Shown here: one piece after another, positions 1 through 64,000 of the stretch
How the letters are laid out: each line of letters begins with the position of its first letter
Position numbering within the stretch: position 1 is the first letter of the stretch
DNA from: a virus
Direction: 5' to 3' (one strand)
Virus record (IMG/VR): IMGVR_UViG_3300010430_000003
Span: 64,001-128,000 of that record
Length of the DNA: 64,000 bases
The notes under the pieces: model-generated
The model's input: only the letters and a program-made list of their open reading frames with translations
Database searches by the model: none
Told to the model about the DNA's origin: nothing
Made by a program: the position numbers and the translations under genes

Positions 1-1
1 T

Positions 2-703
2 GCAATTGGTGACAAGAGAATTATCATCAATAAGGTGTTTTATAAAGCTCCCCGTGCAGCTTGGAGGTTTTATGGATATTATGGTGGTTTGACAACTGTT
101 GGCAACTTCCATAATTATGGACAGTGGGCTGATGATTCAATGTTTGAAATCATTCCTGTTTGGCACAACAAGTTGCAAGCAATGCAATATGAAAATGCAA
201 TTTATACCCGTCTATCTCATTATTCTTATGAGCTTAAAAATAACAAGCTGAGAATTTATCCCGCACCCTCCCCAGTTGAGCCCGGAAGAATTTGGATTCG
301 CTTTTATGTTCCAACGGATGCTTGGGAGGGAGATGGAATATCAGAAACTGGTATTAATGGAATTAATAACGTTAATACCCTTCCATATGGCAACCTTCCA
401 TATGGGAATATTAATGCTATTGGTAAACAGTGGATTCGAGATTATGCTTTCTTTATCGCAATGGAGCAATTGGGATTTATCCGGTCAAAGTTCAATACGA
501 TTCCAATTCCGGGTGAAAGTGTTACTCTTAATGGCACTGATTTAATTAACAGAGCAAAAGAAGAAAAAGATAGATTGCGAGATGAACTCAAAGATATTCT
601 TGAAGACCTCACATATCAAAAGCTTGCAGAACGTGATGCTGATATAGCTGAGAATACAGAAAGAGTGTTATCTAAAGTTCCAATGGCCATTTATGTGGGA
701 TAA
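2..703 (+). CDS. Neck/head-completion-region structural protein, 5' end cut by window
   Basis: The reading frame is open to the first base of the window (codons from base 2 read without a stop; GTG at 35 is only an internal possibility), so the gene starts upstream. About 233 residues are visible. The middle is rich in aromatic residues (for example YGYYGG, WADDSMFEI) and the C-terminal third is a charged helix containing AKEEKDRLRDEL, consistent with a virion connector or neck component. It sits directly before a gp14-like neck gene and one small gene, the place where T4-type phages put the gp13 neck protein. The gp13 role is inferred from position only; I do not recognise a decisive motif. 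Confidence 0.6.
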   Translation, partial: AIGDKRIIINKVFYKAPRAAWRFYGYYGGLTTVGNFHNYGQWADDSMFEIIPVWHNKLQAMQYENAIYTRLSHYSYELKNNKLRIYPAPSPVEPGRIWIRFYVPTDAWEGDGISETGINGINNVNTLPYGNLPYGNINAIGKQWIRDYAFFIAMEQLGFIRSKFNTIPIPGESVTLNGTDLINRAKEEKDRLRDELKDILEDLTYQKLAERDADIAENTERVLSKVPMAIYVG

Positions 704-705
704 AT

Positions 706-993
706 ATGAAAAAATTATTTGAAAGTTGGAGAGGGTTTTTAAAAGAATCTCAAATGCCATCAAACTTGCAAGCCGTTTTGAAGGGTGCTGAATACACTGT
801 TTTGAACTTACATGACGCGGAAGGTGAATTGGCCCATGTAATAAAAGTAACTAAGGTGGGTGGCAGTGCTACAACTGTTGGGAATTGGTGGTACGATTCA
901 GAGTGGCGCTTGCATAGATTAAATGGACCAGCCATTGACACACCACATCAAAAGGCATGGTTTTCACATGGCGAGAAGCAGGATAAGAGATAA
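706..993 (+). CDS. Small protein with one LHRxxGPA-type repeat
   Basis: This 95-residue protein starts with ATG two bases after the preceding stop, and its TAA overlaps the next ATG (TAATG). The N-terminus MKKLFESWRGFL resembles short amphipathic N-termini common in small proteins of large phages. The C-terminal part holds the motif WRLHRLNGPAI, a unit of the [LF]HRxxGPA[IV] type that recurs several times in the protein at 59228-59878, so the two are probably distant relatives. It lies between two neck-type genes and so may be a minor virion protein, but no function can be assigned. Confidence 0.6.
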   Translation: MKKLFESWRGFLKESQMPSNLQAVLKGAEYTVLNLHDAEGELAHVIKVTKVGGSATTVGNWWYDSEWRLHRLNGPAIDTPHQKAWFSHGEKQDKR

Positions 994-1511
994 TGTCTGA
1001 TTCTGATAATACAAATAAATGGAATGGTCTTGATGCTCCTCCCCCTCCAATGTTTCTTGGACAGAAGGAGAGAGACTTTCAAAAGCAAATTGCTGAAGAA
1101 CTTACTGAAAGAGTTATTGGGCAAGGACTTCTTTATTTTCCAATTGATATCGAGAGGACAAACTACCACCCCATCTATGGAGAAGCCCCAGTAAAAACAT
1201 TCCTTCATCCTATTCGTGCATATGCCCTTGTTTTATGGCAAGGTATGGAAACTACATATGAAAGCAATGTTGGAATTGACTCAAGGGCTTCTTTAGAGGT
1301 AAAGTTTCATAAAAGAAGAATATCAGAAGATCAGAATATTTTTGTTAGAGCGGGTGATTTCATTATGTGGGGTGATTCATATTATCGCATTAATAACGTT
1401 TCCCAACCTCGCCTTTTATGGGGTCAATCAGATCAACGTTTTGAAATAGTGGCAAAAGCAACAAAAGCCCGTCGCGGGCAGTTTAATCCATATGATGAGA
1501 CTAGGAAATGA
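993..1511 (+). CDS. Neck protein, gp14-like (head closure)
   Basis: A 172-residue protein translationally coupled to its neighbours (TAATG at its start, ATGA at its end). The pattern ERVIGQGLLYFPIDIE followed by YGEAP and a C-terminal beta-rich part with GDSYYRINNV is of the kind seen in gp14-like head-closure proteins of large myoviruses, where the protein forms the lower ring of the neck between portal and tail. Its place, after a probable gp13-like gene and before a gp15-like gene, supports this. The family call is by eye; the virion-structural role is more secure than the exact T4 equivalent. Confidence 0.6.
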   Translation: MSDSDNTNKWNGLDAPPPPMFLGQKERDFQKQIAEELTERVIGQGLLYFPIDIERTNYHPIYGEAPVKTFLHPIRAYALVLWQGMETTYESNVGIDSRASLEVKFHKRRISEDQNIFVRAGDFIMWGDSYYRINNVSQPRLLWGQSDQRFEIVAKATKARRGQFNPYDETRK

Positions 1512-2470
1512 GACTACAAGAACGAGAAAAGGATCTTCGGGCCAATGACATTCTTGAAATCTTTATTCGTGAATTTTATAATATGCTTAATTTTAAAAAT
1601 TCTATTCTAGATCCTGTCATAACATGCATGGATTACAATAGGCCAAATAGAGTCTTCAGAGTTCGTGGTCATAACAATTATGAAGCTACTTTAGATAAGC
1701 TTCAAGGAAAATGGCCTGATATCAAAGATCATCAAATATTGCCAATTCATATGATGTTTGAATTGCACACTTTCATGAAGACACATGTTTCTAGTTACGA
1801 GGTTGGCGATGCATTTCCAAAAATGATAATTAGGTATGATCAAGATGATTTTTATTTTGCTTATGATTATGCAAATAAGACAGTTAGATTTGATTTGAAA
1901 GCTCAATTATATAAACAAAAGTTTGAAAAGTATAAACAAGGCTTAAAGAATTTTGATGATATTGAAACATTTTATGTGTTGGTTGAAAACACTCTCTTTA
2001 AAGGTGATATACCAAACACGACCCTTATTCATGAAATGAGCCATATGTTTGATGATCTTATGGAATTTGATTTATCGGTAGTTGGAACACCACAAGACAT
2101 TGATAGCGTTGATCCCAATCTCGAACCAGAAGAAGCAGAAAGGGAAAAGAAAAGAAGAATGAAAGTGTATCTTAATGATACAAGAGAAGTGGAAGCTTGG
2201 ATTAGACAAACAGTTTTCCCATATTACAAAGAAAACATCGGACTCTTCCAGTACGTTGCTGAAAGGTTAATTGCTGGTCAAGATGTCAATTTCTTAATTG
2301 GTGATATAATCAAAGATATGATTCAAGAATTTAAAGAAATGGAAACTTCACATGGAACATCTGTTTGGGATGAATATACAGAGAAAACTAAAACAAAAGT
2401 TTCTAAGAGAATGTTTCAAGCTATAAACTCTCTTTTGAGTCGTGAGGTAGATAAACTTGCCAATTACTGA
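1508..2470 (+). CDS. Putative zinc metalloprotease (HExxH) in the neck operon
   Basis: A 320-residue protein beginning at an ATGA junction with the neck gene. The helix LIHEMSHMFDDL carries a HExxH zincin signature, with H175, E176 and H179 as the expected zinc ligands and catalytic acid. The rest is mixed alpha/beta and highly charged, with no signal peptide. Proteases in phage neck regions are unusual: prohead proteases normally lie near the capsid gene and are serine enzymes. It may process a tail or neck protein, be packaged into the virion, or act on a host target. Whether it is active cannot be told from sequence; a third zinc ligand is not obvious. Confidence 0.6.
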   Translation: MRLQEREKDLRANDILEIFIREFYNMLNFKNSILDPVITCMDYNRPNRVFRVRGHNNYEATLDKLQGKWPDIKDHQILPIHMMFELHTFMKTHVSSYEVGDAFPKMIIRYDQDDFYFAYDYANKTVRFDLKAQLYKQKFEKYKQGLKNFDDIETFYVLVENTLFKGDIPNTTLIHEMSHMFDDLMEFDLSVVGTPQDIDSVDPNLEPEEAEREKKRRMKVYLNDTREVEAWIRQTVFPYYKENIGLFQYVAERLIAGQDVNFLIGDIIKDMIQEFKEMETSHGTSVWDEYTEKTKTKVSKRMFQAINSLLSREVDKLANY

Positions 2471-3260
2471 ACATGATATAAAGTTTGAACCCTCAACGCT
2501 AGAAAACATCGATACTGCTTTTTATAAATACGTTGAGAATTTGAAGGTTGGTGTAACTACCAATGAAGGGTGGAAACTTGTGCCTGTTATTTGGCAGGGG
2601 GCTGAAAAAGCATTTCAAATTAAAAATGATAAAGAGATTCGTGATGATAACGATATGCTCATAATGCCGCAGATCACAGTTTTGAGAACATCGGCAGATA
2701 AGAAACTTGATCGAAAAGGAATTTTTCTAAATGATAGTGCTGTGCAAGATAAGTTGCAAGGTGGAGAAATCATTATATCTCAGAGGATCAATCAAGATAA
2801 GACTGCAGCCTTTGCAAACAGTAGAGCACTTGAAGTTACAAAAGGTAAGTTGAATTTCAAAACAGCGGCAAGAGAGAACGAAAGAGTTGTATATCAGTTT
2901 CTTTCTATTCCTACACCTGTGTATCTTGATTGTAATTATGATATTGTTGTCAGGACAGAATATCAGGTACATATGAATGATATTATGAGTGTGTTTTATT
3001 CAACAGTTGGATCGCTGAATTACTTTTTAATTGAAAATGCTGGATATCGCTATGAGTGTTTTTATGGACAAGAGTTTTCAAGTGATTCAAATATCTCTCA
3101 ATTTGATGAAGAAGAAAGAATGTTTAAGACCACCATCCCCGTAAATGTGTTGGGATATATTATTGGTTCTGATAAAAATGAAGATAGGCCCAAATTGACT
3201 ATTAAAGAGAACCGCGTCGATATCAAAATTAAAGAAACAATTATTGGTTCTGACGATTAA
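2457..3260 (+). CDS. Probable tail-completion/sheath-terminator protein (gp15 position)
   Basis: 267 residues. It starts at TTG 2457, overlapping the end of the metalloprotease gene by 14 bases; no in-frame ATG occurs for over 60 codons, so TTG is the reasonable start. Recognisable features are VPVIWQGAEKAFQIKN and LIMPQITVLRTS near the N-terminus and a beta-rich C-terminus. This arrangement (neck proteins, then this protein, then fibre and sheath) matches the position of tail terminator proteins such as T4 gp15, but the sequence itself gives me no certain family signature. A 29-base gap with a weak GGGTG leads to the next gene. Confidence 0.5.
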   Translation: MPITEHDIKFEPSTLENIDTAFYKYVENLKVGVTTNEGWKLVPVIWQGAEKAFQIKNDKEIRDDNDMLIMPQITVLRTSADKKLDRKGIFLNDSAVQDKLQGGEIIISQRINQDKTAAFANSRALEVTKGKLNFKTAARENERVVYQFLSIPTPVYLDCNYDIVVRTEYQVHMNDIMSVFYSTVGSLNYFLIENAGYRYECFYGQEFSSDSNISQFDEEERMFKTTIPVNVLGYIIGSDKNEDRPKLTIKENRVDIKIKETIIGSDD

Positions 3261-3289
3261 ATATAATGTAATATATTATTGGGTGTCAC

Positions 3290-5734
3290 ATGTCCTTAAA
3301 AGACTTATTTGCAACAAATAAAACAAAAGCGTTTATAACATATGAAGCAAGAAGAGCATCTTCCGATGTAGAAGGTGAAATTCCTGCACTTGACCTTTAT
3401 GGTCAAATAGGATTATATGGTAGGATTGATTATGCCTTCAATGCCGTGTATCCATCCGAAGCTTTCTTAAAAGAAATTGAAGATGGAATGTTTGCTTTGA
3501 ATTTTGTCTCCGATGCCTATAAAGACTTTCAAGAACATTTTGTAAAGCTCCGACAACTAAATAAACTCGCAAGTAAAAACACAAACCTTAAGACTATTAA
3601 AGCAACTGCGAGTTGGAGAAGCCTCCCAGAAGCTCATCATAAATACACTAAGATAGTGTTTGATACATTCTTTCAAACTTATGGAAAGAATCTTGGCACT
3701 GTTAGCATTGAAGAGTTTATCAATGTATTTTATCGATTTTTGAAAGATTCTCGTGACTCTCTTGTTCTTACAAGAACTTCATTTATTGAATCATCAATGT
3801 ATGATCCTTTGATGTCAGCCCTAATGATTGAATTGGCTGAAGAAGATAAAGGTGATGATACAATTAAAAGAAAATATTATGAAGATCCTAATTTTGATAT
3901 TTATCAAAAGGTATTAAGAATTTATGGATTCAAGAATGATAAAAATCATCCTTGGAGAATAATTGCAGATATTGAATCTGCTCCAATGCTTCGATATATG
4001 GAAAAATATGGAGTTAATAATAAAACCATGTTTGATGAATTCTTTTATCGAAGTTATGAATTGGATATGGATATCATTCAAGAATATATTCGTGAATATT
4101 ATAACTATCATGATGTTGAAATGTCGAAGAGAAAGCCTGCAATTATAAAAGAAGAAAGGATTGCTCTCCCAAGTCCAAACTTTGAAGACGGGGCGATTCA
4201 ATTAACTGACATATCAAAATATTCCGATATATTGGAGACTAAAGAAGTCAAAACAAAACCAGTTTTGGTTATAAATCTTAAAAAAGAGCAAAAGCCAAAA
4301 TCATTAAGTTCAACCTCCTCTAAGTTTGGGGAGACAGCACCGGAACCTCCGCCGGAACCTCCGCCGGAACCACCACCACCAAGTCTCGATGACTTCCCTG
4401 AGCTTTTATATGGTTGGGAAAGCACTAGTGGGTTAGGGACTCCCGCTTTGGAGGACCAGATCCAAACATGGGAGCCCGTGGTGGGAACGGAAGATCTAAC
4501 CCAAGCAACTTTGGCCAAACGCCCAAGGTTTATTCCGGGTGCCTATACATCCAGTGGCAACCCGCTTGTTTGTTTTCTAAACAACTCGAATGCCGCCAGT
4601 ATGGAAACAGGCGCCATTACAACACTGCCCCAGCCTTACACAAAAATTGTAGTATTCATTGATCCCGCTCAAGACTCTCTTAACGGGGGGCTACACTCGT
4701 ATGTTTCGTCTCCCGGTAGTGGTCGTGGGTATTTGGGTAGGAATGGTAATGCCGCTGACAAATTTAGCTACAATATTAATGGCGGAAACACCGTGGATCC
4801 GGGTGTGGATACGGGACCCCTCCCAGACAACCGAGTTAGTGTTGCTTTTGCCCGTTTTGACGGCACAAGTTCTAGCGTGTGGTCAAATGGAACGCAGGGC
4901 TCCGATGTAGATGCTGGTACTAATTCTATTGTCCAGCTTAGGGTGTCAACCGGTCCTAGTGATATAGAAAGTGGCAACTGCTATATGATTGCACACTATA
5001 TATGGGACGGCTCTATCACGGCTGATAGACTGACGGATTTCGTAGCATATCTAGACTACTGGTTTCGACCATCGTGGTCGCAAGGTTCTACGTTTCCGAC
5101 ATTCACATCAACAGATGCATTCGAATTAGATGCCACAGACCTCACCGAAGGCGACGGCGTCACCATCACCTCGAACTGGGTCGATCGCGAGAATGGTTAT
5201 ATCTTCGCGCCCACAGGCGCACCAACAATGGATATAGATGGCGGTCCTCGTAAGCAAAAGGCAGTTGTATTTGACGGGACTGCGGGGGACTGGTTTCAGA
5301 ATACTGCGGATGTAACATGGTCACAACCCGGTACAATTATTGCGGAGTTTAAGTATGACGGAGCTGCGCCCGGCTTCCACATTACAGATGGAGTTAACGG
5401 AAGTCAAAGGTGGGCAGTCTGGGCAAGCGCACTCTCACCCGCAGCCTATGCTGGTGCAACAATTCAGAACGCAAATGTTCCTTTAGTGACAGGATTGGGC
5501 TGGAGGCATAATGCCTGCGTATTCGACGGCTCAAACAGTTCAGTGTTCGTTGACGGAATCCTTGAGTCCACTGGCAATGCTGGTACCCAGACACTAGGTG
5601 GCGGCTTACGCATAGGTAATAACTATCTTAATAGTGGTGCTGTTAAAGGGACTCTTAGCTGGATAGCTGGTTGGGATATTGCATTAACCCAGACGCAGGT
5701 TCTCGAAGTGTTGAAATACCGTGGCCTGATATGA
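3290..5734 (+). CDS. Modular tail/adhesin protein: conserved N-domain, Pro-rich linker, LamG-like C-domains
   Basis: 814 residues in three parts. Residues 1 to about 335 form a helical, charged domain with phage-virion character, which probably anchors to the tail. Residues about 350-365 form a repeated PPEP linker, encoded by a short tandem DNA repeat. The remainder consists of two beta-rich concanavalin/LamG-like domains, the second containing motifs such as VFDGTAGDW, GWRHNACVFDGSNSSVFVDG and a final LSWIAGWDIALTQTQ typical of LamG strands. The C-terminal half is visibly richer in G and C than the N-terminal half and the next gene, as expected of an exchanged receptor-binding module. It is coupled to the next fibre gene by ATGA. 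Confidence 0.65.
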   Translation: MSLKDLFATNKTKAFITYEARRASSDVEGEIPALDLYGQIGLYGRIDYAFNAVYPSEAFLKEIEDGMFALNFVSDAYKDFQEHFVKLRQLNKLASKNTNLKTIKATASWRSLPEAHHKYTKIVFDTFFQTYGKNLGTVSIEEFINVFYRFLKDSRDSLVLTRTSFIESSMYDPLMSALMIELAEEDKGDDTIKRKYYEDPNFDIYQKVLRIYGFKNDKNHPWRIIADIESAPMLRYMEKYGVNNKTMFDEFFYRSYELDMDIIQEYIREYYNYHDVEMSKRKPAIIKEERIALPSPNFEDGAIQLTDISKYSDILETKEVKTKPVLVINLKKEQKPKSLSSTSSKFGETAPEPPPEPPPEPPPPSLDDFPELLYGWESTSGLGTPALEDQIQTWEPVVGTEDLTQATLAKRPRFIPGAYTSSGNPLVCFLNNSNAASMETGAITTLPQPYTKIVVFIDPAQDSLNGGLHSYVSSPGSGRGYLGRNGNAADKFSYNINGGNTVDPGVDTGPLPDNRVSVAFARFDGTSSSVWSNGTQGSDVDAGTNSIVQLRVSTGPSDIESGNCYMIAHYIWDGSITADRLTDFVAYLDYWFRPSWSQGSTFPTFTSTDAFELDATDLTEGDGVTITSNWVDRENGYIFAPTGAPTMDIDGGPRKQKAVVFDGTAGDWFQNTADVTWSQPGTIIAEFKYDGAAPGFHITDGVNGSQRWAVWASALSPAAYAGATIQNANVPLVTGLGWRHNACVFDGSNSSVFVDGILESTGNAGTQTLGGGLRIGNNYLNSGAVKGTLSWIAGWDIALTQTQVLEVLKYRGLI

Positions 5735-8577
5735 AGTATACGAAGAGACAATTTAAAAATAAATTCAAAAGTTCTTACTGGCTTAATTTGTATGCATCCA
5801 TTCGCAGCATTGAGAGTAGAACCCCGCTGAAACAAATTCGGTATCGTGGGAAGGCAACAGAAGACAAAGTTTTATTAGCAATTAATAATCTTTATAAACC
5901 ATTAATAACCATGCCTGTTTCAAATAATCAAGTAAGAGTTATTAATGATCAATTATCAAACACACCAAAATTTGAAACAGTTAAGCAAAGAATAGTTGGA
6001 ATTACAGAAGGACCGTCAAGATTTGTTTATGGAGCTTCTGATTTTATTGGTTCTGCTTATCTTTCCTTAACTGGTGGTGTTCTTACTTATGCTGATGGTG
6101 GAGCAGCAACATTTGAAGGAAGTGGAACATTAACTGCCGATGGTGGTAAATTTGTTTATGTTGGAGATAGTGCAACTTTTGAAGGAAGTGGAACATTAAC
6201 TGCTGATGGAGGCAAATTTGTTTATGTGAGTGGTGAAGCAGATATTTTAGGAACTGGCTCTCTTGTTGGAATTGGTGAAACCGTTATTTATGAGAGTAAC
6301 GATGTTTCGTTTGATGGTGCTGCAACAATGCAAGCGCAGGGCACCCAGATATCTACCACAACTGCAATCTTTACTGGAACCTCTGAAATGTCAGTAGACG
6401 GTGTTCCTATTTCTGTTGCTGCTGTTACATTTACCGGAACGAGCGATATGATAGTGGAGGGTGAAGCGTTCACCAACATCCCAACGTTTGTCCACTATGC
6501 TTGGGAAATTGATTTTGGAGTAACTACAAGTTCAAATGGTTATGTTACTCTCTGGGAAGATCAAAAGCAGGGTCTTAATTTTAGTGGAACTGATGGACAT
6601 GGTTATTTTGACTTCAATTATTCAGGGACATATATCCCCGCATTAATTTTTAGCAGATCTACTCATACATTTGATGCAACATTTCCTGATCCTTCTCCAA
6701 TATCTGGAGGATTCTCTTTTCTCGTTGTAGCCGATATTATTAGTGGGTCAGATGATAGTGATGCTTCTAATAATGAGTTTGCTATTTTGCAGCTTGACGA
6801 AGACGTGGGATACGGTTCCTCACAAGCTTGGGCCTTGGATATTGGTGTGAACGCCCCCGGAATCAACTATCGTTTATGGGAGGCTGCAAGTGGTATTGAG
6901 ACATATGATGGCAGATACTATGATCACCATAGACAAGATAGCTTTGTTGATATGCTAGTTAATTCTGCTCCAAGCGGTACATGGTCATCGGAAACAGACT
7001 TATATGTTGAAAGAGAATTATTTATTAATAATAAAGACTTAGATAATTATTATTATCCACATCGTCATGAGTATACAGAAATTAAATTGGGATTAGACGC
7101 TGGCCGAACTGATCGTTCTGCCTATATGGCTGTTAAGGCAGTTTATGCTGCAACTAGCTCATTGGGATCTACTGAGAGAACTGAGTTGTGGGATTATCTT
7201 GATTCTCGATGGAGATCACAATATATAGTGCCCGAAGTTCTTGATATTACAACAACAGGGTCTGCTGCGATAGGAACTCTACACGATGTTCCAATGCCTT
7301 CAACAGTTAATCGATCAGATTTATTGGTGGCAGTTTTTGCTGAAGATGGCGGCCATGATCTTACTGAACCTCTCGGTTGGTACGAAGTTGTTAGCGATGA
7401 ATATGGAGGTGCTGATGCTGGGATGAGTGTATACGCCAGATATGCAACTGGATCTGAAGGAGGCACAACTGTTCAATTCTCTTCAAGTGTGTCGAGGGAT
7501 TATGGTGTGGCAATTGCTCGAATTGCTTCTGGCACATGGCACGAGACTTCTAATTTAGCTGACGCAATTCAAAGTACAGGTATGAGTAGTTCCAATAATT
7601 CTTATGTTTCTGATCCACCACCAATTTCATCATCTTGGATGAGTCATAACTTACCACTAGCTGCAACTGCCGGATCAGCACTAATGAATGGATTTGATAC
7701 TGACGCTGGCTGGGAAGGTGGTGTTACGTCAACGCCTGCTGCGTCAGGAACTTACGTTTCTCTTGAATATTATCCTAGTGGCTCTGCAAGGCATATTACC
7801 GATACCTTGGGTGAGAACTTTTACGGGGTCAACACATCTTTTCAGGCTGCGAGCAACCATCTTGCTGCCATGATAGCTGTGAAACCTCATCCAAGATTCA
7901 GCGATTGGAAAGAACTTTTAGATTGGCATTCAAACAGGGGCGATTTTACAGGAAGTAGTTTGATTCAATTGGTTAAATCTGATGGTTCTACAGTTGCAGA
8001 TGTTTCGGGACAAAGTAATGAGCCAACTATATCAGGAACACTAACATTCGATTCTCAGCCGGTTACGTGGGGAGATAAATATCCAATTGAGTCTGATGCT
8101 TCTGGTGGCGATTATTTACATACAACGGGAATTTTGAACTTGTCAAGCTCGACTTCATGGACTTTTAGTTGTATTGCTGAAAATTCTCCATCACATCCTG
8201 ACGTCTTATTTGGTTTAGGTGATTCCGATTCGAATCAAATTGCGCTTTATAACAACAACGCGGCAGGTGGAACGCTATATCTTAGAGCAAAAGGGGGAAG
8301 CACTGTGTTTGATACAGTGGCGGTTCCCTTTGGTCAGATATTTGGCCTAACCATCAGAAGGGAAGTCGATGATTTAGATTGGTGGGTGGATGGCGTCTTC
8401 CAAGGAACTGTTGATTTAAGTGCCCAAAGTTTTACATCTGCCACAGATCTTTATTATCTTTATGGTATTGTAACTTCTGGACTTCAATGGGATGGAAGAT
8501 TTCAACATCGAGGGACATTTGATGATGCTCTTAGTGATGAACTGTGTGTAAAATTTAGCACCACATCTTATCCATGA
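5731..8577 (+). CDS. Large fibre/adhesin protein with tandem repeats and LamG-like domains
   Basis: 948 residues from ATG 5731, chosen because it forms an ATGA overlap with the preceding stop; an upstream in-frame codon at 5671 would overlap by 64 bases. The basic N-terminus (KRQFKNKFKSSYW) is followed by two near-identical copies of a unit with FEGSGTLTADGGKFVYV at about residues 127-170 and several degenerate copies (FTGTSEMSVDG, FTGTSDMIVEG). The rest is beta-rich and Ser/Gly/Asp-rich, with LamG-like segments near the centre and C-terminus (WWVDGVFQGTV). A tail fibre or spike that binds host surface glycans is the likely role. The repeats could vary in copy number by recombination. Confidence 0.65.
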   Translation: MKYTKRQFKNKFKSSYWLNLYASIRSIESRTPLKQIRYRGKATEDKVLLAINNLYKPLITMPVSNNQVRVINDQLSNTPKFETVKQRIVGITEGPSRFVYGASDFIGSAYLSLTGGVLTYADGGAATFEGSGTLTADGGKFVYVGDSATFEGSGTLTADGGKFVYVSGEADILGTGSLVGIGETVIYESNDVSFDGAATMQAQGTQISTTTAIFTGTSEMSVDGVPISVAAVTFTGTSDMIVEGEAFTNIPTFVHYAWEIDFGVTTSSNGYVTLWEDQKQGLNFSGTDGHGYFDFNYSGTYIPALIFSRSTHTFDATFPDPSPISGGFSFLVVADIISGSDDSDASNNEFAILQLDEDVGYGSSQAWALDIGVNAPGINYRLWEAASGIETYDGRYYDHHRQDSFVDMLVNSAPSGTWSSETDLYVERELFINNKDLDNYYYPHRHEYTEIKLGLDAGRTDRSAYMAVKAVYAATSSLGSTERTELWDYLDSRWRSQYIVPEVLDITTTGSAAIGTLHDVPMPSTVNRSDLLVAVFAEDGGHDLTEPLGWYEVVSDEYGGADAGMSVYARYATGSEGGTTVQFSSSVSRDYGVAIARIASGTWHETSNLADAIQSTGMSSSNNSYVSDPPPISSSWMSHNLPLAATAGSALMNGFDTDAGWEGGVTSTPAASGTYVSLEYYPSGSARHITDTLGENFYGVNTSFQAASNHLAAMIAVKPHPRFSDWKELLDWHSNRGDFTGSSLIQLVKSDGSTVADVSGQSNEPTISGTLTFDSQPVTWGDKYPIESDASGGDYLHTTGILNLSSSTSWTFSCIAENSPSHPDVLFGLGDSDSNQIALYNNNAAGGTLYLRAKGGSTVFDTVAVPFGQIFGLTIRREVDDLDWWVDGVFQGTVDLSAQSFTSATDLYYLYGIVTSGLQWDGRFQHRGTFDDALSDELCVKFSTTSYP

Positions 8578-9203
8578 AAAAGAAAAGTAACATATTGTCT
8601 TCTTATCCAAGGTCCGGAAATACTTGGATTAGGTATTGTATGGAATTTCTGTCAGAGAGGCCAACCAGAGGGTATGGTCGCGTTAATTTAAGAGAGTGCC
8701 CCCTTGGAGAAACTTTCAATTTAGGGGTGGACTTAGAAAAAGATTATATTTTAATAAAAATTCATCTTGCTAACAAATACAGAAAAGATAGAACTAACAC
8801 AGTTATTCATTTAATTAGAGATCCATTATATAGTATTCCAAGACATACTGGTATGACAGATTTAATTGCAAACCGTGGTCCCTCCAAGTTTATCAAAATA
8901 TTGCAAGCATATCATGATTATGAAGGGAAAAAGCAAGTTTTCTATTATGAAGATTTTATGGAAGAAGAGAATCTATATCCTGTGTTGGAAGAGATGTGTG
9001 AGTTATTAGATGTCAATCCATCAAAAATTGAAAAGCTTAAAGAAGAATATAAAGTTCATGTTATTAAGAGTAGAATGTTGTATGATCATGTTAGAAAACG
9101 AGAGCCAGTCTTTAATCCTCAAATAGTTGATAAAGAAAAATGGGTTGAGTATTTTAAGAGTCATGAAGAATTATATGAATTATATTTGAAAAGATACTTT
9201 TGA
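8574..9203 (+). CDS. PAPS-dependent sulfotransferase-like enzyme
   Basis: 209 residues, ATGA-coupled to the fibre gene. The N-terminus SSYPRSGNTWIRY (residues 9-21) is a classic 5'-phosphosulfate-binding loop of sulfotransferases, and VIHLIRDPLYSIPR (about 77-90) fits the 3'-phosphate-binding strand and helix with Arg82 and Ser87. A late YYEDFMEE segment also occurs in this family. Such enzymes move sulfate from PAPS to hydroxyl or amino groups of sugars, lipids or proteins. It is shorter than most cytosolic family members (about 250-300 residues). Lying inside the fibre block, it may sulfate a fibre, a virion glycan or a host surface polymer; the substrate is unknown. Confidence 0.75.
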   Translation: MKKKSNILSSYPRSGNTWIRYCMEFLSERPTRGYGRVNLRECPLGETFNLGVDLEKDYILIKIHLANKYRKDRTNTVIHLIRDPLYSIPRHTGMTDLIANRGPSKFIKILQAYHDYEGKKQVFYYEDFMEEENLYPVLEEMCELLDVNPSKIEKLKEEYKVHVIKSRMLYDHVRKREPVFNPQIVDKEKWVEYFKSHEELYELYLKRYF

Positions 9204-9242
9204 AATAGTATTTATAGGGAATAGTGAAGGAGAACAATATTC

Positions 9243-9620
9243 ATGTCTGAAAAAAGCAACTGGTGGGAAACAGAGATGCTCAATCTTATGTTTCTCACGT
9301 ACGATCCAGTTTATGTAGCACTTTTTACAACTAATCCTGATGAAGATGCCTCTGGCACAGAAGCAACTGGTGGTTCATATGCAAGAGAATCTGTTGCAGC
9401 TTCTGTTTTTGTTGTTTTAACAGGATCTGCTGCTAATAATACAAATATTGAATTTACAGAAGCAACTGGCAACTGGGGCACTCTTTCTCATGCAGCCATC
9501 TTCACTTCTGCTTCTGGTGGAGATATGTTATATTACAGTCCGCTAGGAACATCAGTTGGAATTAACACAGGGCAAATCTTTAGAATTAACTCTGGCAGCT
9601 TGATTATATCGGAGGATTAA
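9243..9620 (+). CDS. Small tail-fibre-like structural protein, copy 1
   Basis: 125 residues with a good GAAGGAG ribosome binding site. The pattern VYVALFTTNPDEDASGTE, GGSYARESV, NWGTLSHAAIF and a late GDMLYYSPL is the recognisable layout of a widespread family of small phage tail-fibre/virion proteins that begin [YL].[AV]L[FY]T..P. The next gene is a paralogue of the same length. The family is usually placed among tail-tip or fibre components; exact location in this virion is unknown. A TATTTATA element 34 bases upstream of the start is discussed as a possible late promoter. Confidence 0.65.
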   Translation: MSEKSNWWETEMLNLMFLTYDPVYVALFTTNPDEDASGTEATGGSYARESVAASVFVVLTGSAANNTNIEFTEATGNWGTLSHAAIFTSASGGDMLYYSPLGTSVGINTGQIFRINSGSLIISED

Positions 9621-9622
9621 TT

Positions 9623-10000
9623 ATGAGTGAAAAGGGTGATTATTTAGAAAATTGGGTTTTGTTACAAGTTCTTAGTTCTTTTGATCCATTGTATATTGCA
9701 CTCTTTTCAGATAACCCTGATGAAGACGGATCAGGTACTGAATTTACTGGCGATAATTATGATCGAGCAACAGTTCCCTCTGGAACCCTTACAGTAACAA
9801 ACAATACAGCTTCTAATGCCGCAGTAATTCAGTTTTCAGAATCAACTGCAATTTGGGGCACAGCTTCCCATGTTGCAATTTATGATTCTTTGGCTGGTGG
9901 GAATCTTCTTTATTACAGTGCTCTTAATACCCCGGTAGAGATAGGTTTGTCGCAAGTTTTCCGCTTCGCGACATCTTCGTTAAATATCGTAGAAGATTAA
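9623..10000 (+). CDS. Small tail-fibre-like structural protein, copy 2
   Basis: 125 residues, starting two bases after its paralogue's stop. It keeps the same anchor motifs: LYIALFSDNPDEDGSGTE, NYDRATV, IWGTASHVAIYD and NLLYYSAL. Sequence identity between the copies is moderate, concentrated in the first 40 residues and around the WGT-SH motif, so this is an old tandem duplication in which the two copies probably have distinct positions or partners in the fibre. After this gene comes an 87-base gap leading to the sheath gene. Confidence 0.65.
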   Translation: MSEKGDYLENWVLLQVLSSFDPLYIALFSDNPDEDGSGTEFTGDNYDRATVPSGTLTVTNNTASNAAVIQFSESTAIWGTASHVAIYDSLAGGNLLYYSALNTPVEIGLSQVFRFATSSLNIVED

Positions 10001-10043
10001 TTTTATAAATTAACAAAAAAGTGTTGTTGGATATTAAAGAATC

Positions 10044-10051
10044 TATTTAAT
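10044..10051 (+). promoter_or_regulatory. Possible late-promoter element (TATTTAAT) before the sheath gene
   Basis: TATTTAAT lies 44 bases before the sheath start codon in an 87-base gap. Related octamers sit before the small fibre gene (TATTTATA, 9209-9216), the tube gene (TATTTAAA, 12970-12977) and the endolysin gene (TATTTAAT, 47486-47493). None of these gaps holds a clear sigma70 promoter. In an AT-rich genome such octamers occur by chance, so this is only a candidate. A TATAAATT at 10004-10011, one base off the T4 late consensus, is an alternative. Confidence 0.25.
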
Positions 10052-10087
10052 ATGAAAGTTTTTTCATTTTGAATGGAGATTATTTTA

Positions 10088-12955
10088 ATGCCTGCTGATA
10101 AGTTTAGTTTTGTTTCCCCCGGCGTCTATATTGACGAGATTGATAACACAGGAAGACAAGATCAGGGCGGCAACCCTGTTGGTCCTGTTGTTGTTGGTCG
10201 AACTCGTAAAGGCCCGTCCCGCCCCGTAACTGTTAAATCATTTTCGGAATATATTGAGATTTTTGGAGAGCCCGTTCCCGGCACATCTGTTGATGATGTT
10301 TGGAGAGAGGGGAATTATACATCTCCCATGTATGCATCATATGCAGCACAGGCATGGCTTGCAAATAAGTCTCCTCTAACTGTTGTTAGAGTGCTTGGTG
10401 AAGAATCAGATAATGCAGAAACTTCTGGGAAAGCTGGATGGCAAACTGATAATACTTTAAATGCAACCGAAGGGTCCAATGGTGGAGCGTTCGGTTTGTT
10501 TATGATTGATTCTGGTTCTGTTGCAGAAGCGTTTACTGGTACATTAGCAGCAGTATGGTATGTCCAAACTGGCTCTGTTGTGCTTTCTGGTACGATTAGG
10601 GATGGCAGCGAGCAGATCACAGGTTCGTCTGTATTTGTTTCTTCAACAGGCGCTGATAGAGAATTCAGGGCAGTTGTCCATGACGGCGATGGTAACATTG
10701 TTGAGGATACAGCGTTTAACTTCAACAAGTCTTCACAAAGATATATCCGAAAGGTATTTAATACTAATCCCATTCTTACAAATTCAGATATCGTCACTGC
10801 TACTGATGTTAAGAAGTATTGGCTAGGTGAGACTTACGATCGACACCTTACATCACATGTAACTAGCTCAAACGCAGGTGGGCAGTTTGGTGTGATTCTT
10901 GCATTAGAAGGCTCACACGCTGGTAACAATGGTGGTGGTCATTATCGATACGCAAACCAGCCCGCTAAATCTGGTTGGGTGTTCTCACAAGACGTTAGTG
11001 ATAATGCAACTTCATTCGAACCACGAGACATGACAAAACTCTTCCGCTTCCATGCACTTTATGGTGGTGAGTGGGATTCAAAGAATTTAAAGATATCAAT
11101 TCAAGATATTAAGATTTCAAATAGACAAAATTCTGATTATGGAACATTTACTATTGTTGTTCGACTTGCCACAGATAGTGACGCCGCTCCAAGAATAGTA
11201 GAGAGATTTAGTTCTGTAAATCTTAATCCAAATTCATCCAACTTCATTGGTAGGGTTGTTGGTAATAAGGAAATGATTTGGGACGATATTGAGAAGCGAT
11301 ATAAAGAGTATGGTATTTATACCAACAACTCGAAATATATCCGAGTCGAATTAACACCAGAAGTTATGAATGGCATGGTTAACACCACCCTCCTTCCTTT
11401 TGGTTTCTATGGTCCGCTTCGTCATAAAGGCTTCTCATTCATCTCAGGCTCTACTGCTGAAAGTGAGTTTGATGATATTTCAACTGATTTCACTGCTTCT
11501 CTTGTAAAGGGAACTACTGATCAACCAAGATCATTAATAGAAGGAACAGAGTTTGTTAATGTAGGTCCAGCAACTTTCACTGGTTCATTTGTGTTCCCAT
11601 CAATTCCACTGAGACAGTCAGGAACTGCAGGTAATCTTGCAAGTCCAAAGACTGCTTATTATGGTATTGATGTTGGACAAACTGCAGGTTCAACCTTATT
11701 TGATAAAGGATATATGGACTTGGTAAGACCTATGGCTGGTGATTATAATTCACTTACTGGTGAAGATGAATATATTGAATATTCATTTGTCTTTACTCTT
11801 GATGATCTTTCTGGTTCTGCGGCCGCGAATACTGTAACTGCTCCTGCGGTTTATGTATCTGGCTCTAGAATGGCCGGAACTTCAATCTCTGCCACAGAGT
11901 CAACTGGTTGGAAGTCTGTTCTAACCAATGATCATAATAGATTCACATTACCTCTTATTGGTGGTTTTGATGGATATGATATCACTGAGAAAGACCCCTT
12001 CCGAAATAGTGCTATTAATAGCAGCCCAACAGAGACAAATGATTATATCTACTACTCTCTTAAACGAGCAGTTGATAGCATTCAGGATAGAGAGGTTGTA
12101 GAGCATGACTTGGCAGTGATGCCCGGTATTACCAATGAAGGTCTTACTGGCCATCTTGTCGATGTATGTACTGCTCGGGGTGATTCATTAGGTATTATTG
12201 ATCCTCTTGGTGGATTTGTACCACAGCATGAAAACACGAGTGCATTTACTGATCGAGTTGGTAATGTTGAGACTATTGTTGCTAACATGCTTAATCGAGG
12301 GATTGATACCAGCTATGGTGCTGCTTATGACCCGTGGGTTCTGGTGAGAGATAGTCGCTCTGGACAGCAGTTCATGATGCCTCCGTCTGTTGTTGCACTT
12401 GGAACAATGGCCTCATCTGATAAAAAGGCAGATCTCTGGTTCGCGCCAGCAGGATTTACACGAGGTGGATTATCATTTGGTGCTTCTGGACTTAAAGTTG
12501 TCGGAGTTGAAAGAACTCTTTCAAAAGAAGACCGAGATAAACTTTATGAAGCGCATGTTAATCCAATTGCGAAATTCCCGGCGGAAGGCATTGTAATCTA
12601 CGGGCAGAAGACCTTGCAAAAGACTCCATCAGCCCTTGATAGAATTAACGTAAGACGACTTCTGAATTTCGTTAAACGAGAGATTGAATTGGTGGCTAAA
12701 ACTACTCTGTTTGAGCCAAATGTTCGTGCAACTTGGATTAACTTCTTGTCACGGGCAACACCGATTCTTGAAACAATTAAGAGCCGATTTGGTTTGCTTG
12801 ATTATCGTTTAGTTCTTGACGAAGAAACAACGACCCCTGATCTTATTGATAGAAACATCATGTATGCCAAGGTTCTGTTGAAGCCAACTCGCTCAATTGA
12901 ATTCATCGCTCTGGACTTTATTGTTGAGCCAACCGGCGCATCTTTTGGGGAATAA
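10088..12955 (+). CDS. Contractile tail sheath protein
   Basis: 955 residues from ATG 10088, which follows a GGAG at a good distance; an in-frame ATG at 10073 lies on the ribosome binding site and is less likely. The N-terminus MPADKFSFVSPGVYIDEID has the SPGVYxxExD pattern of sheath proteins, and the C-terminus has the usual sheath tail (KTLQKTPSALDRINVRRLL, then FEPNVRATW) that forms the conserved inner domain. The middle, about residues 100-600, is a large beta-rich insertion, making the protein larger than T4 gp18 (659 residues). It polymerises around the tube and contracts to drive it through the envelope. Confidence 0.92.
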   Translation: MPADKFSFVSPGVYIDEIDNTGRQDQGGNPVGPVVVGRTRKGPSRPVTVKSFSEYIEIFGEPVPGTSVDDVWREGNYTSPMYASYAAQAWLANKSPLTVVRVLGEESDNAETSGKAGWQTDNTLNATEGSNGGAFGLFMIDSGSVAEAFTGTLAAVWYVQTGSVVLSGTIRDGSEQITGSSVFVSSTGADREFRAVVHDGDGNIVEDTAFNFNKSSQRYIRKVFNTNPILTNSDIVTATDVKKYWLGETYDRHLTSHVTSSNAGGQFGVILALEGSHAGNNGGGHYRYANQPAKSGWVFSQDVSDNATSFEPRDMTKLFRFHALYGGEWDSKNLKISIQDIKISNRQNSDYGTFTIVVRLATDSDAAPRIVERFSSVNLNPNSSNFIGRVVGNKEMIWDDIEKRYKEYGIYTNNSKYIRVELTPEVMNGMVNTTLLPFGFYGPLRHKGFSFISGSTAESEFDDISTDFTASLVKGTTDQPRSLIEGTEFVNVGPATFTGSFVFPSIPLRQSGTAGNLASPKTAYYGIDVGQTAGSTLFDKGYMDLVRPMAGDYNSLTGEDEYIEYSFVFTLDDLSGSAAANTVTAPAVYVSGSRMAGTSISATESTGWKSVLTNDHNRFTLPLIGGFDGYDITEKDPFRNSAINSSPTETNDYIYYSLKRAVDSIQDREVVEHDLAVMPGITNEGLTGHLVDVCTARGDSLGIIDPLGGFVPQHENTSAFTDRVGNVETIVANMLNRGIDTSYGAAYDPWVLVRDSRSGQQFMMPPSVVALGTMASSDKKADLWFAPAGFTRGGLSFGASGLKVVGVERTLSKEDRDKLYEAHVNPIAKFPAEGIVIYGQKTLQKTPSALDRINVRRLLNFVKREIELVAKTTLFEPNVRATWINFLSRATPILETIKSRFGLLDYRLVLDEETTTPDLIDRNIMYAKVLLKPTRSIEFIALDFIVEPTGASFGE

Positions 12956-12969
12956 TTAATAAAAGATAC

Positions 12970-12977
12970 TATTTAAA
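12970..12977 (+). promoter_or_regulatory. Possible late-promoter element (TATTTAAA) before the tube gene
   Basis: TATTTAAA lies 40 bases before the tube start in the 54-base sheath-tube gap and overlaps a small inverted repeat, ACTATT-TAA-AATAGT (12969-12983). It could therefore be a promoter element, a weak RNA processing hairpin or chance. It supports a stoichiometric supply of tube protein separate from the sheath transcript. Confidence 0.22.
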
Positions 12978-13009
12978 ATAGTTAATCTTAATTTTGAGGA
13001 TTTAAATTA

Positions 13010-13570
13010 ATGGCAGACTTCTGGAATTCAGCGGCGTTGGAGCCAAAGCGTAACTTTAAGTTTCAGCTTTATATTAAAGGTGTTCCAACCTATATTATTA
13101 AAGTGGCGGGACGACCCAATTTTAAAGTTGGTGAAACTCCTCATAGGTATCTTGGAAAAGAGTTCTGGTTTCCGGGCACTGTATCATGGGAGCCTGTTAA
13201 TGTTACGCTTGTTGATCCCATTCAGATCAATTCGGTCGCAATCATGAGAGATATTATTGTCCAGTCTGGCTATGATTGGATTAAACCAAATACTCCAATT
13301 AATGCTAACATCTTGAGCACGATTTCGAAGAAGAATGCCGTTGAAGCGATGGGTCTCGTTCATTTGGTCCAGATTGATTCGGATGGAAATACTATTGATA
13401 GTTGGAAGTTGCAGAATGCATGGATTGCAAGCTTTACACCAACAGAACTGAGTTACGATTCGGACGAGCTTTCAGAAGTTCAATTAACACTTAGATATGA
13501 TTGGGCAATTGTTGAGACTCCTTCTGGAACAGGTCTTGATAATGCTCTCGGTAATCTCTCGCCATTCTAA
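13010..13570 (+). CDS. Tail tube protein
   Basis: 186 residues; AUG follows GAGG at a normal distance. Size, position directly after the sheath, and the pattern RNFKFQLYIKGVPTYIIKVAGRPNFKV followed by FPGTVSWEPVNVTLVDP fit the gp19-like tail tube family of myoviruses (T4 gp19 is 163 residues). The C-terminal strand QLTLRYDWAIVE is also typical. It forms the hexameric rings of the rigid inner tube through which DNA passes. A strong factor-independent terminator follows, as is common after highly expressed structural genes. Confidence 0.88.
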   Translation: MADFWNSAALEPKRNFKFQLYIKGVPTYIIKVAGRPNFKVGETPHRYLGKEFWFPGTVSWEPVNVTLVDPIQINSVAIMRDIIVQSGYDWIKPNTPINANILSTISKKNAVEAMGLVHLVQIDSDGNTIDSWKLQNAWIASFTPTELSYDSDELSEVQLTLRYDWAIVETPSGTGLDNALGNLSPF

Positions 13571-13597
13571 TTAAATTTTAAATTCTCAACTTAGTGG

Positions 13598-13625
13598 AAG
13601 GGGCTGTTTATCAGCCCCTTTTTTG
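13598..13625 (+). terminator. Rho-independent terminator after tail tube gene
   Basis: A perfect 9-bp stem (AAGGGGCTG 13598-13606 with CAGCCCCTT 13612-13620), a 5-base loop and a run of T to 13625. It closes the sheath-tube unit. Confidence 0.93.
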
Positions 13626-13670
13626 TTGTTTAAGCCTAATTAAGTTGAATATTATCATAACGGAGTGTTT

Positions 13671-14507
13671 ATGACAGAAAGAAAGAATTCTGATTTGATT
13701 CCTCAAGCAGAAGAAAAAAGTGAAAATAAGGGTCTCGATTTTTTGAAATTTGAACATATGACCCTTTTTGTTTCTCTCCCTTCAGGTGGCCAAGTCTACT
13801 CTGAAGATTCATTGCTTAGAACGGGGAAAGTAGAAATCTCCCAGATGTTGGCCCCACATGAGGAAATTTTATCAAACACATCATATCTTAAAAATGGTGT
13901 TATGTTTGATAAGCTTGTTGATTCATTGCTGGTGGATAAGAATATTAGTTCGCAGGAATTAATATCAGGAGATAAAACAGCAATTCTTATCGCTGCCCGA
14001 AGAGATGCTTATGGGCCTAGTTATAAGGTTAACTTTATTTGTTCAAGTTGCACGTCTATGTATTCTGACGAAATTAGTCTTGACGAAAATATTGTGGAGT
14101 ATAGCGGTGAATCTAATGACGAGAATGTTGTTAGAGAGGGTGGATTAATTCATATTAAAGAATTGCCAAGATCAAAAGTATCTTTAAAACTTAAGATGCT
14201 AACAGGGGAAGAGGATAAGAGACTGTTTGATTATAATCGAGAGCTTAAAAAGGAAGGTAAGGAAGTTACCACTCTTGACCAATATAGATTGATGTTTAAA
14301 GAAGTGGCTGGTCAGACTGAAGTGTCGACAATCAATCAGTTTATTAATAAAATGCCGGCCATGGATTCGAAGTATGTAAAAAATGCATATAAGAGGATGG
14401 CCCCTGATGTTAAAATGATTAAAAAATCTACCTGTACAAAATGCGGAAATGTAGAGGAGAAGGAGGCGGTATTCAATACCGAGTTTTTTTGGCCTTCAGA
14501 TGAGTAA
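13671..14507 (+). CDS. Baseplate hub-assembly protein, gp26-like, with C4 zinc-finger cysteines
   Basis: 278 residues from ATG 13671, preceded by CGGAG; the in-frame GTG at 13665 overlaps that site. The segment FVSLPSGGQVYSEDSLLRTGKVEISQM and the later SYLKNGVMFDKLVDS resemble the gp26-type baseplate protein family of T4-like phages. Two cysteine pairs, CSSC (about residue 125) and CTKC (about 263), could bind one zinc ion. T4 gp26 is needed for hub assembly. It begins the transcription unit after the 13.6 kb terminator and leads straight into other baseplate and tape-measure genes. Confidence 0.65.
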   Translation: MTERKNSDLIPQAEEKSENKGLDFLKFEHMTLFVSLPSGGQVYSEDSLLRTGKVEISQMLAPHEEILSNTSYLKNGVMFDKLVDSLLVDKNISSQELISGDKTAILIAARRDAYGPSYKVNFICSSCTSMYSDEISLDENIVEYSGESNDENVVREGGLIHIKELPRSKVSLKLKMLTGEEDKRLFDYNRELKKEGKEVTTLDQYRLMFKEVAGQTEVSTINQFINKMPAMDSKYVKNAYKRMAPDVKMIKKSTCTKCGNVEEKEAVFNTEFFWPSDE

Positions 14508-14709
14508 CAATGTTATTCGAGATTTCTTCACTTTAAATAAAAGCGAGGTTTTTGTGGTTCATGAAGAGATAAATCACATGTTAACAGAAATTAATTCAGG
14601 TTGGACTTTCCGAGATTTATATTGTATGCCTGTTTCAATGAGAAAATGGTATCACGCAAAATATAATGAGCGTATTCAAAGGATGAATGATGATAACGAT
14701 GGAGAATAA
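14500..14709 (+). CDS. Small baseplate/tail-assembly protein
   Basis: 69 residues overlapping the gp26-like gene by 8 bases. A central WTFRDLYCMPVSMRKWYHAKYNE motif (an aliphatic-to-MP-to-RKW pattern) recalls small proteins that follow gp26-like genes in other large phages and help assemble the hub or tape measure. No enzymatic motif is visible. The role is inferred from position. Confidence 0.5.
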   Translation: MSNNVIRDFFTLNKSEVFVVHEEINHMLTEINSGWTFRDLYCMPVSMRKWYHAKYNERIQRMNDDNDGE

Positions 14710-14911
14710 TTCCCTGATTAATTATTTTGTAATGACAAGATATTTTCTTGATGCGCGAAGAATGTTGAAGAACCAACCACCATATGCTAACACCTTAACA
14801 TATATTTATACAAAGCGAATTACACTAAAACCGGATTATATAATTAAAAATTACATTGAAGACATGAGAGACATTGGAGGAGGAAAAATTGAATATTTTA
14901 GAATCTGGTGA
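14687..14911 (+). CDS. Small protein of the N-x-x-[IV] micro-protein family
   Basis: 74 residues from ATG 14687 (ATG 14699 is a second possibility); AAGG just upstream favours the first. It overlaps the previous gene by 23 bases. The N-terminal SLINYFVMTRYFLDARRM is hydrophobic and aromatic and resembles the first 20 residues of the scattered micro-proteins elsewhere in the window, although this one lies in the baseplate block. The middle contains YIYTKRITLKPDYIIKNYIED. Function unknown. Confidence 0.45.
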   Translation: MMITMENNSLINYFVMTRYFLDARRMLKNQPPYANTLTYIYTKRITLKPDYIIKNYIEDMRDIGGGKIEYFRIW

Positions 14912-15167
14912 TAAACAAGCTTTTGCGGAAAATGTTAAAGCGCTAATTATGGCATTATTTCACGGCGATAAACTCCCTGCAAAAATTAAAGGTAGTTCAT
15001 CACAAATTAAAGCCTTTACGCAAGCTGTGATGGCGGAGTGTGCTTATTTACGTCTCTCTATGCAGTTTGACAAAGAACACCCTCAAGTAGTTAAGCTTGA
15101 GGCACAGTTAGATGGTGCAATCCGTCGCTTTGAACGAATTACAGGGATAGAATGGCCTATTAGGTGA
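14889..15167 (+). CDS. Hypothetical small protein before the tape measure
   Basis: 92 residues. The start is set at TTG 14889 because an exceptionally strong ribosome binding site (GGAGGAGG at 14876-14883) sits five bases before it; a more upstream TTG (14874) would put that site inside the gene. The protein is mainly helical (FAENVKALIMALFHGDKLP; RRFERITGIEW) and ends 11 bases before the tape measure gene. The position is one where tape-measure chaperones or tail assembly factors occur, but no homologue is recognised. Confidence 0.55.
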   Translation: MNILESGDKQAFAENVKALIMALFHGDKLPAKIKGSSSQIKAFTQAVMAECAYLRLSMQFDKEHPQVVKLEAQLDGAIRRFERITGIEWPIR

Positions 15168-15178
15168 GATCTTATTAA

Positions 15179-17380
15179 ATGGCAACAAAAGAAGAAATTG
15201 CACAAATGGTTAATGAGGCGATTGCTGAGTCTCTAGAAGAGCAAAACCAATCCCTCAAAGAACAAAACGAAATTTATCAAGAGAAGCTCAATTCTATTGA
15301 TGAAATTGTTAAGGCTGAAGAACGTCGCCGTGAACTTCTTGAGAAAGAGTGGGAACTATCTGAAAAAATGGCTACTGCTTCTAAAAAGCAGAAAAGAACC
15401 ATTGATGAAAGGATAACTGCTCATAAAGAAGAACGAGAAGAAATAGAAAAAACTTATGGGGTAAGGCAAGATAAAGAGTATGAAGCTCTTAAGTCTTATC
15501 GAAAGTCAATTGAAGTTGGCAAGCGTTCGATGTCTGAACTTCTTGCGAAAATTGGCATTAATAACGAGTGGGATGATTCATTTTTTGGTAAGATGGAACA
15601 TGCCATGCGGCAGGGAAACCTAAGAGGACATCTAGCTGGATTTGGGGATGAGTTAGCAGAACTTCCACAGAAGGTTGGCGGCTCAATGATGATGAAAGCT
15701 TATCGAGAAACGATAAGTCTTGCTAAAGCTCAAGATACTGCCACATCAGCACTTTCAAAAGCAACAGGTGCCGGTGATAAATATGATCAAACAATTCAAG
15801 ATGTCTATATGTCAAATAGACGGTTTGGTGCCTCTTTTGATGATGCCAATAATGCAATATCATCAATGTATTCTCAAGTGCCAAAATTTGATACTATCTC
15901 ACAAGGCACAAGAGACAGTTTAGCTGAAACTTCAATTCTGCTCGAAAAGTTGGGGGTGTCAGGTGATACATCTGCTGGTATCGTATCTCACATGACGACG
16001 ACAATGGCACTCTCAGCAGACCAAGCCATTAAGTACACAAAGGAGCTTGCTGGGCTGTCTGGTGCTGGTATGGATCTCCAGAAGGTATATGGAGATTATA
16101 TGCAAGTTGCCAATCGTCTTGCAACATATACTGGTCCTAAATCAATTGAAGTCTTTCAAAAGTTGGGAAAGGTTGCTAAGGCCACAGCTAGTGATGTTAG
16201 TACATTGTTAGATGTTGCAGAACAATTTGATACTTTTGATCGAGCGGCGGAAGTGGCAGGTCGTTTTAATGCGCTTTTAGGTGGCAATTTCATTGATCCA
16301 ACAGCTTTAGTTAATATGGAAGATATGGGTGATCGCATCAACTATATTGTTGGGTTGAGGGACAAAGCTGGCGTGATGTGGGAGACACTCAGCCGCTATG
16401 AAAGGTTATCTCTTGCTAGTTCTCTTGGCATGGAAGTTGATCAGCTAGGAAAACTATGGACAATGTCTCGTGGTGAAATGGAGGCAAGTGCCGAAGCTGC
16501 TGAGAAACTTGAAAAGAGAGCGCAAGCTGCTGTATCTGTGCAAGAAAAATGGACATCGGTGCAACAGACATTTGCTATTGCAATGGGGCCTGCCATTGAT
16601 TTGCTTGCTAAGGCTTCTGAGTGGTATCTGCAATTAGATAAGGATACACAGGAGCTTATAGGAGGCACCACAGCGCTTGGTATTGGTATTGCTGCACTGG
16701 CAGCCCCGATTGTTAAGATGACCACCACATTGGCTGCTGTGGCTATTCAAGCGGGAGCAACAGTTACTGCCAATACTGCCATTGCTGCTTCTTCTGGGCC
16801 TGCTGCTGCTGGTATTACCACTATCGGCTCTGCCGCAAATAAAGCTGGTCCTGGGTTACTCAAATTAAGTGGTTTTGCATTAGCTCTTGGTGGTGCTTTT
16901 GGTTTGGCGGGTGCTGGTATGTATGGGTTTGGTACTGGTGTGTCCAAAATTTTCGATAGCTTGAATGAAGAAAAAGTAGACGCTTTAGGACAATTATTTT
17001 TGAATGTGTCTTCATTCGCCCCACTAGCTATGTTTGCAATTCCCGCTACAATTGGATTCACAGCGGCATTAGCAGGTATGTCAAAGGTGGTAGACGAATT
17101 TGATGCTGGTAAGTTAGCAAGTTTAGCAGAAATGACTTCAAACTTTTCAGATCTTAAGAAAGATAATGTGGAAATTTATACAAGAGCGGTAAGAGAAACA
17201 ACGCAGTTATATAAAGCCGCGAAGGATAGTGGAGTTTCAAATCCTATTCCAAACGTTCAACAACAAGCCTCCTCTCAAAATTATTCTGTTCCTTTTGTTA
17301 TTAAATTAAACGAAAGAGAGTTAAATAATTTTGTTGTGGAGATAGTTAAGGGTGAAGTTGGTATTCTTGCTCGGGATTAA
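15179..17380 (+). CDS. Tail length tape-measure protein
   Basis: 733 residues. Residues 1 to about 115 are a long coiled coil rich in Glu, Lys and Gln; the centre is helical; about 490-650 is a hydrophobic Ala/Gly/Ile-rich stretch with LGIGIAALAAPIVKM and GFALALGGAFGLAGAGMYGFG, which may insert into the host membrane during DNA entry; the last part is short and charged. This layout and the place just before baseplate genes are those of a tape measure (T4 gp29 is 590 residues). It sets tail length and is ejected ahead of DNA. Confidence 0.8.
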   Translation: MATKEEIAQMVNEAIAESLEEQNQSLKEQNEIYQEKLNSIDEIVKAEERRRELLEKEWELSEKMATASKKQKRTIDERITAHKEEREEIEKTYGVRQDKEYEALKSYRKSIEVGKRSMSELLAKIGINNEWDDSFFGKMEHAMRQGNLRGHLAGFGDELAELPQKVGGSMMMKAYRETISLAKAQDTATSALSKATGAGDKYDQTIQDVYMSNRRFGASFDDANNAISSMYSQVPKFDTISQGTRDSLAETSILLEKLGVSGDTSAGIVSHMTTTMALSADQAIKYTKELAGLSGAGMDLQKVYGDYMQVANRLATYTGPKSIEVFQKLGKVAKATASDVSTLLDVAEQFDTFDRAAEVAGRFNALLGGNFIDPTALVNMEDMGDRINYIVGLRDKAGVMWETLSRYERLSLASSLGMEVDQLGKLWTMSRGEMEASAEAAEKLEKRAQAAVSVQEKWTSVQQTFAIAMGPAIDLLAKASEWYLQLDKDTQELIGGTTALGIGIAALAAPIVKMTTTLAAVAIQAGATVTANTAIAASSGPAAAGITTIGSAANKAGPGLLKLSGFALALGGAFGLAGAGMYGFGTGVSKIFDSLNEEKVDALGQLFLNVSSFAPLAMFAIPATIGFTAALAGMSKVVDEFDAGKLASLAEMTSNFSDLKKDNVEIYTRAVRETTQLYKAAKDSGVSNPIPNVQQQASSQNYSVPFVIKLNERELNNFVVEIVKGEVGILARD

Positions 17381-17382
17381 TA

Positions 17383-18270
17383 ATGGCTCAAAAATTTAAA
17401 AGCGTTGTAAGAGAAAGAGAAAGAGCTAAACAGTATTATGATAAAACAGATGAGCTTTTTAATGCTGGTCTTATTTTAGAGTTTTATCATATACCATCTG
17501 GCCAATCTGTTTCTTTTAAGGCATATATAACTAATCTAACCGATAATTTTAATCAATCATGGAATTCTGAAAAAGTTATCGGCCGTTCCGATCCGTTTCA
17601 TAACTATGAAAACACAGAGCGAGTCATTAACTTGGGATGGGAGATCATCGCCGCCTCGGATTTTGAAGCTCAGACAAACATGCAAGATATTTCACTGTTA
17701 GCAATGATGAATTATCCCAAATATGATCAAGGGATAGAACAAGCTTTAGCAGGTGTGCAAAGTGCTACCACCATAACTGAATCTCCTTTGTTTCGAGTCA
17801 AGTTAATGAATTTGATTACGTCAACAAAAGAATTAACTGCACAATCAGAAATTGGAAGGGCTAAACTGTCTGGCTTGCCGTGCAGAATTGACGGGTTTTC
17901 CTTTTCTCATGTAGTTGACGATGGGTATTTTTCTCATACAAATGAAAGCTTAACAGTTGATAATTCTGTTAATATTGTCAAGGTATATCCAAAGACAATT
18001 GAAGCCTCTTGTACATTATATGTAACTCATGATCATGCCCTTGGGTGGTCTTCTGAGGGGAAGTTTAGAGGTAGTGAATACTATCCTTATGATGAAGCTG
18101 CCCCGCTATTAGAAGAGTTTGTTGAAATAGAGGAAGATGTTAATAGTATTGATAGTGTATTAAACTCTTTAGATGAATCCATTGAACAAGAAGATACATT
18201 GGTAGAAAAAGCTCTTAAAAATATTGAATTAAACGAATCAATATTTAATTCAATAATGGAGGGAAGTTAA
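17383..18270 (+). CDS. Baseplate/tail-tube-initiator-type structural protein
   Basis: 295 residues, two bases after the tape measure stop. The N-terminal half has YITNLTDNFNQSWNSEKVIGR and DPFHNYENTERVINLGWEI, a pattern I associate with baseplate proteins that cap or start the tube in large myoviruses; the C-terminal 50 residues are acidic. The gene is followed immediately by the LysM/gp53-like gene, which supports a baseplate role. The T4 equivalent (gp48 or gp54) cannot be decided by eye. Confidence 0.55.
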   Translation: MAQKFKSVVRERERAKQYYDKTDELFNAGLILEFYHIPSGQSVSFKAYITNLTDNFNQSWNSEKVIGRSDPFHNYENTERVINLGWEIIAASDFEAQTNMQDISLLAMMNYPKYDQGIEQALAGVQSATTITESPLFRVKLMNLITSTKELTAQSEIGRAKLSGLPCRIDGFSFSHVVDDGYFSHTNESLTVDNSVNIVKVYPKTIEASCTLYVTHDHALGWSSEGKFRGSEYYPYDEAAPLLEEFVEIEEDVNSIDSVLNSLDESIEQEDTLVEKALKNIELNESIFNSIMEGS

Positions 18271-18608
18271 TGCCATCAAGATATAATAAAAAACAAACAT
18301 ATATTAATGATGATCCACGATATAAAGATTTTGTTAAAGAGCGCGGGATTAAGAAAGTTAATCAATATGCCTTTACAGATATGACATATCCAACGGCCTT
18401 ACAAATATCCCAGATGTCTGTTGTAAAGCACGTTTGGGGGGTTGGCTCAAAACTTTATAAGATTGCACACGAACATTATAATGATCCTACTTTATGGTGG
18501 ATTATAGCATGGTTCAACAAGAAGCCAACTGAAGCACATTTTGAAATTGGAGATTTGGTTAGTATTCCAATGCCGCTTGAGAAGATATATGAAATCTTGG
18601 ATATATAA
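18270..18608 (+). CDS. Baseplate wedge protein with gp53/LysM-like fold
   Basis: 112 residues with start overlapping the upstream TAA by one base. The core YNDPTLWWIIAWFNKKP followed by FEIGDLVSIPMPLEKIYEI matches the gp53/LysM pattern, in which a YxDPxLWW helix is followed by a [VI]GDx[IV]xIPxP strand. gp53 joins wedge units to the hub in T4; LysM-like domains of phage baseplates may also touch peptidoglycan. Confidence is good because several conserved positions are present in the right order. Confidence 0.72.
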   Translation: MPSRYNKKQTYINDDPRYKDFVKERGIKKVNQYAFTDMTYPTALQISQMSVVKHVWGVGSKLYKIAHEHYNDPTLWWIIAWFNKKPTEAHFEIGDLVSIPMPLEKIYEILDI

Positions 18609-21151
18609 TGTCAGATATTACAGATAAAATTGCTTCGTCTCTTAAAGAGAGTAATGATGAATTCTTCCGAGATACCGCTGAATTCTTCGGAGGTGAAGAG
18701 TTCGCCGAGCGTTTTGAGAGAGGTCAACGTCGGCGAGATGTGGTTGTGGATACTCTCTTGGAAGAGGGGATATCCCCTGCTTTTGAAAAAGCTAAAGAGT
18801 TTATTTTTGGGGAGGATAAAGAAGATGTTATCGAGAAAAATATTCAAGAGATTACCAAGAACGCGCAGACGTTATTAACATTAAATTATGATTATCTCAA
18901 GACCTTTCTTGATAAGCGTATAAAAGAAGAGAATCTTCCGTTTAAAAGCTTTGGTACGATTATCTCTGATCCAACAAAGGTAATGAATCATTTTGTCAGA
19001 CCAGATGATTTTAAAGACTTTCTTAATATTACTCCGAATACTTTAGCTAAATTAATTCCAACTGTTAGACTGTTTAAAACTACATATGATAATGTTGGAA
19101 ATGAGCAAAATAATTTTGAAATTAGATTTGATGAGTTTTTAAGTGATCCAACCTCCATTCTTGAAAATAAACTATCAAGGGGATCTGGTATTGGTTTGCA
19201 ATCATTTGACTGGTCCTATAAAGGGACAAATCCATTTGAATCAACAAATCTCATTGAGGCCAACCTTAAAATAAGACTTTCATCTGCGGAAGATTTAGAC
19301 CGTGAATATATCCTGTCTGCAAATGATGGAACAACCACTAGATTTAAACTTATTGATTTAGTAGTTCCCAAAGTTGTTAATGGCGAGGATGAGTATGAAC
19401 CTAACGCTTTAACCTATAAAGCTGTTGTTGGTTATTCTCCCAACTTTACAGTTGAAAGCAAAGAAGAAATAAAAATTAAAAGACAGCTTGAGATTTTAAG
19501 AAGAACATTGTTGCTAACGAGAACAACTCACGATCTTGAATTTCGACAAAATGGCACGGTTGTAGTAACTATAGGTTTTCAAGCTCGTATGGACACTGCT
19601 TTTAAAACACCCCAAAACGATATCTTAGGTTTATTCGGTACAAACATTAGAAAAATTGAGGGCATTATAGAAGAACTTAGCAAGGATCTTGAAAAATTAC
19701 GTTCTAGTTGTGGCGACGATGATATAACTGAATATGAGTCATTCAAGAAAATTTTTGAGGAGCAAGAAAAGAAACTTGAAAAGAGTAAAGAAATTACATA
19801 CAAGCGTTTGTTAGATGTATTGATGAGCACAAATAGAGTGTACACTGTCGACATATCTCTAGAATCGGTTGGAATTGAGAAGGATGGAAAAACTGGAAAC
19901 TACGAGTTTGTTAAAACAACAAAGCTTCAAGAGAGTTTAAACACCCTGATTGGCAATTTTGGAAACAACAATATTCAGGTTAGGCAATTCAGTGGCCCTG
20001 TTAGAAGAAGATTGGTGGGTCGGGGATCAAATGTCGAACAGAAAGCAGAATCATTAAAACAAGATCTTAACAAACAAATTTCACAATGCATTATTGAAGG
20101 AGGAGATACTTTTGAGGTTCCCTTCATTTTCTTTGGTGATTTAATAGAAGCTGCGATGATTCCTTTTACTTTGGATGAAAATCCTTATAATAAAGATTTA
20201 AGAGTTTTCCTTGGGACTGGAATTATTAAACAGCCCAATAAATCAAAAATTACTTACAATATGAGTCATGTTCCTATCTCTCTTGATTTGTTTATGGATT
20301 GGTTCATTGATACAATTTATAGACCTCAAAGAAGTTATTTCTTTTTGAAAGATTTTCTTGTATCTGCGTCAACTGGCTTGTTGGGGGAAGCTCTTAGAAC
20401 TGAACATCTTGGAATATTAGCACCTATCTTTTCAAGAAATATTATTACAACAACTCTCGAACTTCCAGCCGAGATTGCTAATAAGAGCAGAATTAACTTG
20501 GAACAGGAAAAGATTAGTATGCATTCTGCTGCGCTAATTAAAAACAATATATCTTGCTATCTTGTTAGTTCTCGAAATAACTTTGGAGTCTCTAAAAGAG
20601 AAGACGTACCAAATCTTAAAATAGGTGTTGATAGGGGTTTGGTTAAAAAGATCGATTATCAAAGAACTGAGCAGCCGTTCCTTCGAGAGATTGCAATGAA
20701 TCATACAGAATCTGATACATTTTCAAGAATCTCTGAGCCGTATAAAGCTACAATTACCATGATTGGAAACAACCTCTTTTATCCGGGGCAAACGGTTTAT
20801 TTGGAACCCACGCCTGCCTTTCCGGGTGGATTAATTAAAGGTAGTGCTGGCGCATGGTTGAAGATTCGAGGCATCTTCTTTATTATCAGTGTTAATAACT
20901 ACATTGAGCAGGGAAGGTTTGAAACTTCACTTATTGCCACTTGGATTGGTTGGGGTGACGAAACAAACAATAACATTCTAATTGGTTCCTCACAACCAGA
21001 GAATTGCAATAGCCAAAGATTAACAGATGAAATTCGCTCAAAGTTCAAACAACTAGATCCCGATATAGTTGTTGATGAAGGAATTGAGCAGACTCTAAGA
21101 ACAAAAGAGAGTATCGGAAGATCTGGAAGATCTGGTTACGGCAAAAGATAG
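18608..21151 (+). CDS. Large baseplate hub/wedge protein
   Basis: 847 residues, start overlapping the gp53-like stop by one base. The N-terminal 110 residues are helical and very charged; the centre has beta-rich parts with FEIRFDEFLSDP and LEFRQNGTVVVTIGFQARMD; residues about 345-400 form a charged coiled coil; the C-terminus (MIGNNLFYPGQTVYLEP, then GIFFIISVNNYIEQGRFET) looks like the last beta domain of hub proteins, where a tail spike docks. No lysozyme motif is seen. The closing position in the tail block suits a hub or wedge protein. Confidence 0.55.
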   Translation: MSDITDKIASSLKESNDEFFRDTAEFFGGEEFAERFERGQRRRDVVVDTLLEEGISPAFEKAKEFIFGEDKEDVIEKNIQEITKNAQTLLTLNYDYLKTFLDKRIKEENLPFKSFGTIISDPTKVMNHFVRPDDFKDFLNITPNTLAKLIPTVRLFKTTYDNVGNEQNNFEIRFDEFLSDPTSILENKLSRGSGIGLQSFDWSYKGTNPFESTNLIEANLKIRLSSAEDLDREYILSANDGTTTRFKLIDLVVPKVVNGEDEYEPNALTYKAVVGYSPNFTVESKEEIKIKRQLEILRRTLLLTRTTHDLEFRQNGTVVVTIGFQARMDTAFKTPQNDILGLFGTNIRKIEGIIEELSKDLEKLRSSCGDDDITEYESFKKIFEEQEKKLEKSKEITYKRLLDVLMSTNRVYTVDISLESVGIEKDGKTGNYEFVKTTKLQESLNTLIGNFGNNNIQVRQFSGPVRRRLVGRGSNVEQKAESLKQDLNKQISQCIIEGGDTFEVPFIFFGDLIEAAMIPFTLDENPYNKDLRVFLGTGIIKQPNKSKITYNMSHVPISLDLFMDWFIDTIYRPQRSYFFLKDFLVSASTGLLGEALRTEHLGILAPIFSRNIITTTLELPAEIANKSRINLEQEKISMHSAALIKNNISCYLVSSRNNFGVSKREDVPNLKIGVDRGLVKKIDYQRTEQPFLREIAMNHTESDTFSRISEPYKATITMIGNNLFYPGQTVYLEPTPAFPGGLIKGSAGAWLKIRGIFFIISVNNYIEQGRFETSLIATWIGWGDETNNNILIGSSQPENCNSQRLTDEIRSKFKQLDPDIVVDEGIEQTLRTKESIGRSGRSGYGKR

Positions 21152-21191
21152 CGCAAAATTCTGCACAGAAAACAAAAAAATAATTCACAAC

Positions 21192-21219
21192 TTGAAAAAG
21201 GGGATCTGTTATATATAAG
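21192..21219 (+). promoter_or_regulatory. Sigma70-like promoter for the replication block
   Basis: TTGAAA at 21192-21197, a 16-base spacer and TATAAG at 21214-21219, in the 98-base gap between the last baseplate gene and the polymerase-like gene. The same TTGAAA-16-TATAAT geometry occurs at 56227. No terminator hairpin with a T run is visible in the gap, so late transcripts may read through. Confidence 0.5.
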
Positions 21220-21243
21220 GCTGTTGTCACTTCTCGGCAGCCT
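21218..21243 (+). promoter_or_regulatory. Stem-loop immediately before the polymerase-like gene
   Basis: AGGCTG (21218-21223) pairs with CAGCCT (21238-21243) around a 14-base loop, and the start codon lies six bases further on with no good ribosome binding site. T4 and RB69 DNA polymerases repress their own translation by binding a hairpin at the start of their mRNA; this hairpin is in the same position but the analogy is only inference. Confidence 0.35.
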
Positions 21244-21249
21244 CCCCAA

Positions 21250-22449
21250 ATGTATTTTGAAGTATTGGATCAAAAGCAGAATTGTATAGGATACTATGCC
21301 AACGGGGAAATTATAACTTCGTTGACAGACGAGCTTGGCATTACTTGGGGAATGCATGACTCATTATGGGAACGTGATGATGTTGTTATGTCTGCTGTCA
21401 TGGAAAGTTGGAAAATTGATCAAATCTGTCCCGAGAAATATAGGGAAGTTTGGTTATCCTTTAACAATAAATTTGAAGCCTTCAAGAAGTCCTTTAGGGA
21501 AGCAAAGATGGATATGGAAGAATTCTGTATCTGGGAATTGATTCCTGAACGATTTTTGATTGATTATTTTAGTTTAAAAACTGAGATTGTTAAAGAGCTT
21601 TATATTAATCCCAACAATGACATTCCCCTTTGTTATGACATCAACAAAAAGATCGTTGCTATATGCAACAACATTTCCGAAAGAAAGATAAAAGTAAATA
21701 AGAAAGCTCTATACCCATTTCTGGGAGAGCAAAAAGCAAAGAGTGTCTATAAGCTATTGCTTATGAGTGCCGGCCAATATATTCAATATGAGCCGTTTAA
21801 AACAATTACAAATAGACTGTCTATTAAAACAGGAAGTTTCCCAATTCTTAATTTGAAAAAAGAATATAGGAAGATGCTGATTCCAACAAATGAATATTTT
21901 GTTGAGTTTGACTTTAATGCAGCAGAAGTAAGAACTCTATTATCTCTGTGTGACCGAGAACAACCTAAAGAAGATGTCTATGACTGGATTGGTTCTAATA
22001 TCCTTGATCAAGAAGATAGGAACAGAACTAAAACAACAACGTTAGCATGGCTCTACAATCCAGATGCTACTAATAACAAGCTAGCTTCTTTTCTTTCAAG
22101 AGACAAGATGCTTTCATCATCTTATGATGGAGAAAAGGTTATTACTCCCTTTCATAGAGAGATTAAATCAGATGATTTTCACGCTCTGAATTATTTGATT
22201 CAAAGTTCATCATCTGACAATACTCTTGATAGAGTTTATGAGATCATTTCATTCTTGAAACAGAAAAATGCAAAGACCTTTGTATCTTTTGTTTTGCACG
22301 ACAGTGTTATCTTAGATTTTTCAGCTAAGGAGCTTTCTTATATGAAGGAGTTGATAACTTTATTTAAAAATACACAATTGGGAAAGTTTCCTGTTAATGT
22401 ATCAATTGGTGATAATTTTGGAGAACTAAAAAAGCAAGGAGTGTTTTGA
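21250..22449 (+). CDS. Compact family-A DNA polymerase-like protein (palm/fingers only)
   Basis: 399 residues. Motif A is EFDFNAAEVRTLL with the metal-binding Asp at 221; motif B is RNRTKTTTLAWLYN, giving Arg257, Lys261 and Tyr269 at the spacing of Pol I Arg754, Lys758 and Tyr766, but Leu at the Phe762 position; motif C is LHDSVILDF with Asp351, and Ser replacing the usual Glu. There is no 3'-5' or 5'-3' exonuclease domain, and the distances between motifs are shorter than in Pol I. Because a complete family-C polymerase lies at 37657, this may do repair, primer processing or translesion synthesis. Catalytic residues look intact, so it is probably not a relic. Confidence 0.65.
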   Translation: MYFEVLDQKQNCIGYYANGEIITSLTDELGITWGMHDSLWERDDVVMSAVMESWKIDQICPEKYREVWLSFNNKFEAFKKSFREAKMDMEEFCIWELIPERFLIDYFSLKTEIVKELYINPNNDIPLCYDINKKIVAICNNISERKIKVNKKALYPFLGEQKAKSVYKLLLMSAGQYIQYEPFKTITNRLSIKTGSFPILNLKKEYRKMLIPTNEYFVEFDFNAAEVRTLLSLCDREQPKEDVYDWIGSNILDQEDRNRTKTTTLAWLYNPDATNNKLASFLSRDKMLSSSYDGEKVITPFHREIKSDDFHALNYLIQSSSSDNTLDRVYEIISFLKQKNAKTFVSFVLHDSVILDFSAKELSYMKELITLFKNTQLGKFPVNVSIGDNFGELKKQGVF

Positions 22450-22706
22450 AAAAGTTAGTATCTGACGAGCGTATCAAAGAAATTATTGAGGAATTTAATG
22501 CTTTGCAAGTTGGTAACAACAATGATCTGTTTGCCTCTCTTTATGAGTTCGACAGAACAAGCAAGCAAGTATTTATTATAATAGAAGAACATCAAGACAT
22601 TTATGCTTTTGAAGAACTTGAGAAAATGTTGAAAGAAAAAGTTCATAAGAAGGTTCTCCTTGCTTATGTTAAGAATAATAAAATCTTTGATAATTACTTG
22701 GAGTAA
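22446..22706 (+). CDS. Hypothetical small acidic/basic helical protein
   Basis: 86 residues; TTG start overlapping the polymerase stop as TTGA. It is Glu/Lys rich, with FIIIEEHQDIYAFEELEKMLKEK in the middle and a C-terminal hydrophobic segment KKVLLAYVKNN. No recognisable family. The tight overlap suggests co-translation with the polymerase-like protein, so it could be an accessory factor, but nothing in the sequence shows it. Confidence 0.5.
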   Translation: MKKLVSDERIKEIIEEFNALQVGNNNDLFASLYEFDRTSKQVFIIIEEHQDIYAFEELEKMLKEKVHKKVLLAYVKNNKIFDNYLE

Positions 22707-22708
22707 AC

Positions 22709-23689
22709 ATGGGAATTCCGTTTTATAGAAAAGTATTGGTACCTGGCTGCATGAGTATTCAAAATACATTCTTTACTGTTGGCAAACATAGAAAAATTTA
22801 CTTAGAGGATGAGTTTAAGGATAAGATTAAAAAAGTTAAGTTCTCTTCTTTAGATACAAAAGAGATTCTTAAAAAATATAAAATTGAAAAACATGATGAA
22901 TGTTATTGTAAAATTAAGCTTGCAGAACTGCAATCCGATTTATTAGATGAGGTTTATGATACACCTATATTTGATGCCCCACAGTTTGGTGGGAATATAG
23001 CGGGTGGTATCTGTTCAAGGATTCTGTTTGATTCTCCACTTGATGTCAAGATTCCTACAAAAGTAGTTGAAGATATGTGGTGGACTCCATATTCATTAGA
23101 GAGTTTAATGACAGGTGATATTGATGTCTTCTTTAATAACGCAAAAAGAGCTAAAGAGTATATTCAATATTTGAATAATTATGCAAGTTTATGCGAAGTG
23201 GACGAAAAGGGATACGGCGGAAAATGGGGTATAAACTACACAGGTCAATTTCATAAGAGCGAAGATAAAAAATATAAGATTCAAGTAATCACACGAACAA
23301 AGAAAGAAGATGATTCACCAATCAAAGATGTAAGGGGATTTATGGATGTCTTTGATTTATCGGCTTCAAAAATGTTCATTGAGGATGATTATATCTATAT
23401 GCACAAGTTGGCATTCGCTGGCTTGCTGAAAAATAAGCTTATAGCTTCTAGTTTTAATTCTGTAAGTTCTTTTGCAAGGCGGGTGGTTAAATATATGGCT
23501 CTGTATGGGTACGATGAAGTTGACATCTCAGATATTCCTATGTTACTTGATGAACCTAACAACTTGACATTTTTGAAACTGCAAATGAAAAATATAGTTA
23601 ATCCAATGAATGAAGTCTTAAATGAAGTAATACGTCAAGATGAAGAAGGAGATATGGATGTTATTGATTGGTATGGGAGAGGTGGGTAA
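22709..23689 (+). CDS. Polymerase-beta-superfamily nucleotidyltransferase-like protein
   Basis: 326 residues with a GGAG upstream. FGGNIAGGICSRIL followed by TGDIDVFFNNAKRAKEYI has the layout of the nucleotidyltransferase core: a glycine-rich helix start, then a D-x-D metal pair (here DID), and a later strand with an acidic residue (GFMDVFDLSASKMFI). Members include tRNA nucleotidyltransferases, toxin/antitoxin enzymes and AbiEii-like proteins; which substrate is used here cannot be read. It overlaps the tubulin-like candidate by 32 bases, so the two are co-expressed. Confidence 0.5.
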   Translation: MGIPFYRKVLVPGCMSIQNTFFTVGKHRKIYLEDEFKDKIKKVKFSSLDTKEILKKYKIEKHDECYCKIKLAELQSDLLDEVYDTPIFDAPQFGGNIAGGICSRILFDSPLDVKIPTKVVEDMWWTPYSLESLMTGDIDVFFNNAKRAKEYIQYLNNYASLCEVDEKGYGGKWGINYTGQFHKSEDKKYKIQVITRTKKEDDSPIKDVRGFMDVFDLSASKMFIEDDYIYMHKLAFAGLLKNKLIASSFNSVSSFARRVVKYMALYGYDEVDISDIPMLLDEPNNLTFLKLQMKNIVNPMNEVLNEVIRQDEEGDMDVIDWYGRGG

Positions 23690-24503
23690 AAATATACTCT
23701 CTTCCCTTCAAGATAATGAAATTATTTTAATAGATGAAGTCCTTCACGAAGGATTTGAAACGATTATTGTTAAGCCCGGAAAAGAGGGTCAGTATAAACA
23801 CGAACAGTATGATCAAATAGATCTTACTGAGAGCGATTTAGAGCGATTTAGAGACCAGAGAAAGTATTTTGTGGTGTCAGGTGGCAGTGATATATCTGGT
23901 GCCTCTCTGAAGCTTCTGGAGGCTTTAGGAGGAGAGAATACATCTGTCATTTATATAAAACCAGAGAAGGATAGTTTAACCAATATTCAGGTAATGCAAG
24001 AGAGATTAACTTACGGGGTTTTGCAAGAATCTGCAAGATCTGGTATGTTGAAAGAGATCATATTATTTGACAATAATCATATTGCCTCTTTCTCTGGAAA
24101 AGTGTCGATTAAAAATTACTATCCGACAATTAACAACCATATAACCTATGCAATAAATGCACTAATATTTTGTGAAGAAAATTCACAAGTATTTGGGAAG
24201 AAAAGAGATTACGAAGAATTGAACAGAATTGTTACACTTGGACGCGTTCACGAAAATCAAGAAGTGCTCTTTTTTCCCTTGAGAAATGAGAAAAAAGAAA
24301 CACAATACCCACTGAGCAAGACGTATTGTTATCTGGTCGTTGCAGACCAACTAGAAGATGTCGAGCTTCTCTCATCAGTGAAACAAGAGATATCAACAAT
24401 TAATCTTGGAAACATTGATGAAGTGAATTTTGGAATTTATGAAACACCTTCCAACACAGAATATAAGATGGTAATAATTGAAACTTCGCTAGTTCAAGAA
24501 TGA
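23658..24503 (+). CDS. Candidate tubulin/FtsZ-like GTPase
   Basis: 281 residues from ATG 23658, preceded by GGAG at the right distance (an ATG at 23640 lies upstream of that site). N-terminal MLLIGMGEVGKNI gives a GxGxxG nucleotide loop. VVSGGSDISGASLKLLEAL (72-90) aligns with the tubulin signature GGGTGSG at the two leading glycines, Ser, Gly and Ala but lacks the central TG. Then IYIKPEKD, GVLQESARSGMLKEIILFDNNHI (119-142) and YYPTINNHI (154-162) match the tubulin order P..., DN-x-[AL], ...N-x-x-I. PhuZ-type phage tubulins centre DNA replication. The signature deviates, so this needs structural comparison. Confidence 0.42.
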   Translation: MLLIGMGEVGKNILSSLQDNEIILIDEVLHEGFETIIVKPGKEGQYKHEQYDQIDLTESDLERFRDQRKYFVVSGGSDISGASLKLLEALGGENTSVIYIKPEKDSLTNIQVMQERLTYGVLQESARSGMLKEIILFDNNHIASFSGKVSIKNYYPTINNHITYAINALIFCEENSQVFGKKRDYEELNRIVTLGRVHENQEVLFFPLRNEKKETQYPLSKTYCYLVVADQLEDVELLSSVKQEISTINLGNIDEVNFGIYETPSNTEYKMVIIETSLVQE

Positions 24504-24805
24504 ATTGTAATATTGTATTGGCGAACAAGATTCTGATGGGGAACTATTTTGATATGCGTGATTATCTATCGAGAGATAGTATCTCCGTAAGAAAGATCAT
24601 TTCTTTGGGGGCAAAAATAGTTCCTATCATTGGACCGGACAGGCACCCATGTTTATCAGACACAGTGTTCAAACCATCATCGAGATTAGATTTATTAAGG
24701 GCTGCCCTTTCCCTTACAACAAAGGAAGGGCTTGCAAGAACAAATACTGAACTTCTCATTCTTTATATGAGTTATAAGAATGTGCTTAGAAGAAACCTAT
24801 TTTAA
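24500..24805 (+). CDS. Micro-protein family member
   Basis: 101 residues beginning at an ATGA junction. MNCNIVLANKILMGNYF carries the [C/I/L/V]-N-[ILV]-x-[ILV] start shared with many small proteins in this window. Downstream it is basic and has LRAALSLTTKEGLARTNTELL, then YMSYKNVLRRNLF. No known domain. Its stop is followed by AAAAAAGGAG, the ribosome binding site of the SSB gene. Confidence 0.5.
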   Translation: MNCNIVLANKILMGNYFDMRDYLSRDSISVRKIISLGAKIVPIIGPDRHPCLSDTVFKPSSRLDLLRAALSLTTKEGLARTNTELLILYMSYKNVLRRNLF

Positions 24806-24818
24806 AAAAGGAGAATAA

Positions 24819-25580
24819 ATGGGTATTAATTTAGACAAAATGAAAGAAAAGCTCAATGAGCTTGAAAGCAAAGGATCTGGGCTTAATTTTTATAAGCCAA
24901 CTGAAGGGCAACAAGACATGATTCGTCTTCTCCCCGCAGACGACGGAGATCCCTTTGTCCAGAAGTGGATGCACTACAATGTAGGTAAAGAGTCTTTTGA
25001 GTGCCCTCATAAGATGTATGGTGAGGACTGTCCAGTTTGCGGCTTCGTTAGCAAATTATGGGACGAATACAATCAGACTCAAGACGATGAGACTCGCAAG
25101 GCTGCGAATAATCTCAAGGCAAAGCCTCGTTATTACTCACTCGTTATGGATCGCGAAGATGAAGGTCGAGTAATGGTCTGGTCATACAGCAAAACTGTTT
25201 GTCAAGAGCTTGTTAATATCGTTCTTAATCCTGATTATGGTGATATTACCGATCCACAAACAGGTAATGATATGAGGATTTCATCGAGTAAGAAAGCTAA
25301 AGCTATCTATGCAACTGTTGATCTTCAACCACGACCGATCAAGACTGCCCTTCTGGAATCACAGGATGCTATTGATGATATGATGGCAACTGCCCCTGAT
25401 GTACATTCCATCACAACTCGCAAGTCTTTTGACGAGATTAAGGATGCCCTTCAGTCATACTTCAATCAGATTGATGTTGGCGAGCTTGAAACAAGCAACA
25501 CTGAAAAGTTCAAAGCCAATGAAGAAGTAGATATTGATAATATGTTCAATGAACTCAACGCAGAATTAAGTGATGGCTAA
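24819..25580 (+). CDS. Single-stranded DNA-binding protein, T4 gp32-like
   Basis: 253 residues with a strong GGAG site. The N-terminal helix and FYKPTEGQQDMIRLLP resemble the start of the gp32 core. His52, Cys62, Cys71 and Cys74 (segment FECPHKMYGEDCPVCGF) form a H-C-C-C zinc site spaced close to that of T4 gp32 (His64, Cys77, Cys87, Cys90). The C-terminus is acidic (EEVDIDNMFNELNAELSDG), as in SSBs that recruit other replication proteins. It coats single strands at the fork and works with the recombinase directly downstream, whose ATG overlaps its last codons. Confidence 0.85.
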   Translation: MGINLDKMKEKLNELESKGSGLNFYKPTEGQQDMIRLLPADDGDPFVQKWMHYNVGKESFECPHKMYGEDCPVCGFVSKLWDEYNQTQDDETRKAANNLKAKPRYYSLVMDREDEGRVMVWSYSKTVCQELVNIVLNPDYGDITDPQTGNDMRISSSKKAKAIYATVDLQPRPIKTALLESQDAIDDMMATAPDVHSITTRKSFDEIKDALQSYFNQIDVGELETSNTEKFKANEEVDIDNMFNELNAELSDG

Positions 25581-26718
25581 AAAAAAAGATGTAGCTGGTA
25601 AGATGTCTGCCAATGACATTCGTGATCTTATCAATAAGAAATACGGTAGAACTGTTGCTTATGATTTAAGAGAGGAAAGTCCGACAGATGTTCATGATTG
25701 GATTCCAACGGGTTCAAGGTGGCTAGATAGCATTATTTGCAAAGGAAAGAGGGCTGGGGTTCCAACAGGGAAAATTATTGGAATTGCAGGTCAAGAGAGT
25801 GCTGGAAAGTCTTACTTGGCGGCAATGATTGTTAAAAATGCACAAGATAAAGGTATACCTTGTGTTTATTTCGATTCTGAAAGCGCAATTAGCCCCTCCT
25901 TCTTTTCTGAGATTGGAATTAATTTAGCCGATCTGATTTATGTTCAAGCAAAAACTTGCGAGTTTGTGTTCGAAACAATGGAGGCTATCTTAAAAGAAGG
26001 GCAACAGTATCTTTTTGTTTGGGATTCTGTTCCTTTCACTCCAACAGCTTCTGAACTTGAAAAAGACTTCAACCCAAATTCAGAAGTTGGAAAGAAGGCT
26101 AGAGTTATTTCTGGCGGTGTTGCAAGAATGACTGATCCGATTGCCGATACGAAGTCGTGTTGGGTAATTCTTAATCAGTTAAAAACCAACATTACTAACG
26201 ATCATTATGAAAGATTAATGAATCCCTTTACAACTCCCGGCGGGAAAGCTCTTAAATACTCGTACTCTCTTGAAGTTTGGCTAACACGAAGAAAGTCAAA
26301 AAGTGGATATGAATATGATGACAGAGGGTTCCAAGTAGGTGGGGAAGTTAAGGCCACAATTAAGAAGTCTAGATTCGGTACTGAACGGAGACAATGCGCT
26401 TTTAGAATTCTGTGGGGCGATGAAGTTAAAATCATGGATGAAGAATCATGGTTTGAGGCTATCCGCAACTCTGAACATTTGAAAGTTGGAGCGTGGAATA
26501 AACTTCAGTATGAAGATGGAACTTGGACTGAGAGTTTCCGGAGCGCTGATTGGTTGGAAAAACTTAAAGATGATAAGTTCCGCCATCGTGTCCAAGATAT
26601 TATGGACGAAGAGATCATTCAGAAGTTTGATAAACGTGAAGGAAACGCTAATGACTTTTATGATATTGACGGAGAAGGAACTCCCGTTGATGTTCCCGAG
26701 GAAGAAGAGGAGAAGTAA
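25573..26718 (+). CDS. uvsX: UvsX/RecA-type recombinase
   Basis: 381 residues from ATG 25573 (a GTG one codon upstream is less likely). The Walker A loop is GQESAGKS (73-80); Walker B is YLFVWDSVPFTP; then NQLKTNIT and PFTTPGGKALKYSYSLEVWL follow the RecA-core order (loop L2 and the GGxAL[KR][YF] segment). The C-terminal about 30 residues are acidic. UvsX pairs homologous DNA for recombination-dependent replication. The neighbours, SSB upstream and replicative enzymes downstream, agree. Confidence 0.88.
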   Translation: MAKKKDVAGKMSANDIRDLINKKYGRTVAYDLREESPTDVHDWIPTGSRWLDSIICKGKRAGVPTGKIIGIAGQESAGKSYLAAMIVKNAQDKGIPCVYFDSESAISPSFFSEIGINLADLIYVQAKTCEFVFETMEAILKEGQQYLFVWDSVPFTPTASELEKDFNPNSEVGKKARVISGGVARMTDPIADTKSCWVILNQLKTNITNDHYERLMNPFTTPGGKALKYSYSLEVWLTRRKSKSGYEYDDRGFQVGGEVKATIKKSRFGTERRQCAFRILWGDEVKIMDEESWFEAIRNSEHLKVGAWNKLQYEDGTWTESFRSADWLEKLKDDKFRHRVQDIMDEEIIQKFDKREGNANDFYDIDGEGTPVDVPEEEEEK

Positions 26719-26720
26719 TA

Positions 26721-27089
26721 ATGGCTTATCAAATTCTCATAGATTATGAAACGGGTGATTCGTTTAATAGTGAGCGGCGTGAGGGTATGTTAAATATTAC
26801 TTGGCAAAATGTTGATATTGCAAAAGAGAATCTTGTAAGAATTAAGGAACATTATGCTTGGTATGATTATATGAATGATAATTATGGACAATACAAATAC
26901 AAAAACAAAATCCCTCAAAGGCCAGCTTGGCATGATAATAAACATGACTTTTCAGTTAAACTGAAAATGGATAATGGGGGTGAGATGGATATGTCTGCTT
27001 TTTGGTGTGGCTACTTTGAAACATTATATGGTGCCTCTATTGTAGAGGAGAAGGATTCTGATATGTCTTTTACAACAGATAGGTGGTAA
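26721..27089 (+). CDS. Conserved phage hypothetical protein
   Basis: 122 residues. The opening YQILIDYETGDSF-SERRE followed by LNITWQNVDIAKENLVRIKEHY is a pattern I have met in proteins of unknown function of other large phages. The C-terminus has FSVKLKMDNGGEMDMSAFWCGYFETLYGA, beta-rich with a small helix. No catalytic motif. It lies between recombinase and thymidylate synthase and ends just before the ThyX ATG. Confidence 0.6.
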   Translation: MAYQILIDYETGDSFNSERREGMLNITWQNVDIAKENLVRIKEHYAWYDYMNDNYGQYKYKNKIPQRPAWHDNKHDFSVKLKMDNGGEMDMSAFWCGYFETLYGASIVEEKDSDMSFTTDRW

Positions 27090-27725
27090 ATGTCTTTTGA
27101 AGTAAAGTTAATTTCTGTAACACCTGACGCGGAAGAAACAATGGCTTATTGCGCTCGCGTATCTTCTGATGATCAGGAAAATCCTAAATATGCTGGCTTG
27201 TTGCGATATTGCATTAGTCATGGACACTGGTCTGTATTTGAAATGGCAAATATGGTAGTTGAGATTAATACCACAAGGGCTATTAGCGCTCAAATCTTGA
27301 GACACAGAAGTTTCTCTTTCCAAGAATTCTCCCAGAGATATCAAAGCCTCGACGAGTCAGGATACGAAATCTATCCCGCTCGCCGACAAGATGAAAAGAA
27401 TAGGCAAAATTCTATTGATGACCTCTCTATTGAAGTTCAAGAAGAATGGAAAAAGCGACAGGAAGAGGTTTGGGATAAAAGCTATGAGCATTATAAGTGG
27501 GCTCTTGACAACGGGATAGCAAAAGAATGTTCTCGTTTTGTTCTTCCAATGGAATCTAAAACTAAGATGTATATGAATGGTACTGTTCGAAGTTGGATTC
27601 ATTATATTGATTTAAGAACTGCTAATGGCACACAGAAAGAGCATATGGAAATTGCTGAAGCAATCAAACAAATCTTTTGCGAGCAATTTCCAACCGTTGC
27701 AGAGGCAAAGGGATGGATAATTTAA
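27090..27725 (+). CDS. thyX: Flavin-dependent thymidylate synthase
   Basis: 211 residues. RHRSFSFQEFSQRY (71-84) is the ThyX signature RHRxxSxNExSxRY with one change (Gln for Asn), and ECSRFVLPMESKTKMYMNGTVRSW is the conserved C-terminal core that binds FAD and dUMP. The length is usual for the family. It makes dTMP from dUMP using methylenetetrahydrofolate and reduced FAD. With dUTPase and ribonucleotide reductase it supplies DNA precursors. Confidence 0.93.
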   Translation: MSFEVKLISVTPDAEETMAYCARVSSDDQENPKYAGLLRYCISHGHWSVFEMANMVVEINTTRAISAQILRHRSFSFQEFSQRYQSLDESGYEIYPARRQDEKNRQNSIDDLSIEVQEEWKKRQEEVWDKSYEHYKWALDNGIAKECSRFVLPMESKTKMYMNGTVRSWIHYIDLRTANGTQKEHMEIAEAIKQIFCEQFPTVAEAKGWII

Positions 27726-27946
27726 ATCTTTTAGTATCAAGCAAGATTTATTATGAATACCAACTCAATCCCTATCTCTATTCGGATCTACGACTCGAAA
27801 GGGGAATTGTGCACCCACTGAAGGGAGGTTTTTATGACTATAGTTATCCTCCCACGTCGCTCTCATCGATGATGGTAAGACCAAGTTATTTAGTTACAAG
27901 ATATATCTTAAATTTAAGAAGGTTGTGGAATGAAGGGGAAAATTAA
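27713..27946 (+). CDS. Micro-protein family member
   Basis: 77 residues from ATG 27713, overlapping the end of thyX by 13 bases and preceded by AGAGG. MDNLNLLVSSKIYYEYQL carries the L-N-L-L-V motif of the micro-protein family. The remainder is rich in Tyr and Pro (GGFYDYSYPPTSLSSMM) and ends in a basic helix YLVTRYILNLRRLWN. No known domain. It also overlaps the next gene by 17 bases. Confidence 0.5.
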   Translation: MDNLNLLVSSKIYYEYQLNPYLYSDLRLERGIVHPLKGGFYDYSYPPTSLSSMMVRPSYLVTRYILNLRRLWNEGEN

Positions 27947-28322
27947 AGATGAATTAATACCCGGCTCATGGGTTGCAGTTTATAGAAATCTGCATCAAGA
28001 TTGTTTTTCGGTTCAAATAGATGGGAAAGTGGTTGCGCATGTTGAGCACATTATGCTTGATAATGTAAAATTTAGAGTTGGCAAGAAAGGCAGAGAAAGA
28101 GTTCTTAAAGAAAAGAGAAAGAACGTTCATGCTAAGATCTATGGAACTGTTAGAGAACAAACATTTGAGAATACACAGGTAGATTGGCCTAAAGCACATT
28201 ATAATCCATACAAGTATGAAACTTTTGTGGATGAACATCAAGAGCCTATTTATGAAGCGGAAAGTGTTTTTCTGAGTGACGGTAAATATATTCAATACAA
28301 GGAGTTAAATGAAAAAATATGA
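27930..28322 (+). CDS. Conserved phage hypothetical protein
   Basis: 130 residues. GSWVAVYRNLHQDCFSVQ at the N-terminus, a basic centre (FRVGKKGRERVLKEKRKNVHA) and HYNPYKYETFVD near the C-terminus, a combination I associate with proteins of unknown function that accompany nucleotide metabolism in large phages. The basic stretch may bind nucleic acid. It overlaps the next gene by 14 bases, so translation is coupled. Confidence 0.55.
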   Translation: MKGKIKDELIPGSWVAVYRNLHQDCFSVQIDGKVVAHVEHIMLDNVKFRVGKKGRERVLKEKRKNVHAKIYGTVREQTFENTQVDWPKAHYNPYKYETFVDEHQEPIYEAESVFLSDGKYIQYKELNEKI

Positions 28323-28959
28323 TATCATTATTCTTTCGGGTGGATTTGATCCAATTCATGTTGGTCATTTGAGAATGATGCACATGGCCTCTAAGAAAGC
28401 AAAAAGTGTTCATGTTGGTGTTAATTCTGATGAATGGCTTATTAGAAAAAAGGGTTATGTCTTCATGCCGTTACAAGAACGATTGGAAATAATCAAAGCT
28501 TTTGATTGTGTAGATATAGCAACTTCGTTTAATGATAATTCTGACACCGCTAGTGACTTAATTGCCAAAATTAAAAAGGAATACCCGAGACGAGCAATTG
28601 CTTTTGGTAACGGTGGTGATAGGGGCAAAGGAAATACACCAGAACAAGTTGTCTGTGAAGATCTTGGTGTAGAAATGGTTTGGGGCTTGGGCGGAGAGGA
28701 TAAACCCCAATCAAGTTCATGGCTCGTAAACAATGCCATAGAACAGCTAGACCAACAAGATTCTACTGTAAACCACCCATCACATTATAATCAAGGGGGC
28801 ACTGAAGTGATCGATATTATAGCAGAACAGGGTCACGGTGAAAGCTTTTGTTATGGTAATGCGATGAAATATATTATGAGAGCCCCCCACAAAAACAATG
28901 AAAAGGAAGACCTTGAAAAAGCTATGTGGTATCTTAAGTGGTTAGTGGAAAATGTCTAA
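28309..28959 (+). CDS. Fusion: cytidylyltransferase-like domain plus DUF3310
   Basis: 216 residues. The N-terminal domain has GGFDPIHVGHLRMM with the HxGH nucleotide-binding motif (17-20) and a later KPQSSSWLV resembling the ISST motif; such enzymes join CTP or ATP to a phosphorylated small molecule. From about residue 150, VNHPSHYNQGG-EVIDII is the DUF3310 signature found as a stand-alone small protein in many phages. The domains are normally separate genes; here they are one. The substrate is unknown (candidates: glycerol-3-phosphate, phosphopantetheine, nicotinate mononucleotide). Confidence 0.75.
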   Translation: MKKYDIIILSGGFDPIHVGHLRMMHMASKKAKSVHVGVNSDEWLIRKKGYVFMPLQERLEIIKAFDCVDIATSFNDNSDTASDLIAKIKKEYPRRAIAFGNGGDRGKGNTPEQVVCEDLGVEMVWGLGGEDKPQSSSWLVNNAIEQLDQQDSTVNHPSHYNQGGTEVIDIIAEQGHGESFCYGNAMKYIMRAPHKNNEKEDLEKAMWYLKWLVENV

Positions 28960-29266
28960 GCACAAGAAAATAATCGGAAAGCTCTTTGCCAATGATTTAG
29001 TGTCCGTGCAACCAATGGCGCAGCCCCTCGGCAACATTTTCTATACTTCGATTAAGTATTACTCTCTTTTCAAGAAAGAAGATGTTCTCGTTTACAAAGA
29101 ACAATTAAACCTTTTAATTGCTAAAAACACCATAAACGATGTTTTAATAAATAAAGCAGAAATACAAAAAAGTAGTGCTACCAAAAGATTTTTTGGAGGA
29201 GAAGCAAAAGTGCATTTAAAACAAATAAGGACGTTACTTGAAACACAAAAAATTATTGATAATTGA
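28952..29266 (+). CDS. Hypothetical small protein
   Basis: 104 residues, overlapping its neighbours by 8 and 29 bases. It begins with a basic segment (MSKHKKIIGKLFAND), followed by IFYTSIKYYSLFKKEDVLVYKEQL and a Lys-rich C-terminus. No motif is recognised. The position between a nucleotidyltransferase and the flap exonuclease, with translational overlap at both ends, indicates co-expression only. Confidence 0.5.
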   Translation: MSKHKKIIGKLFANDLVSVQPMAQPLGNIFYTSIKYYSLFKKEDVLVYKEQLNLLIAKNTINDVLINKAEIQKSSATKRFFGGEAKVHLKQIRTLLETQKIIDN

Positions 29267-30224
29267 TGGACTTAATAGCTTCTATAGAAGTTATATTGTG
29301 GATCCATCTATTTCATCAAAAGGATTGCCAATTGGTGGATTAAAGGGGTTTCTCAAACAGATGCAGAAACATTGCAGGGAGATCCAACCAGATGAAGTAG
29401 TAGTGGTGTGGGATGGTGAAGGTGGCTCTTCACGTAGGAAAAAAGTCTTCTCTGGCTATAAAGAGGGTAGGAAGCCAATCAAACCGAAAAATCTTGAGAA
29501 GACTTTTGACTATTGGAGCGATGATGAAATGAATCGTAACAAGAGTTGGCAGCTTGGAAGGCTATTTGAGTATTTGAATTTCATGCCATTTAAGCAACTT
29601 TATTTTGATAATGTTGAAGCAGATGATATTATAGCAATTGCTTGTCACAGTCCTCTATATGCTGATTATAAAAAGATTATCATATCAAATGATAAAGATT
29701 TTTATCAACTGCTAAACAAAGATGTGATCATCTATAGGCCCGCAACAAAAAAGTTTGAAACAATGAGCACCATCATAAATGAATATAAGATTCACCCAAA
29801 CAACTTTGCTATAGCAAGAGCTATGGTTGGTGATAAATCTGATAATCTTGCTGGTGTTGAAAGAGTTGGTATTAAAACAGCAGTGAAGATATTTCCCGAA
29901 TTGTCAGGGTCCAGCCCTGTTAATGTTGATGACTTAATTGATAAGGTTAAGGCCAAAGAAGAGAAGTTGTTAGTGGCCGAGAAAAACATACTAGAATCTG
30001 AAGATATTGTTCTTAGAAATTACAGATTAATGCAATTATATTCACCGGTAGTTGCTCCAGATCTTGCAGATAAAATTCGCAATATAATTGCAGATAGTGA
30101 AATATCTTATGGGCTCACTGAAATTAAAAAAATGATGTTAATAGATGGGTTCGGTGAATACAATTGGGACTACTTAGAGATGTACTGTCGAAGGCTTGTT
30201 AAAAATTCCAAGGATGAAGAATGA
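29238..30224 (+). CDS. 5'-3' exonuclease / flap endonuclease (RNase H-like PIN/FEN)
   Basis: 328 residues from TTG 29238, preceded by AAGGA. LLIIDGLNSFYRS provides the first acidic residue, VVVVWDGEGGSSRR the second, VEADDIIAI the third pair, IISNDKDFYQLL the fourth, and AMVGDKSDNLAGVERVGIKTA is the helix-two-turn-helix that holds DNA. This is the standard order in T4 rnh and T5 D15-type enzymes. It removes RNA primers and flaps from lagging-strand fragments. It sits directly before the helicase. Confidence 0.9.
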   Translation: MKHKKLLIIDGLNSFYRSYIVDPSISSKGLPIGGLKGFLKQMQKHCREIQPDEVVVVWDGEGGSSRRKKVFSGYKEGRKPIKPKNLEKTFDYWSDDEMNRNKSWQLGRLFEYLNFMPFKQLYFDNVEADDIIAIACHSPLYADYKKIIISNDKDFYQLLNKDVIIYRPATKKFETMSTIINEYKIHPNNFAIARAMVGDKSDNLAGVERVGIKTAVKIFPELSGSSPVNVDDLIDKVKAKEEKLLVAEKNILESEDIVLRNYRLMQLYSPVVAPDLADKIRNIIADSEISYGLTEIKKMMLIDGFGEYNWDYLEMYCRRLVKNSKDEE

Positions 30225-31591
30225 CATTAAAGAATAACTTTTCAGATTTCGGGCAAACCTTCCAAGAAAAGCTAGGCTGGTTAATTTTGCTAGATCGCCC
30301 ATTCTCAGAACAAATTGAAGAGGTATTGGAATTTGACTTTTTTGAACTTAAACACCTCCGTATCTTCGCAAAGTTGATTTTTGAACATAGGGCAAAATAT
30401 AAAGTTCATCCGAGCATTGAAACCATCATCATGCTCATCAAAACAGAATTAAAAGAAGAAGATGAACTTATTGTAGAAAAGCTAAATGATTTCATGAAAA
30501 GAATGCACGATGAAGAAATTATTGAAGCTGAATTCATTAAAGAAAATTCCTTAGATTTTTGTAAGAAGCAATCATTAAAAGCAGCTATGGTTAAGTCTAT
30601 TGATTTGCTGCAGAACTCAAAATTTCCAGAAGTTAAAGCTGTTATTGATCAAGCACTCAAGTTAGGCTCTGATACTAACTTTGGTCATGATTTTACAAAA
30701 GACTTTGAAGAAAGATACTTACCAAAGTTCAGAAACCCAACTTCAACAGGCTGGAAGGCCATCAATAAAATCACTGGTGGTGGTTTAGGTAAAAAAGAAC
30801 TGTCTGTGGTTATTGCCAGTTCTGGTGGTGGTAAGTCATGGTGTTTATGTCAGCATGGAGTAGCTGCTTTAAAAGAAGGTAAAACGGTTGTTCACTATAC
30901 CTTTGAACTGGCAGACTCTGTTATTGGCAGGCGATATGATTCTATGATTAGTAAGATCCCTCTTAATGAGCTTGTTGCTTCTAAAGATTATGTAAAAGAG
31001 AAAGTTTCTGAGGTCTCTGGTAATCTTATTATTAAGGAATACGCTAGCAATCAGGCTGATGTTAATACATTAAGAAACCATCTTTCTCGATTGAATAATA
31101 GACGAGAAAAACCTGTTGACCTAATTATTGTAGACTATGCAGATTTGCTCAAACCAATACGTCAATTTGAACAACGAAGAACAGAACTTGGAGCAGTATA
31201 TCAAGCGCTTAGAGATATGGCAAAGGAGTTTGATTGCCCCGTCGCCACAGCATCGCAGAGCAATAGAAACGGAGCTAAAGAATCTATTATCACAATGGAG
31301 GCAATTGCGGAAGCTTATGAAAAGTGTTTCGTCGCAGACTTCGTTTATACTGTATCTCGAACAATTGAAGATAGACAATTAAATCAAGGCAAGTTCTTTA
31401 TTGCTAAAAATAGAAATGGGCCAGATGGTCAGGTATTTCAAGCAAAAATTGATTTGTCGAGAGGCGACATAAAAGTTTATGAGAAAATGGATTGGGACGT
31501 TGCCTCTAAATCTGCCGATAAGAAACAGAAAGAGAATTTGCATAGATTAACTCAACAATACATGGAAAAGCTTCAAGACAAGGGAGAGTGA
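30221..31591 (+). CDS. Replicative DNA helicase, DnaB/gp41 type
   Basis: 456 residues, ATGA-coupled to the exonuclease. The N-terminal 150 residues are helical (dimerisation/primase-contact domain). Then GWKAINKITGGGLGKKELSVVIASSGGGKSW gives the RecA-fold entry with Walker A SSGGGKS near residue 203; VDLIIVDYADLL is Walker B; ATASQSNR is motif H3-like; and FIAKNRNGPDG closes the core. It is a hexameric 5'-3' helicase that leads the fork. No primase gene is seen in the window. Confidence 0.9.
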   Translation: MTLKNNFSDFGQTFQEKLGWLILLDRPFSEQIEEVLEFDFFELKHLRIFAKLIFEHRAKYKVHPSIETIIMLIKTELKEEDELIVEKLNDFMKRMHDEEIIEAEFIKENSLDFCKKQSLKAAMVKSIDLLQNSKFPEVKAVIDQALKLGSDTNFGHDFTKDFEERYLPKFRNPTSTGWKAINKITGGGLGKKELSVVIASSGGGKSWCLCQHGVAALKEGKTVVHYTFELADSVIGRRYDSMISKIPLNELVASKDYVKEKVSEVSGNLIIKEYASNQADVNTLRNHLSRLNNRREKPVDLIIVDYADLLKPIRQFEQRRTELGAVYQALRDMAKEFDCPVATASQSNRNGAKESIITMEAIAEAYEKCFVADFVYTVSRTIEDRQLNQGKFFIAKNRNGPDGQVFQAKIDLSRGDIKVYEKMDWDVASKSADKKQKENLHRLTQQYMEKLQDKGE

Positions 31592-31596
31592 GATAA

Positions 31597-34026
31597 ATGA
31601 TATATGGTAGGGAAAAAGTTCAAGAAAAAACGCTGAAATATTTTAATGGCAATAAATTGGCCACTAATGTATTCTTCAAATACTGCCTTCGAGACAATGA
31701 TGGAAATGGCTTTCTTGAATTAACTCCTGATGATATGCATGATCGATTAGCTAGTGAATTTCATAGAATTGAAATGAAGTATCCTAATTCTCGCTCTTAC
31801 GAAGAGATTAGAGCCGCTCTTGATAAGTTTAAATACATTGTTCCACAAGGCTCTCCAATGTATGGAATTGGCAACCCCAAGATTGTCTCACTGAGCAATT
31901 GTATTGTCACAGAAAGTCCTGAAGATGATATGTCTTCTATTATGGACGCTGGCAAGAGGCTTGCTAATTTATTCAAGAGACGATGTGGTGTTGGTATTGA
32001 TATATCAAAACTTCGACCAGACGGTTCCTTGGTTAATAACAGCGCAGAGACCTCAACTGGCGCTTGGTCTTTTGCAGACCTATATTCATATATTTGTCGT
32101 ATGGTTGGACAGTCAGGTCGCCGTGGCGCTCTTATGATTTCTCTTGATGTGCGTCATCCTGACATTGATAAGTTTATCACCATGAAGAAAGACTTAAGTA
32201 AGGTTACTGGTGCCAATGTGTCAATTAAATTACGTGATGACTTCATGGAGGCTGTTGAGGCTAATGAAGAATATACACTGCAATGGCCAATCGAGTCAGA
32301 TACACCAAAAGTGACAAGGACTATTAAGGCTAAAGAGTTGTGGGACTTAATTACTGAAACTGCGACTCACACAGCAGAGCCGGGTTTGTTGATGTGGGAT
32401 AATATCCTTACAATGCTACCCGCCCACTGCTATAAGGATTTCGGGTTTGAAACAATTGGAGTCAATCCATGTGCTGAATTGTGCTTGGCTGCCGACGACA
32501 GTTGTCGATTGATCTCAATTTGTCTCAAGTGGTTTGTTAAGAAGGCATTTACAAAAGACGCTTATTTTGACTTTGATAAGTTCAAAGAGATGGTTAGATT
32601 GGGAATGAGGTTAAACGAAGACCTTGTTGATCTTGAGATTGAGAAATTAAAGAGCGTTATTGAAGCAACTGATTCACAAGAAGAAAAAGAGATGTTTGCA
32701 AGACTTGTTAAGAAAGCAGAAGATGGTCGAAGAACTGGTCTTGGCACTCATGGTCTAGCTGATGCTTTATGTCGACTTGGTATCAAGTATGCATCATCAG
32801 AATCATTAGAAATGATTGATAAGATCTATGAAACTTTAAAGCTTGAGGCGTACGACGAGAGCATCACTCTAGCAGAAGAAAGAGGTGCTTTCCCTGTGTT
32901 TAATTGGGAAGTAGAAAAAGACTGCGCGTTTTTCAAATCATTTCCAGAAAGAATTCTGAAGAGAATGAAAAAGCATGGAAGACGAAACATCTCCATTCTT
33001 ACTAATGCGCCAACAGGATCAGTTTCAATTGAGTCACAAGTGGATGGAAGTGGTATTGAACCCTTCTTTAGACTAATGATGACTAGAAGAAGAAAACTTG
33101 ATCACGATCAAACAGATATTGTGCCCGACTTTATTGATAAGACCGGGGACAAGTGGATTGAATTCACAGTCTATGCTAAGAATGTTGAAGAGTGGAAAGA
33201 AACTACAGGTTTAACAGATAATGATATTCCTGATTATTTTGTAACATCAGATCAAATTGGTTGGCTCTCACGAGTGCTAGTACAAGCTGCCATCCAAAAG
33301 CATATCGATCATTCGATATCAAGCACCATTAATTTACCTCGCGGAACATCTCCCGATATCGTGGGAGAGATCTATAAGCATGCATGGAAAAATGGTTGCA
33401 AAGGTGTGACAGTATATGTAGAGGGTTCTAGAGATGGTGTTTTGCTATCCAATACCGAGGTAGGTGACGACATGGGTACCGGGGTACTACGGTACCACGA
33501 TGCACCCACCCGCCCTGATGATTTGGAGTGTGATATTCATCAAGCAAAAGTAAAGGGAGAGGATTATACGATCATTATCTCTCTGCTTGGTGACAGACCA
33601 TATGAAGTATTGGGAGGAAAGTCTTCAAAGGTGCAGATTCCCAAAGAGCATAATAAAGGGACTGTTCTAAAAAGAAGAAATAAAACAGTCCCAAACAGGT
33701 ATGATTTAAAGGTTAACGGATTTAAGATAACAGATGTGGTATCAACTTTTGACAACCCTGATAACGCTGTTGTAACAAGAATGGTCTCAATGAACTTAAG
33801 GCATGGTGTAAAACCTTCTTTTATTGTTGAACAGCTATTAAAGGATACTGATGCTTCATTTGCGAGCTTTTCGAAAGTGCTTGCAAGAGTGTTGAAGAAG
33901 TATATCGAGGATGGGACGGCCGTTGCAGCCGGCAAGGAAGGGGTTTGCCCGGATGGTTCACTTCATGAATTGGTGTATCAAGAGGGGTGTGTTATTTGTG
34001 CTAAATGCGGATGGACTAAATGTTGA
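31597..34026 (+). CDS. nrdJ: Adenosylcobalamin-dependent (class II) ribonucleotide reductase
   Basis: 809 residues. SNCIVTESPEDD provides the first active-site cysteine; GVNPCAELCL has the N-x-C-x-E triad; NAPTGSVSIE lies near the end of the barrel. The C-terminus ends CVICAKCGWTKC, the redox cysteine tail typical of class II enzymes, and no small NrdB subunit or NrdG activase is present, so coenzyme B12 is the likely radical source. It reduces ribonucleotides to deoxyribonucleotides, aerobically or not. A short GC-rich stretch with an inverted repeat lies near codon 630. Confidence 0.9.
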   Translation: MIYGREKVQEKTLKYFNGNKLATNVFFKYCLRDNDGNGFLELTPDDMHDRLASEFHRIEMKYPNSRSYEEIRAALDKFKYIVPQGSPMYGIGNPKIVSLSNCIVTESPEDDMSSIMDAGKRLANLFKRRCGVGIDISKLRPDGSLVNNSAETSTGAWSFADLYSYICRMVGQSGRRGALMISLDVRHPDIDKFITMKKDLSKVTGANVSIKLRDDFMEAVEANEEYTLQWPIESDTPKVTRTIKAKELWDLITETATHTAEPGLLMWDNILTMLPAHCYKDFGFETIGVNPCAELCLAADDSCRLISICLKWFVKKAFTKDAYFDFDKFKEMVRLGMRLNEDLVDLEIEKLKSVIEATDSQEEKEMFARLVKKAEDGRRTGLGTHGLADALCRLGIKYASSESLEMIDKIYETLKLEAYDESITLAEERGAFPVFNWEVEKDCAFFKSFPERILKRMKKHGRRNISILTNAPTGSVSIESQVDGSGIEPFFRLMMTRRRKLDHDQTDIVPDFIDKTGDKWIEFTVYAKNVEEWKETTGLTDNDIPDYFVTSDQIGWLSRVLVQAAIQKHIDHSISSTINLPRGTSPDIVGEIYKHAWKNGCKGVTVYVEGSRDGVLLSNTEVGDDMGTGVLRYHDAPTRPDDLECDIHQAKVKGEDYTIIISLLGDRPYEVLGGKSSKVQIPKEHNKGTVLKRRNKTVPNRYDLKVNGFKITDVVSTFDNPDNAVVTRMVSMNLRHGVKPSFIVEQLLKDTDASFASFSKVLARVLKKYIEDGTAVAAGKEGVCPDGSLHELVYQEGCVICAKCGWTKC

Positions 34027-34253
34027 ATAAATCTCAAATAAACATGTATGTGTGGTGCTCATATTATGAGCGTATAGAATCTTTCTATACGGGATATGTG
34101 AGAGATGATAGTTTTCCTGATGTGAATGTACCATCCCGAAGTTTCTGTCTCTTAGAGTCAAATACAATAAGTAATTATTCAAATTGTATTTGGGAAGATT
34201 TAGAAGTTTTAGAAAAAATCCATAAACAAAGGAGATTAAATGGATACTGTTAA
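34020..34253 (+). CDS. Micro-protein family member
   Basis: 77 residues; its ATG overlaps the nrdJ stop (ATGTTGA). The start SQINMYVWCSYYERIESFY carries the I-N-[ILM]-x-[ILV] micro-protein motif followed by an aromatic stretch. The C-terminal 20 residues are basic. No function known. It overlaps the next gene by 14 bases. Confidence 0.5.
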   Translation: MLNKSQINMYVWCSYYERIESFYTGYVRDDSFPDVNVPSRSFCLLESNTISNYSNCIWEDLEVLEKIHKQRRLNGYC

Positions 34254-34500
34254 AAAAGAGCATATCGTAAATTATATTAAGGCGCTTGCTGAAATTGAAA
34301 TGCAAATGGAACCATATGCACAGGCTAAACGTGATTTACGAACAAATTACATTGAGAATAATTTCCTCAGCAAAGATGAACTTTGGCAAGCTGTTAAGGC
34401 ATACCGATTCGTCCAGAAAGGAAAGGAAATTGACATTGATAATTTCAATGAAATGTATGAGCAGTTAATGAACTTTTTCGGGGAGAGCGCAATTGATTAA
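34240..34500 (+). CDS. Conserved small helical phage protein
   Basis: 86 residues with a strong AAAGGAG site. The sequence ALAEIEMQMEPYAQAKRDLR then YIENNFLSKDELWQAVKAYRFV is a continuous charged helical pattern of the sort found in small DNA- or polymerase-associated proteins of large phages. There is no zinc motif or catalytic residue. I recognise the style but cannot name the family. Confidence 0.55.
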   Translation: MDTVKKEHIVNYIKALAEIEMQMEPYAQAKRDLRTNYIENNFLSKDELWQAVKAYRFVQKGKEIDIDNFNEMYEQLMNFFGESAID

Positions 34501-34780
34501 GCATTTGTTTGATGGTAATTATCTGGTTGAAAGAATTCAATTAGAGAAAAGCGATAATTTGACTGTTGCTATGCCATCGAAGAAGGGAAGGATCCCGTCA
34601 GGTGCTACTCACGTTAAGCTTATTAAAAAACCCGTATCTTTCAATGATAAAGAAAAATTTGATTTGATAGATATCGGAGATATTCTAATAGTCGACATAG
34701 CAAGACTTATGGATTTCGATGATAGCGGAGCGGAGATTATCAATGAAAGGTTTATTATGGGCCTATGGGAGCCTGATTGA
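34493..34780 (+). CDS. Possible GroES-like co-chaperonin
   Basis: 95 residues from TTG 34493, behind GGGGAG. The size equals that of GroES (97). The order of elements fits weakly: an N-terminal strand (YLVERIQLEK), a flexible segment where the GroEL-binding mobile loop would be (SDNLTVAMPSKKG), a turn, IGDILIV, and a last section EIINERFIMGLW like the GroES end (EYLI-ESDILAVI). A GroEL gene lies at 50362. T4 gp31 shows that phage co-chaperonins can diverge beyond sequence recognition. The call is tentative. Confidence 0.3.
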   Translation: MIKHLFDGNYLVERIQLEKSDNLTVAMPSKKGRIPSGATHVKLIKKPVSFNDKEKFDLIDIGDILIVDIARLMDFDDSGAEIINERFIMGLWEPD

Positions 34781-35589
34781 GCGGTAGATTAAAAAAGGGA
34801 CATAATAGATGGAAGAAGTCTAAAACAACGACGAGGAAGAATTATCTTAAGAACATAACTCTTAAGTTTGATTTTTCAAATGTTGTTGTTGGTTCTGACA
34901 TCAACGCTGTTCTATATGCTTTCAAGAGAGATTTACCTCTTTTCATAGAAAAAGACCATTTCTCACTGGAAGAAGAAATACTCAGCAATGAGGACTTGAA
35001 GAAAAATATCCAATTCGAGGATTATGAAAACTTCAAGTCCTCATTGTTGTTTGTAATGAATTTAAACGGACTTGTGTTCGGTTTTGATAGTCTTGATATA
35101 GAAGAAAATATTATTAAAACTGAGTATGATAAGTTTTTCATCAATGAATGTTATTACAGTAAATTAGTAGACCCCTTTAAACCTGAACCTCTTATGTTGG
35201 TGATAGACAAGATCTCTGTAGAACTTCCTAAAACTAAGAAAACTTTATTCCGAAATTTTGAATATCATGGTAATGATAGATTTATCAATAAGATTGTATC
35301 ACACAAGGATGAATTGTATTGTATCTCTTATATGACAGAAAAAGAATTGAGTAATGAAGAGTATTTAATCTTCAATGTAAAATTCAAGGTTCAAGAGATT
35401 TTAGAAAATAATAAAATTAATTATTCTGTTTCAAGTGTTAAGAGATGTTTAGAACAACACAGATCTATGGAAATAGAGTTTGATAACTATTTCAATATAT
35501 CAAACATGTCAGTCTCAGAAATCTTAGAAACTGAAAAAGAAAGTAGAAACATGGAAATGTATGGCAAATTCGGACAAGACATATTCTGA
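34777..35589 (+). CDS. Hypothetical protein
   Basis: 270 residues; TTG start in a TTGA overlap. A very basic N-terminus (LKKGHNRWKKSKTTTRKNYLK) is followed by acidic, mixed alpha/beta sequence (for example FSLEEEILSNEDLKKNI) and a C-terminal helix ending EKESRNMEMYGKFGQDIF. No motif is recognised. The basic tail could bind nucleic acid. It overlaps the next gene by 29 bases. Confidence 0.5.
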   Translation: MSGRLKKGHNRWKKSKTTTRKNYLKNITLKFDFSNVVVGSDINAVLYAFKRDLPLFIEKDHFSLEEEILSNEDLKKNIQFEDYENFKSSLLFVMNLNGLVFGFDSLDIEENIIKTEYDKFFINECYYSKLVDPFKPEPLMLVIDKISVELPKTKKTLFRNFEYHGNDRFINKIVSHKDELYCISYMTEKELSNEEYLIFNVKFKVQEILENNKINYSVSSVKRCLEQHRSMEIEFDNYFNISNMSVSEILETEKESRNMEMYGKFGQDIF

Positions 35590-36508
35590 TAAAGATAATT
35601 TTCACTTAGCTGGGATTATTCCCATTCATGGGATGGATGTATGGTTTGGTATGCCTTGGCATTTCACTCTACAACCCATAGCAGAAAACTATACAATGAT
35701 AGAAAACGCAGTCATTGAATGTGCGGCTGCTGGTTGTGAAACCATATGGATTGTTGCTTCTGAGAAGACCTCTCCCATGATTAGGAGAAGGATAGGAGAG
35801 TACATTTTAGATCCCAGTTCATATTTTAGATTTAGAACAGATCTTAACAGGCGGTATGTGACAATTCATTATGTGCCGGTGAAACCAATCGATAGAGATA
35901 GAAGAGATTGCTTACCTTGGTCTACAGTATATGGGTGTTTAGCAGCAGACAAGGTCTGTAGATTTATTTCAAAGTGGACCGCCCCAGATAGATATTATAT
36001 TAGCTACCCATGGGGAGTTAAAAACTATTTTGAGATCATTAAAGACAGAAAGAAGATTTCAAGCCCATCAGTCAGGCGCTATTATACATCTTATGATGAT
36101 AAAGATATAACAAATGGATTGCCTCATTCATTTACTCTCTCGTTAGAAGAAGCAAGAGAGTATAAAGAGAAGATAAGAAAAGAAGGAACGGGAAGGTGGG
36201 ACTGGAGTATACCAAAAGACCAATGGAAAAATAAAACATCTCCCGGCATTGCTCTTCCGAAAGAAGAAGCCTATTCTGGTAGACATTTTACATTAGCGGA
36301 TATATTTTCTAATCTTGAAATTTCGGATGAAAAAGATTATAATAGAGAATTAGAGTGGTTCGAGGATATCGGTACTTGGGAAGGTTATTGTGCTTTCCTT
36401 GGAGATACCACAAAAGAAGTAGTGAAGCCTCACTATGCCCTAGCTCATTATAGAGAATGGAATTACTCCTCATTAAGAATTCAGGATTTCAATAAAGATG
36501 AGTCTTAA
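35561..36508 (+). CDS. Putative nucleotidyltransferase-fold protein
   Basis: 315 residues. LAGIIPIHGMDVWFGMPWH, LQPIAENYTMIENAVIECAAAGCETIWIV and a later HYVPVKPIDRDRRDCLPWS resemble the first Rossmann half of sugar-nucleotide pyrophosphorylases, in which a [LV]-x-P-[LI] strand leads to an [AI]-x-x-x-G-[CI]-x-x-[IV] helix and strand. The usual GGxGTRL nucleotide loop is not present, so activity is uncertain. The C-terminal third is Trp/Tyr rich. I have seen such proteins in large marine phages without a firm function. Confidence 0.4.
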   Translation: MANSDKTYSDKDNFHLAGIIPIHGMDVWFGMPWHFTLQPIAENYTMIENAVIECAAAGCETIWIVASEKTSPMIRRRIGEYILDPSSYFRFRTDLNRRYVTIHYVPVKPIDRDRRDCLPWSTVYGCLAADKVCRFISKWTAPDRYYISYPWGVKNYFEIIKDRKKISSPSVRRYYTSYDDKDITNGLPHSFTLSLEEAREYKEKIRKEGTGRWDWSIPKDQWKNKTSPGIALPKEEAYSGRHFTLADIFSNLEISDEKDYNRELEWFEDIGTWEGYCAFLGDTTKEVVKPHYALAHYREWNYSSLRIQDFNKDES

Positions 36509-36767
36509 AGAAGCTTTAAAAAAATATGATTGGATGGTTTCTCGTGAAATAAAAGAACCAAACTTAACGATAAGACAGCATTTTATTGATTCTGTTATCC
36601 CGCCACACGCATGGTTTCTTGGAAAGGGTTATAAGCTTCATGCTCGTCACTGCTACTTGTTCAAGTCTAAATTAAAAAAGCGACAATCTCTTAGTAACAC
36701 CACATCAGTATTAATGGTATGTAACCTTTATTCTTTTCGAACCTTGGTTGAAGAGATAAGAAAATGA
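36498..36767 (+). CDS. Micro-protein, F-x-D-S-x-PP-W sub-family, copy 1
   Basis: 89 residues. After an N-terminal amphipathic helix it has IRQHFIDSVIPPHAWFLGKG, aligning with WFIRKYFVDSVAPPPTW in the 37011 gene and VKTHFLDSIENPFSWFV in the 37406 gene. A basic region follows (KLHARHCYLFKSKLKKRQ). Three to four neighbouring genes share this layout, so they are tandem paralogues. No known function. Confidence 0.55.
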   Translation: MSLKEALKKYDWMVSREIKEPNLTIRQHFIDSVIPPHAWFLGKGYKLHARHCYLFKSKLKKRQSLSNTTSVLMVCNLYSFRTLVEEIRK

Positions 36768-37024
36768 CGGAAATCAACCTTCTTATTAATAGACTTTATC
36801 TCGCATCAATTAAGGATATCTATAAATGGGTTTCTCCTGATGGAGCGTTTATTCTTGTTTTTTATGGTCATCTTAATCATAATATGAAAAACATTACAAT
36901 ATCCCAAGAATTATTTGCTGATAGGTTTCCTACTCACTTATTGAAATATATGCTTGAGACTGATCTTAAGCACAGCTTTCATATGCTAACCAACTCTTTA
37001 TTGGATGTAAATGAACACAATTAG
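36764..37024 (+). CDS. Micro-protein family member
   Basis: 86 residues at an ATGA junction. MTEINLLINRLYLASIKD carries the I-N-L-L-I motif. The centre has FILVFYGHLNHNMKNI and the rest is helical (LLKYMLETDLKHSFHML). It overlaps the next small gene by 14 bases. Function unknown. Confidence 0.5.
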   Translation: MTEINLLINRLYLASIKDIYKWVSPDGAFILVFYGHLNHNMKNITISQELFADRFPTHLLKYMLETDLKHSFHMLTNSLLDVNEHN

Positions 37025-37190
37025 TTTAAATTGGTTTATTAGGAAATATTTTGTTGATTCTGTTGCTCCACCTCCTACGTGGGTAACTAACTGTCCTTTT
37101 AGACATAGAGTCTCCGCTTCAAGTCATAGAAGTGTAAGGGTTTATAAACCCCGTGTATTCAGGAGATTTATTCCATATGTTGACTTCTAA
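37011..37190 (+). CDS. Micro-protein, F-x-D-S-x-PP-W sub-family, copy 2 (59 aa)
   Basis: A 59-residue gene: MNTISLNWFIRKYFVDSVAP, then PPTW and a His/Arg/Ser-rich basic C-terminus (RHRVSASSHRSVRVYKPRVF). The start ATG overlaps the preceding gene and the stop lies within the next gene's first codons. The central F-V-D-S-V-x-PP-x-W block is shared with the 36498 and 37406 proteins, which is good evidence that it is translated in spite of its size. Confidence 0.55.
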   Translation: MNTISLNWFIRKYFVDSVAPPPTWVTNCPFRHRVSASSHRSVRVYKPRVFRRFIPYVDF

Positions 37191-37446
37191 TATTAATAGA
37201 GAAGTTAAATTATACTTTTTAAGTAGTGTACAGCGTTCTACCACATGGATTAATGGATATAATAAATATTGGGGTTTAGATCATCCTAAAATTTATTATG
37301 TGAGTTATAAATTCTATAGAAGGAAAAGCTGGACGACTGATGAAATTAAAACATTCGACACAGTTAAATCTTTTAACTACACGATTAAAATGCTTGAGAG
37401 AGACAATGGTTCCCGAGATTACTGCAGAGAGACATACATATATTAA
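37177..37446 (+). CDS. Micro-protein, related to the F-x-D-S family, copy 3
   Basis: 89 residues from ATG 37177, behind AGGAG. MLTSNINREVKLYFLSSVQ, then TTWINGYNKYWG, parallels the sub-family: I-N at the start, Y-F-L-S-S-V in place of F-V-D-S-V, and a Trp. The next part is Lys/Tyr rich (KIYYVSYKFYRRKSW). The adjacent copies, equal order of elements and overlaps point to tandem duplication followed by strong divergence. Confidence 0.5.
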   Translation: MLTSNINREVKLYFLSSVQRSTTWINGYNKYWGLDHPKIYYVSYKFYRRKSWTTDEIKTFDTVKSFNYTIKMLERDNGSRDYCRETYIY

Positions 37447-37660
37447 TTCCGTGGTTAAGACGCATTTTCTAGATTCAATAGAAAATCCATTCAGTTGGTT
37501 TGTGATAAAACCCCCCGGATTTAAGCGAAGATATAAATCCCTAGGGATTTTTCGTACAAGGAATAGCTTTATCATCAGAAAGGCAAGATATTTATTTAGA
37601 ACCTTTAAACCCTATGTTATTGATTCCTTGATTAAACATAAAAACATGGTAGTTCATTGA
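37406..37660 (+). CDS. Micro-protein, F-x-D-S-x-P-W sub-family, copy 4
   Basis: 84 residues if ATG 37406 is used; the exact start is uncertain because homology to the paralogues begins only at YINSVVKTHFLDSIENPFSW. After it comes a basic region (PPGFKRRYKSLGIFRTRN) as in the other copies. The stop overlaps the DNA polymerase TTG start (TTGA). Confidence 0.5.
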   Translation: MVPEITAERHTYINSVVKTHFLDSIENPFSWFVIKPPGFKRRYKSLGIFRTRNSFIIRKARYLFRTFKPYVIDSLIKHKNMVVH

Positions 37661-40600
37661 AAGAAAAAGATATTAAATTTGTTGGATTGCACCAACATAG
37701 TCACTATAGTGTCTTTGATGGGTTTGGTGCTCCCAACGAAGCAATTGATTTTGCAATTAAAAACGGTTCGAGAGCGCTAGCCCTAACTGATCATGGAACA
37801 ATGGCAGGCTTGGCAGAACAAGTTCTTCATTCTAAAAAATTAGAACGGGAAGGGGTTGATTTTAAACCAATCTATGGCATTGAAGCTTACTATCACCCAT
37901 CCATTAATGATTGGCAAAACCAATACGAAGAGCATAATAGTAAAAGTGGTAAGAAGTCTAAAAAAGATAGAGATGCAGAACAAGGTTCTGTTGTTGTTGA
38001 AGACGAAGACTATGGAGAGGCTCCCGCAGAGGGTCTTAATTTAAATCATCGACGTCACATGGTTCTTTTAGCCAAGAATCAAACAGGATTGAATAATCTG
38101 TTTTCTATGATCTCAAAATCATATACTAGGCCCTATTATTATAGATACCCAAGAATTGATCTGGAACTCCTTAAACAACATCGTGAAGGCATTGTAGCAA
38201 CTTCTGCGTGCATTGGCGGGTTACTAGGGTTAGATTACTTCCTTAATAAAGAAGAAGGTGAGGAGGCTGTTAAGAAAGCCATGAGAGGCACTGTAGAATC
38301 CATGATGGATATTTATGGAAGTGACTTTTATGGTGAACTGCAATGGAATGCTCTTGATGCTCAACATGAGATTAACAAGCATATTATTGATCTACATCAT
38401 GAATATGGATTTGAACTAATATCAACAGCCGACGCACACTTTCCATCACCAGAGCATTGGCGAAACAGAGAGCTTTATAAAAGACTTGGTTGGATTGGTA
38501 AAAAGGATAAAGTATCTGACATTCCTGATTCTATAGAAGATATGGAATATCAATTGTATCCCAAAAACGGGAATCAAATGTGGGAATCATATAAGAAGTA
38601 TTCCGAAAAGTTTGGTCACTCTTATGATGATAAACTTATTCTTGACTCTATTGAGAGAACACACGATATCTCCTTTAACAAGGTCGAAAAGTTCTATCCA
38701 GATAATTCAATCAAGCTTCCCTCATTCATTTCGGATGTTGATGATTATGATGCAGAATTAAGAAAGATTGCCACTCAAGAATTAGTTAAGAGAGGATTAA
38801 GCAACAATAAAGAATATGTTGAACGAGTAGAAAAAGAGTTGGCTGTTATTATCAAGAAAGGATTCTCTAGATATTTCATTACCACAGAAACAATGGTGAA
38901 TATTGCAAGAGAGCTAATGCTTATTGGTGGTGGTCGAGGTTCTGGTGGTGGAAGTCTTGTAGCATATTTATTGGGAATCACAGAAATAGATCCGCTGAGA
39001 TGGAATCTCCAGTTTGAGAGGTTCTTAAGGGAAGATGATGATGCATACCCTGATATCGATGTAGATATTGAAGACCCTATGATTCTAAAAGAGCATCTTG
39101 CTGAATTGTGGGGAGAAGATTCAGTGGCCCCTGTATCAAATTGGGTTACAATGAAATTTAAGTCTGCCATTAAGGATGTTGCGAAGTTGTATGAAGTTCC
39201 TTATGGAGAAGTTAATGATGTCACAACCAAGATGATGGACGAAGCTATACCTAGAGCTAAGGCAGCAGCAGGTCAATCTTCTGGTGTTTATGATCCATCA
39301 TTTGATGAGTGCAAACAATATAGTCCTACATTTGCTGAATTCCTAGAAAAGTATCCAGATCTAGAGCATCCAATTAGATCTATGCAGGGAACAATTAAAT
39401 CCCTCTCTAGACATGCAGGGGGATTGATTGTTGCAGATAATCTAAGCTCTCAAATTCCACTGATAAGATCATCTGATATTATGCAAACCCCTTGGAAGAA
39501 AGATCTATTGGAACCAATGGGTTTTATCAAATTTGATTTGCTTGGCCTTGATACACTCAAAATGTTTCATGAGTGTATAGAAAGAATTTTGCGATTAGAG
39601 AAAGGTATTAAGAAGCCCACTTTCGAACAAATTAGAGGTTGGTATGAAGAAAATCTCTCCCCTGACAATATTAATCTACAGGACTCTAAGGTTTGGGAGG
39701 TCTTCAAAAAAGGTAATTGGCTAGGCACATTTCAATTTACTGGTAATGGTGCACAAAGATTCTGTAAGTCAATCGAGCCAGATGATTTGATTACACTAGC
39801 GATCATTACATCTATCTTTAGACCGGGTCCATTAGAAGCAGGTGTTCATAAAGATTACGTTGAAGCACTCAACAATCCCAACAGCATTCACTACTTGAAT
39901 GATATACATAGAGAGGTTGCTGGTTCAACGCTAGGCTTTCTCGTGTTTCAAGAGCAGATTGCAGAGCTTGCTCACAAGTTGGGGAAAAACATTTCCCTCG
40001 ATGAAGGAAACTATCTCCGAAAACTGCTAACAAAAAGAAACTCAAATAAAGAGAAAGTGGAAGTCTTTAGAGAAAAGTTTGTTGAGGGTTGTCTTGAGAA
40101 AGATATTTCGCAAGATGATGCTGAAGAACTCTTCCGCAAGTTTGAATACTTTTCAGGATATGGTTTTAACAAAAGCCATGCAGTGGCATATGGGATTATT
40201 TCATATCAATGCGCTTATTTGTGGACTTATTATCCTATTTATTGGGCCACGGCATTCTTGGAAACAACAGATAAGAAGAAGTTAGACGGGGCTATTGCAG
40301 AAGTGCGGTCATACGGCATTGAAATTGAAACCCCTAATATCAACAAGTCCTCGAAGAGATGGGAAGTGGGAGAAGATAAAAGATTATACCAACCACTAAC
40401 ATCAATTAATGGAATTGCCGATGCCTTTTATGCACAGGTTGAACCTCACAGGCCATTCTATTCAATCGAAGAAATGCTCTTTCACGAAGAAATGAAGACT
40501 CCTAATAAAAGTGCATTGTCTGCTCTTATTAGAGCACAGGCACTAAATGATTTAATGGATGAAAGGTTTACAGGTCTCAAGCACTTCTGGTCTGCAGTTG

Positions 40601-41064
40601 CGGTAGATAAGCCAAAAACAGAAGAGAAATTACTTGAAAATATTGAGAACCCTGTTTATAGAGAAGAAGGAGACTTCACAAGAGAGGAAAAGATAATACT
40701 TAAGGCAGATCTAACCAAAATGTTTCCACTCAGAGATATTGTCAGCCAGAAGGCAGAGAACATCATGAGGAAATATGATACATACCCAGTATCTGAATGG
40801 CAGGGCATGCAATACAAATATTGGTTCGTGGTTAGAAATTGTATTGAGAAAAAGGACAGACGAAAACGACCCTATTGGATTTTAGAAGTAATGGATTCAT
40901 CATTCAAGATGCAAAAAATTAAGTGTTGGGGTATAAAAGCACAAGAGGATATGATTATGAAAAATCGTCTATATGTAGCTGATCACATTGAATATGATGA
41001 GAAGTGGGGTTATTCGACAGGATGGAAGAATCCACCAAGGAAAAATTTCAAGTTGGTATCATGA
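37657..41064 (+). CDS. dnaE: DNA polymerase III alpha subunit-like (family C) replicative polymerase
   Basis: 1135 residues, near the length of bacterial DnaE (1160). The PHP domain opens with LHQHSHYSVFDGFG, LTDHGTMAG and YGIEAYYHP. The palm has GGGRGSGGGSLVAYLLGI and YPDIDVDIED (about 464-472), the PDxDxD[FI] metal motif; fingers follow (FRPGPLEAGVHKDYV; GYGFNKSHAVAYG), then a helix-hairpin-helix-like and a final beta region. It probably copies the phage genome, with the helicase and SSB. No separate epsilon or beta clamp is seen in the window. TTG start, ATGA stop overlap. Confidence 0.92.
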   Translation: MKEKDIKFVGLHQHSHYSVFDGFGAPNEAIDFAIKNGSRALALTDHGTMAGLAEQVLHSKKLEREGVDFKPIYGIEAYYHPSINDWQNQYEEHNSKSGKKSKKDRDAEQGSVVVEDEDYGEAPAEGLNLNHRRHMVLLAKNQTGLNNLFSMISKSYTRPYYYRYPRIDLELLKQHREGIVATSACIGGLLGLDYFLNKEEGEEAVKKAMRGTVESMMDIYGSDFYGELQWNALDAQHEINKHIIDLHHEYGFELISTADAHFPSPEHWRNRELYKRLGWIGKKDKVSDIPDSIEDMEYQLYPKNGNQMWESYKKYSEKFGHSYDDKLILDSIERTHDISFNKVEKFYPDNSIKLPSFISDVDDYDAELRKIATQELVKRGLSNNKEYVERVEKELAVIIKKGFSRYFITTETMVNIARELMLIGGGRGSGGGSLVAYLLGITEIDPLRWNLQFERFLREDDDAYPDIDVDIEDPMILKEHLAELWGEDSVAPVSNWVTMKFKSAIKDVAKLYEVPYGEVNDVTTKMMDEAIPRAKAAAGQSSGVYDPSFDECKQYSPTFAEFLEKYPDLEHPIRSMQGTIKSLSRHAGGLIVADNLSSQIPLIRSSDIMQTPWKKDLLEPMGFIKFDLLGLDTLKMFHECIERILRLEKGIKKPTFEQIRGWYEENLSPDNINLQDSKVWEVFKKGNWLGTFQFTGNGAQRFCKSIEPDDLITLAIITSIFRPGPLEAGVHKDYVEALNNPNSIHYLNDIHREVAGSTLGFLVFQEQIAELAHKLGKNISLDEGNYLRKLLTKRNSNKEKVEVFREKFVEGCLEKDISQDDAEELFRKFEYFSGYGFNKSHAVAYGIISYQCAYLWTYYPIYWATAFLETTDKKKLDGAIAEVRSYGIEIETPNINKSSKRWEVGEDKRLYQPLTSINGIADAFYAQVEPHRPFYSIEEMLFHEEMKTPNKSALSALIRAQALNDLMDERFTGLKHFWSAVAVDKPKTEEKLLENIENPVYREEGDFTREEKIILKADLTKMFPLRDIVSQKAENIMRKYDTYPVSEWQGMQYKYWFVVRNCIEKKDRRKRPYWILEVMDSSFKMQKIKCWGIKAQEDMIMKNRLYVADHIEYDEKWGYSTGWKNPPRKNFKLVS

Positions 41065-41261
41065 ATATAAATATAATTATAAGTAAAATGTATGTCTGTT
41101 GTTATGACAGCGGCGATGTCTTGACAATATCAAGAAATGGAATTGGGTACCGAGCATCTAATTATGGCTCTTGGTTTTCTGAAATTTTGAAAGACAACTA
41201 TATTGCTGTAATAGGGATGAGGAAAAAAGATTTTGAAATCAAAACAAAGTTTGAACTATAA
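41061..41261 (+). CDS. Micro-protein family member
   Basis: 66 residues; ATGA overlap with dnaE. MNINIIISKMYVCCYDSG is the cleanest example of the M-N-[IL]-N-[IL] start. The rest includes GIGYRASNYGSWFSEIL and YIAVIGMRKKDFE. It overlaps the next gene by 29 bases. Function unknown. Confidence 0.55.
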   Translation: MNINIIISKMYVCCYDSGDVLTISRNGIGYRASNYGSWFSEILKDNYIAVIGMRKKDFEIKTKFEL

Positions 41262-41433
41262 AATAGCTTATACAGTATTAAACAGTATAACTTATCTCTG
41301 GTATGCTATCGATAATGATGACGATTTTACGAGGCGAACTTATTTGCTACATATCAGTACTAGCAACACAATTGTTCCCACGAGGATTTTTAATCAAGAA
41401 GAATTAGAAGTGTTATATTTTAAGGAGAATTAA
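41233..41433 (+). CDS. Micro-protein family member
   Basis: 66 residues from TTG 41233, preceded by GAGG. SLNYKIAYTVLNSITYLWYA has the L-N-x-x-I pattern slightly further in, then a beta-like centre (RRTYLLHISTSN) and an acidic end. The stop TAA shares its last base with the dUTPase ATG (TAATG). Unknown function. Confidence 0.5.
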   Translation: MKSKQSLNYKIAYTVLNSITYLWYAIDNDDDFTRRTYLLHISTSNTIVPTRIFNQEELEVLYFKEN

Positions 41434-41888
41434 TGCATATTAAGTTTGCAAGAGTTTCAGAAAAAGCAAAATTACCAGATAGGGCACACCCAACGGATGC
41501 CGGCGCTGATGTCTTTGCCTGTATTGATAAAGAGAGGCAGATCTTTCCTTCTGAATCTGCTGTTATTCCAACGGGCTTAAAAGCAGAAGTGCCACCGGGG
41601 TACATGCTTGAGATTAAAAACAGGTCGTCAGTGGCAGTTAAGAAGGGTTTGATTGTTGGGGCTTGTGTTGTTGACAGTGGATATTCAGGGGAGATCTTTG
41701 TTAATCTTCACAATATTGGCGGTGTTCCGCAAACAATCAAGAACCTTGATAAAATTGCGCAGGCAGTGTTAATCCCCGTTGTTCACTTCCACCCTTTAGA
41801 ATGTGAAGAAGAAGAACTTTATGAGAACTTAATAGCTTCTTCTCGTGGAAGTGGTGCTTTGGGCTCAACAGACAAGGAAAAGAATTGA
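41433..41888 (+). CDS. dut: dUTP diphosphatase
   Basis: 151 residues with all trimeric dUTPase motifs in order: DAGADVFA (motif 1), NRSSVAVKKGL (motif 2), GACVVDSGYSGEIFV (motif 3 with the catalytic Asp in DSGY), KIAQAVLIPV (motif 4) and a C-terminal SSRGSGALGST (motif 5, the flexible arm that closes the site). It splits dUTP to dUMP, which feeds ThyX, and keeps uracil out of DNA. Confidence 0.94.
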   Translation: MHIKFARVSEKAKLPDRAHPTDAGADVFACIDKERQIFPSESAVIPTGLKAEVPPGYMLEIKNRSSVAVKKGLIVGACVVDSGYSGEIFVNLHNIGGVPQTIKNLDKIAQAVLIPVVHFHPLECEEEELYENLIASSRGSGALGSTDKEKN

Positions 41889-42934
41889 AAAACAAGCTAT
41901 TTGATGAAAACTGTTCATTTTCATATGATGATTTGCTTTTAAAGCCTCAATTGTCTGATATTAAGTCAAGAAGTGAGATTGATATCAGCACACATCTTGG
42001 TTCTTTCAAAAAGAACATTGCTATGGGCATTCCTATTATTGCTTCTCCAATGCAAACAATTTGTGAAGAGGACATGCAAAATGCATTTGCAGAATTTAAT
42101 AGCTTTGGAATCATTCACAGATATTGCTCAATTCCTGAACAAGCGGCTACAATCAAAAAATGCGGCGGTGATAAAATTGCATTTGCAACAGGGGCTACTG
42201 GTGATTATATGGAAAGAGCGATTGAAGGAGTAAAAGCAGGGGCAAACATCATTTGTGTAGATGTTGCCAATGGTTATAATACAATGATCAAAGAAGCAAT
42301 CAGAAATATTAAGATTGAATTTGGAGATGATGTTTTTATAATTGGTGGCAATGTTGCTTGTTCTGATGGATTCAATTTCTTAGCAGATCTTGGATTATCA
42401 GGAATTAGAGTTGGTGTTGGCGGTGGAAGCATTTGTGCCACTCGCATCCAAACAGGTCATGGCATGGGGACAGCAGCATCTTTATATGATATTGCAAACA
42501 ACAAAAAAGGACATAGTTGTACTGTCATTGCTGATGGTGGAATTCGTTATTCCGGAGATATTGTGAAAGCGTTAGCTCTTGGGGCTGACTCTGTTATAGT
42601 TGGTTCTTTTATAGCAGGTACCATTGAAACTCCGGGTAGTATATTTGAGCATGAAGGAAGGAAGGTTAAAAAGTATGAGGGGATGGCTTCTAAGGCTGCC
42701 CAAGAGGGCTTTTTAGGATATTCTAAGTCAGTTGAGGGTGTCTCTACAGTGGTGGGCAGCAGAGGTAGCGTGATTGATACGTTAAACTTCACATCGATGG
42801 AGATTAAGTCAGGACTATCTTATACAGGAGCCAAGACGCTCTCCCAGTTGAGGTATAAAGCTAAATTTATGGTTCAAACAGAGGTATCGAGAGTTGAAAG
42901 TAGCCCTCACATTTATATGCAAGATAAACTATGA
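41885..42934 (+). CDS. IMP dehydrogenase/GMP reductase family enzyme
   Basis: 349 residues from a TTGA-coupled TTG. The barrel shows FSYDDLLLKPQLSDI, SPMQTICEEDM, the NAD-binding AGANIICVDVANGY, the catalytic loop VGGGSICATRIQTGHG (Cys184) and VIADGGIRYSGDIVKALALGAD, then MASKAAQEG. CBS regulatory domains are absent, and the length is that of GMP reductase, so a guanine nucleotide salvage role (GMP to IMP) is possible; IMP to XMP is not excluded. An unusual auxiliary nucleotide gene for a phage. Confidence 0.85.
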   Translation: MKNKLFDENCSFSYDDLLLKPQLSDIKSRSEIDISTHLGSFKKNIAMGIPIIASPMQTICEEDMQNAFAEFNSFGIIHRYCSIPEQAATIKKCGGDKIAFATGATGDYMERAIEGVKAGANIICVDVANGYNTMIKEAIRNIKIEFGDDVFIIGGNVACSDGFNFLADLGLSGIRVGVGGGSICATRIQTGHGMGTAASLYDIANNKKGHSCTVIADGGIRYSGDIVKALALGADSVIVGSFIAGTIETPGSIFEHEGRKVKKYEGMASKAAQEGFLGYSKSVEGVSTVVGSRGSVIDTLNFTSMEIKSGLSYTGAKTLSQLRYKAKFMVQTEVSRVESSPHIYMQDKL

Positions 42935-43119
42935 GCAGCAAATACATTAACTTTGTGTTAAGCAGGAATTATTGGTTAGGAACACCGTTTGCAGAACATC
43001 TTTGTACAGGGTGTAGGGTCATCGTAGTTAAAACTAGCATGAGTTCAGTGAGAGGTAATGTCTTTAAGATTAAATGGATTAAGGAAGACTTAAGTAGCAT
43101 GAGAAGACACAATGGATGA
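42931..43119 (+). CDS. Micro-protein family member
   Basis: 62 residues; ATGA start. MSSKYINFVLSRNYWLGTPF carries the I-N-x-x-[IL] motif followed by an aromatic residue. The rest contains CTGCRVIVVK (possible beta hairpin with two cysteines) and a basic C-terminus. It overlaps the next gene by eight bases. Function unknown. Confidence 0.5.
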   Translation: MSSKYINFVLSRNYWLGTPFAEHLCTGCRVIVVKTSMSSVRGNVFKIKWIKEDLSSMRRHNG

Positions 43120-43462
43120 TGAATTTAATTTAGAAAAGCTTGAAAAAGAACTGGGTCCGATGAAGCATGTTATCTTTCGGGAAACTGATAAAAGACATGC
43201 AGACCTTAAGATTAAATTGGATTATGAAAAGTTAACACAATCTGATTTTTTTCGAATGATGGTTACTGGTTACCTTAATAACGATCCAAGAATTACAGAT
43301 TTCATTAAGGAGTGGAAGTTGAGCAACAAATCAGACTCACAGCGTTCTATTAAGATTATTGATGATGATAGGAAGAAGGCGCAGGATATCAATAAGTTGT
43401 TGGGTGTATCTGAAGATAGTGATACTTTGTTTGATATTATTGAAGATGATTTTGATATATGA
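43112..43462 (+). CDS. Possible ribbon-helix-helix DNA-binding protein
   Basis: 116 residues. DLKIKLDYEKLTQSDFFRMMVTGYL resembles the beta strand and two-helix plan of ribbon-helix-helix proteins (short strand, then LTQSDFFRxM helix, then GYLNNDP turn and a second helix). Similar phage proteins occur in replication and structural clusters. The C-terminal part is acidic. It may regulate genes or bind a single site; the target is not visible. Confidence 0.5.
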   Translation: MDDEFNLEKLEKELGPMKHVIFRETDKRHADLKIKLDYEKLTQSDFFRMMVTGYLNNDPRITDFIKEWKLSNKSDSQRSIKIIDDDRKKAQDINKLLGVSEDSDTLFDIIEDDFDI

Positions 43463-43623
43463 ATGTAAATTTACTAGTTCTTAATTCTGTGTTTGATTCA
43501 TCAACAAGTATGATTAATAAGACTTCGTTGCTAATAGATCTTAGAGGTTCATATTTTGGGAGAGACAAAGAGTATAATGTTGACATCAAGTTTTATTTGA
43601 GAATGTTGAAAGGTCTTAAATAA
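43459..43623 (+). CDS. Micro-protein family member (54 aa)
   Basis: A very short gene starting at an ATGA junction. MNVNLLVLNSVFDSSTSMIN is again the M-N-[IVL]-N-[IL]-x-[IV] motif, followed by LIDLRGSYFG and a basic helical end. It is the last member of the 36.5-43.6 kb run. Its reading frame, motif and coupled start justify calling it. Confidence 0.5.
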   Translation: MNVNLLVLNSVFDSSTSMINKTSLLIDLRGSYFGRDKEYNVDIKFYLRMLKGLK

Positions 43624-43632
43624 AAGTTACTT

Positions 43633-43661
43633 TTGCACAGTGTTTTCCTAATTACTATGTA
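43633..43661 (+). promoter_or_regulatory. Sigma70-like promoter
   Basis: TTGCAC (43633-43638), 17-base spacer, TATGTA (43656-43661), in the 70-base gap after the micro-protein run. It would start a transcript for the acidic protein at 43694. The -10 box deviates from consensus by two bases. Confidence 0.4.
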
Positions 43662-43693
43662 ATCTTTGACTTTTATAAGTGGAGAAATATTTT

Positions 43694-44389
43694 ATGAAGA
43701 AGAAGCCTATTTTAGAAGAGTCCGTAACTCGGCGCATGATGAAGATGGCAGGGATCAGTAAACTTTCTGATAACTTCTTGACCGAATCAGAAGACCTTGA
43801 AGAGACTGAAGAGTTGGAAGAGACTGATGACCTTGAAGAGTCTGATTCCTTAGAAGAGGAAGAGGAGTCTCTTGAAGAGATGGAGAAAGTCGATCATTCT
43901 CACCCCGACCACAAAATGTCAAATAGTGTTGGTAAAGGTCCCGGCCCCGGTGGTCACACCCTTAAGAATGCTCCTGCCTCAAAACGCAATCATCTTGAGG
44001 AAGGTATGCCGCCTATGGAAGAGCCTACCGATGACCTCGGTATGGAAGATCCTGCAGCGGGTATGGATATGGCACCCGAAGAGCCTATGCTTGATGATGA
44101 GCCTGCCACTGTCGAGGGTTTAATTGACGCGATTGTTTCTGCAATCGAAGTAGAAGCCCCCGGATATCTTGAAGTAGCCTCGGAAGAGCCTATGGATATG
44201 GAAGCTCCCATGGATGCTCCTGATGATATGCCAATGGATGACGAAATTCCTGATGATATGGCAGAGGCTGGTCCTCGCCTTAAGGGAGCAACGCGAGAAG
44301 TTCCAATGGAAGAGTCTTACGACGAGAAAATTAACGAGATGGCAGCCTATATTGCCAGAAGCGTTACAGAGCGACTCAAGTCTAAATAA
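43694..44389 (+). CDS. Acidic repeat protein, probably virion/scaffold-related
   Basis: 231 residues from ATG 43694, behind GGAG (43681-43684); an in-frame GTG at 43679 precedes this site and is rejected. The N-terminus KPILEESVTRRMMKMAGI resembles N-termini of acidic proteins in other large phages. Residues about 30-70 repeat [LE]-E-E-[ST/D], the centre has GKGPGPGG, and the C-terminal half has P-M-[DE] repeats, ending in a helix (NEMAAYIARSVTERLKSK). Such proteins may be scaffold or packaged decoys; no catalysis. A strong terminator follows. Confidence 0.5.
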   Translation: MKKKPILEESVTRRMMKMAGISKLSDNFLTESEDLEETEELEETDDLEESDSLEEEEESLEEMEKVDHSHPDHKMSNSVGKGPGPGGHTLKNAPASKRNHLEEGMPPMEEPTDDLGMEDPAAGMDMAPEEPMLDDEPATVEGLIDAIVSAIEVEAPGYLEVASEEPMDMEAPMDAPDDMPMDDEIPDDMAEAGPRLKGATREVPMEESYDEKINEMAAYIARSVTERLKSK

Positions 44390-44428
44390 TTAAACAGTCC
44401 TCTTTATAAACAAAGATTACCTAAGCAA

Positions 44429-44475
44429 ACCCACCCCGCCTCTCATATTGACGCGTTCTCAGGGTGGGTGTTTTT
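44429..44475 (+). terminator. Rho-independent terminator
   Basis: ACCCACCC (44429-44436) pairs with GGGTGGGT (44462-44469) across a 25-base loop, followed by GTTTTT (44470-44475). It separates the acidic protein gene from the MoxR gene. Confidence 0.8.
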
Positions 44476-44517
44476 GTTTCAAAAATCTGTACTAAAAATC
44501 AAAAAATATTTAACAGC

Positions 44518-44547
44518 TTGAAAGTCTCTCACTTTTAGCAATAATAT
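44518..44547 (+). promoter_or_regulatory. Sigma70-like promoter for the first MoxR-VWA operon
   Basis: TTGAAA (44518-44523), a spacer of 17 or 18 bases, ATAATA/TAATAT (44541-44547), located 30 bases before the MoxR start and just after the terminator at 44429-44475. Confidence 0.5.
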
Positions 44548-44576
44548 CGCTCGGCAAAAATCTAATAAGGAGCGAC

Positions 44577-46175
44577 ATGATTAGCAAAAAAGAGATGGAG
44601 TTTTGGATCGAAAACGATCTTAACGTTCTGTTTAAGGGTCGTCATGGTGTTGGCAAAACATCCATGATTATTGATGCTTTCGAGAAGGCAGGTCTTAAAT
44701 GGAAGTATTTTTCAGCATCTACCATGGACCCATGGGTTGATTTCATTGGAATCCCCAAAGAGAGAGTGGAAAGTGATGGCAGTTCTCATCTAGAACTTGT
44801 AAGACCAAAAGAGTTTTCAAATGACGATGTTGAGGCTCTGTTCTTTGACGAGTATAATCGCGCTCCAAAGAAAGTTCGCAACGCTGTTATGGAACTCATT
44901 CAATTTAAATCAATTAATGGGAAAAAGTTTAACAACCTCAAAATTGTGTGGGCTGCTGTTAATCCTGATGATGACGAAGATGAAGTTTATGATGTTGAAG
45001 TATTAGACCCCGCACAACTTGATAGATTTCAAGTCCATGTTGATATTCCATATAAACCGCAATATTCATACTTTGCAGATAAATACGGATCAGCAATCGC
45101 TAAGAAAGCCATCGAGTGGTGGAAATCCCAGTCTGCAGAGACTCAAAAGGATGTATCTCCCCGACGACTAGATTATCTTGTTGATATCTATGAGAAGGGT
45201 GGTAAGGTTGATTATGTCCTGCCAAAAAGCGCAAACAAAAAGTATTTCCATGAATTGATGGGGTCAGTTCAACTTGAGAAAGAGTATGAAAAGCTTAAGT
45301 CTTCCTCTGAAGAAGAAAAGAAAGCCCTGCTCTCCGAAGAGGGTTTTTATGCACGAATGCACCCATATTTGGAACAAGAGAATTATCTTGAAAAGTTTTT
45401 GAGATTCTATCCACAAGAGAAAATCGGCGTGTTGGCTTCTTCTGACAAGAACATTCTTTCTCTCTTGTTGGAACATGAAGCCACTGTTGATGCATATAAA
45501 GAAGTATTAAGCGGAATGGTTGAGGCTGATTTGAATCAAGATACTGCTAAGTTTATTACTACCGCAAGAGACAAAGGTCTCGAAGAGGCCAAAAAAGACT
45601 TAATGAGAGGTAGCTTCTTTAACTATGTTCTTACTAAAGAATGGTGGAAAAATAATAATCTCGTTAAGACTTGGGATGTTGAGAGCACAGAAGCGCATTT
45701 CAAGAAAAGAGAATCCGACGACTTTCAGCGTACAATGAATTGGGTAACCACCTATACTAGCGGATATATGCAACAATATACTGATGATAGGATTCTTATT
45801 AAGCGCTCTGAAAACACAAATGGGCGCAGGTCATGTCTCGAAAATGCTGCGATATATTTTTATCCCAATCAAACTCATGACAGTTTGAAAGCAACACTTA
45901 ACATGATTAGTAACTATCTCGTTGCTTCGCAAGCAAATACGATCAAAGAAGACATGAACTCATATACTTATAAACATACTCCGTTCATCTTCAACTATTG
46001 CATTGAAATTCTTGAGAAGGAAGATCCCACTTATTTTGATAATCTCCAAAATGCGAATCTTCCTTGGAACCATTCTCTCATGCCCTTTAAGGTTCTACTT
46101 GAAAGGTTAAATAAAAAGCAAAATATCTATAACGTTATGCGCAACTTTGGCTTTGGGTTAGTGAAAAAGACATGA
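44577..46175 (+). CDS. MoxR-type AAA+ ATPase, copy 1
   Basis: 532 residues with AAGGAG upstream. Walker A GRHGVGKT (21-28), Walker B ALFFDE (87-92), sensor-1 IVWAAVNPDD, and DPAQLDRFQVHVDIP, the arginine-finger region of MoxR ATPases. Residues about 190-532 form a long helical extension not found in ordinary MoxR proteins (about 330 residues). Such ATPases work with VWA partners to remodel or insert metal into protein complexes. The next gene, overlapping as ATGA, encodes the matching VWA protein. It is distantly paralogous to the 53992 gene. Confidence 0.85.
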   Translation: MISKKEMEFWIENDLNVLFKGRHGVGKTSMIIDAFEKAGLKWKYFSASTMDPWVDFIGIPKERVESDGSSHLELVRPKEFSNDDVEALFFDEYNRAPKKVRNAVMELIQFKSINGKKFNNLKIVWAAVNPDDDEDEVYDVEVLDPAQLDRFQVHVDIPYKPQYSYFADKYGSAIAKKAIEWWKSQSAETQKDVSPRRLDYLVDIYEKGGKVDYVLPKSANKKYFHELMGSVQLEKEYEKLKSSSEEEKKALLSEEGFYARMHPYLEQENYLEKFLRFYPQEKIGVLASSDKNILSLLLEHEATVDAYKEVLSGMVEADLNQDTAKFITTARDKGLEEAKKDLMRGSFFNYVLTKEWWKNNNLVKTWDVESTEAHFKKRESDDFQRTMNWVTTYTSGYMQQYTDDRILIKRSENTNGRRSCLENAAIYFYPNQTHDSLKATLNMISNYLVASQANTIKEDMNSYTYKHTPFIFNYCIEILEKEDPTYFDNLQNANLPWNHSLMPFKVLLERLNKKQNIYNVMRNFGFGLVKKT

Positions 46176-47467
46176 AAGAATATTGGGAAATAGCCTCTCT
46201 CTTGGAGAATCATAATGTTCTGTTTTCAGAATTTTGGGAAATGGGGGAACCTGTTTTTACAGATGAAATTGAAACAGCGGCAGTATGTTGGAATAAAGAA
46301 GGTCAAAGAATAAACTATCTTTTTAACGAGACGTTTTGGAACTCTTTGAATGCCTATCAAAAAAGCTTCGTTATCTCTCATGAAATTCTTCATGTGTTGT
46401 TCAAACACGGGAACCGTCTAAAGAGTATTATCGGAGACGCTCAAAGAATGCATATTGCAAATATTGCTGCTGATATCATTGTAAATGAATTTCTCTTTCA
46501 GAAGTTTAGATTCCAACCCCTTTTTATGGGAGACTTATATGATAAGTTAATAACTGAAAAGGGAGTCTTTGGGGAAAAAGGTGAATCTATCTTAACCTTT
46601 GAAAGATATTATGCTAAACTAATGAAAGAGGGTGATGAGTGCGAAGGAAAACAATCATTAGATGATCATGAAGTTAGTTTTGGAGATTCTGGTGAGGGAG
46701 ATGGCGGTTCTTCTTATGATGAAGGCAAAGAAGAAATCCCGGACATTGTCATTGAAGATATCATTGAACAAGCGATTGAGAAGTATGATGAGAAAACAGC
46801 TAAAGAAATGAAGAAGTTGTACACTTCTCAAGAATTTAGCGATGCTATGGGTCAAGTGGCTGGTTCAATGGCCGGTAATTGTGTCAAGACAATCCAGAAG
46901 TTTGCTAAGGTTCGTAAACAAAAGTGGATAACTTTAGTTAAGGATTGGACTCGTCGAAAAATTAAAGAGTCTGTTAATGAAACATGGATTTGGCCCAACC
47001 GTCGGTTAACTCTTTTTGAAGGTGGTGATTTCTTCTTACCCGCAGAATACATTGAAGAGAAAGAAGAGAAAGACAAAGTGAATGTGTGGTTGTTTATGGA
47101 TACAAGCGGCTCTTGTGTCTCTTTTGCTAAGAGATTCTTTAAGGCGGCAGAGTTTATCCCTGATGATTATTTCAATGTTAGATTGTTTTGTTTTGACACA
47201 AGAACATATGAAACAAACTTAGAATCAAGACAACTTTATGGATTTGGTGGCACAAGATTCAATATTATTGAGACCAGAATCCAACAAGAAATGAAGGTGT
47301 TGAAAACAAAGAAATATCCTGATTCTGTTTGGATATTGACAGACGGGTGGGGAAACGATGTCAAGCCTGAGAAACCTGAAAGGTGGAAATGGTTTATGAC
47401 TGATTATCATTCAACCAAGAATATACCCAAACAATCAGAGGTATATAAACTGTCTGATTACGAGTAA
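46172..47467 (+). CDS. DUF2201-type protein: metallopeptidase-like N-domain plus VWA domain, copy 1
   Basis: 431 residues. FVISHEILHVLFKHG (residues 67-80) has a HExxH zincin-like motif, followed by a helix with IAADIIVNEF; about 150-210 is acidic and disordered; the C-terminus is a von Willebrand A domain with MIDAS FMDTSGSCVS (about 309-318) and WILTDGWGN. DUF2201 proteins pair with MoxR ATPases. It sits in an ATGA overlap with the MoxR gene and ends 5 bases before the hairpin that covers the endolysin start. Confidence 0.82.
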   Translation: MKEYWEIASLLENHNVLFSEFWEMGEPVFTDEIETAAVCWNKEGQRINYLFNETFWNSLNAYQKSFVISHEILHVLFKHGNRLKSIIGDAQRMHIANIAADIIVNEFLFQKFRFQPLFMGDLYDKLITEKGVFGEKGESILTFERYYAKLMKEGDECEGKQSLDDHEVSFGDSGEGDGGSSYDEGKEEIPDIVIEDIIEQAIEKYDEKTAKEMKKLYTSQEFSDAMGQVAGSMAGNCVKTIQKFAKVRKQKWITLVKDWTRRKIKESVNETWIWPNRRLTLFEGGDFFLPAEYIEEKEEKDKVNVWLFMDTSGSCVSFAKRFFKAAEFIPDDYFNVRLFCFDTRTYETNLESRQLYGFGGTRFNIIETRIQQEMKVLKTKKYPDSVWILTDGWGNDVKPEKPERWKWFMTDYHSTKNIPKQSEVYKLSDYE

Positions 47468-47472
47468 AAAAC

Positions 47473-47512
47473 CGACCCTTCGTGCTATTTAATGTGATAA
47501 CACGGAGGGTCG
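47473..47512 (+). promoter_or_regulatory. Hairpin burying the endolysin ribosome binding site
   Basis: CGACCCTTCGTG (47473-47484) pairs with CACGGAGGGTCG (47501-47512), 12 pairs with one GU, around a 16-base loop. GGAGGG in the right arm is the ribosome binding site for ATG 47515. In long transcripts the site would be hidden. The loop holds TATTTAAT (47486-47493), the same octamer as before the sheath gene, so a transcript starting near here would lack the left arm and be translatable. T4 gene e is controlled this way. On the other strand the hairpin is followed by a T run, but no gene on that strand needs a terminator. Confidence 0.65.
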
Positions 47513-47514
47513 TT

Positions 47515-48159
47515 ATGTTTAGATTATTTGATTTTATTTTACAATTTATCAAGCCCTTAAGGGTTGGATTAGAAGCAGCAGAAATTTCTGTTCCTGAAAA
47601 ACTTGCAAGAATCGCCGAAAAAGAATGGGAAAGAAACATTGAGGAAAAAACACATCAGATCAACCTTGAAATTACAGCCATGTTTGACAATAATGGATGG
47701 GGAAGCTGGCTGCGCTCTGTTGATGGTGGAGGTTGCCCTAACGGGTATCTAAGACCCCCAGACCCCGATTGGTGCGGACAAGCAGTTGCCCATTATGTTT
47801 TAAAGATGAGTCCTTCCCCAAATAAGAAAATGGCAAGAAAAGTGTTGGTCTCAACCTATAGACTCAATCAAAAGGATAAATGGTTACAGTGTGATGTTAG
47901 TTTTCCTTTGGTTGAAGATAGTGGTGATATACAAAGAGGCGACATCGTTGTAGTTCGTTGGGAAAATGGTAAAGAGTATGGAGATCACATTACTTTAGCT
48001 GTATCCGATCTAAAAGAAGATGGTACTTTTGACACAATTGAAGGAAATGCGAAAGGGGAGTTGCCAAATGGAAGTGGTAGAGGACTTGTTAAGCAGAATA
48101 GAAAAAAAGACCAAGTCGCAAGAGTGTATAGACTTACAAAAGAACACTTTAATCAATAA
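47515..48159 (+). CDS. CHAP-like cysteine amidase, probable endolysin
   Basis: 214 residues from ATG 47515 (upstream in-frame GTGs lie within the hairpin). The N-terminus MFRLFDFILQFIKPLRVGL is amphipathic. DWCGQAVAHYVLK places the catalytic Cys, GDIVVVRW and HITLAVSDL the catalytic His, and FDTIEGNA the third polar residue, the order of CHAP/NlpC-type peptidoglycan amidases. Position after a RBS-sequestering hairpin fits a lysis enzyme that must be held back until late. Membrane export would need a holin; a candidate lies at 52007. Confidence 0.65.
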   Translation: MFRLFDFILQFIKPLRVGLEAAEISVPEKLARIAEKEWERNIEEKTHQINLEITAMFDNNGWGSWLRSVDGGGCPNGYLRPPDPDWCGQAVAHYVLKMSPSPNKKMARKVLVSTYRLNQKDKWLQCDVSFPLVEDSGDIQRGDIVVVRWENGKEYGDHITLAVSDLKEDGTFDTIEGNAKGELPNGSGRGLVKQNRKKDQVARVYRLTKEHFNQ

Positions 48160-48160
48160 G

Positions 48161-48322
48161 ATGGTTGTTGCCTATTTCTTAAATATGTATTCTCATTATA
48201 CAACAATGTATATTAGAGCTAACATTAGAAGAAATAATCCAAGATTTTCTAGAAGAACTAGAGCAATATTCTCGTATGAACACCATGACTTAATGATTAG
48301 CGACATGGATAGACATTTTTAA
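48161..48322 (+). CDS. Micro-protein (53 aa)
   Basis: 53 residues from ATG 48161, beginning one base after the endolysin stop. MVVAYFLNMYSHYTTMYIRA is hydrophobic-aromatic like other family members; the rest is Arg rich (NIRRNNPRFSRRTRAIF) and ends in acidic and His residues. No strong ribosome binding site is seen. It may be a membrane-attached or nucleic-acid-binding peptide, unknown. Confidence 0.4.
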   Translation: MVVAYFLNMYSHYTTMYIRANIRRNNPRFSRRTRAIFSYEHHDLMISDMDRHF

Positions 48323-48334
48323 GAGGTTTATAAT

Positions 48335-49936
48335 TTGAATTGGAATGACAAAAAAATTGAGAAAGCAATAAATGTATTGCATGAAAGCGTTACTGTGGCA
48401 CAAGCCTGTAACGAAATCTCAGATTTGTTAGGCGATGATGTTACTCCTGACTCGCTAAGAAAAGCATTTCAAAGAAATGGTTATAATAGCCCTTCTAATT
48501 ATCTCACAGCAATTTCACCTGAAGAGTTATACGAAGAGTTATTCGATGAAGAATTAGAAGAAGAGGTTGATGAAGAGTTATATGATGAATACGAAGCAGA
48601 TGGAGATTATCACTATAATGAAATGACTGATCTTTATCTTGTGTATGTTCCTCACAAAAGAAAACCAATGCAAATTCCCGGTAAATTAATGAGGGAGTGG
48701 AATGAGGCATATTCAAATATGTCAGTTGGTGGTGCTGAAACCATCAACCAAATTTGTAAGACATGGAACATTTCTAGGAAAGACTTCGTCTCTATTAAGA
48801 AGGCTATGAGATGGACTCATGATCAAGACCCCTTTACTGATGAGGAGCACTTAACGAGTGATCCTGCTGATCTCGCTGAGAATCTTGTTCAAAAGAAGCG
48901 CCTTGCTTTTGAAAAACATTTCAGAAAAAAGGAATGGAAGGAGATTGAGAAAGACGCCATTAATTGGAGAGAGCTTTCTTACCATCTAGGAGCAACACCA
49001 AATCTTAAAGCAGTTAAGGAGACCATCGATGATATTAAAAATATTGAACGGTATTGTCAAAATATATCGATTGATAAGAAAGTTTCTAAAAAGGAAATAA
49101 AGGCTAAAAAGGGTAGCACCCTAATCATTCCAATTTCTGACCTTCATGTTGGCAAGAAGTTTACTACAAAGAGTGTGAAACATAAAAACTTTAATCTGTC
49201 TGAATTGAAGAAGAGACTGGCTAGGGCAATGGGATACATTACCATGGCTAAACCACAATTTGAAGACAGAGTGTCTCATATTGTCTATTCATCCCTTGGT
49301 GATAACTTTGAAGCTATCTTTGGGAATATGCGACCCGGCCAACACTTAACAATGGATCTGTTTGGCGCTGACCAATATAAAGAAGTGGTTGAATTTCATG
49401 TTGAGCTTATCTCTTTCATTAGAGAGGAGTTTCCAGATGTAACTATCACAGCAGTATTTCAAGGTGGTAATCATGATAGGATTTTTGGAGCTAAGCAGTG
49501 GGATTCAGAAGAAGTTCTAAACTATATAATGACAGATAGAATTGCTGCTGAATTTAAGGATGTGCCTGCAAAAGATCTTGAGGTTTTAGTTGGTGAGCCT
49601 GTGTCTTCTATTACTATGCCAAATGGTGTAAATTTAATTACACAACACGGTCACCTTAAGGGTTTGAAGAATCACAAGGATATCGCAAACTTCATTAATA
49701 TGCACGGAGACAAAAAAGCCCCTCGGTATTTGATTTCGCAAGGTCACTTTCATCATTGGGAAACAATCTCTGGCTTTAACTATAAGTTCTATATGAACTC
49801 ATCGTTCTGCGGAAACGATTCATATAATCTAGAGAAGATTGGGGTAGGTTCTCCCGCCGAATTCATGATGGTTGAATCTGCCGTTAATAACGACATATTC
49901 TATGGACCATATAATCTTGAAGAAGATGTTTTTTGA
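48335..49936 (+). CDS. Calcineurin-like metallophosphoesterase with N-terminal helical extension
   Basis: 533 residues from TTG 48335 behind AAGAGG. The N-terminal about 250 residues are helical, with an HTH-like start (VAQACNEISDLLG..TPDSLRKAFQRNG) and an acidic stretch (EELFDEELEEEVDEE). The C-terminal domain has the five phosphoesterase motifs in order: PISDLHVGK, SSLGDNFEAI, GGNHDRIFG, a long linker, and SQGHFHHWET. Similar HTH-phosphoesterase proteins of phages may repair or trim DNA ends or act as SbcD-like nucleases; no SbcC partner is seen in the window. Confidence 0.8.
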   Translation: MNWNDKKIEKAINVLHESVTVAQACNEISDLLGDDVTPDSLRKAFQRNGYNSPSNYLTAISPEELYEELFDEELEEEVDEELYDEYEADGDYHYNEMTDLYLVYVPHKRKPMQIPGKLMREWNEAYSNMSVGGAETINQICKTWNISRKDFVSIKKAMRWTHDQDPFTDEEHLTSDPADLAENLVQKKRLAFEKHFRKKEWKEIEKDAINWRELSYHLGATPNLKAVKETIDDIKNIERYCQNISIDKKVSKKEIKAKKGSTLIIPISDLHVGKKFTTKSVKHKNFNLSELKKRLARAMGYITMAKPQFEDRVSHIVYSSLGDNFEAIFGNMRPGQHLTMDLFGADQYKEVVEFHVELISFIREEFPDVTITAVFQGGNHDRIFGAKQWDSEEVLNYIMTDRIAAEFKDVPAKDLEVLVGEPVSSITMPNGVNLITQHGHLKGLKNHKDIANFINMHGDKKAPRYLISQGHFHHWETISGFNYKFYMNSSFCGNDSYNLEKIGVGSPAEFMMVESAVNNDIFYGPYNLEEDVF

Positions 49937-50127
49937 TGAATAAGATTATTAGTTATATGCTTTTGAGTGAAATTTATTCAAGTCAAGTTATACAACATTA
50001 TATAATGAGATTTAGAGCTACATTATCAAACGCTAAATGTAGAGAGCATCTTGGATTTTGGTGGGGACCACACAGATACACTAGAAACTATACCTATGTT
50101 GTGAGAATGAATAAAGAAAATCTATGA
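49936..50127 (+). CDS. Micro-protein family member
   Basis: 63 residues from ATG 49936 (TGATG junction; TTG 49933 is possible too). MNKIISYMLLSEIYSSQVI is a hydrophobic start like the other members; then a basic, His- and Trp-containing region (GFWWGPHRYTRNYTYVVR). The stop overlaps the next gene's ATG as ATGA. Unknown function. Confidence 0.45.
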   Translation: MNKIISYMLLSEIYSSQVIQHYIMRFRATLSNAKCREHLGFWWGPHRYTRNYTYVVRMNKENL

Positions 50128-50375
50128 ATTTAAACATAATGATAGCAAGAGGTATCATTCATGATAAAACCAAGAACTTGTTGGGCTCCGATCCGTTAAG
50201 CTTTGAACTGAGAACATCGCTGCACACCGCAAGGAGAATAAGAAGTATCAAGGATGGTTGGGAGGTTAGCAACCCTTTTCCTTTATTGATCGCCTTGGAA
50301 GAAATAGATGAAACTGGACTCTTGAAAGTAAGCATAACAACTTTTATTGATAGAAGGCTATATGAAGAAATATAA
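50124..50375 (+). CDS. Micro-protein family member before groEL
   Basis: 83 residues, ATGA start. MNLNIMIARGIIHDKTKNLL carries the M-N-L-N-[IL]-x-I motif. The second half (PFPLLIALEEIDETGLLKVSI) is acidic and hydrophobic. It ends 14 bases into groEL, so the two are co-translated. Unknown function. Confidence 0.5.
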   Translation: MNLNIMIARGIIHDKTKNLLGSDPLSFELRTSLHTARRIRSIKDGWEVSNPFPLLIALEEIDETGLLKVSITTFIDRRLYEEI

Positions 50376-51969
50376 AACAGGAAATGAATTACTATTATCT
50401 CTCTTGGAAGGTTCGAGGAAGCTTGAGGAGAATGTCGCTTGCACTCTTGGACCGAGAGGCAACAATGTCATTTTAAGACCCTTGGGTAGTAATCCAATTA
50501 TCACTAAGGATGGTGTTACTGTTGCTAAGTTCACTGATCTTGAGGATGAGATTGAAGACTTGGCTTGTCAAATTCTTAAACAAGCTTCAATTGAAACAGT
50601 TAAAGAAGCTGGAGACGGAACAACAACCTCCACAGTTTTGGCGAATGCTATATTTACAGAGTCCTCTAAGTATATTCTTAGCGGGGTTACTCCTATCTCT
50701 CTTAAGCGAGGGATGGATAAAGCGGTCCGGAGAATCAATTGCGAGATTGAAAAGAGAGCAACTCCGATATCAACAAAAGAAGATATAAAGAGTATTGCAA
50801 CAATATCATCTAATAACGATGCAGATATTGGTGATTTAATTGCTAATGCTGTGGATGGTATTGGCCGTGATGGTTCTATTGTGGTGGAAGATGGAAAGAG
50901 CACCCAAACAGTTCTTGAGTTTGTTGAAGGTTTAAGGCTACAGGGTGGTTTTCAATCACATCATTTTGCCAATGATAATATTAGAAATGTTGTATCATAC
51001 AAGGATCCTTATTTTCTGATTACAGACCATGTAATTGATGATTTGGAAGAACAACTGCTTCCCGTACTTCAACTTGTACTAAGAGATAAAAAGCCTCTAA
51101 TCATTATTGCTGATGGTTATGGCGAAGAAGTAAGTGCTGCTTGTATCTACAACGCTCTTCAGTCTAGAAAGAATTTGAATAACGCTGTAAAAGTAGCTTG
51201 CTTAAAGGCTCCATCTTTTGGAGAAGAGAGAACTAAGGTTCTTGAGGATGTTGCTATTTCTGTGGGAGCTAAGTTCTTCAGTATGTTTGCTGGTGATAAT
51301 ATTGCTGATGCTAAATTAATTGATTTGGGGGGTGCTGAAAAGCTTGAGGCTAATGGTTACTTCACAACTATTATTGGCGGTATGGGTGAACCAGAAAGGA
51401 TTGAAGAAAGGATTGATGCTCTAAAGGAAGAAATTGATAACGCCCCCGTTAACGAAGGGGCTAGAATTCAAGAAAGAATTACACGGCTTGGCTCTGTTGT
51501 TGCTATCATTAAGGTTGGTGGTCACACTGATGTAGAAGTCGGTGAGATTAAAGATAGAGTTAATGACGCGCTTGAAGCCGTCAATTCAGCTAGGATTGAA
51601 GGGGTGGTAGCAGGAGGAGGTAGCACTCTTCTTAATATTGCTCTTAGGCTCGAAGAAGAAAGATATGAAGAGTCTGATCTCTTTAATGAAGAAGAAAAGA
51701 TAGGGGTGAGAATTTTATTAGAGAGCATTAAGTCTCCGTTTAAAAGAATCGCTCTTAACTCTGGTTTTTCATGGGAGGTTCTAGTAAATAAAGTCAAAGA
51801 GCAAGAAGGAGAAATGGGTGTAGATTTCGTCACAGGAGAGCTTAAAGACTTAAAGGAAGAGGGAATTATTGACCCCGCTAAAGTCACTAGAGTTGCTCTG
51901 CAAAACGCGATATCAGCAGCCTCAACACTTATTACAACAAATAATGCTATTGTCGAAATTCCTCACTAA
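50362..51969 (+). CDS. groEL: Chaperonin GroEL (Hsp60)
   Basis: 535 residues from ATG 50362, behind AGAAGG. The equatorial domain has ACTLGPRGNNVIL, ITKDGVTVAK and EAGDGTTTSTVLA, the ATP site with catalytic aspartate; the apical region contains a GroEL-like SFVEGLRLQGG; near the end HTDVEVGEIKDRVNDAL and GVVAGGGSTLL are the second conserved core. The C-terminal GGM tail is missing. Phage chaperonins (for example in Pseudomonas phage EL) may fold particular virion or replication proteins. No clear GroES neighbours it, but a candidate is at 34493. Confidence 0.95.
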   Translation: MKKYKTGNELLLSLLEGSRKLEENVACTLGPRGNNVILRPLGSNPIITKDGVTVAKFTDLEDEIEDLACQILKQASIETVKEAGDGTTTSTVLANAIFTESSKYILSGVTPISLKRGMDKAVRRINCEIEKRATPISTKEDIKSIATISSNNDADIGDLIANAVDGIGRDGSIVVEDGKSTQTVLEFVEGLRLQGGFQSHHFANDNIRNVVSYKDPYFLITDHVIDDLEEQLLPVLQLVLRDKKPLIIIADGYGEEVSAACIYNALQSRKNLNNAVKVACLKAPSFGEERTKVLEDVAISVGAKFFSMFAGDNIADAKLIDLGGAEKLEANGYFTTIIGGMGEPERIEERIDALKEEIDNAPVNEGARIQERITRLGSVVAIIKVGGHTDVEVGEIKDRVNDALEAVNSARIEGVVAGGGSTLLNIALRLEEERYEESDLFNEEEKIGVRILLESIKSPFKRIALNSGFSWEVLVNKVKEQEGEMGVDFVTGELKDLKEEGIIDPAKVTRVALQNAISAASTLITTNNAIVEIPH

Positions 51970-52006
51970 TTAATGATGTAACCCTATTAATAATGAGGAC
52001 CACTTC

Positions 52007-52267
52007 ATGGACGTGCAACAAGAGACTTACGAACTTGTCAAAAAATTGAATGATAAGGTCGATGGATTGGTCGAACGTGTGGTTAGAGTTGAGATTATTT
52101 TGGAAGGAAAAGAGAAAGCAGAGGAAGCTTTGAATAGCAGAATTGTCTCTCTTGAAACAAAAGTCACGCAACTTGAATACTTTAAATGGAAAATGTTTGG
52201 AGCCTTATCAGTTGTTACAATCATAGCCTCTGCCGCAATGAGTAAACTAATAAATTTATTAAATTAA
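52007..52267 (+). CDS. XhlA-like membrane protein, holin/lysis candidate
   Basis: 86 residues. Residues 1-55 are a continuous coiled coil (LNDKVDGLVERVVRVEIIL...LNSRIVSLETKVTQLE), and the last 22 form a transmembrane helix (MFGALSVVTIIASAAMSKLI). This is the layout of XhlA-type haemolysin/holin partners. It stands after groEL with its own ribosome binding site and before a terminator, away from the endolysin by 4 kb. A holin or lysis regulator role is plausible; other single-helix phage membrane proteins look similar. Confidence 0.55.
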   Translation: MDVQQETYELVKKLNDKVDGLVERVVRVEIILEGKEKAEEALNSRIVSLETKVTQLEYFKWKMFGALSVVTIIASAAMSKLINLLN

Positions 52268-52298
52268 TTATCCTTGAAAATAGAGAAAAAAACAATAT

Positions 52299-52336
52299 CA
52301 CGCGCGCTCATCTATATGAAGCGCGTTTCGTGTTTT
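52299..52336 (+). terminator. Probable rho-independent terminator
   Basis: CACGCGCGCT (52299-52308) pairs with AGCGCG (52320-52325) and CGTG (52329-52332) with a three-base bulge, then TTTT. It closes the groEL/XhlA unit before a new promoter. Confidence 0.7.
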
Positions 52337-52353
52337 AGAAGGAATATTTATCA

Positions 52354-52382
52354 TTGAAAGCAGTGTAATATGTTCCTATAAT
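52354..52382 (+). promoter_or_regulatory. Strong sigma70-like promoter
   Basis: TTGAAA (52354-52359), 17-base spacer and a perfect TATAAT (52377-52382), in the gap after the terminator. It drives the 52403 gene and its two followers. Confidence 0.75.
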
Positions 52383-52402
52383 TTTATAGAGAAGTTAATA
52401 AG

Positions 52403-53290
52403 GTGAGTATGGATTTTGAGTTTGAAACTCTAAATTTAGAGAATACGGAATTACAAAAGATTAAGAAAATAGCTAATTGGTATCTTGATGAAAAATCATC
52501 AATCCACTTATTTGTTAAATTTCATGATACGGCTGCGAGGGAATATTTCTTAAAAAGAAAATACTTAAGTGATGCACAAGGGAATCTTTCCTTTAGGGGG
52601 AAGACACGACTAAAAATTCTAACTAAGAACGCAGTTCAGTTTGATGTTGAAGCTTTTAACTTATTTTTTAAAACCCGAATGAAGAAGGGGAGAGTATCTC
52701 CCAACAAAGCATCGCTTGTTGTTTCTTTATTGAAAGGTCACATTCTTTTAAGGAAAGTGCAAGATGCTTCCATCTTAAAAAACTTTTATTTTCTACTGTA
52801 CAACGGTTTTATAGAAAAGAATCAAACATACAAAATATATTATCCCACCAAGAAAGCGGAGAGCATTTTTGCTCTTCACAAACACTTAAATCACATATCA
52901 ACATTTGAAGATAAGAAACCTGAATCAGGCGAGCTTTTATATGGTCTTAAGGTTAGGTATGATTGGGTGATAGAAGAGAGGATATATAAAATCAGTGAAG
53001 TGAAGATCAAAAAGCGCTTCATTGTAGATCAAGATAGTCCCCCTTATTCATTATCAATAATTGATTTGGAAGGAGGTAAAAAGGTGCTTTTAAACCCTTC
53101 CGGCTCTGAAATTACTAAAAGTAGATATTTCCTACCCAAGTATCAAACCATAACATGGCTGGGAGACCCAACACCACTCTTATCAGATAAAAAGTATTTC
53201 GCTATACCTCAAGGTATCCTTGCTGACGGGGAAGGCTTAATTAAGATCCAAGAGTATCTAAACGAAAACCTCCCAGAGCTTTCTCTATAG
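52403..53290 (+). CDS. Hypothetical protein
   Basis: 295 residues from GTG 52403 (ATG 52409 is an alternative; neither has a perfect ribosome binding site). It is Lys/Phe/Leu rich with KIANWYLDEKSSIHLFVKF, KASLVVSLLKGHILLRKV and a beta-rich C-terminal half ending AIPQGILADGEGLIKIQEYL. No LAGLIDADG or other nuclease motif can be confirmed. First gene of a promoter-driven unit of three. Confidence 0.5.
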   Translation: MSMDFEFETLNLENTELQKIKKIANWYLDEKSSIHLFVKFHDTAAREYFLKRKYLSDAQGNLSFRGKTRLKILTKNAVQFDVEAFNLFFKTRMKKGRVSPNKASLVVSLLKGHILLRKVQDASILKNFYFLLYNGFIEKNQTYKIYYPTKKAESIFALHKHLNHISTFEDKKPESGELLYGLKVRYDWVIEERIYKISEVKIKKRFIVDQDSPPYSLSIIDLEGGKKVLLNPSGSEITKSRYFLPKYQTITWLGDPTPLLSDKKYFAIPQGILADGEGLIKIQEYLNENLPELSL

Positions 53291-53297
53291 GAGATTT

Positions 53298-53591
53298 ATG
53301 TCTGACACATCAATTAGAATTAAAGTGGGAATTACTATTGACTCTGATAATCTCAAGCCTTTCTCACAGAAGTTGCTTCAAGAGTTAGAAGAGAAAATCA
53401 ATAACATTATACGCAATATGTACATTCATTCAGGTAATCCTGAAGAGCTTATGCGGATTGTAAAACAACTGGAAACCTATAAACTTCAAATTGAAGATGT
53501 TGCTGTAGCTAATCATGAGTATCAACTCTATGTTAGTAATTCATTACCCCAACAAGAGGAAAATAACGGTGTTGAAGAAAATAATGATTAA
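53298..53591 (+). CDS. Hypothetical helical protein
   Basis: 97 residues with AGGAG before the ATG. A beta-like start (IRIKVGITIDSDN) followed by a long helix (FSQKLLQELEEKINNIIRNM) and an acidic Asn-rich tail (EENNGVEENND). Second gene of the 52403 unit; the stop overlaps an alternative start of the next gene. No family recognised. Confidence 0.5.
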   Translation: MSDTSIRIKVGITIDSDNLKPFSQKLLQELEEKINNIIRNMYIHSGNPEELMRIVKQLETYKLQIEDVAVANHEYQLYVSNSLPQQEENNGVEENND

Positions 53592-53607
53592 TATTCTCAA
53601 TAGGATC

Positions 53608-53898
53608 ATGAAGTTCAGTATTGAAACTCTCAACCGAGTTGATCCAATTCCCGCACCTTCCGAAGAAGAACTTAATTCTATAGTGGAAGCTGTGACAGCA
53701 AATCAGGAGCAAGTCACCATTAATGGTATTCTCTCCATCAAGGAATTTAATGAAGAAGTCTTGGTGTGCACTGAAGAATATATGAAAGCGGTCCAAGAGA
53801 ATGATGAAAAATCAATTGCTGAGTCTGCAAAAGCAATTACCTATTTGAATGACTTGGCAAAAATGATTAATGATTTTGATGATTACGAACTCAACTGA
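53608..53898 (+). CDS. Hypothetical acidic helical protein
   Basis: 96 residues from ATG 53608, which follows AGGA; ATG 53584 would give an eight-residue longer protein overlapping the previous gene. FSIETLNRVDPIPAPSEEEL leads into two amphipathic helices (INGILSIKEFNEEVLV; AESAKAITYLNDLAKMI) and an acidic end. It is the last gene before the second MoxR promoter. Unknown function. Confidence 0.45.
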   Translation: MKFSIETLNRVDPIPAPSEEELNSIVEAVTANQEQVTINGILSIKEFNEEVLVCTEEYMKAVQENDEKSIAESAKAITYLNDLAKMINDFDDYELN

Positions 53899-53912
53899 TT
53901 AAAAAATTTGCA

Positions 53913-53940
53913 TAGAAAAACTGTGCAAAAAAACTATAAT
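53913..53940 (+). promoter_or_regulatory. Promoter of the second MoxR gene
   Basis: TAGAAA (53913-53918), 16-base spacer beginning AACTGTG and ending AAC, TATAAT (53935-53940). Compared with the promoter at 56227, the spacer ends and spacing are the same, suggesting one regulator or a shared ancestry. Confidence 0.6.
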
Positions 53941-53991
53941 GAGGCTGTTCCAAATTTGTTCCATTAACAACAACAAAAGGATAAAAAACAA

Positions 53992-55188
53992 ATGGCAGAC
54001 CAAGTTTTTCATGAAATCTCTTTCTCGGAATTCACTCGCGTAGCACCGTACATTATTGACGCGGGTTATCCAATCATGCTTCGTGGGAAGCATGGAATTG
54101 GAAAATCAGAATTGGTTTATTGGCTTGCAGAACATCACTGCAAGCTTCCAATTGTTGAGCGGCGAGCTAGTCAAATGGATGTGGGTGACCTTGTTGGTCT
54201 ACCCGTTCTTAAAGATGGGAACACTGGCTTTGCTCCACCGGATTGGTTGGCACGAGCATGTAATGAGCCTGTTGCCCTTTTCCTTGACGAAGTGGATCGT
54301 GCTACATTGGAAGTAGCACAAGGTATTTTCGAACTTTGTGATTCTCGGAAGATCTACGGTAACACACTTCACCCCGGAACTAAGGTCTTTGCTGCTGTTA
54401 ACGGCGGCGCTTCTGGTTCACAATATCAAGTGCGCGAGATGGATCCTGCTGAGCTAGACCGGTGGTCAGTATTTGATGTTCGTCCATCTGTGGATGATTG
54501 GCTTGAGTGGGCTTCCAATTATGGAAAGGTTGAGAACATTGTTCTTGAGTTCCTTGCTGGTAATCGGGAGCATCTTGAGAATATCAACGAACATGACGCA
54601 AGCATTGTTTATCCCTCCCGTCGTTCTTGGGTGCGATTTGATCGCGTGCTTAAGCAGATTAATGATTCCGGGGGTGATTTCTATACCTTCAAGGGTTTGG
54701 AAAACATTGGATCATCCATCATTGGTCTTTCCGCTGCGGTAGCGTTCGGTGAGTTTGTTCGAACTTACAATACTGCTGTTACTTTCGAGGATGTCCTTAA
54801 AGGTAATAAAAAGAAGAAGTGGAAAGACTTGGATTTCGAGCAATACAACATGATTGGTCGTTACCTGAAACATCAAGCTCCGGAAAGCCCTGACTACTGG
54901 CGCACAAACGAAGTCGAACAACCAGAACCAACCTCCAGCGAAATGAACAATGTTCGTGAATTCCTGTTGGAGTGTCCTGACGAAATCCTGATTAACGTGA
55001 CGCGCCTCGCTCACCCAATGGTTTCATCAACCCTCACCTCTCCTCCCCGTACTCTTCGAAACAAAAAGCGCAAGAGTGCTAAGGACAAGAAATCTCTCAA
55101 GCTCATGGAGAGCCTTAAGACCAAAATGCGAGAGGCTTCTGTGTATATGGCCAATAAGGCTGACGAAGAAAAGGCTGAAAAAGAATAA
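53992..55188 (+). CDS. MoxR-type AAA+ ATPase, copy 2
   Basis: 398 residues. Walker A GKHGIGKS (32-39), SQMDVGDLVGLPVL as in MoxR proteins that sense substrate, Walker B ALFLDEVDRA (about 95-104), sensor-1 VFAAVNGGA, and MDPAELDRWSVFDVRP for the arginine region. The C-terminal 60 residues are basic and coiled-coil-like. It lacks the long insert of copy 1. Its VWA partner begins at 56291, separated by RNA genes and three small proteins. This is the better conserved of the two copies. Confidence 0.88.
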   Translation: MADQVFHEISFSEFTRVAPYIIDAGYPIMLRGKHGIGKSELVYWLAEHHCKLPIVERRASQMDVGDLVGLPVLKDGNTGFAPPDWLARACNEPVALFLDEVDRATLEVAQGIFELCDSRKIYGNTLHPGTKVFAAVNGGASGSQYQVREMDPAELDRWSVFDVRPSVDDWLEWASNYGKVENIVLEFLAGNREHLENINEHDASIVYPSRRSWVRFDRVLKQINDSGGDFYTFKGLENIGSSIIGLSAAVAFGEFVRTYNTAVTFEDVLKGNKKKKWKDLDFEQYNMIGRYLKHQAPESPDYWRTNEVEQPEPTSSEMNNVREFLLECPDEILINVTRLAHPMVSSTLTSPPRTLRNKKRKSAKDKKSLKLMESLKTKMREASVYMANKADEEKAEKE

Positions 55189-55225
55189 GTTCGCGGAAGG
55201 TGAGGCCACCTATTTTAAGAGCCAT

Positions 55226-55327
55226 CGTGTGAGCTAGATCTGGGGTGCTTGTTCATTCATTGTACTTTGGGCGACATCTATTCGTTTCCTAAAGTCAGAA
55301 CAAGGCGGGGTTCAATTCCCCCACACG
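55226..55327 (+). ncRNA. tRNA-like structured RNA 1
   Basis: A tRNA-shaped fold without a normal anticodon arm. CGTGTG (55226-55231) pairs with CACACG (55322-55327) as an acceptor; AGC/GCT (55232-55234/55247-55249) is a short D-like arm with GGGG in its loop; TGTTC/GAACA (55250-55254/55298-55302) and ACTTTGGG/CCTAAAGT (55264-55271/55288-55295) form a long extended arm; GGGG-TTCAATT-CCCC (55307-55321) is a T arm with the canonical TTCRA loop. The two outermost acceptor pairs are missing. It lies in the 156-base gap between the MoxR gene and the lipoprotein. It may be an RNA like the stable RNAs of the T4 tRNA cluster; pseudogene not excluded. Confidence 0.5.
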
Positions 55328-55344
55328 TACTTTAAGGAGGTTTA

Positions 55345-55689
55345 ATGAAGAAGTTAATTATTGTTGCATTGTTGTTATGTGGTTGTATAACAACCAAGAG
55401 TGTGGCAGATGAAAGAGCAGAAACAGTTGAGTATATCAATCAATCTTTAGAAGATGCTAAGGCAGAGAGATTCTTACTTGAAGTAATGTATCTGTGGGGA
55501 GAAGGTAAGCCCTTTTATGTTACGAGAGTTGATATTATCAATATAGCGCAAGATTCTGATGAGCAGCTTGCTTGGTTTTGTACCTTAACAACGATTGATA
55601 AATTATCAGGAGCAACAACATCTAAGAAGTTTTCTGTCCCTGTGGACCGTACATTTAGCGGACATAACTTTGTTATTAGTTGGTATTGA
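55345..55689 (+). CDS. Putative phage lipoprotein
   Basis: 114 residues with an excellent AAGGAGG site. MKKLIIVALLLCGC is a type II signal peptide with Cys14 as the lipidation site, so the mature protein should sit in the outer or inner membrane. The mature part is acidic (ERAETVEYINQSLEDAKAE) then beta-like (LAWFCTLTTIDKLSGATT). Phage lipoproteins often block superinfection or act in lysis. It lies between the tRNA-like RNA and tRNA-Gln. Confidence 0.65.
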   Translation: MKKLIIVALLLCGCITTKSVADERAETVEYINQSLEDAKAERFLLEVMYLWGEGKPFYVTRVDIINIAQDSDEQLAWFCTLTTIDKLSGATTSKKFSVPVDRTFSGHNFVISWY

Positions 55690-55694
55690 TCTTT

Positions 55695-55766
55695 TCGGAG
55701 ATCGTCTAACTGGCAAGACACAGGACTTTGAATCCTGCAATCTAGGTTCGAACCCTAGTCTCCGAA
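55695..55766 (+). tRNA. tRNA-Gln (anticodon TTG)
   Basis: A full cloverleaf: acceptor TCGGAGA/TCTCCGA (55695-55701/55759-55765), D arm GTCT/AGAC with GG in the loop, anticodon stem CAGGA/TCCTG with loop CTTTGAA giving anticodon TTG, T arm CTAGG-TTCGAAC-CCTAG, discriminator A. CCA is not encoded. It reads CAA (and CAG by wobble) codons, which are common in this AT-rich phage. Confidence 0.93.
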
Positions 55767-55767
55767 T

Positions 55768-56022
55768 ATGAATGTGGAAAGAAATGTGCATATGGAAAAA
55801 GATATTAGAATAGCTCATTTTAAATATGATGTTAATTTGTATTTAGCTTCTCTTGTAATTTGGGAATATGGCATCTTCTACTACGGTCGCGTCCGCTCAC
55901 GACATCATAATTTATATACGAGTAGCATATTAGAAATTGACATCCCTAATATTTTAGGGACCCTTATGGTCATAGGGAAGTTCCCCAAGCCATTCAGAGA
56001 AATCAATAAATACTATGAATAG
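55768..56022 (+). CDS. Micro-protein family member
   Basis: 84 residues if ATG 55768 is used, directly after the tRNA; ATG 55792, preceded by GGAAAG, is another start. The sequence YDVNLYLASLVIWEYGIFYYG contains the V-N-L-x-L motif and an aromatic stretch; the C-terminal half is beta/hydrophobic then basic. Function unknown. Confidence 0.45.
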   Translation: MNVERNVHMEKDIRIAHFKYDVNLYLASLVIWEYGIFYYGRVRSRHHNLYTSSILEIDIPNILGTLMVIGKFPKPFREINKYYE

Positions 56023-56209
56023 AACTTTAGTATTAATTTTTGGTTTTGGTGTAGAGATTATATTAGTGCAGCTAATTCAATTAGCTTCTTACAAAGATAT
56101 GATTTGGTTATGCTATATTCTATTATTTGTAGTGCTGTTTGTTTGTATTTATTGGTGGTATAATTTCTGGCTATGTGTGGGATTTAATAAATGGCGAGAG
56201 AGAATCTAG
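56015..56209 (+). CDS. Two-helix membrane protein
   Basis: 64 residues. Two hydrophobic helices (LVLIFGFGVEIILVQLIQLA and IWLCYILLFVVLFVCIYWWY) are separated by a short charged turn; the ends carry Arg and Lys. Small two-helix phage proteins include holins and superinfection-immunity proteins such as T4 Imm. The place beside a lipoprotein suits exclusion of other phages, but either role is inference. Confidence 0.55.
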   Translation: MNRTLVLIFGFGVEIILVQLIQLASYKDMIWLCYILLFVVLFVCIYWWYNFWLCVGFNKWRERI

Positions 56210-56226
56210 TACATAAAAAATTACTG

Positions 56227-56254
56227 TTGAAAAACTGTGATAGTTAACTATAAT
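56227..56254 (+). promoter_or_regulatory. Promoter of the second VWA gene
   Basis: TTGAAA (56227-56232), 16-base spacer (AACTGTG at its start, AAC at its end), perfect TATAAT (56249-56254). It shares these features with the promoter at 53913. Confidence 0.75.
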
Positions 56255-56290
56255 AGAAAAATGACAGGGTATTTTGAAAAGGAACTGTAA

Positions 56291-57778
56291 GTGAATAAAC
56301 CAGACGGTATTTCTAAAGAAGAATTCTTCAAGGAATTGGATAAGCTTGTTGAACTCGATAAGAAGGCTAAAAAGTATAGTCTTTCTAGAGATGTTCTTGC
56401 ATTGCTTAAGGATGAACCATTCTTTGCATGCGTATCTCGCTTTGTTACAAAAAGGCGAACAACCCAAATTCCAACTGCGGCGATTTATATCGACAAGAAG
56501 ACATTTCGCCCCGTGATGATTTACAACCCTCGCTTTATGGTTTCTTTGCCGATGGAACAACGCAAGGGAATTATTAAACATGAGTATTATCATCTGATTC
56601 TGAACCACATCACCCAGAATCGGATGGACTTCAATAAGAAGAACCAGAAGCTTTGGAATGTTGCAATGGATCTTGCAATCAACTCCTTTCTTATGGAAGA
56701 ACTCCCAGACTTTGCTCTATTTCCAACTAAGGGGATGTTTAAAGACATGCCAGCAGAGAAATCTTCTGAATGGTATAAACAAGCAATCCTTAACGACGAG
56801 GACGTGCTTGAGCAGTTAGGTTTAGATGAAAACGGTGAACCAAAGCCTTGTCCTAACTGTGGCGGGTCAGGTAATGTCTCATCTGATGAAGATGGTGAGC
56901 AACAAGGCCAAGGTAATGGTGGGGAGGAAGGACAAGAAGGACAAAGTCAAGGTGGGCATAGTCACGGTGATAGTGATCAAGAGTGTGACTGTGACAGTGG
57001 GCAGTGTTCTCATAACCCCGGAGAAGGTGGTGGAGGGGGAGGTAATGTAAAGCCATGCCCTTGTTGTAATAATCATGGCATTGATGATCATTCTTTGTGG
57101 GATGATTTGTCGGAAGAAGAAAGAAACATTGTAGAGAAAAAGATGCGGCGAGTTCTTTCTGATGCTGTCCATGAAGCAAAGCGGCAAAATAACTCCAAGG
57201 GTTGGGGTACTGTTTCTGTTCATGTTCAAGGGTATCTTGAAAAGCTTCTTAAGAATAGCCTTAATTGGAAAGGCATTCTGCGAATGTTTGTTCAAGCTTC
57301 TATCAAGGCTGAACGGTATTCTACCATTAAGAAAGTTAACAAGAGGTATCCATGGCTCCATCCGGGTAAGGCTCGTCGAAGGACAGCTAATATTGCTGTG
57401 GCTATTGATCAGTCAGGTTCAGTTGGTAATGTTCTCCTAACTAAGTTCTTTGCGGAATTGAACGCTCTAAGCAAAATTGTAACCTTTACTGTGATTCCTT
57501 TTGATCATGAGGTCTTTGAAGAAAAGGTCTATAAGTGGCAAAAAGGGCAAAAGTTTGAACCTCACAGGGTATTGTGTGGAGGTACTGATTTCTCTGCACC
57601 AACTAGGTATGCTAATGAAAACGGTCCGTTTGATGGTTTGATTATGCTTACCGATATGGAAGCCCCTGAACCTATTCCTGCTCGAATGCAGCGAATCTGG
57701 GTAACTTCTGAATCCTGTGCACGTAGTATGTACTACAAGCCCACCTCTGAAAGAGTTCTAGTGATTCCTGATGAGTGA
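56291..57778 (+). CDS. DUF2201-type metallopeptidase-like plus VWA protein, copy 2
   Basis: 495 residues from GTG 56291, behind AAGGA. IIKHEYYHLILNH (residues 94-106) has a HExxH-type motif; about 180-260 is a Gly/Gln/Asp/His-rich disordered segment with CPNCGGSG and CPCC clusters, which may bind zinc; the C-terminus is a VWA domain with MIDAS VAIDQSGSVG (about 370-379) and GLIMLTDMEAPEP. Partner of the MoxR ATPase at 53992. Compared with copy 1 it has two extra cysteine clusters, suggesting a different target. Confidence 0.85.
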   Translation: MNKPDGISKEEFFKELDKLVELDKKAKKYSLSRDVLALLKDEPFFACVSRFVTKRRTTQIPTAAIYIDKKTFRPVMIYNPRFMVSLPMEQRKGIIKHEYYHLILNHITQNRMDFNKKNQKLWNVAMDLAINSFLMEELPDFALFPTKGMFKDMPAEKSSEWYKQAILNDEDVLEQLGLDENGEPKPCPNCGGSGNVSSDEDGEQQGQGNGGEEGQEGQSQGGHSHGDSDQECDCDSGQCSHNPGEGGGGGGNVKPCPCCNNHGIDDHSLWDDLSEEERNIVEKKMRRVLSDAVHEAKRQNNSKGWGTVSVHVQGYLEKLLKNSLNWKGILRMFVQASIKAERYSTIKKVNKRYPWLHPGKARRRTANIAVAIDQSGSVGNVLLTKFFAELNALSKIVTFTVIPFDHEVFEEKVYKWQKGQKFEPHRVLCGGTDFSAPTRYANENGPFDGLIMLTDMEAPEPIPARMQRIWVTSESCARSMYYKPTSERVLVIPDE

Positions 57779-58691
57779 TACTGTTGCATATGTTTCCTCG
57801 GTTATAAGAGCCTCCTCTTTTGATCGTTCTACTGGATATCTTTATAAGATTGATCTAGAAAGTGGTGAGATCTTAGAAAAATATGATTGGAATGGATCAT
57901 ATGAAGATTTCATGAATAACGAAAGAGGTGGCGAACGAGGCATAAGAGGGCTTGAGATTTATGACGGTAAACTCTATGCGGCAGTTAATAGAGGAATACT
58001 AGAATTTGATTTAGACCTTAATCTCATTCGCAAAGAAATCGATAGAAGATTCTTGGCAGGATTACATGAGATATGTGAATTTCAAGATAAACTATATGTA
58101 ACATCAACTGGCTATGATGGTATTGCAGAAGTAGACTTCAAAACTCTAAAAGTAGAGAAGATTTGGATCTTCAATAAGATTATGCAAAAATCAAGACTTC
58201 TATTGCATAATAGGCCCAAACTCAAGGACCAGTTTCATATTAATTCAATTTCTGCTTTTGCTGATAGGCTTGTTTATGGGAGTTCAAAGATGAAAGGTCA
58301 TTTAGATTTCTTTGAATTCAAAGAGATTCATCAACACCCAAAACCAAAAGGAACGTTTAAGCACAATACATATGAATATGAGGATTGTTATGTATCTTTG
58401 ATTACAAATAAAGAGGAGTTCTATTACTTCAATAAGAAGACTGGTAAACATAAATATATTCCTATCAAGTTTAGTGATCATGACACCTTCAAGACTAAAG
58501 AAAAAGAAGGGGTTGCTAAATACAATTGGCTAAGAGGTTTAGAGAGGTTAGATGAAGATAGGTTTGTTATTGGAAGTTCTCCAGCTAGGATTGGAATTTT
58601 CAATGTTAAAACAGAAGAATTGGAAAGAGAATTCTTCTTCTCTGATGATGTTAAAAATTGCATTCATGGTATAAAGCTCCTAACAGTATGA
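57771..58691 (+). CDS. Beta-propeller-like protein
   Basis: 306 residues, overlapping the VWA gene by eight bases. Repeating strands of the type GYLYKIDLESGEILEKYDW, GLEIYDGKLYAAVNRGILEFD, YVTSTGYDGIAEVDFKT and HINSISAFADRLVYGSS are characteristic of beta-propellers with [LI]-x-[VI]-x-[DG]-x-[LI] strands. No Cys or catalytic motif stands out. Translational coupling indicates that it may be the binding or substrate partner of the second MoxR-VWA system. Confidence 0.6.
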   Translation: MSDTVAYVSSVIRASSFDRSTGYLYKIDLESGEILEKYDWNGSYEDFMNNERGGERGIRGLEIYDGKLYAAVNRGILEFDLDLNLIRKEIDRRFLAGLHEICEFQDKLYVTSTGYDGIAEVDFKTLKVEKIWIFNKIMQKSRLLLHNRPKLKDQFHINSISAFADRLVYGSSKMKGHLDFFEFKEIHQHPKPKGTFKHNTYEYEDCYVSLITNKEEFYYFNKKTGKHKYIPIKFSDHDTFKTKEKEGVAKYNWLRGLERLDEDRFVIGSSPARIGIFNVKTEELEREFFFSDDVKNCIHGIKLLTV

Positions 58692-58879
58692 ATATTAATC
58701 TTAAAATAGCTACTCACTTAACTCTCGAACAAGGTTTATCTCGTTCTAGTGCAGTGTCAGAGTGGATGAGGTTTTTTGAGTTGAGAGACTCTTATGTTAA
58801 GCCTACACATACAGGCGAGTGGGCACAGTTGATTGGGAGAAATAATTCACTAAGAATGTTACGTAAGGTGTTGAGGTAA
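58688..58879 (+). CDS. Micro-protein family member
   Basis: 63 residues; ATGA start. MNINLKIATHLTLEQGLSRS is another M-N-[IL]-N-[LI] start. The remainder is basic and ends RNNSLRMLRKVLR. Function unknown. Confidence 0.5.
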   Translation: MNINLKIATHLTLEQGLSRSSAVSEWMRFFELRDSYVKPTHTGEWAQLIGRNNSLRMLRKVLR

Positions 58880-58881
58880 AA

Positions 58882-59205
58882 ATGATTTCTGAATTGAAAG
58901 GTCATGTACGCTATAAAGCAAGTTGGCTACTAGCGTTCGCCGTGGGTGATTTTCACTCACTTGTTAAAGATAACCGTTATGTTCTGCGGGATTGGCTTGG
59001 AACAGCAGACAGTACGTTAAACGATAAAGAGTGCTGGTTCATTAGAGATAAGTATCTTGGTAACATTACCATTGTCTCAGGACCAGAGGGTACATCCTAT
59101 AATCTTGCTTGGGATCATTATTCTGGAGATTATAGGGTTAACTTCAGAAACAAGAGTTGGTTTTATTTCTTTAAACGAATTCTTAAGAACATTGACAACA
59201 ACTAA
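58882..59205 (+). CDS. Hypothetical protein
   Basis: 107 residues, three bases after the previous stop. Basic, Trp/Tyr-rich, with ASWLLAFAVGDFHSLVKDN and DHYSGDYRVNFRNKSWFYFF. No domain recognised. It may be linked to the micro-proteins by its size, though its start lacks the I-N motif. Confidence 0.45.
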   Translation: MISELKGHVRYKASWLLAFAVGDFHSLVKDNRYVLRDWLGTADSTLNDKECWFIRDKYLGNITIVSGPEGTSYNLAWDHYSGDYRVNFRNKSWFYFFKRILKNIDNN

Positions 59206-59227
59206 ATACTAACAAAGGAAAAGCAAA

Positions 59228-59878
59228 ATGTCAAACACCACTCCCCGCGAATTTACTCCTCGCACTGAAACTCTTCCTAACGGTGGCACTCGCACTGTTA
59301 CTGAAGATGGGTACATTCTTTACAAAGATTCCAAAGGTGAGTTGCATCGCGATCCTTCCGAGGGTCCGGCAGTAATTATTCCCGACATCTGTGTCGAGTT
59401 TCACATGAACAATAAGTTCCACCGATCGGTAGAAGATGGCCCTGCCGTTATTTGGTCCAATGGTGCTTATGAGTATCTTGAGGATAACAGTAGGCACAAT
59501 CCTAAAGGACCTGCCATCTGGACACCTTACAGCGAGAATGATCAGGTTGGCTATATCGTGAAGTTCATTCGCGATAAGAAAGTCATCAATGATGCTGAGG
59601 TTTGTGGCCCTTACTTCCTTGAGCCGGGAGATCAATACTTTGATCTCTTGAAAGAAGACCCTAATGATAATCACCTCTATCATGCTATTGAGGAGAAAGA
59701 GATTACTTACGAGGGTAAGAAAGTTAAGGACTTCTGGTTGGTGCAAACTCACGAGGAAGTTCGCTTGAGCCACCTTATCTTCATGACCAAGTGGGTTGAT
59801 TTGGATACTCACGAAGAGTATCGTCTTCCACAGGAAATGTACGATGCTATTGATTGGGAGCTTGACCGACTCAAGTAA
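59228..59878 (+). CDS. MORN/YwqK-like repeat protein
   Basis: 216 residues with AAAGGAAAAG upstream. Repeats of the form [LF]HRxxxxGPA[IV] occur three times (GELHRDPSEGPAVI, KFHRSVEDGPAVI, SRHNPKGPAIW) in residues 35-100, and the rest is acidic and beta-rich. Codon use is clearly richer in G and C than nearby genes. Similar repeats are spread in phages, function unclear (binding or decoy). The protein at 706-993 has one unit of this repeat. Confidence 0.6.
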   Translation: MSNTTPREFTPRTETLPNGGTRTVTEDGYILYKDSKGELHRDPSEGPAVIIPDICVEFHMNNKFHRSVEDGPAVIWSNGAYEYLEDNSRHNPKGPAIWTPYSENDQVGYIVKFIRDKKVINDAEVCGPYFLEPGDQYFDLLKEDPNDNHLYHAIEEKEITYEGKKVKDFWLVQTHEEVRLSHLIFMTKWVDLDTHEEYRLPQEMYDAIDWELDRLK

Positions 59879-59886
59879 TCGGTTAG

Positions 59887-59986
59887 ACTGGTAGGAAATA
59901 TGTTTAAGTTAGCTAAAACATGTTTGGCAGGCGTATATTATCAATGCATGGAATGATTATGCCGGGTTCGAATCCCACTACCAGTG
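59887..59986 (+). ncRNA. tRNA-like structured RNA 2
   Basis: 100 bases that fold like a tRNA with long arms: ACTGGTAG (59887-59894) with CTACCAGT (59978-59985) gives an eight-pair acceptor and G follows as discriminator; AAATATGTTT/AAACATGTTT (59896-59905/59916-59925) is a ten-pair arm where the D arm would be; GGCGTA/TATGCC (59930-59935/59958-59963) with ATCA/TGAT inside is a second long arm; GGG-TTCGAAT-CCC (59964-59976) is the T arm. There is no ordinary 7-base anticodon loop. Compensating arms and the canonical TTCGA loop argue against chance. Confidence 0.6.
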
Positions 59987-60015
59987 TTGTTAATAAGAAA
60001 GTTGCAAAGTTGTAC

Positions 60016-60180
60016 ATGTTGCAATATTATTTTCAATATGTTGAAATTATCAAAAAATTTGATGGTGGCAGGGATTGTTATTTGGGGTATGCTAATAAAT
60101 TAAGTTATAAAGAATCTATCTCTTCTAAAATAATAAACATTGGACGATTAACACAAAAACAACAAAAGGAAAGAACATGA
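60016..60180 (+). CDS. Hypothetical micro-protein
   Basis: 54 residues from ATG 60016; an in-frame GTG at 59986 overlaps the RNA above. MLQYYFQYVEIIKKFDGGRD then YKESISSKIINIGRLTQKQQ; no ribosome binding site of note. It ends at an ATGA junction with the next gene. Unknown; may be a relic. Confidence 0.35.
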   Translation: MLQYYFQYVEIIKKFDGGRDCYLGYANKLSYKESISSKIINIGRLTQKQQKERT

Positions 60181-60530
60181 AATTTCGACACATTTACCTC
60201 TCTGATCATAATGAAAACCCAATGCCTGTTGCTACCATCTGTAGTGTTCAACATGAAGGTGCTGTAAGGTTTGCAATGGCAAGGTGCAACACACTAGACC
60301 AATTTGCAAAACGAACAGGTCGGAGAATCTCTCAAGGGCGGTTAGAAAAATGTAAGAGTCTTACAGGCTTCGCGTCACCCTTCACAGAAAGACTAGAGTC
60401 GCTCTTTAATAATGATTGCGCTCTCTTCACAAAAGAAGAAATCCCAGACCTGTTGAAAGCTCTTAAGAAGGAACTTTCTTTTAGGCACGACAAGACTTAT
60501 CGTGAGCTTGCACAGGAAAGGTCAATTTAG
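60177..60530 (+). CDS. Hypothetical basic protein
   Basis: 117 residues with AAAGGAAAG before the ATG. Its body has ARCNTLDQFAKRTGRRISQGRL, a helix-rich basic stretch, followed by FTKEEIPDLLKALKKELSFRHD. A possible DNA- or RNA-binding protein by composition only. No family recognised. Confidence 0.5.
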   Translation: MKFRHIYLSDHNENPMPVATICSVQHEGAVRFAMARCNTLDQFAKRTGRRISQGRLEKCKSLTGFASPFTERLESLFNNDCALFTKEEIPDLLKALKKELSFRHDKTYRELAQERSI

Positions 60531-60571
60531 AACCACCCTTAATTTATTAATCTAGACAAACTCATAAGTGT

Positions 60572-60805
60572 ATGATGGAAGAAAAAAACAAAAGAGATCT
60601 TAAGAGAATTAGAGAAAAAGCTCTTAGAGATAGAGAAGTAGAAAAGGGTGTGCATGATGGGCGTATGTATACCAAAGTCCATAAAGTCAGAAAAGACAAG
60701 AACATTAACTATGAAGACGAAATGGATGAGTATTTTTGGGAAGAAGAGGAAATAGAAGAGCCTTCCGACGAAGAAGAAATTGAAGCATCACCTTGGAGAC
60801 GATAA
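60572..60805 (+). CDS. Hypothetical charged protein
   Basis: 77 residues (ATG 60572 or 60575). Nearly half of the residues are charged: the N-terminal part is basic (KNKRDLKRIREKALRDREV), the C-terminal part is acidic (EEEEIEEPSDEEEIE). Such proteins often bind and mask host factors, but nothing specific is visible. The stop overlaps the next ATG as TAATG. Confidence 0.45.
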   Translation: MMEEKNKRDLKRIREKALRDREVEKGVHDGRMYTKVHKVRKDKNINYEDEMDEYFWEEEEIEEPSDEEEIEASPWRR

Positions 60806-61008
60806 TGGATTCGTATATTAATATATTGATTCATTATCGTTTTTATGGAGACCTCCCAATGATACCTGAATTGCTGTATCAAAACTTTGAAATGGAACAA
60901 TATTCATCATCTATGTCTTCCTTTAATGAAAGCGAATATAAAGAAGACAACATATATTATGATTATGATCTTAACGGTTTAACTACATTACTGGAGACCA
61001 ATGCCTAG
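60805..61008 (+). CDS. Micro-protein family member
   Basis: 67 residues from ATG 60805, behind GGAG. MDSYINILIHYRFYGDLPMI carries the I-N-I-L-I motif. The second half is Ser/Glu/Tyr rich (SSSMSSFNESEYKED). Unknown function. Confidence 0.5.
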   Translation: MDSYINILIHYRFYGDLPMIPELLYQNFEMEQYSSSMSSFNESEYKEDNIYYDYDLNGLTTLLETNA

Positions 61009-61582
61009 TCATTCATTTTGGTACACTGATACCAATGTTATTAAGAAAATATATGAGGTTTTTAACTATATTACTATCGATCCAACAACCTCCCCGGAAG
61101 CCAACAAGCGTGTCCGTGCTGAGTTCGTTTACACGATCGATGACTCATGCCTGACGACCCCGAAATGGCTTCCTGACGCCCCTGACGGCGCTGTGACGTG
61201 CTATATGAACCCCCCTTATTCTAAGGACTGTGATGGTACAAAACCCTATGTGGTTAAGCTATTAGAACAGCTAGATAAAGGTGTTGTTAACGCAGCTATC
61301 GTGCTTGTTAATTCATCTACTTCTTCAAGCTGGTTCCAGCTTTTAATGAAAAACAGTGAGCTTGTTTGTTTTCCATCAAAAAGGTTGTGTTTTGATGAAG
61401 ACCTTGATTACGTCAAGAAATATGTTGATCCCGAAGAGCCAGGGCATGGGCTAAAGACTGGCAAAGCTCCGAGATATGATAATGCTGTTTTTCTCTTAAT
61501 AAGTGACAGTTCATACAGTCATTATGCAGAGAACTTTATTGATTCTTTCTCCTCAATGGGTAGTGTATTAAAATTGGTATGA
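61001..61582 (+). CDS. Phage DNA N6-adenine methyltransferase (Dam-like)
   Basis: 193 residues. SHSFWYTDTNVIKKIYEVF at the start, then TCYMNPPYSKD with the catalytic NPPYS (residues 70-74), and a late GKAPRYDNAVFLL are the parts of the small phage adenine methyltransferase family, in which the N-terminal FxGG motif is displaced. It methylates the N6 of adenine in DNA, which can protect the phage from host restriction. A 120-base patch near 61081-61200 is much richer in G and C than its surroundings. Confidence 0.75.
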   Translation: MPSHSFWYTDTNVIKKIYEVFNYITIDPTTSPEANKRVRAEFVYTIDDSCLTTPKWLPDAPDGAVTCYMNPPYSKDCDGTKPYVVKLLEQLDKGVVNAAIVLVNSSTSSSWFQLLMKNSELVCFPSKRLCFDEDLDYVKKYVDPEEPGHGLKTGKAPRYDNAVFLLISDSSYSHYAENFIDSFSSMGSVLKLV

Positions 61583-61791
61583 ACTCTTCTACTATAAATA
61601 AATGGGTTGTAGAACGGTATGCTTCGTCATACACTTTTTGGCATGGCGCTATAATTGAAACAAACAAATTCACAAGTAGGGGCACTCGCACGAAAATTCG
61701 ATTTATTCAGATAGATGGAGAGTTGCGATATAAAGTTCTGAAGGCGTGGCTATCTTTATACAATCTTGTTGATGATAAATACAGAGATTAA
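61579..61791 (+). CDS. Micro-protein family member
   Basis: 70 residues; ATGA start. NSSTINKWVVERYASSYTFWHG carries I-N-x-[WL]-V and an aromatic stretch; the rest is basic/beta. It overlaps the next gene by 20 bases. Unknown. Confidence 0.5.
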   Translation: MNSSTINKWVVERYASSYTFWHGAIIETNKFTSRGTRTKIRFIQIDGELRYKVLKAWLSLYNLVDDKYRD

Positions 61792-61966
61792 TAGATTAAT
61801 AGTAGATAATTTGATTTGTGAATTATCAGGTTCGTGGAAAGTGTATGGATTTTGTAAATATAGTCGATTAACTTACACACAAATATTGGAGATACCATAC
61901 CCATACGTTATTATACATATTGGCAACATGAGAGAACTATATGAAAGACATGCTCATAACCGGTAG
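61772..61966 (+). CDS. Micro-protein family member
   Basis: 64 residues from ATG 61772. [20 protein letters not shown] holds E-I-N-x-L-I. The second half has [20 protein letters not shown]. It overlaps the dehydrogenase gene by 26 bases. Unknown. Confidence 0.5.
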
Positions 61967-62657
61967 CACCAAAGGTATTGGTTTAGCTACTGCAAAATTG
62001 TTTAATGAACAAGGTTATAAAGTCACTGTGATTGGCAGAGAAATCCAGTCAGTAGATAAAACTGTCTTTGCAAACCCACAACATGTAAAATACATTCAAG
62101 TTAACTTCTTAAAAGAAGACCAAGTAAAAACCTTCATTGATTGGGTATCAAAACAAGATTTTGATGTTATAGTTAATAACGCGGCAATCAATGCAGTATC
62201 TAACGTATCGGATAAGAGCTTTATAGCTGAGTCTGAAGCTATCATGAAAGTTAACTATCAAATACCGTTAAGAATTTTGAATGCTTGTTCATATAAAGAC
62301 GATATGAAGATTGTTAATATATCTTCCATATCCGGGATTTTAGGTTTAGCAGGTAGAACGAACTATTGTGCATCTAAGCACGCGCTCAACGCCTTAACTA
62401 AAACCCTCGCTCTGGAGCATCCAGAGATATGTATAAACTCTGTTTGTCCAGGTGTAATTGAAACTAAGCTTACAAAACAAATCTTGAAAGAAGAGGACAT
62501 TGAAAATATAATAAAACAGATCCCGAAAGGGAGATTAGGTACTCCAAAAGAAGTGGCTAACTTAGTATACTTTCTATGTTCTGATATGAATACATATATA
62601 ACTGGGCAGAATATTATTATTGATGGTGGTTTAACTTCTACTTGGTGGAATCAATGA
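61941..62657 (+). CDS. Short-chain dehydrogenase/reductase
   Basis: 238 residues. TGSTKGIG (7-14) is the nucleotide-binding loop, NNAA the second structural motif, SSISG holds the catalytic Ser and Tyr142-x3-Lys146 (YCASK) the catalytic pair, and IDGG at the end is usual. It is similar in length to FabG-like NAD(P)-dependent reductases. The next gene overlaps as ATGA and is a sugar-phosphate cyclase, so the reductase may act on a cyclic sugar. Other substrates are possible. Confidence 0.85.
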
Positions 62658-63700
62658 ATTTTACTATTGAATATATTTCATCAAATTATCACTCTTATCA
62701 AAACTTAAACATAAGATATGATTATATCTTCTACGATAAAAATTTATCTCGCTCTAGTCTTACTCGAAAAGCAATTCCGATTGACGCTGGAGAAAGTCTT
62801 AAGGCTTGGGAAGGTGTGTCTGACATAATTAATACCTTTCAAAGCCTCGGCATCACTAGACAAGACAGAGTTTTAGTTATTGGTGGTGGAACAATGCAAG
62901 ATGCATTTGGTTTTGTGTGTTCAATTTATAGTCGTGGGGTAGGATGGTCCTACCTCCCCACTACACTAGGCGCTATGTGCGATAGTTGTATTGGTGGTAA
63001 AACCTCTATCAACGTTGGGGGGTCTAAGAACATTGTTGGGACATTTTCAGACCCCGAAAAGATCTATATTGATTTCTCTTGGCTTATGACAGCGAGCAAG
63101 AATTCTATCTTGTCAGGTCTTGGGGAAATGAATCATATTTTTGCAGTTGCGCAGCGATATGATTTAATGATTAAGCTAGAAAAAGAGTATAAGAAAGATA
63201 CTCCCAACTGGTCGCACTTAGTTAGAGCGTGCTTGGAAATCAAGTCTTCTTTCATTGAGGAGGATAAGTTTGATAAAGGGAAGAGACTCCTTCTTAATTA
63301 CGGTCATACTTTTGGCCATGCGTTGGAGTCTGCCGCTTTCACACCCCATGGCATTGCTGTAGCTTGGGGTGCTATGCTTTCTAATAGATTAAGTTATGAA
63401 AGTGGTTTGATGTCAGAAGAATTAACTAATTATTTAAACAACAGGTTTCAATGGATTGTTTCTGAAGCAGAAGCCCAGCAACTTGAGTGGGCAGATGTCC
63501 AAGAGGATTTCTTTGAATCTTTGTTGAAAGATAAAAAGAATAAAAAAGGAGCAAAAGGTAAAACCAAAATTGGTTGCATCTTGATGAAAGAAGGGCAGGC
63601 TGTCCTAGATCATATTTACTTCGAAAACCTCAAAGGGAGAATTAACAATGTTTGTTCCAACTGGGAAGATTCTAACACCACTGACTCGGAAAACGGATAA
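62654..63700 (+). CDS. Dehydroquinate-synthase-like sugar-phosphate cyclase
   Basis: 348 residues from ATG 62654. GGGTMQD (77-83) is the NAD loop, [20 protein letters not shown] (about 101-120) contains the substrate-binding region, KNIVGTF follows, and [13 protein letters not shown] (about 214-226) gives metal-binding histidines. The family includes AroB and the cyclases for 2-deoxy-scyllo-inosose and 2-epi-5-epi-valiolone; substrate-specific residues cannot be called by eye. Together with the reductase upstream a small cyclitol pathway is suggested. A phage-encoded shikimate step alone would be odd. Confidence 0.82.
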
Positions 63701-63965
63701 CCCTGCACCTCCCCCAACACCCCCTGATAAGAATGAATTTTGGAAACAAATCGCAGTCAGTCTTGGATTAAGTGTTGTTTCTACCGCACTCACCCAGATG
63801 ACACAAATTGCTATCTCTGAAATTTATGGTAAGTATCGTGGTAGAGGACAAAGGATGGAAGAGGAACTTCCTCAACCCCCACAGCAATGTAATTGTTCTC
63901 AGTATCAGGAAGATGATACGGAAGAGATGACAAGGGAAGAAATTGACTCAATTATTTCCTCTTAA
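63648..63965 (+). CDS. Possible membrane-anchored protein
   Basis: 105 residues; ATG 63648 has a strong GGGAG site, and the gene overlaps the cyclase by 53 bases. A Pro-rich start ([15 protein letters not shown]) is followed by a hydrophobic segment (QIAVSLGLSVVSTALTQM) and an acidic, Cys-containing tail (PQQCNCSQYQEDDTEEM). The hydrophobic part may be a membrane helix. Function unknown. Confidence 0.45.
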   Translation: MFVPTGKILTPLTRKTDNPAPPPTPPDKNEFWKQIAVSLGLSVVSTALTQMTQIAISEIYGKYRGRGQRMEEELPQPPQQCNCSQYQEDDTEEMTREEIDSIISS

Positions 63966-64000
63966 TGTCACCATTGCTTTTAAGTTTCTTATTAATGCTG

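Follow-up and report, generated by a model that had tools for sequence, protein, structure and literature searches.

A detached reductase–cyclase gene pair in a large T4-like virus probably belongs to a cyclitol-type glycan pathway

We report that a large T4-like virus of bacteria probably builds an unusual ring-shaped sugar. Two overlapping genes, encoding an SDR-family reductase and a DHQ-synthase-fold sugar-phosphate cyclase, form in our reading (probability about 0.6) the detached portion of a glycan pathway of the phage; this pathway would make a carbocyclic, cyclitol-type building block, one that is probably CMP-activated.

Results

An intact reductase–cyclase pair in a phage genome

The stretch of DNA analysed here (the window, 64,000 nt) corresponds to bases 64001–128000 of the 210,326-base virus record IMGVR_UViG_3300010430_000003. 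Genes for a Gp23 capsid protein of the T4 type and for a terminase on the same record confirm the phage setting; the closest match of the terminase among phage records is to Flavobacterium phages (36.5% identity), and the source of the pair is a large T4-like virus of bacteria. Other genes of this T4-like phage include a Cpn60/TCP-1 family chaperonin (window 50365–51969, Pfam 1.4e-56), a MoxR-VWA-like pair formed by an AAA_5 ATPase (window 53992–55188) and a DUF2201 metallopeptidase/VWA protein (window 56291–57778), a tRNA-Gln (TTG) gene at window 55694–55767 and, close upstream of the reductase–cyclase pair, a Dam-type DNA adenine methyltransferase (window 61001–61582, Pfam 7e-12). An adenylosuccinate synthetase (record 191010–192098, Pfam 3.7e-76) contains GDEGK and appears by eye PurA-like, not PurZ-like, and two mutually similar proteins starting with SYPRSGNTW (record 61561–62217 and window 8574–9203) look sulfotransferase-like by eye.

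The reductase (238 aa, window 61941–62657, plus strand) matches Pfam adh_short_C2 at 4.2e-44 as well as FabG-like structures in the PDB, and contains a TGSTKGIG motif together with catalytic S129, Y142 and K146, as expected of a classical SDR (TGxxxGIG and a catalytic Ser-Tyr-Lys). The cyclase gene (window 62654–63700, plus strand) encodes a TIGR04425-related protein of 348 aa with matches to Pfam DHQ_synthase (1.1e-31) and DHQS_C (3.3e-24). Its start is likely the ATG at 62654; the TTG start proposed by the ORF finder, giving 352 aa, is a less likely one. Stop and start codons of the two genes overlap as ATGA (62654–62657, plus strand), an arrangement in keeping with the adjacency of reductase and cyclase in relatives, and the two genes may be translationally coupled through it.

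The cyclase motifs GGG-x3-D, GGKT and KN are all intact. Its predicted Zn ligands are E158 (codon 63125–63127, plus strand), invariant in all rows of our alignment, and H218 and H232, which flank the catalytic H222 (63305–63349, plus strand). A preliminary description of this DNA had listed intact catalytic residues in the reductase, intact NAD and metal motifs in the cyclase and the ATGA overlap, all of which we recovered. When the cyclase was modelled with AlphaFold (pLDDT 89, pTM 0.89), the top Foldseek matches were AroB crystal structures (best E 7.5e-21, TM 0.79), with structures of DOIS, DDGS and ValA ranking closely after them, while no BFVD viral structure matched the model at E 0.001. 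The GC3 of the pair differs from the mean of the genome by roughly one standard deviation at most and gives no sign of foreign origin, and scans for promoters, terminators and repeats around the pair returned nothing beyond chance. Both genes are real and intact.

The cyclase falls in a TIGR04425-related clade

The top NCBIfam match of the cyclase is TIGR04425, a hypothetical equivalog of that database named "AroB-related putative sugar phosphate phospholyase, cyclizing". The score of 269.7 bits is below the 400-bit cut-off of that family, and the 220.9 bits obtained with aroB (TIGR01357) fall far short of its 305-bit cut-off; the 48.8-bit advantage of TIGR04425 is not decisive alone, because a Pseudoalteromonas AroB reaches 258.7 bits with the same profile. 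Scanning 198 + 299 bacterial genomes, from the phyla of one Porphyromonas and one Pseudoalteromonas record, yielded nine TIGR04425 members above the cut-off, to which the phage cyclase is 28–39% identical. A search of viral contigs with the single cyclase sequence found no match, and a profile built from the nine bacterial members and the phage cyclase found relatives in 83 viral contigs. Among 50,697 phage records, none of the cyclase matches resembled the TIGR04425-type clade; the INPHARED matches, two faecal 'Bacteriophage sp.' records among them, were AroB-like and are probably for the most part contigs of bacteria deposited as phage. Matches in genome contigs were host AroB-like genes, which served as controls.

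We placed the cyclase in a quick tree of 91 rows, the only one to include DOIS, EEVS and DDGS/EVS, and in a careful tree of 55 rows. It lies within the TIGR04425 clade in both, apart from AroB and aDHQS, with support in the careful tree of 100/99 (bootstrap/SH-aLRT) for the clade including the phage sequence and of 100/98 for a subclade of 14 rows to which it belongs. BtrC (DOIS), ValA (EEVS) and the Anabaena DDGS/EVS fall outside the clade in the 91-row tree. The aDHQS of locus L152 groups with AroB, so the phage cyclase does not group with aDHQS, and aminoDAHP-type genes were not seen near the pair. Judged by the best tree, the cyclase is no plain AroB.

This placement bears on the alternative that the gene encodes a diverged phage AroB, which would convert DAHP to 3-dehydroquinate and boost the host supply of aromatic amino acids or folate, the reductase being a chance neighbour. 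Such a role would fit the Foldseek ranking and the retention of all AroB catalytic residues but one, and the long branch of the cyclase (1.8) leaves an AU p of 0.067 for a grouping with AroB, which is marginal and no formal rejection. Nevertheless, the supported position in the TIGR04425 clade, the low aroB score, the diagnostic residues and reductase neighbour described below and the lack of any DAHP synthase match in the record speak against it, and we consider a diverged AroB unlikely. A firm grouping within host AroB was the outcome that the preliminary description had set against its own proposal; the best tree places the cyclase elsewhere, although with an AU p of only that marginal size.

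An AroB-like pocket with clade-type diagnostic residues

The phage cyclase shares with the TIGR04425 clade the signature residues W98, C112, I113, S118, G157 and D207, and in the seven alignment columns that separate this clade from AroB it is clade-type in six and AroB-type in none. Every AroB catalytic position is kept except one, at which Lys is replaced by His: residue 161 (codon 63134–63136, plus strand), three residues past the metal ligand E158, is Lys in all 10 AroB rows of the alignment, and His at this position marks an H-type subgroup.

For the pocket comparison, DOIS references were verified against 2d2x and those for EEVS/DDGS against 5tpr and 4p53; the BtrC and Ava_3858 sequences were matched letter by letter to PDB rows, and the ValA row was taken from PDB search output. 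The DOIS-type Gly and Glu are missing from the phage cyclase, which has R211 and N215 there, as are the EEVS/EVS-type Met, Asp/Ala and Pro, where it has K197, N215 and H222. At the positions where DOIS and EEVS/DDGS depart from the phage cyclase, the latter is AroB-like. The pocket is almost wholly of the AroB kind, which counts against our reading in that DAHP or a DAHP-like acid is a possible substrate.

The pocket residues also speak to the possibility that the cyclase makes a known cyclitol precursor, either 2-deoxy-scyllo-inosose from glucose-6-phosphate or a valiolone- or gadusol-type ring from sedoheptulose-7-phosphate, in a pathway modelled on those of aminoglycosides or C7-cyclitols. 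The superfamily is common to all these enzymes, and transketolase-like halves together with a GmhA-like SIS protein in the genome could provide sedoheptulose-7-phosphate; however, the marker residues are missing, the clade does not include BtrC, ValA or the Anabaena DDGS/EVS, and the transketolase pair travels with RmlD/RfbH-like genes, occurring in only 5–6 of the 35 viral loci with His-161. We likewise rejected transketolase as a sure sign of sedoheptulose-7-phosphate on account of these travelling companions. A precursor of this known kind is improbable, and the rings named in the preliminary description, deoxy-scyllo-inosose and epi-valiolone, find no support in the same AroB-like pocket.

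Reductase and partner genes among relatives

Of 80 viral loci, 73 have a reductase gene whose end is at most 60 nt from the cyclase ORF start, compared with 0 of 37 AroB control loci, and a reductase gene lies directly upstream of the cyclase in eight of the nine bacterial TIGR04425 members, in three of which a SIS gene precedes it. The reductase–cyclase pair is a conserved unit. In its own tree, the phage reductase is placed with weak support, and its branch is also long.

The viral TIGR04425-related cyclases (loci L061–L140) fall into two types by residue 161, each with different partner genes. This split covers 75 viral relatives, 35 with His and 40 with Lys. His-161 loci frequently contain a CMP-transferase (31/35, versus 3/40 of the Lys-161 loci), a SIS gene (29/35 versus 2/40), a class-III aminotransferase (25/35 versus 0/40) and a family typed as GT29-like (20/35 versus 0/40), whereas Lys-161 loci have a ThDP enzyme (33/40) and an HpcH/HpaI-type aldolase (20/40). 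The phage cyclase has His-161, and its own record holds aminotransferase, CMP-transferase, SIS and GT29-like genes.

NeuB is the usual partner of PseF/NeuA-like CMP-transferases. It was found in one of 30 such phage records, many of them fragments; of the nine bacterial genomes, three have it at a distance of 12–22 kb from the cyclase. Because NeuB is so rare in these phage records and an AroB-type pocket suits an acid substrate, we put forward, as an unlikely reading, that H-type cyclases replace NeuB, with the CMP-transferase and the GT29-like transferase acting on a carbocyclic acid made by the cyclase. As a carba-analogue of an ulosonic acid, this quinate-like ring would lead to a CMP-activated carbasugar and to new glycan chemistry.

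A distant glycan cluster on the same record

A glycan gene cluster is located at 195.2–208.1 kb of the record, about 70 kb from the reductase–cyclase pair. It begins with the N and C parts of a transketolase-like enzyme, an RmlD-like protein, an RfbH-like aminotransferase-fold protein and a protein that is thioredoxin-like by eye, continues with a GDP-mannose-dehydratase-like epimerase, a GT29-like protein, a PseF-like cytidylyltransferase with a cupin domain and a class-III aminotransferase, and ends with a GT29 protein, a GmhA-like SIS protein, a GDP-fucose-synthase-like protein and a GDP-mannose 4,6-dehydratase. A further protein (record 209166–209882), sigma-factor-like by eye, is kept directly after the glycan cluster in contigs L080, L089, L099 and L103, at 49–51% identity.

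The cluster is collinear with four related contigs (L080, L089, L101 and L138), in which reductase and cyclase are located between the cytidylyltransferase and aminotransferase genes. At the same spot in the phage, the two genes are separated by no more than a 360-base gap with one 65-aa ORF that has no match in the relatives. Since the cluster has this gap and the whole record contains one cyclase only, the pair has either moved out or given way to a copy at another site. Of these two, the tree points, not decisively, towards replacement by a copy from a subclade other than that of L080, rather than a move (AU p 0.066 for grouping with the L080-type subclade, no formal rejection). What ties the pair to the cluster is comparison with related phage sequences, not adjacency.

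The separation raises the question of whether the pair is a decaying or repurposed remnant, the cluster now functioning in its absence or using an enzyme of the host. Besides the detachment itself, the long branches of both proteins would agree with such a history; yet both frames are open and overlapping, the catalytic residues are intact, the structural model is confident and GC3 is unremarkable, as set out above, which makes a remnant very unlikely. We looked through the record for flippase- or polymerase-like proteins by crude hydropathy and saw no large one with multiple membrane spans, so that the glycan may be exported by the host or placed on virion proteins.

Discussion

We propose that the reductase–cyclase pair acts in the glycan pathway of the distant cluster. 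AroB closes a carbocycle by oxidation, phosphate elimination and re-reduction of its substrate, and by analogy the phage cyclase would use NAD+ to oxidise a hydroxyl of a sugar 7-phosphate, eliminate the phosphate and re-reduce the ketone, whereupon the ring would open and an internal aldol step close the carbocycle. The reductase would then reduce or epimerise a ketone adjacent to the cyclase product. In the order that we suggest, the GmhA-like SIS isomerase would supply the substrate, the class-III aminotransferase would aminate the product, the PseF/NeuA-like cytidylyltransferase with its cupin domain would activate it with CMP and the GT29-like enzymes would transfer it, with the remaining cluster enzymes making other sugars. 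The end product would be a cyclitol-type residue of a glycan that decorates either the virion or the envelope of the host.

Part of the preliminary description survives in this proposal: a phage cyclitol pathway, taken as a glycan pathway, is plausible and fits the rest of the genome, the non-AroB tree position and the conserved pair, but not with the products then named. Its further suggestions, that a cyclitol might modify DNA or enter a toxin, find no support in any neighbour gene.

The phage cyclase resembles TIGR04425 proteins in its clade, its signature residues, the adjacent reductase and neighbours of surface-sugar type, and it differs from the bona fide members in its sub-threshold score and modest identity, in being phage-borne and in being detached from the glycan cluster. 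It shares with AroB the fold and nearly all catalytic residues, but has His at 161, other diagnostic residues, a reductase partner and no shikimate context. With DOIS (BtrC), EEVS (ValA) and DDGS/EVS (Ava_3858) it has the superfamily and the predicted chemistry in common, and it differs from them in pocket residues and tree position.

Uncharacterised sugar phosphate cyclases mislabelled as AroB in databases have a precedent in the EboD clade (PMC5133447), although the EboD operon, unlike the phage pair, includes a prenyltransferase and a xylose isomerase-like gene (PMC5133447); the trees presented here are without EboD sequences. Sugar-biosynthesis genes are otherwise on record in phages: excerpts of the respective papers report LPS-type genes in pelagimyophages (PMC7029224) and prophage epaA/epaB genes that alter capsule pseudaminic acid (PMC12053666), and describe no cyclase. 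In the literature on TIGR04425, phage cyclitols and carbasugars, our search turned up no mention of the reductase–cyclase pair.

With these results, what is labelled 'AroB' in phages is reassigned to a cyclase clade that is uncharacterised and occurs commonly among uncultured T4-like phages. A single active-site residue and the neighbouring genes divide this TIGR04425-related clade in two. The identity of the ring bears on whether carbocyclic sugars are used by phages to decorate their own surface or that of the host.
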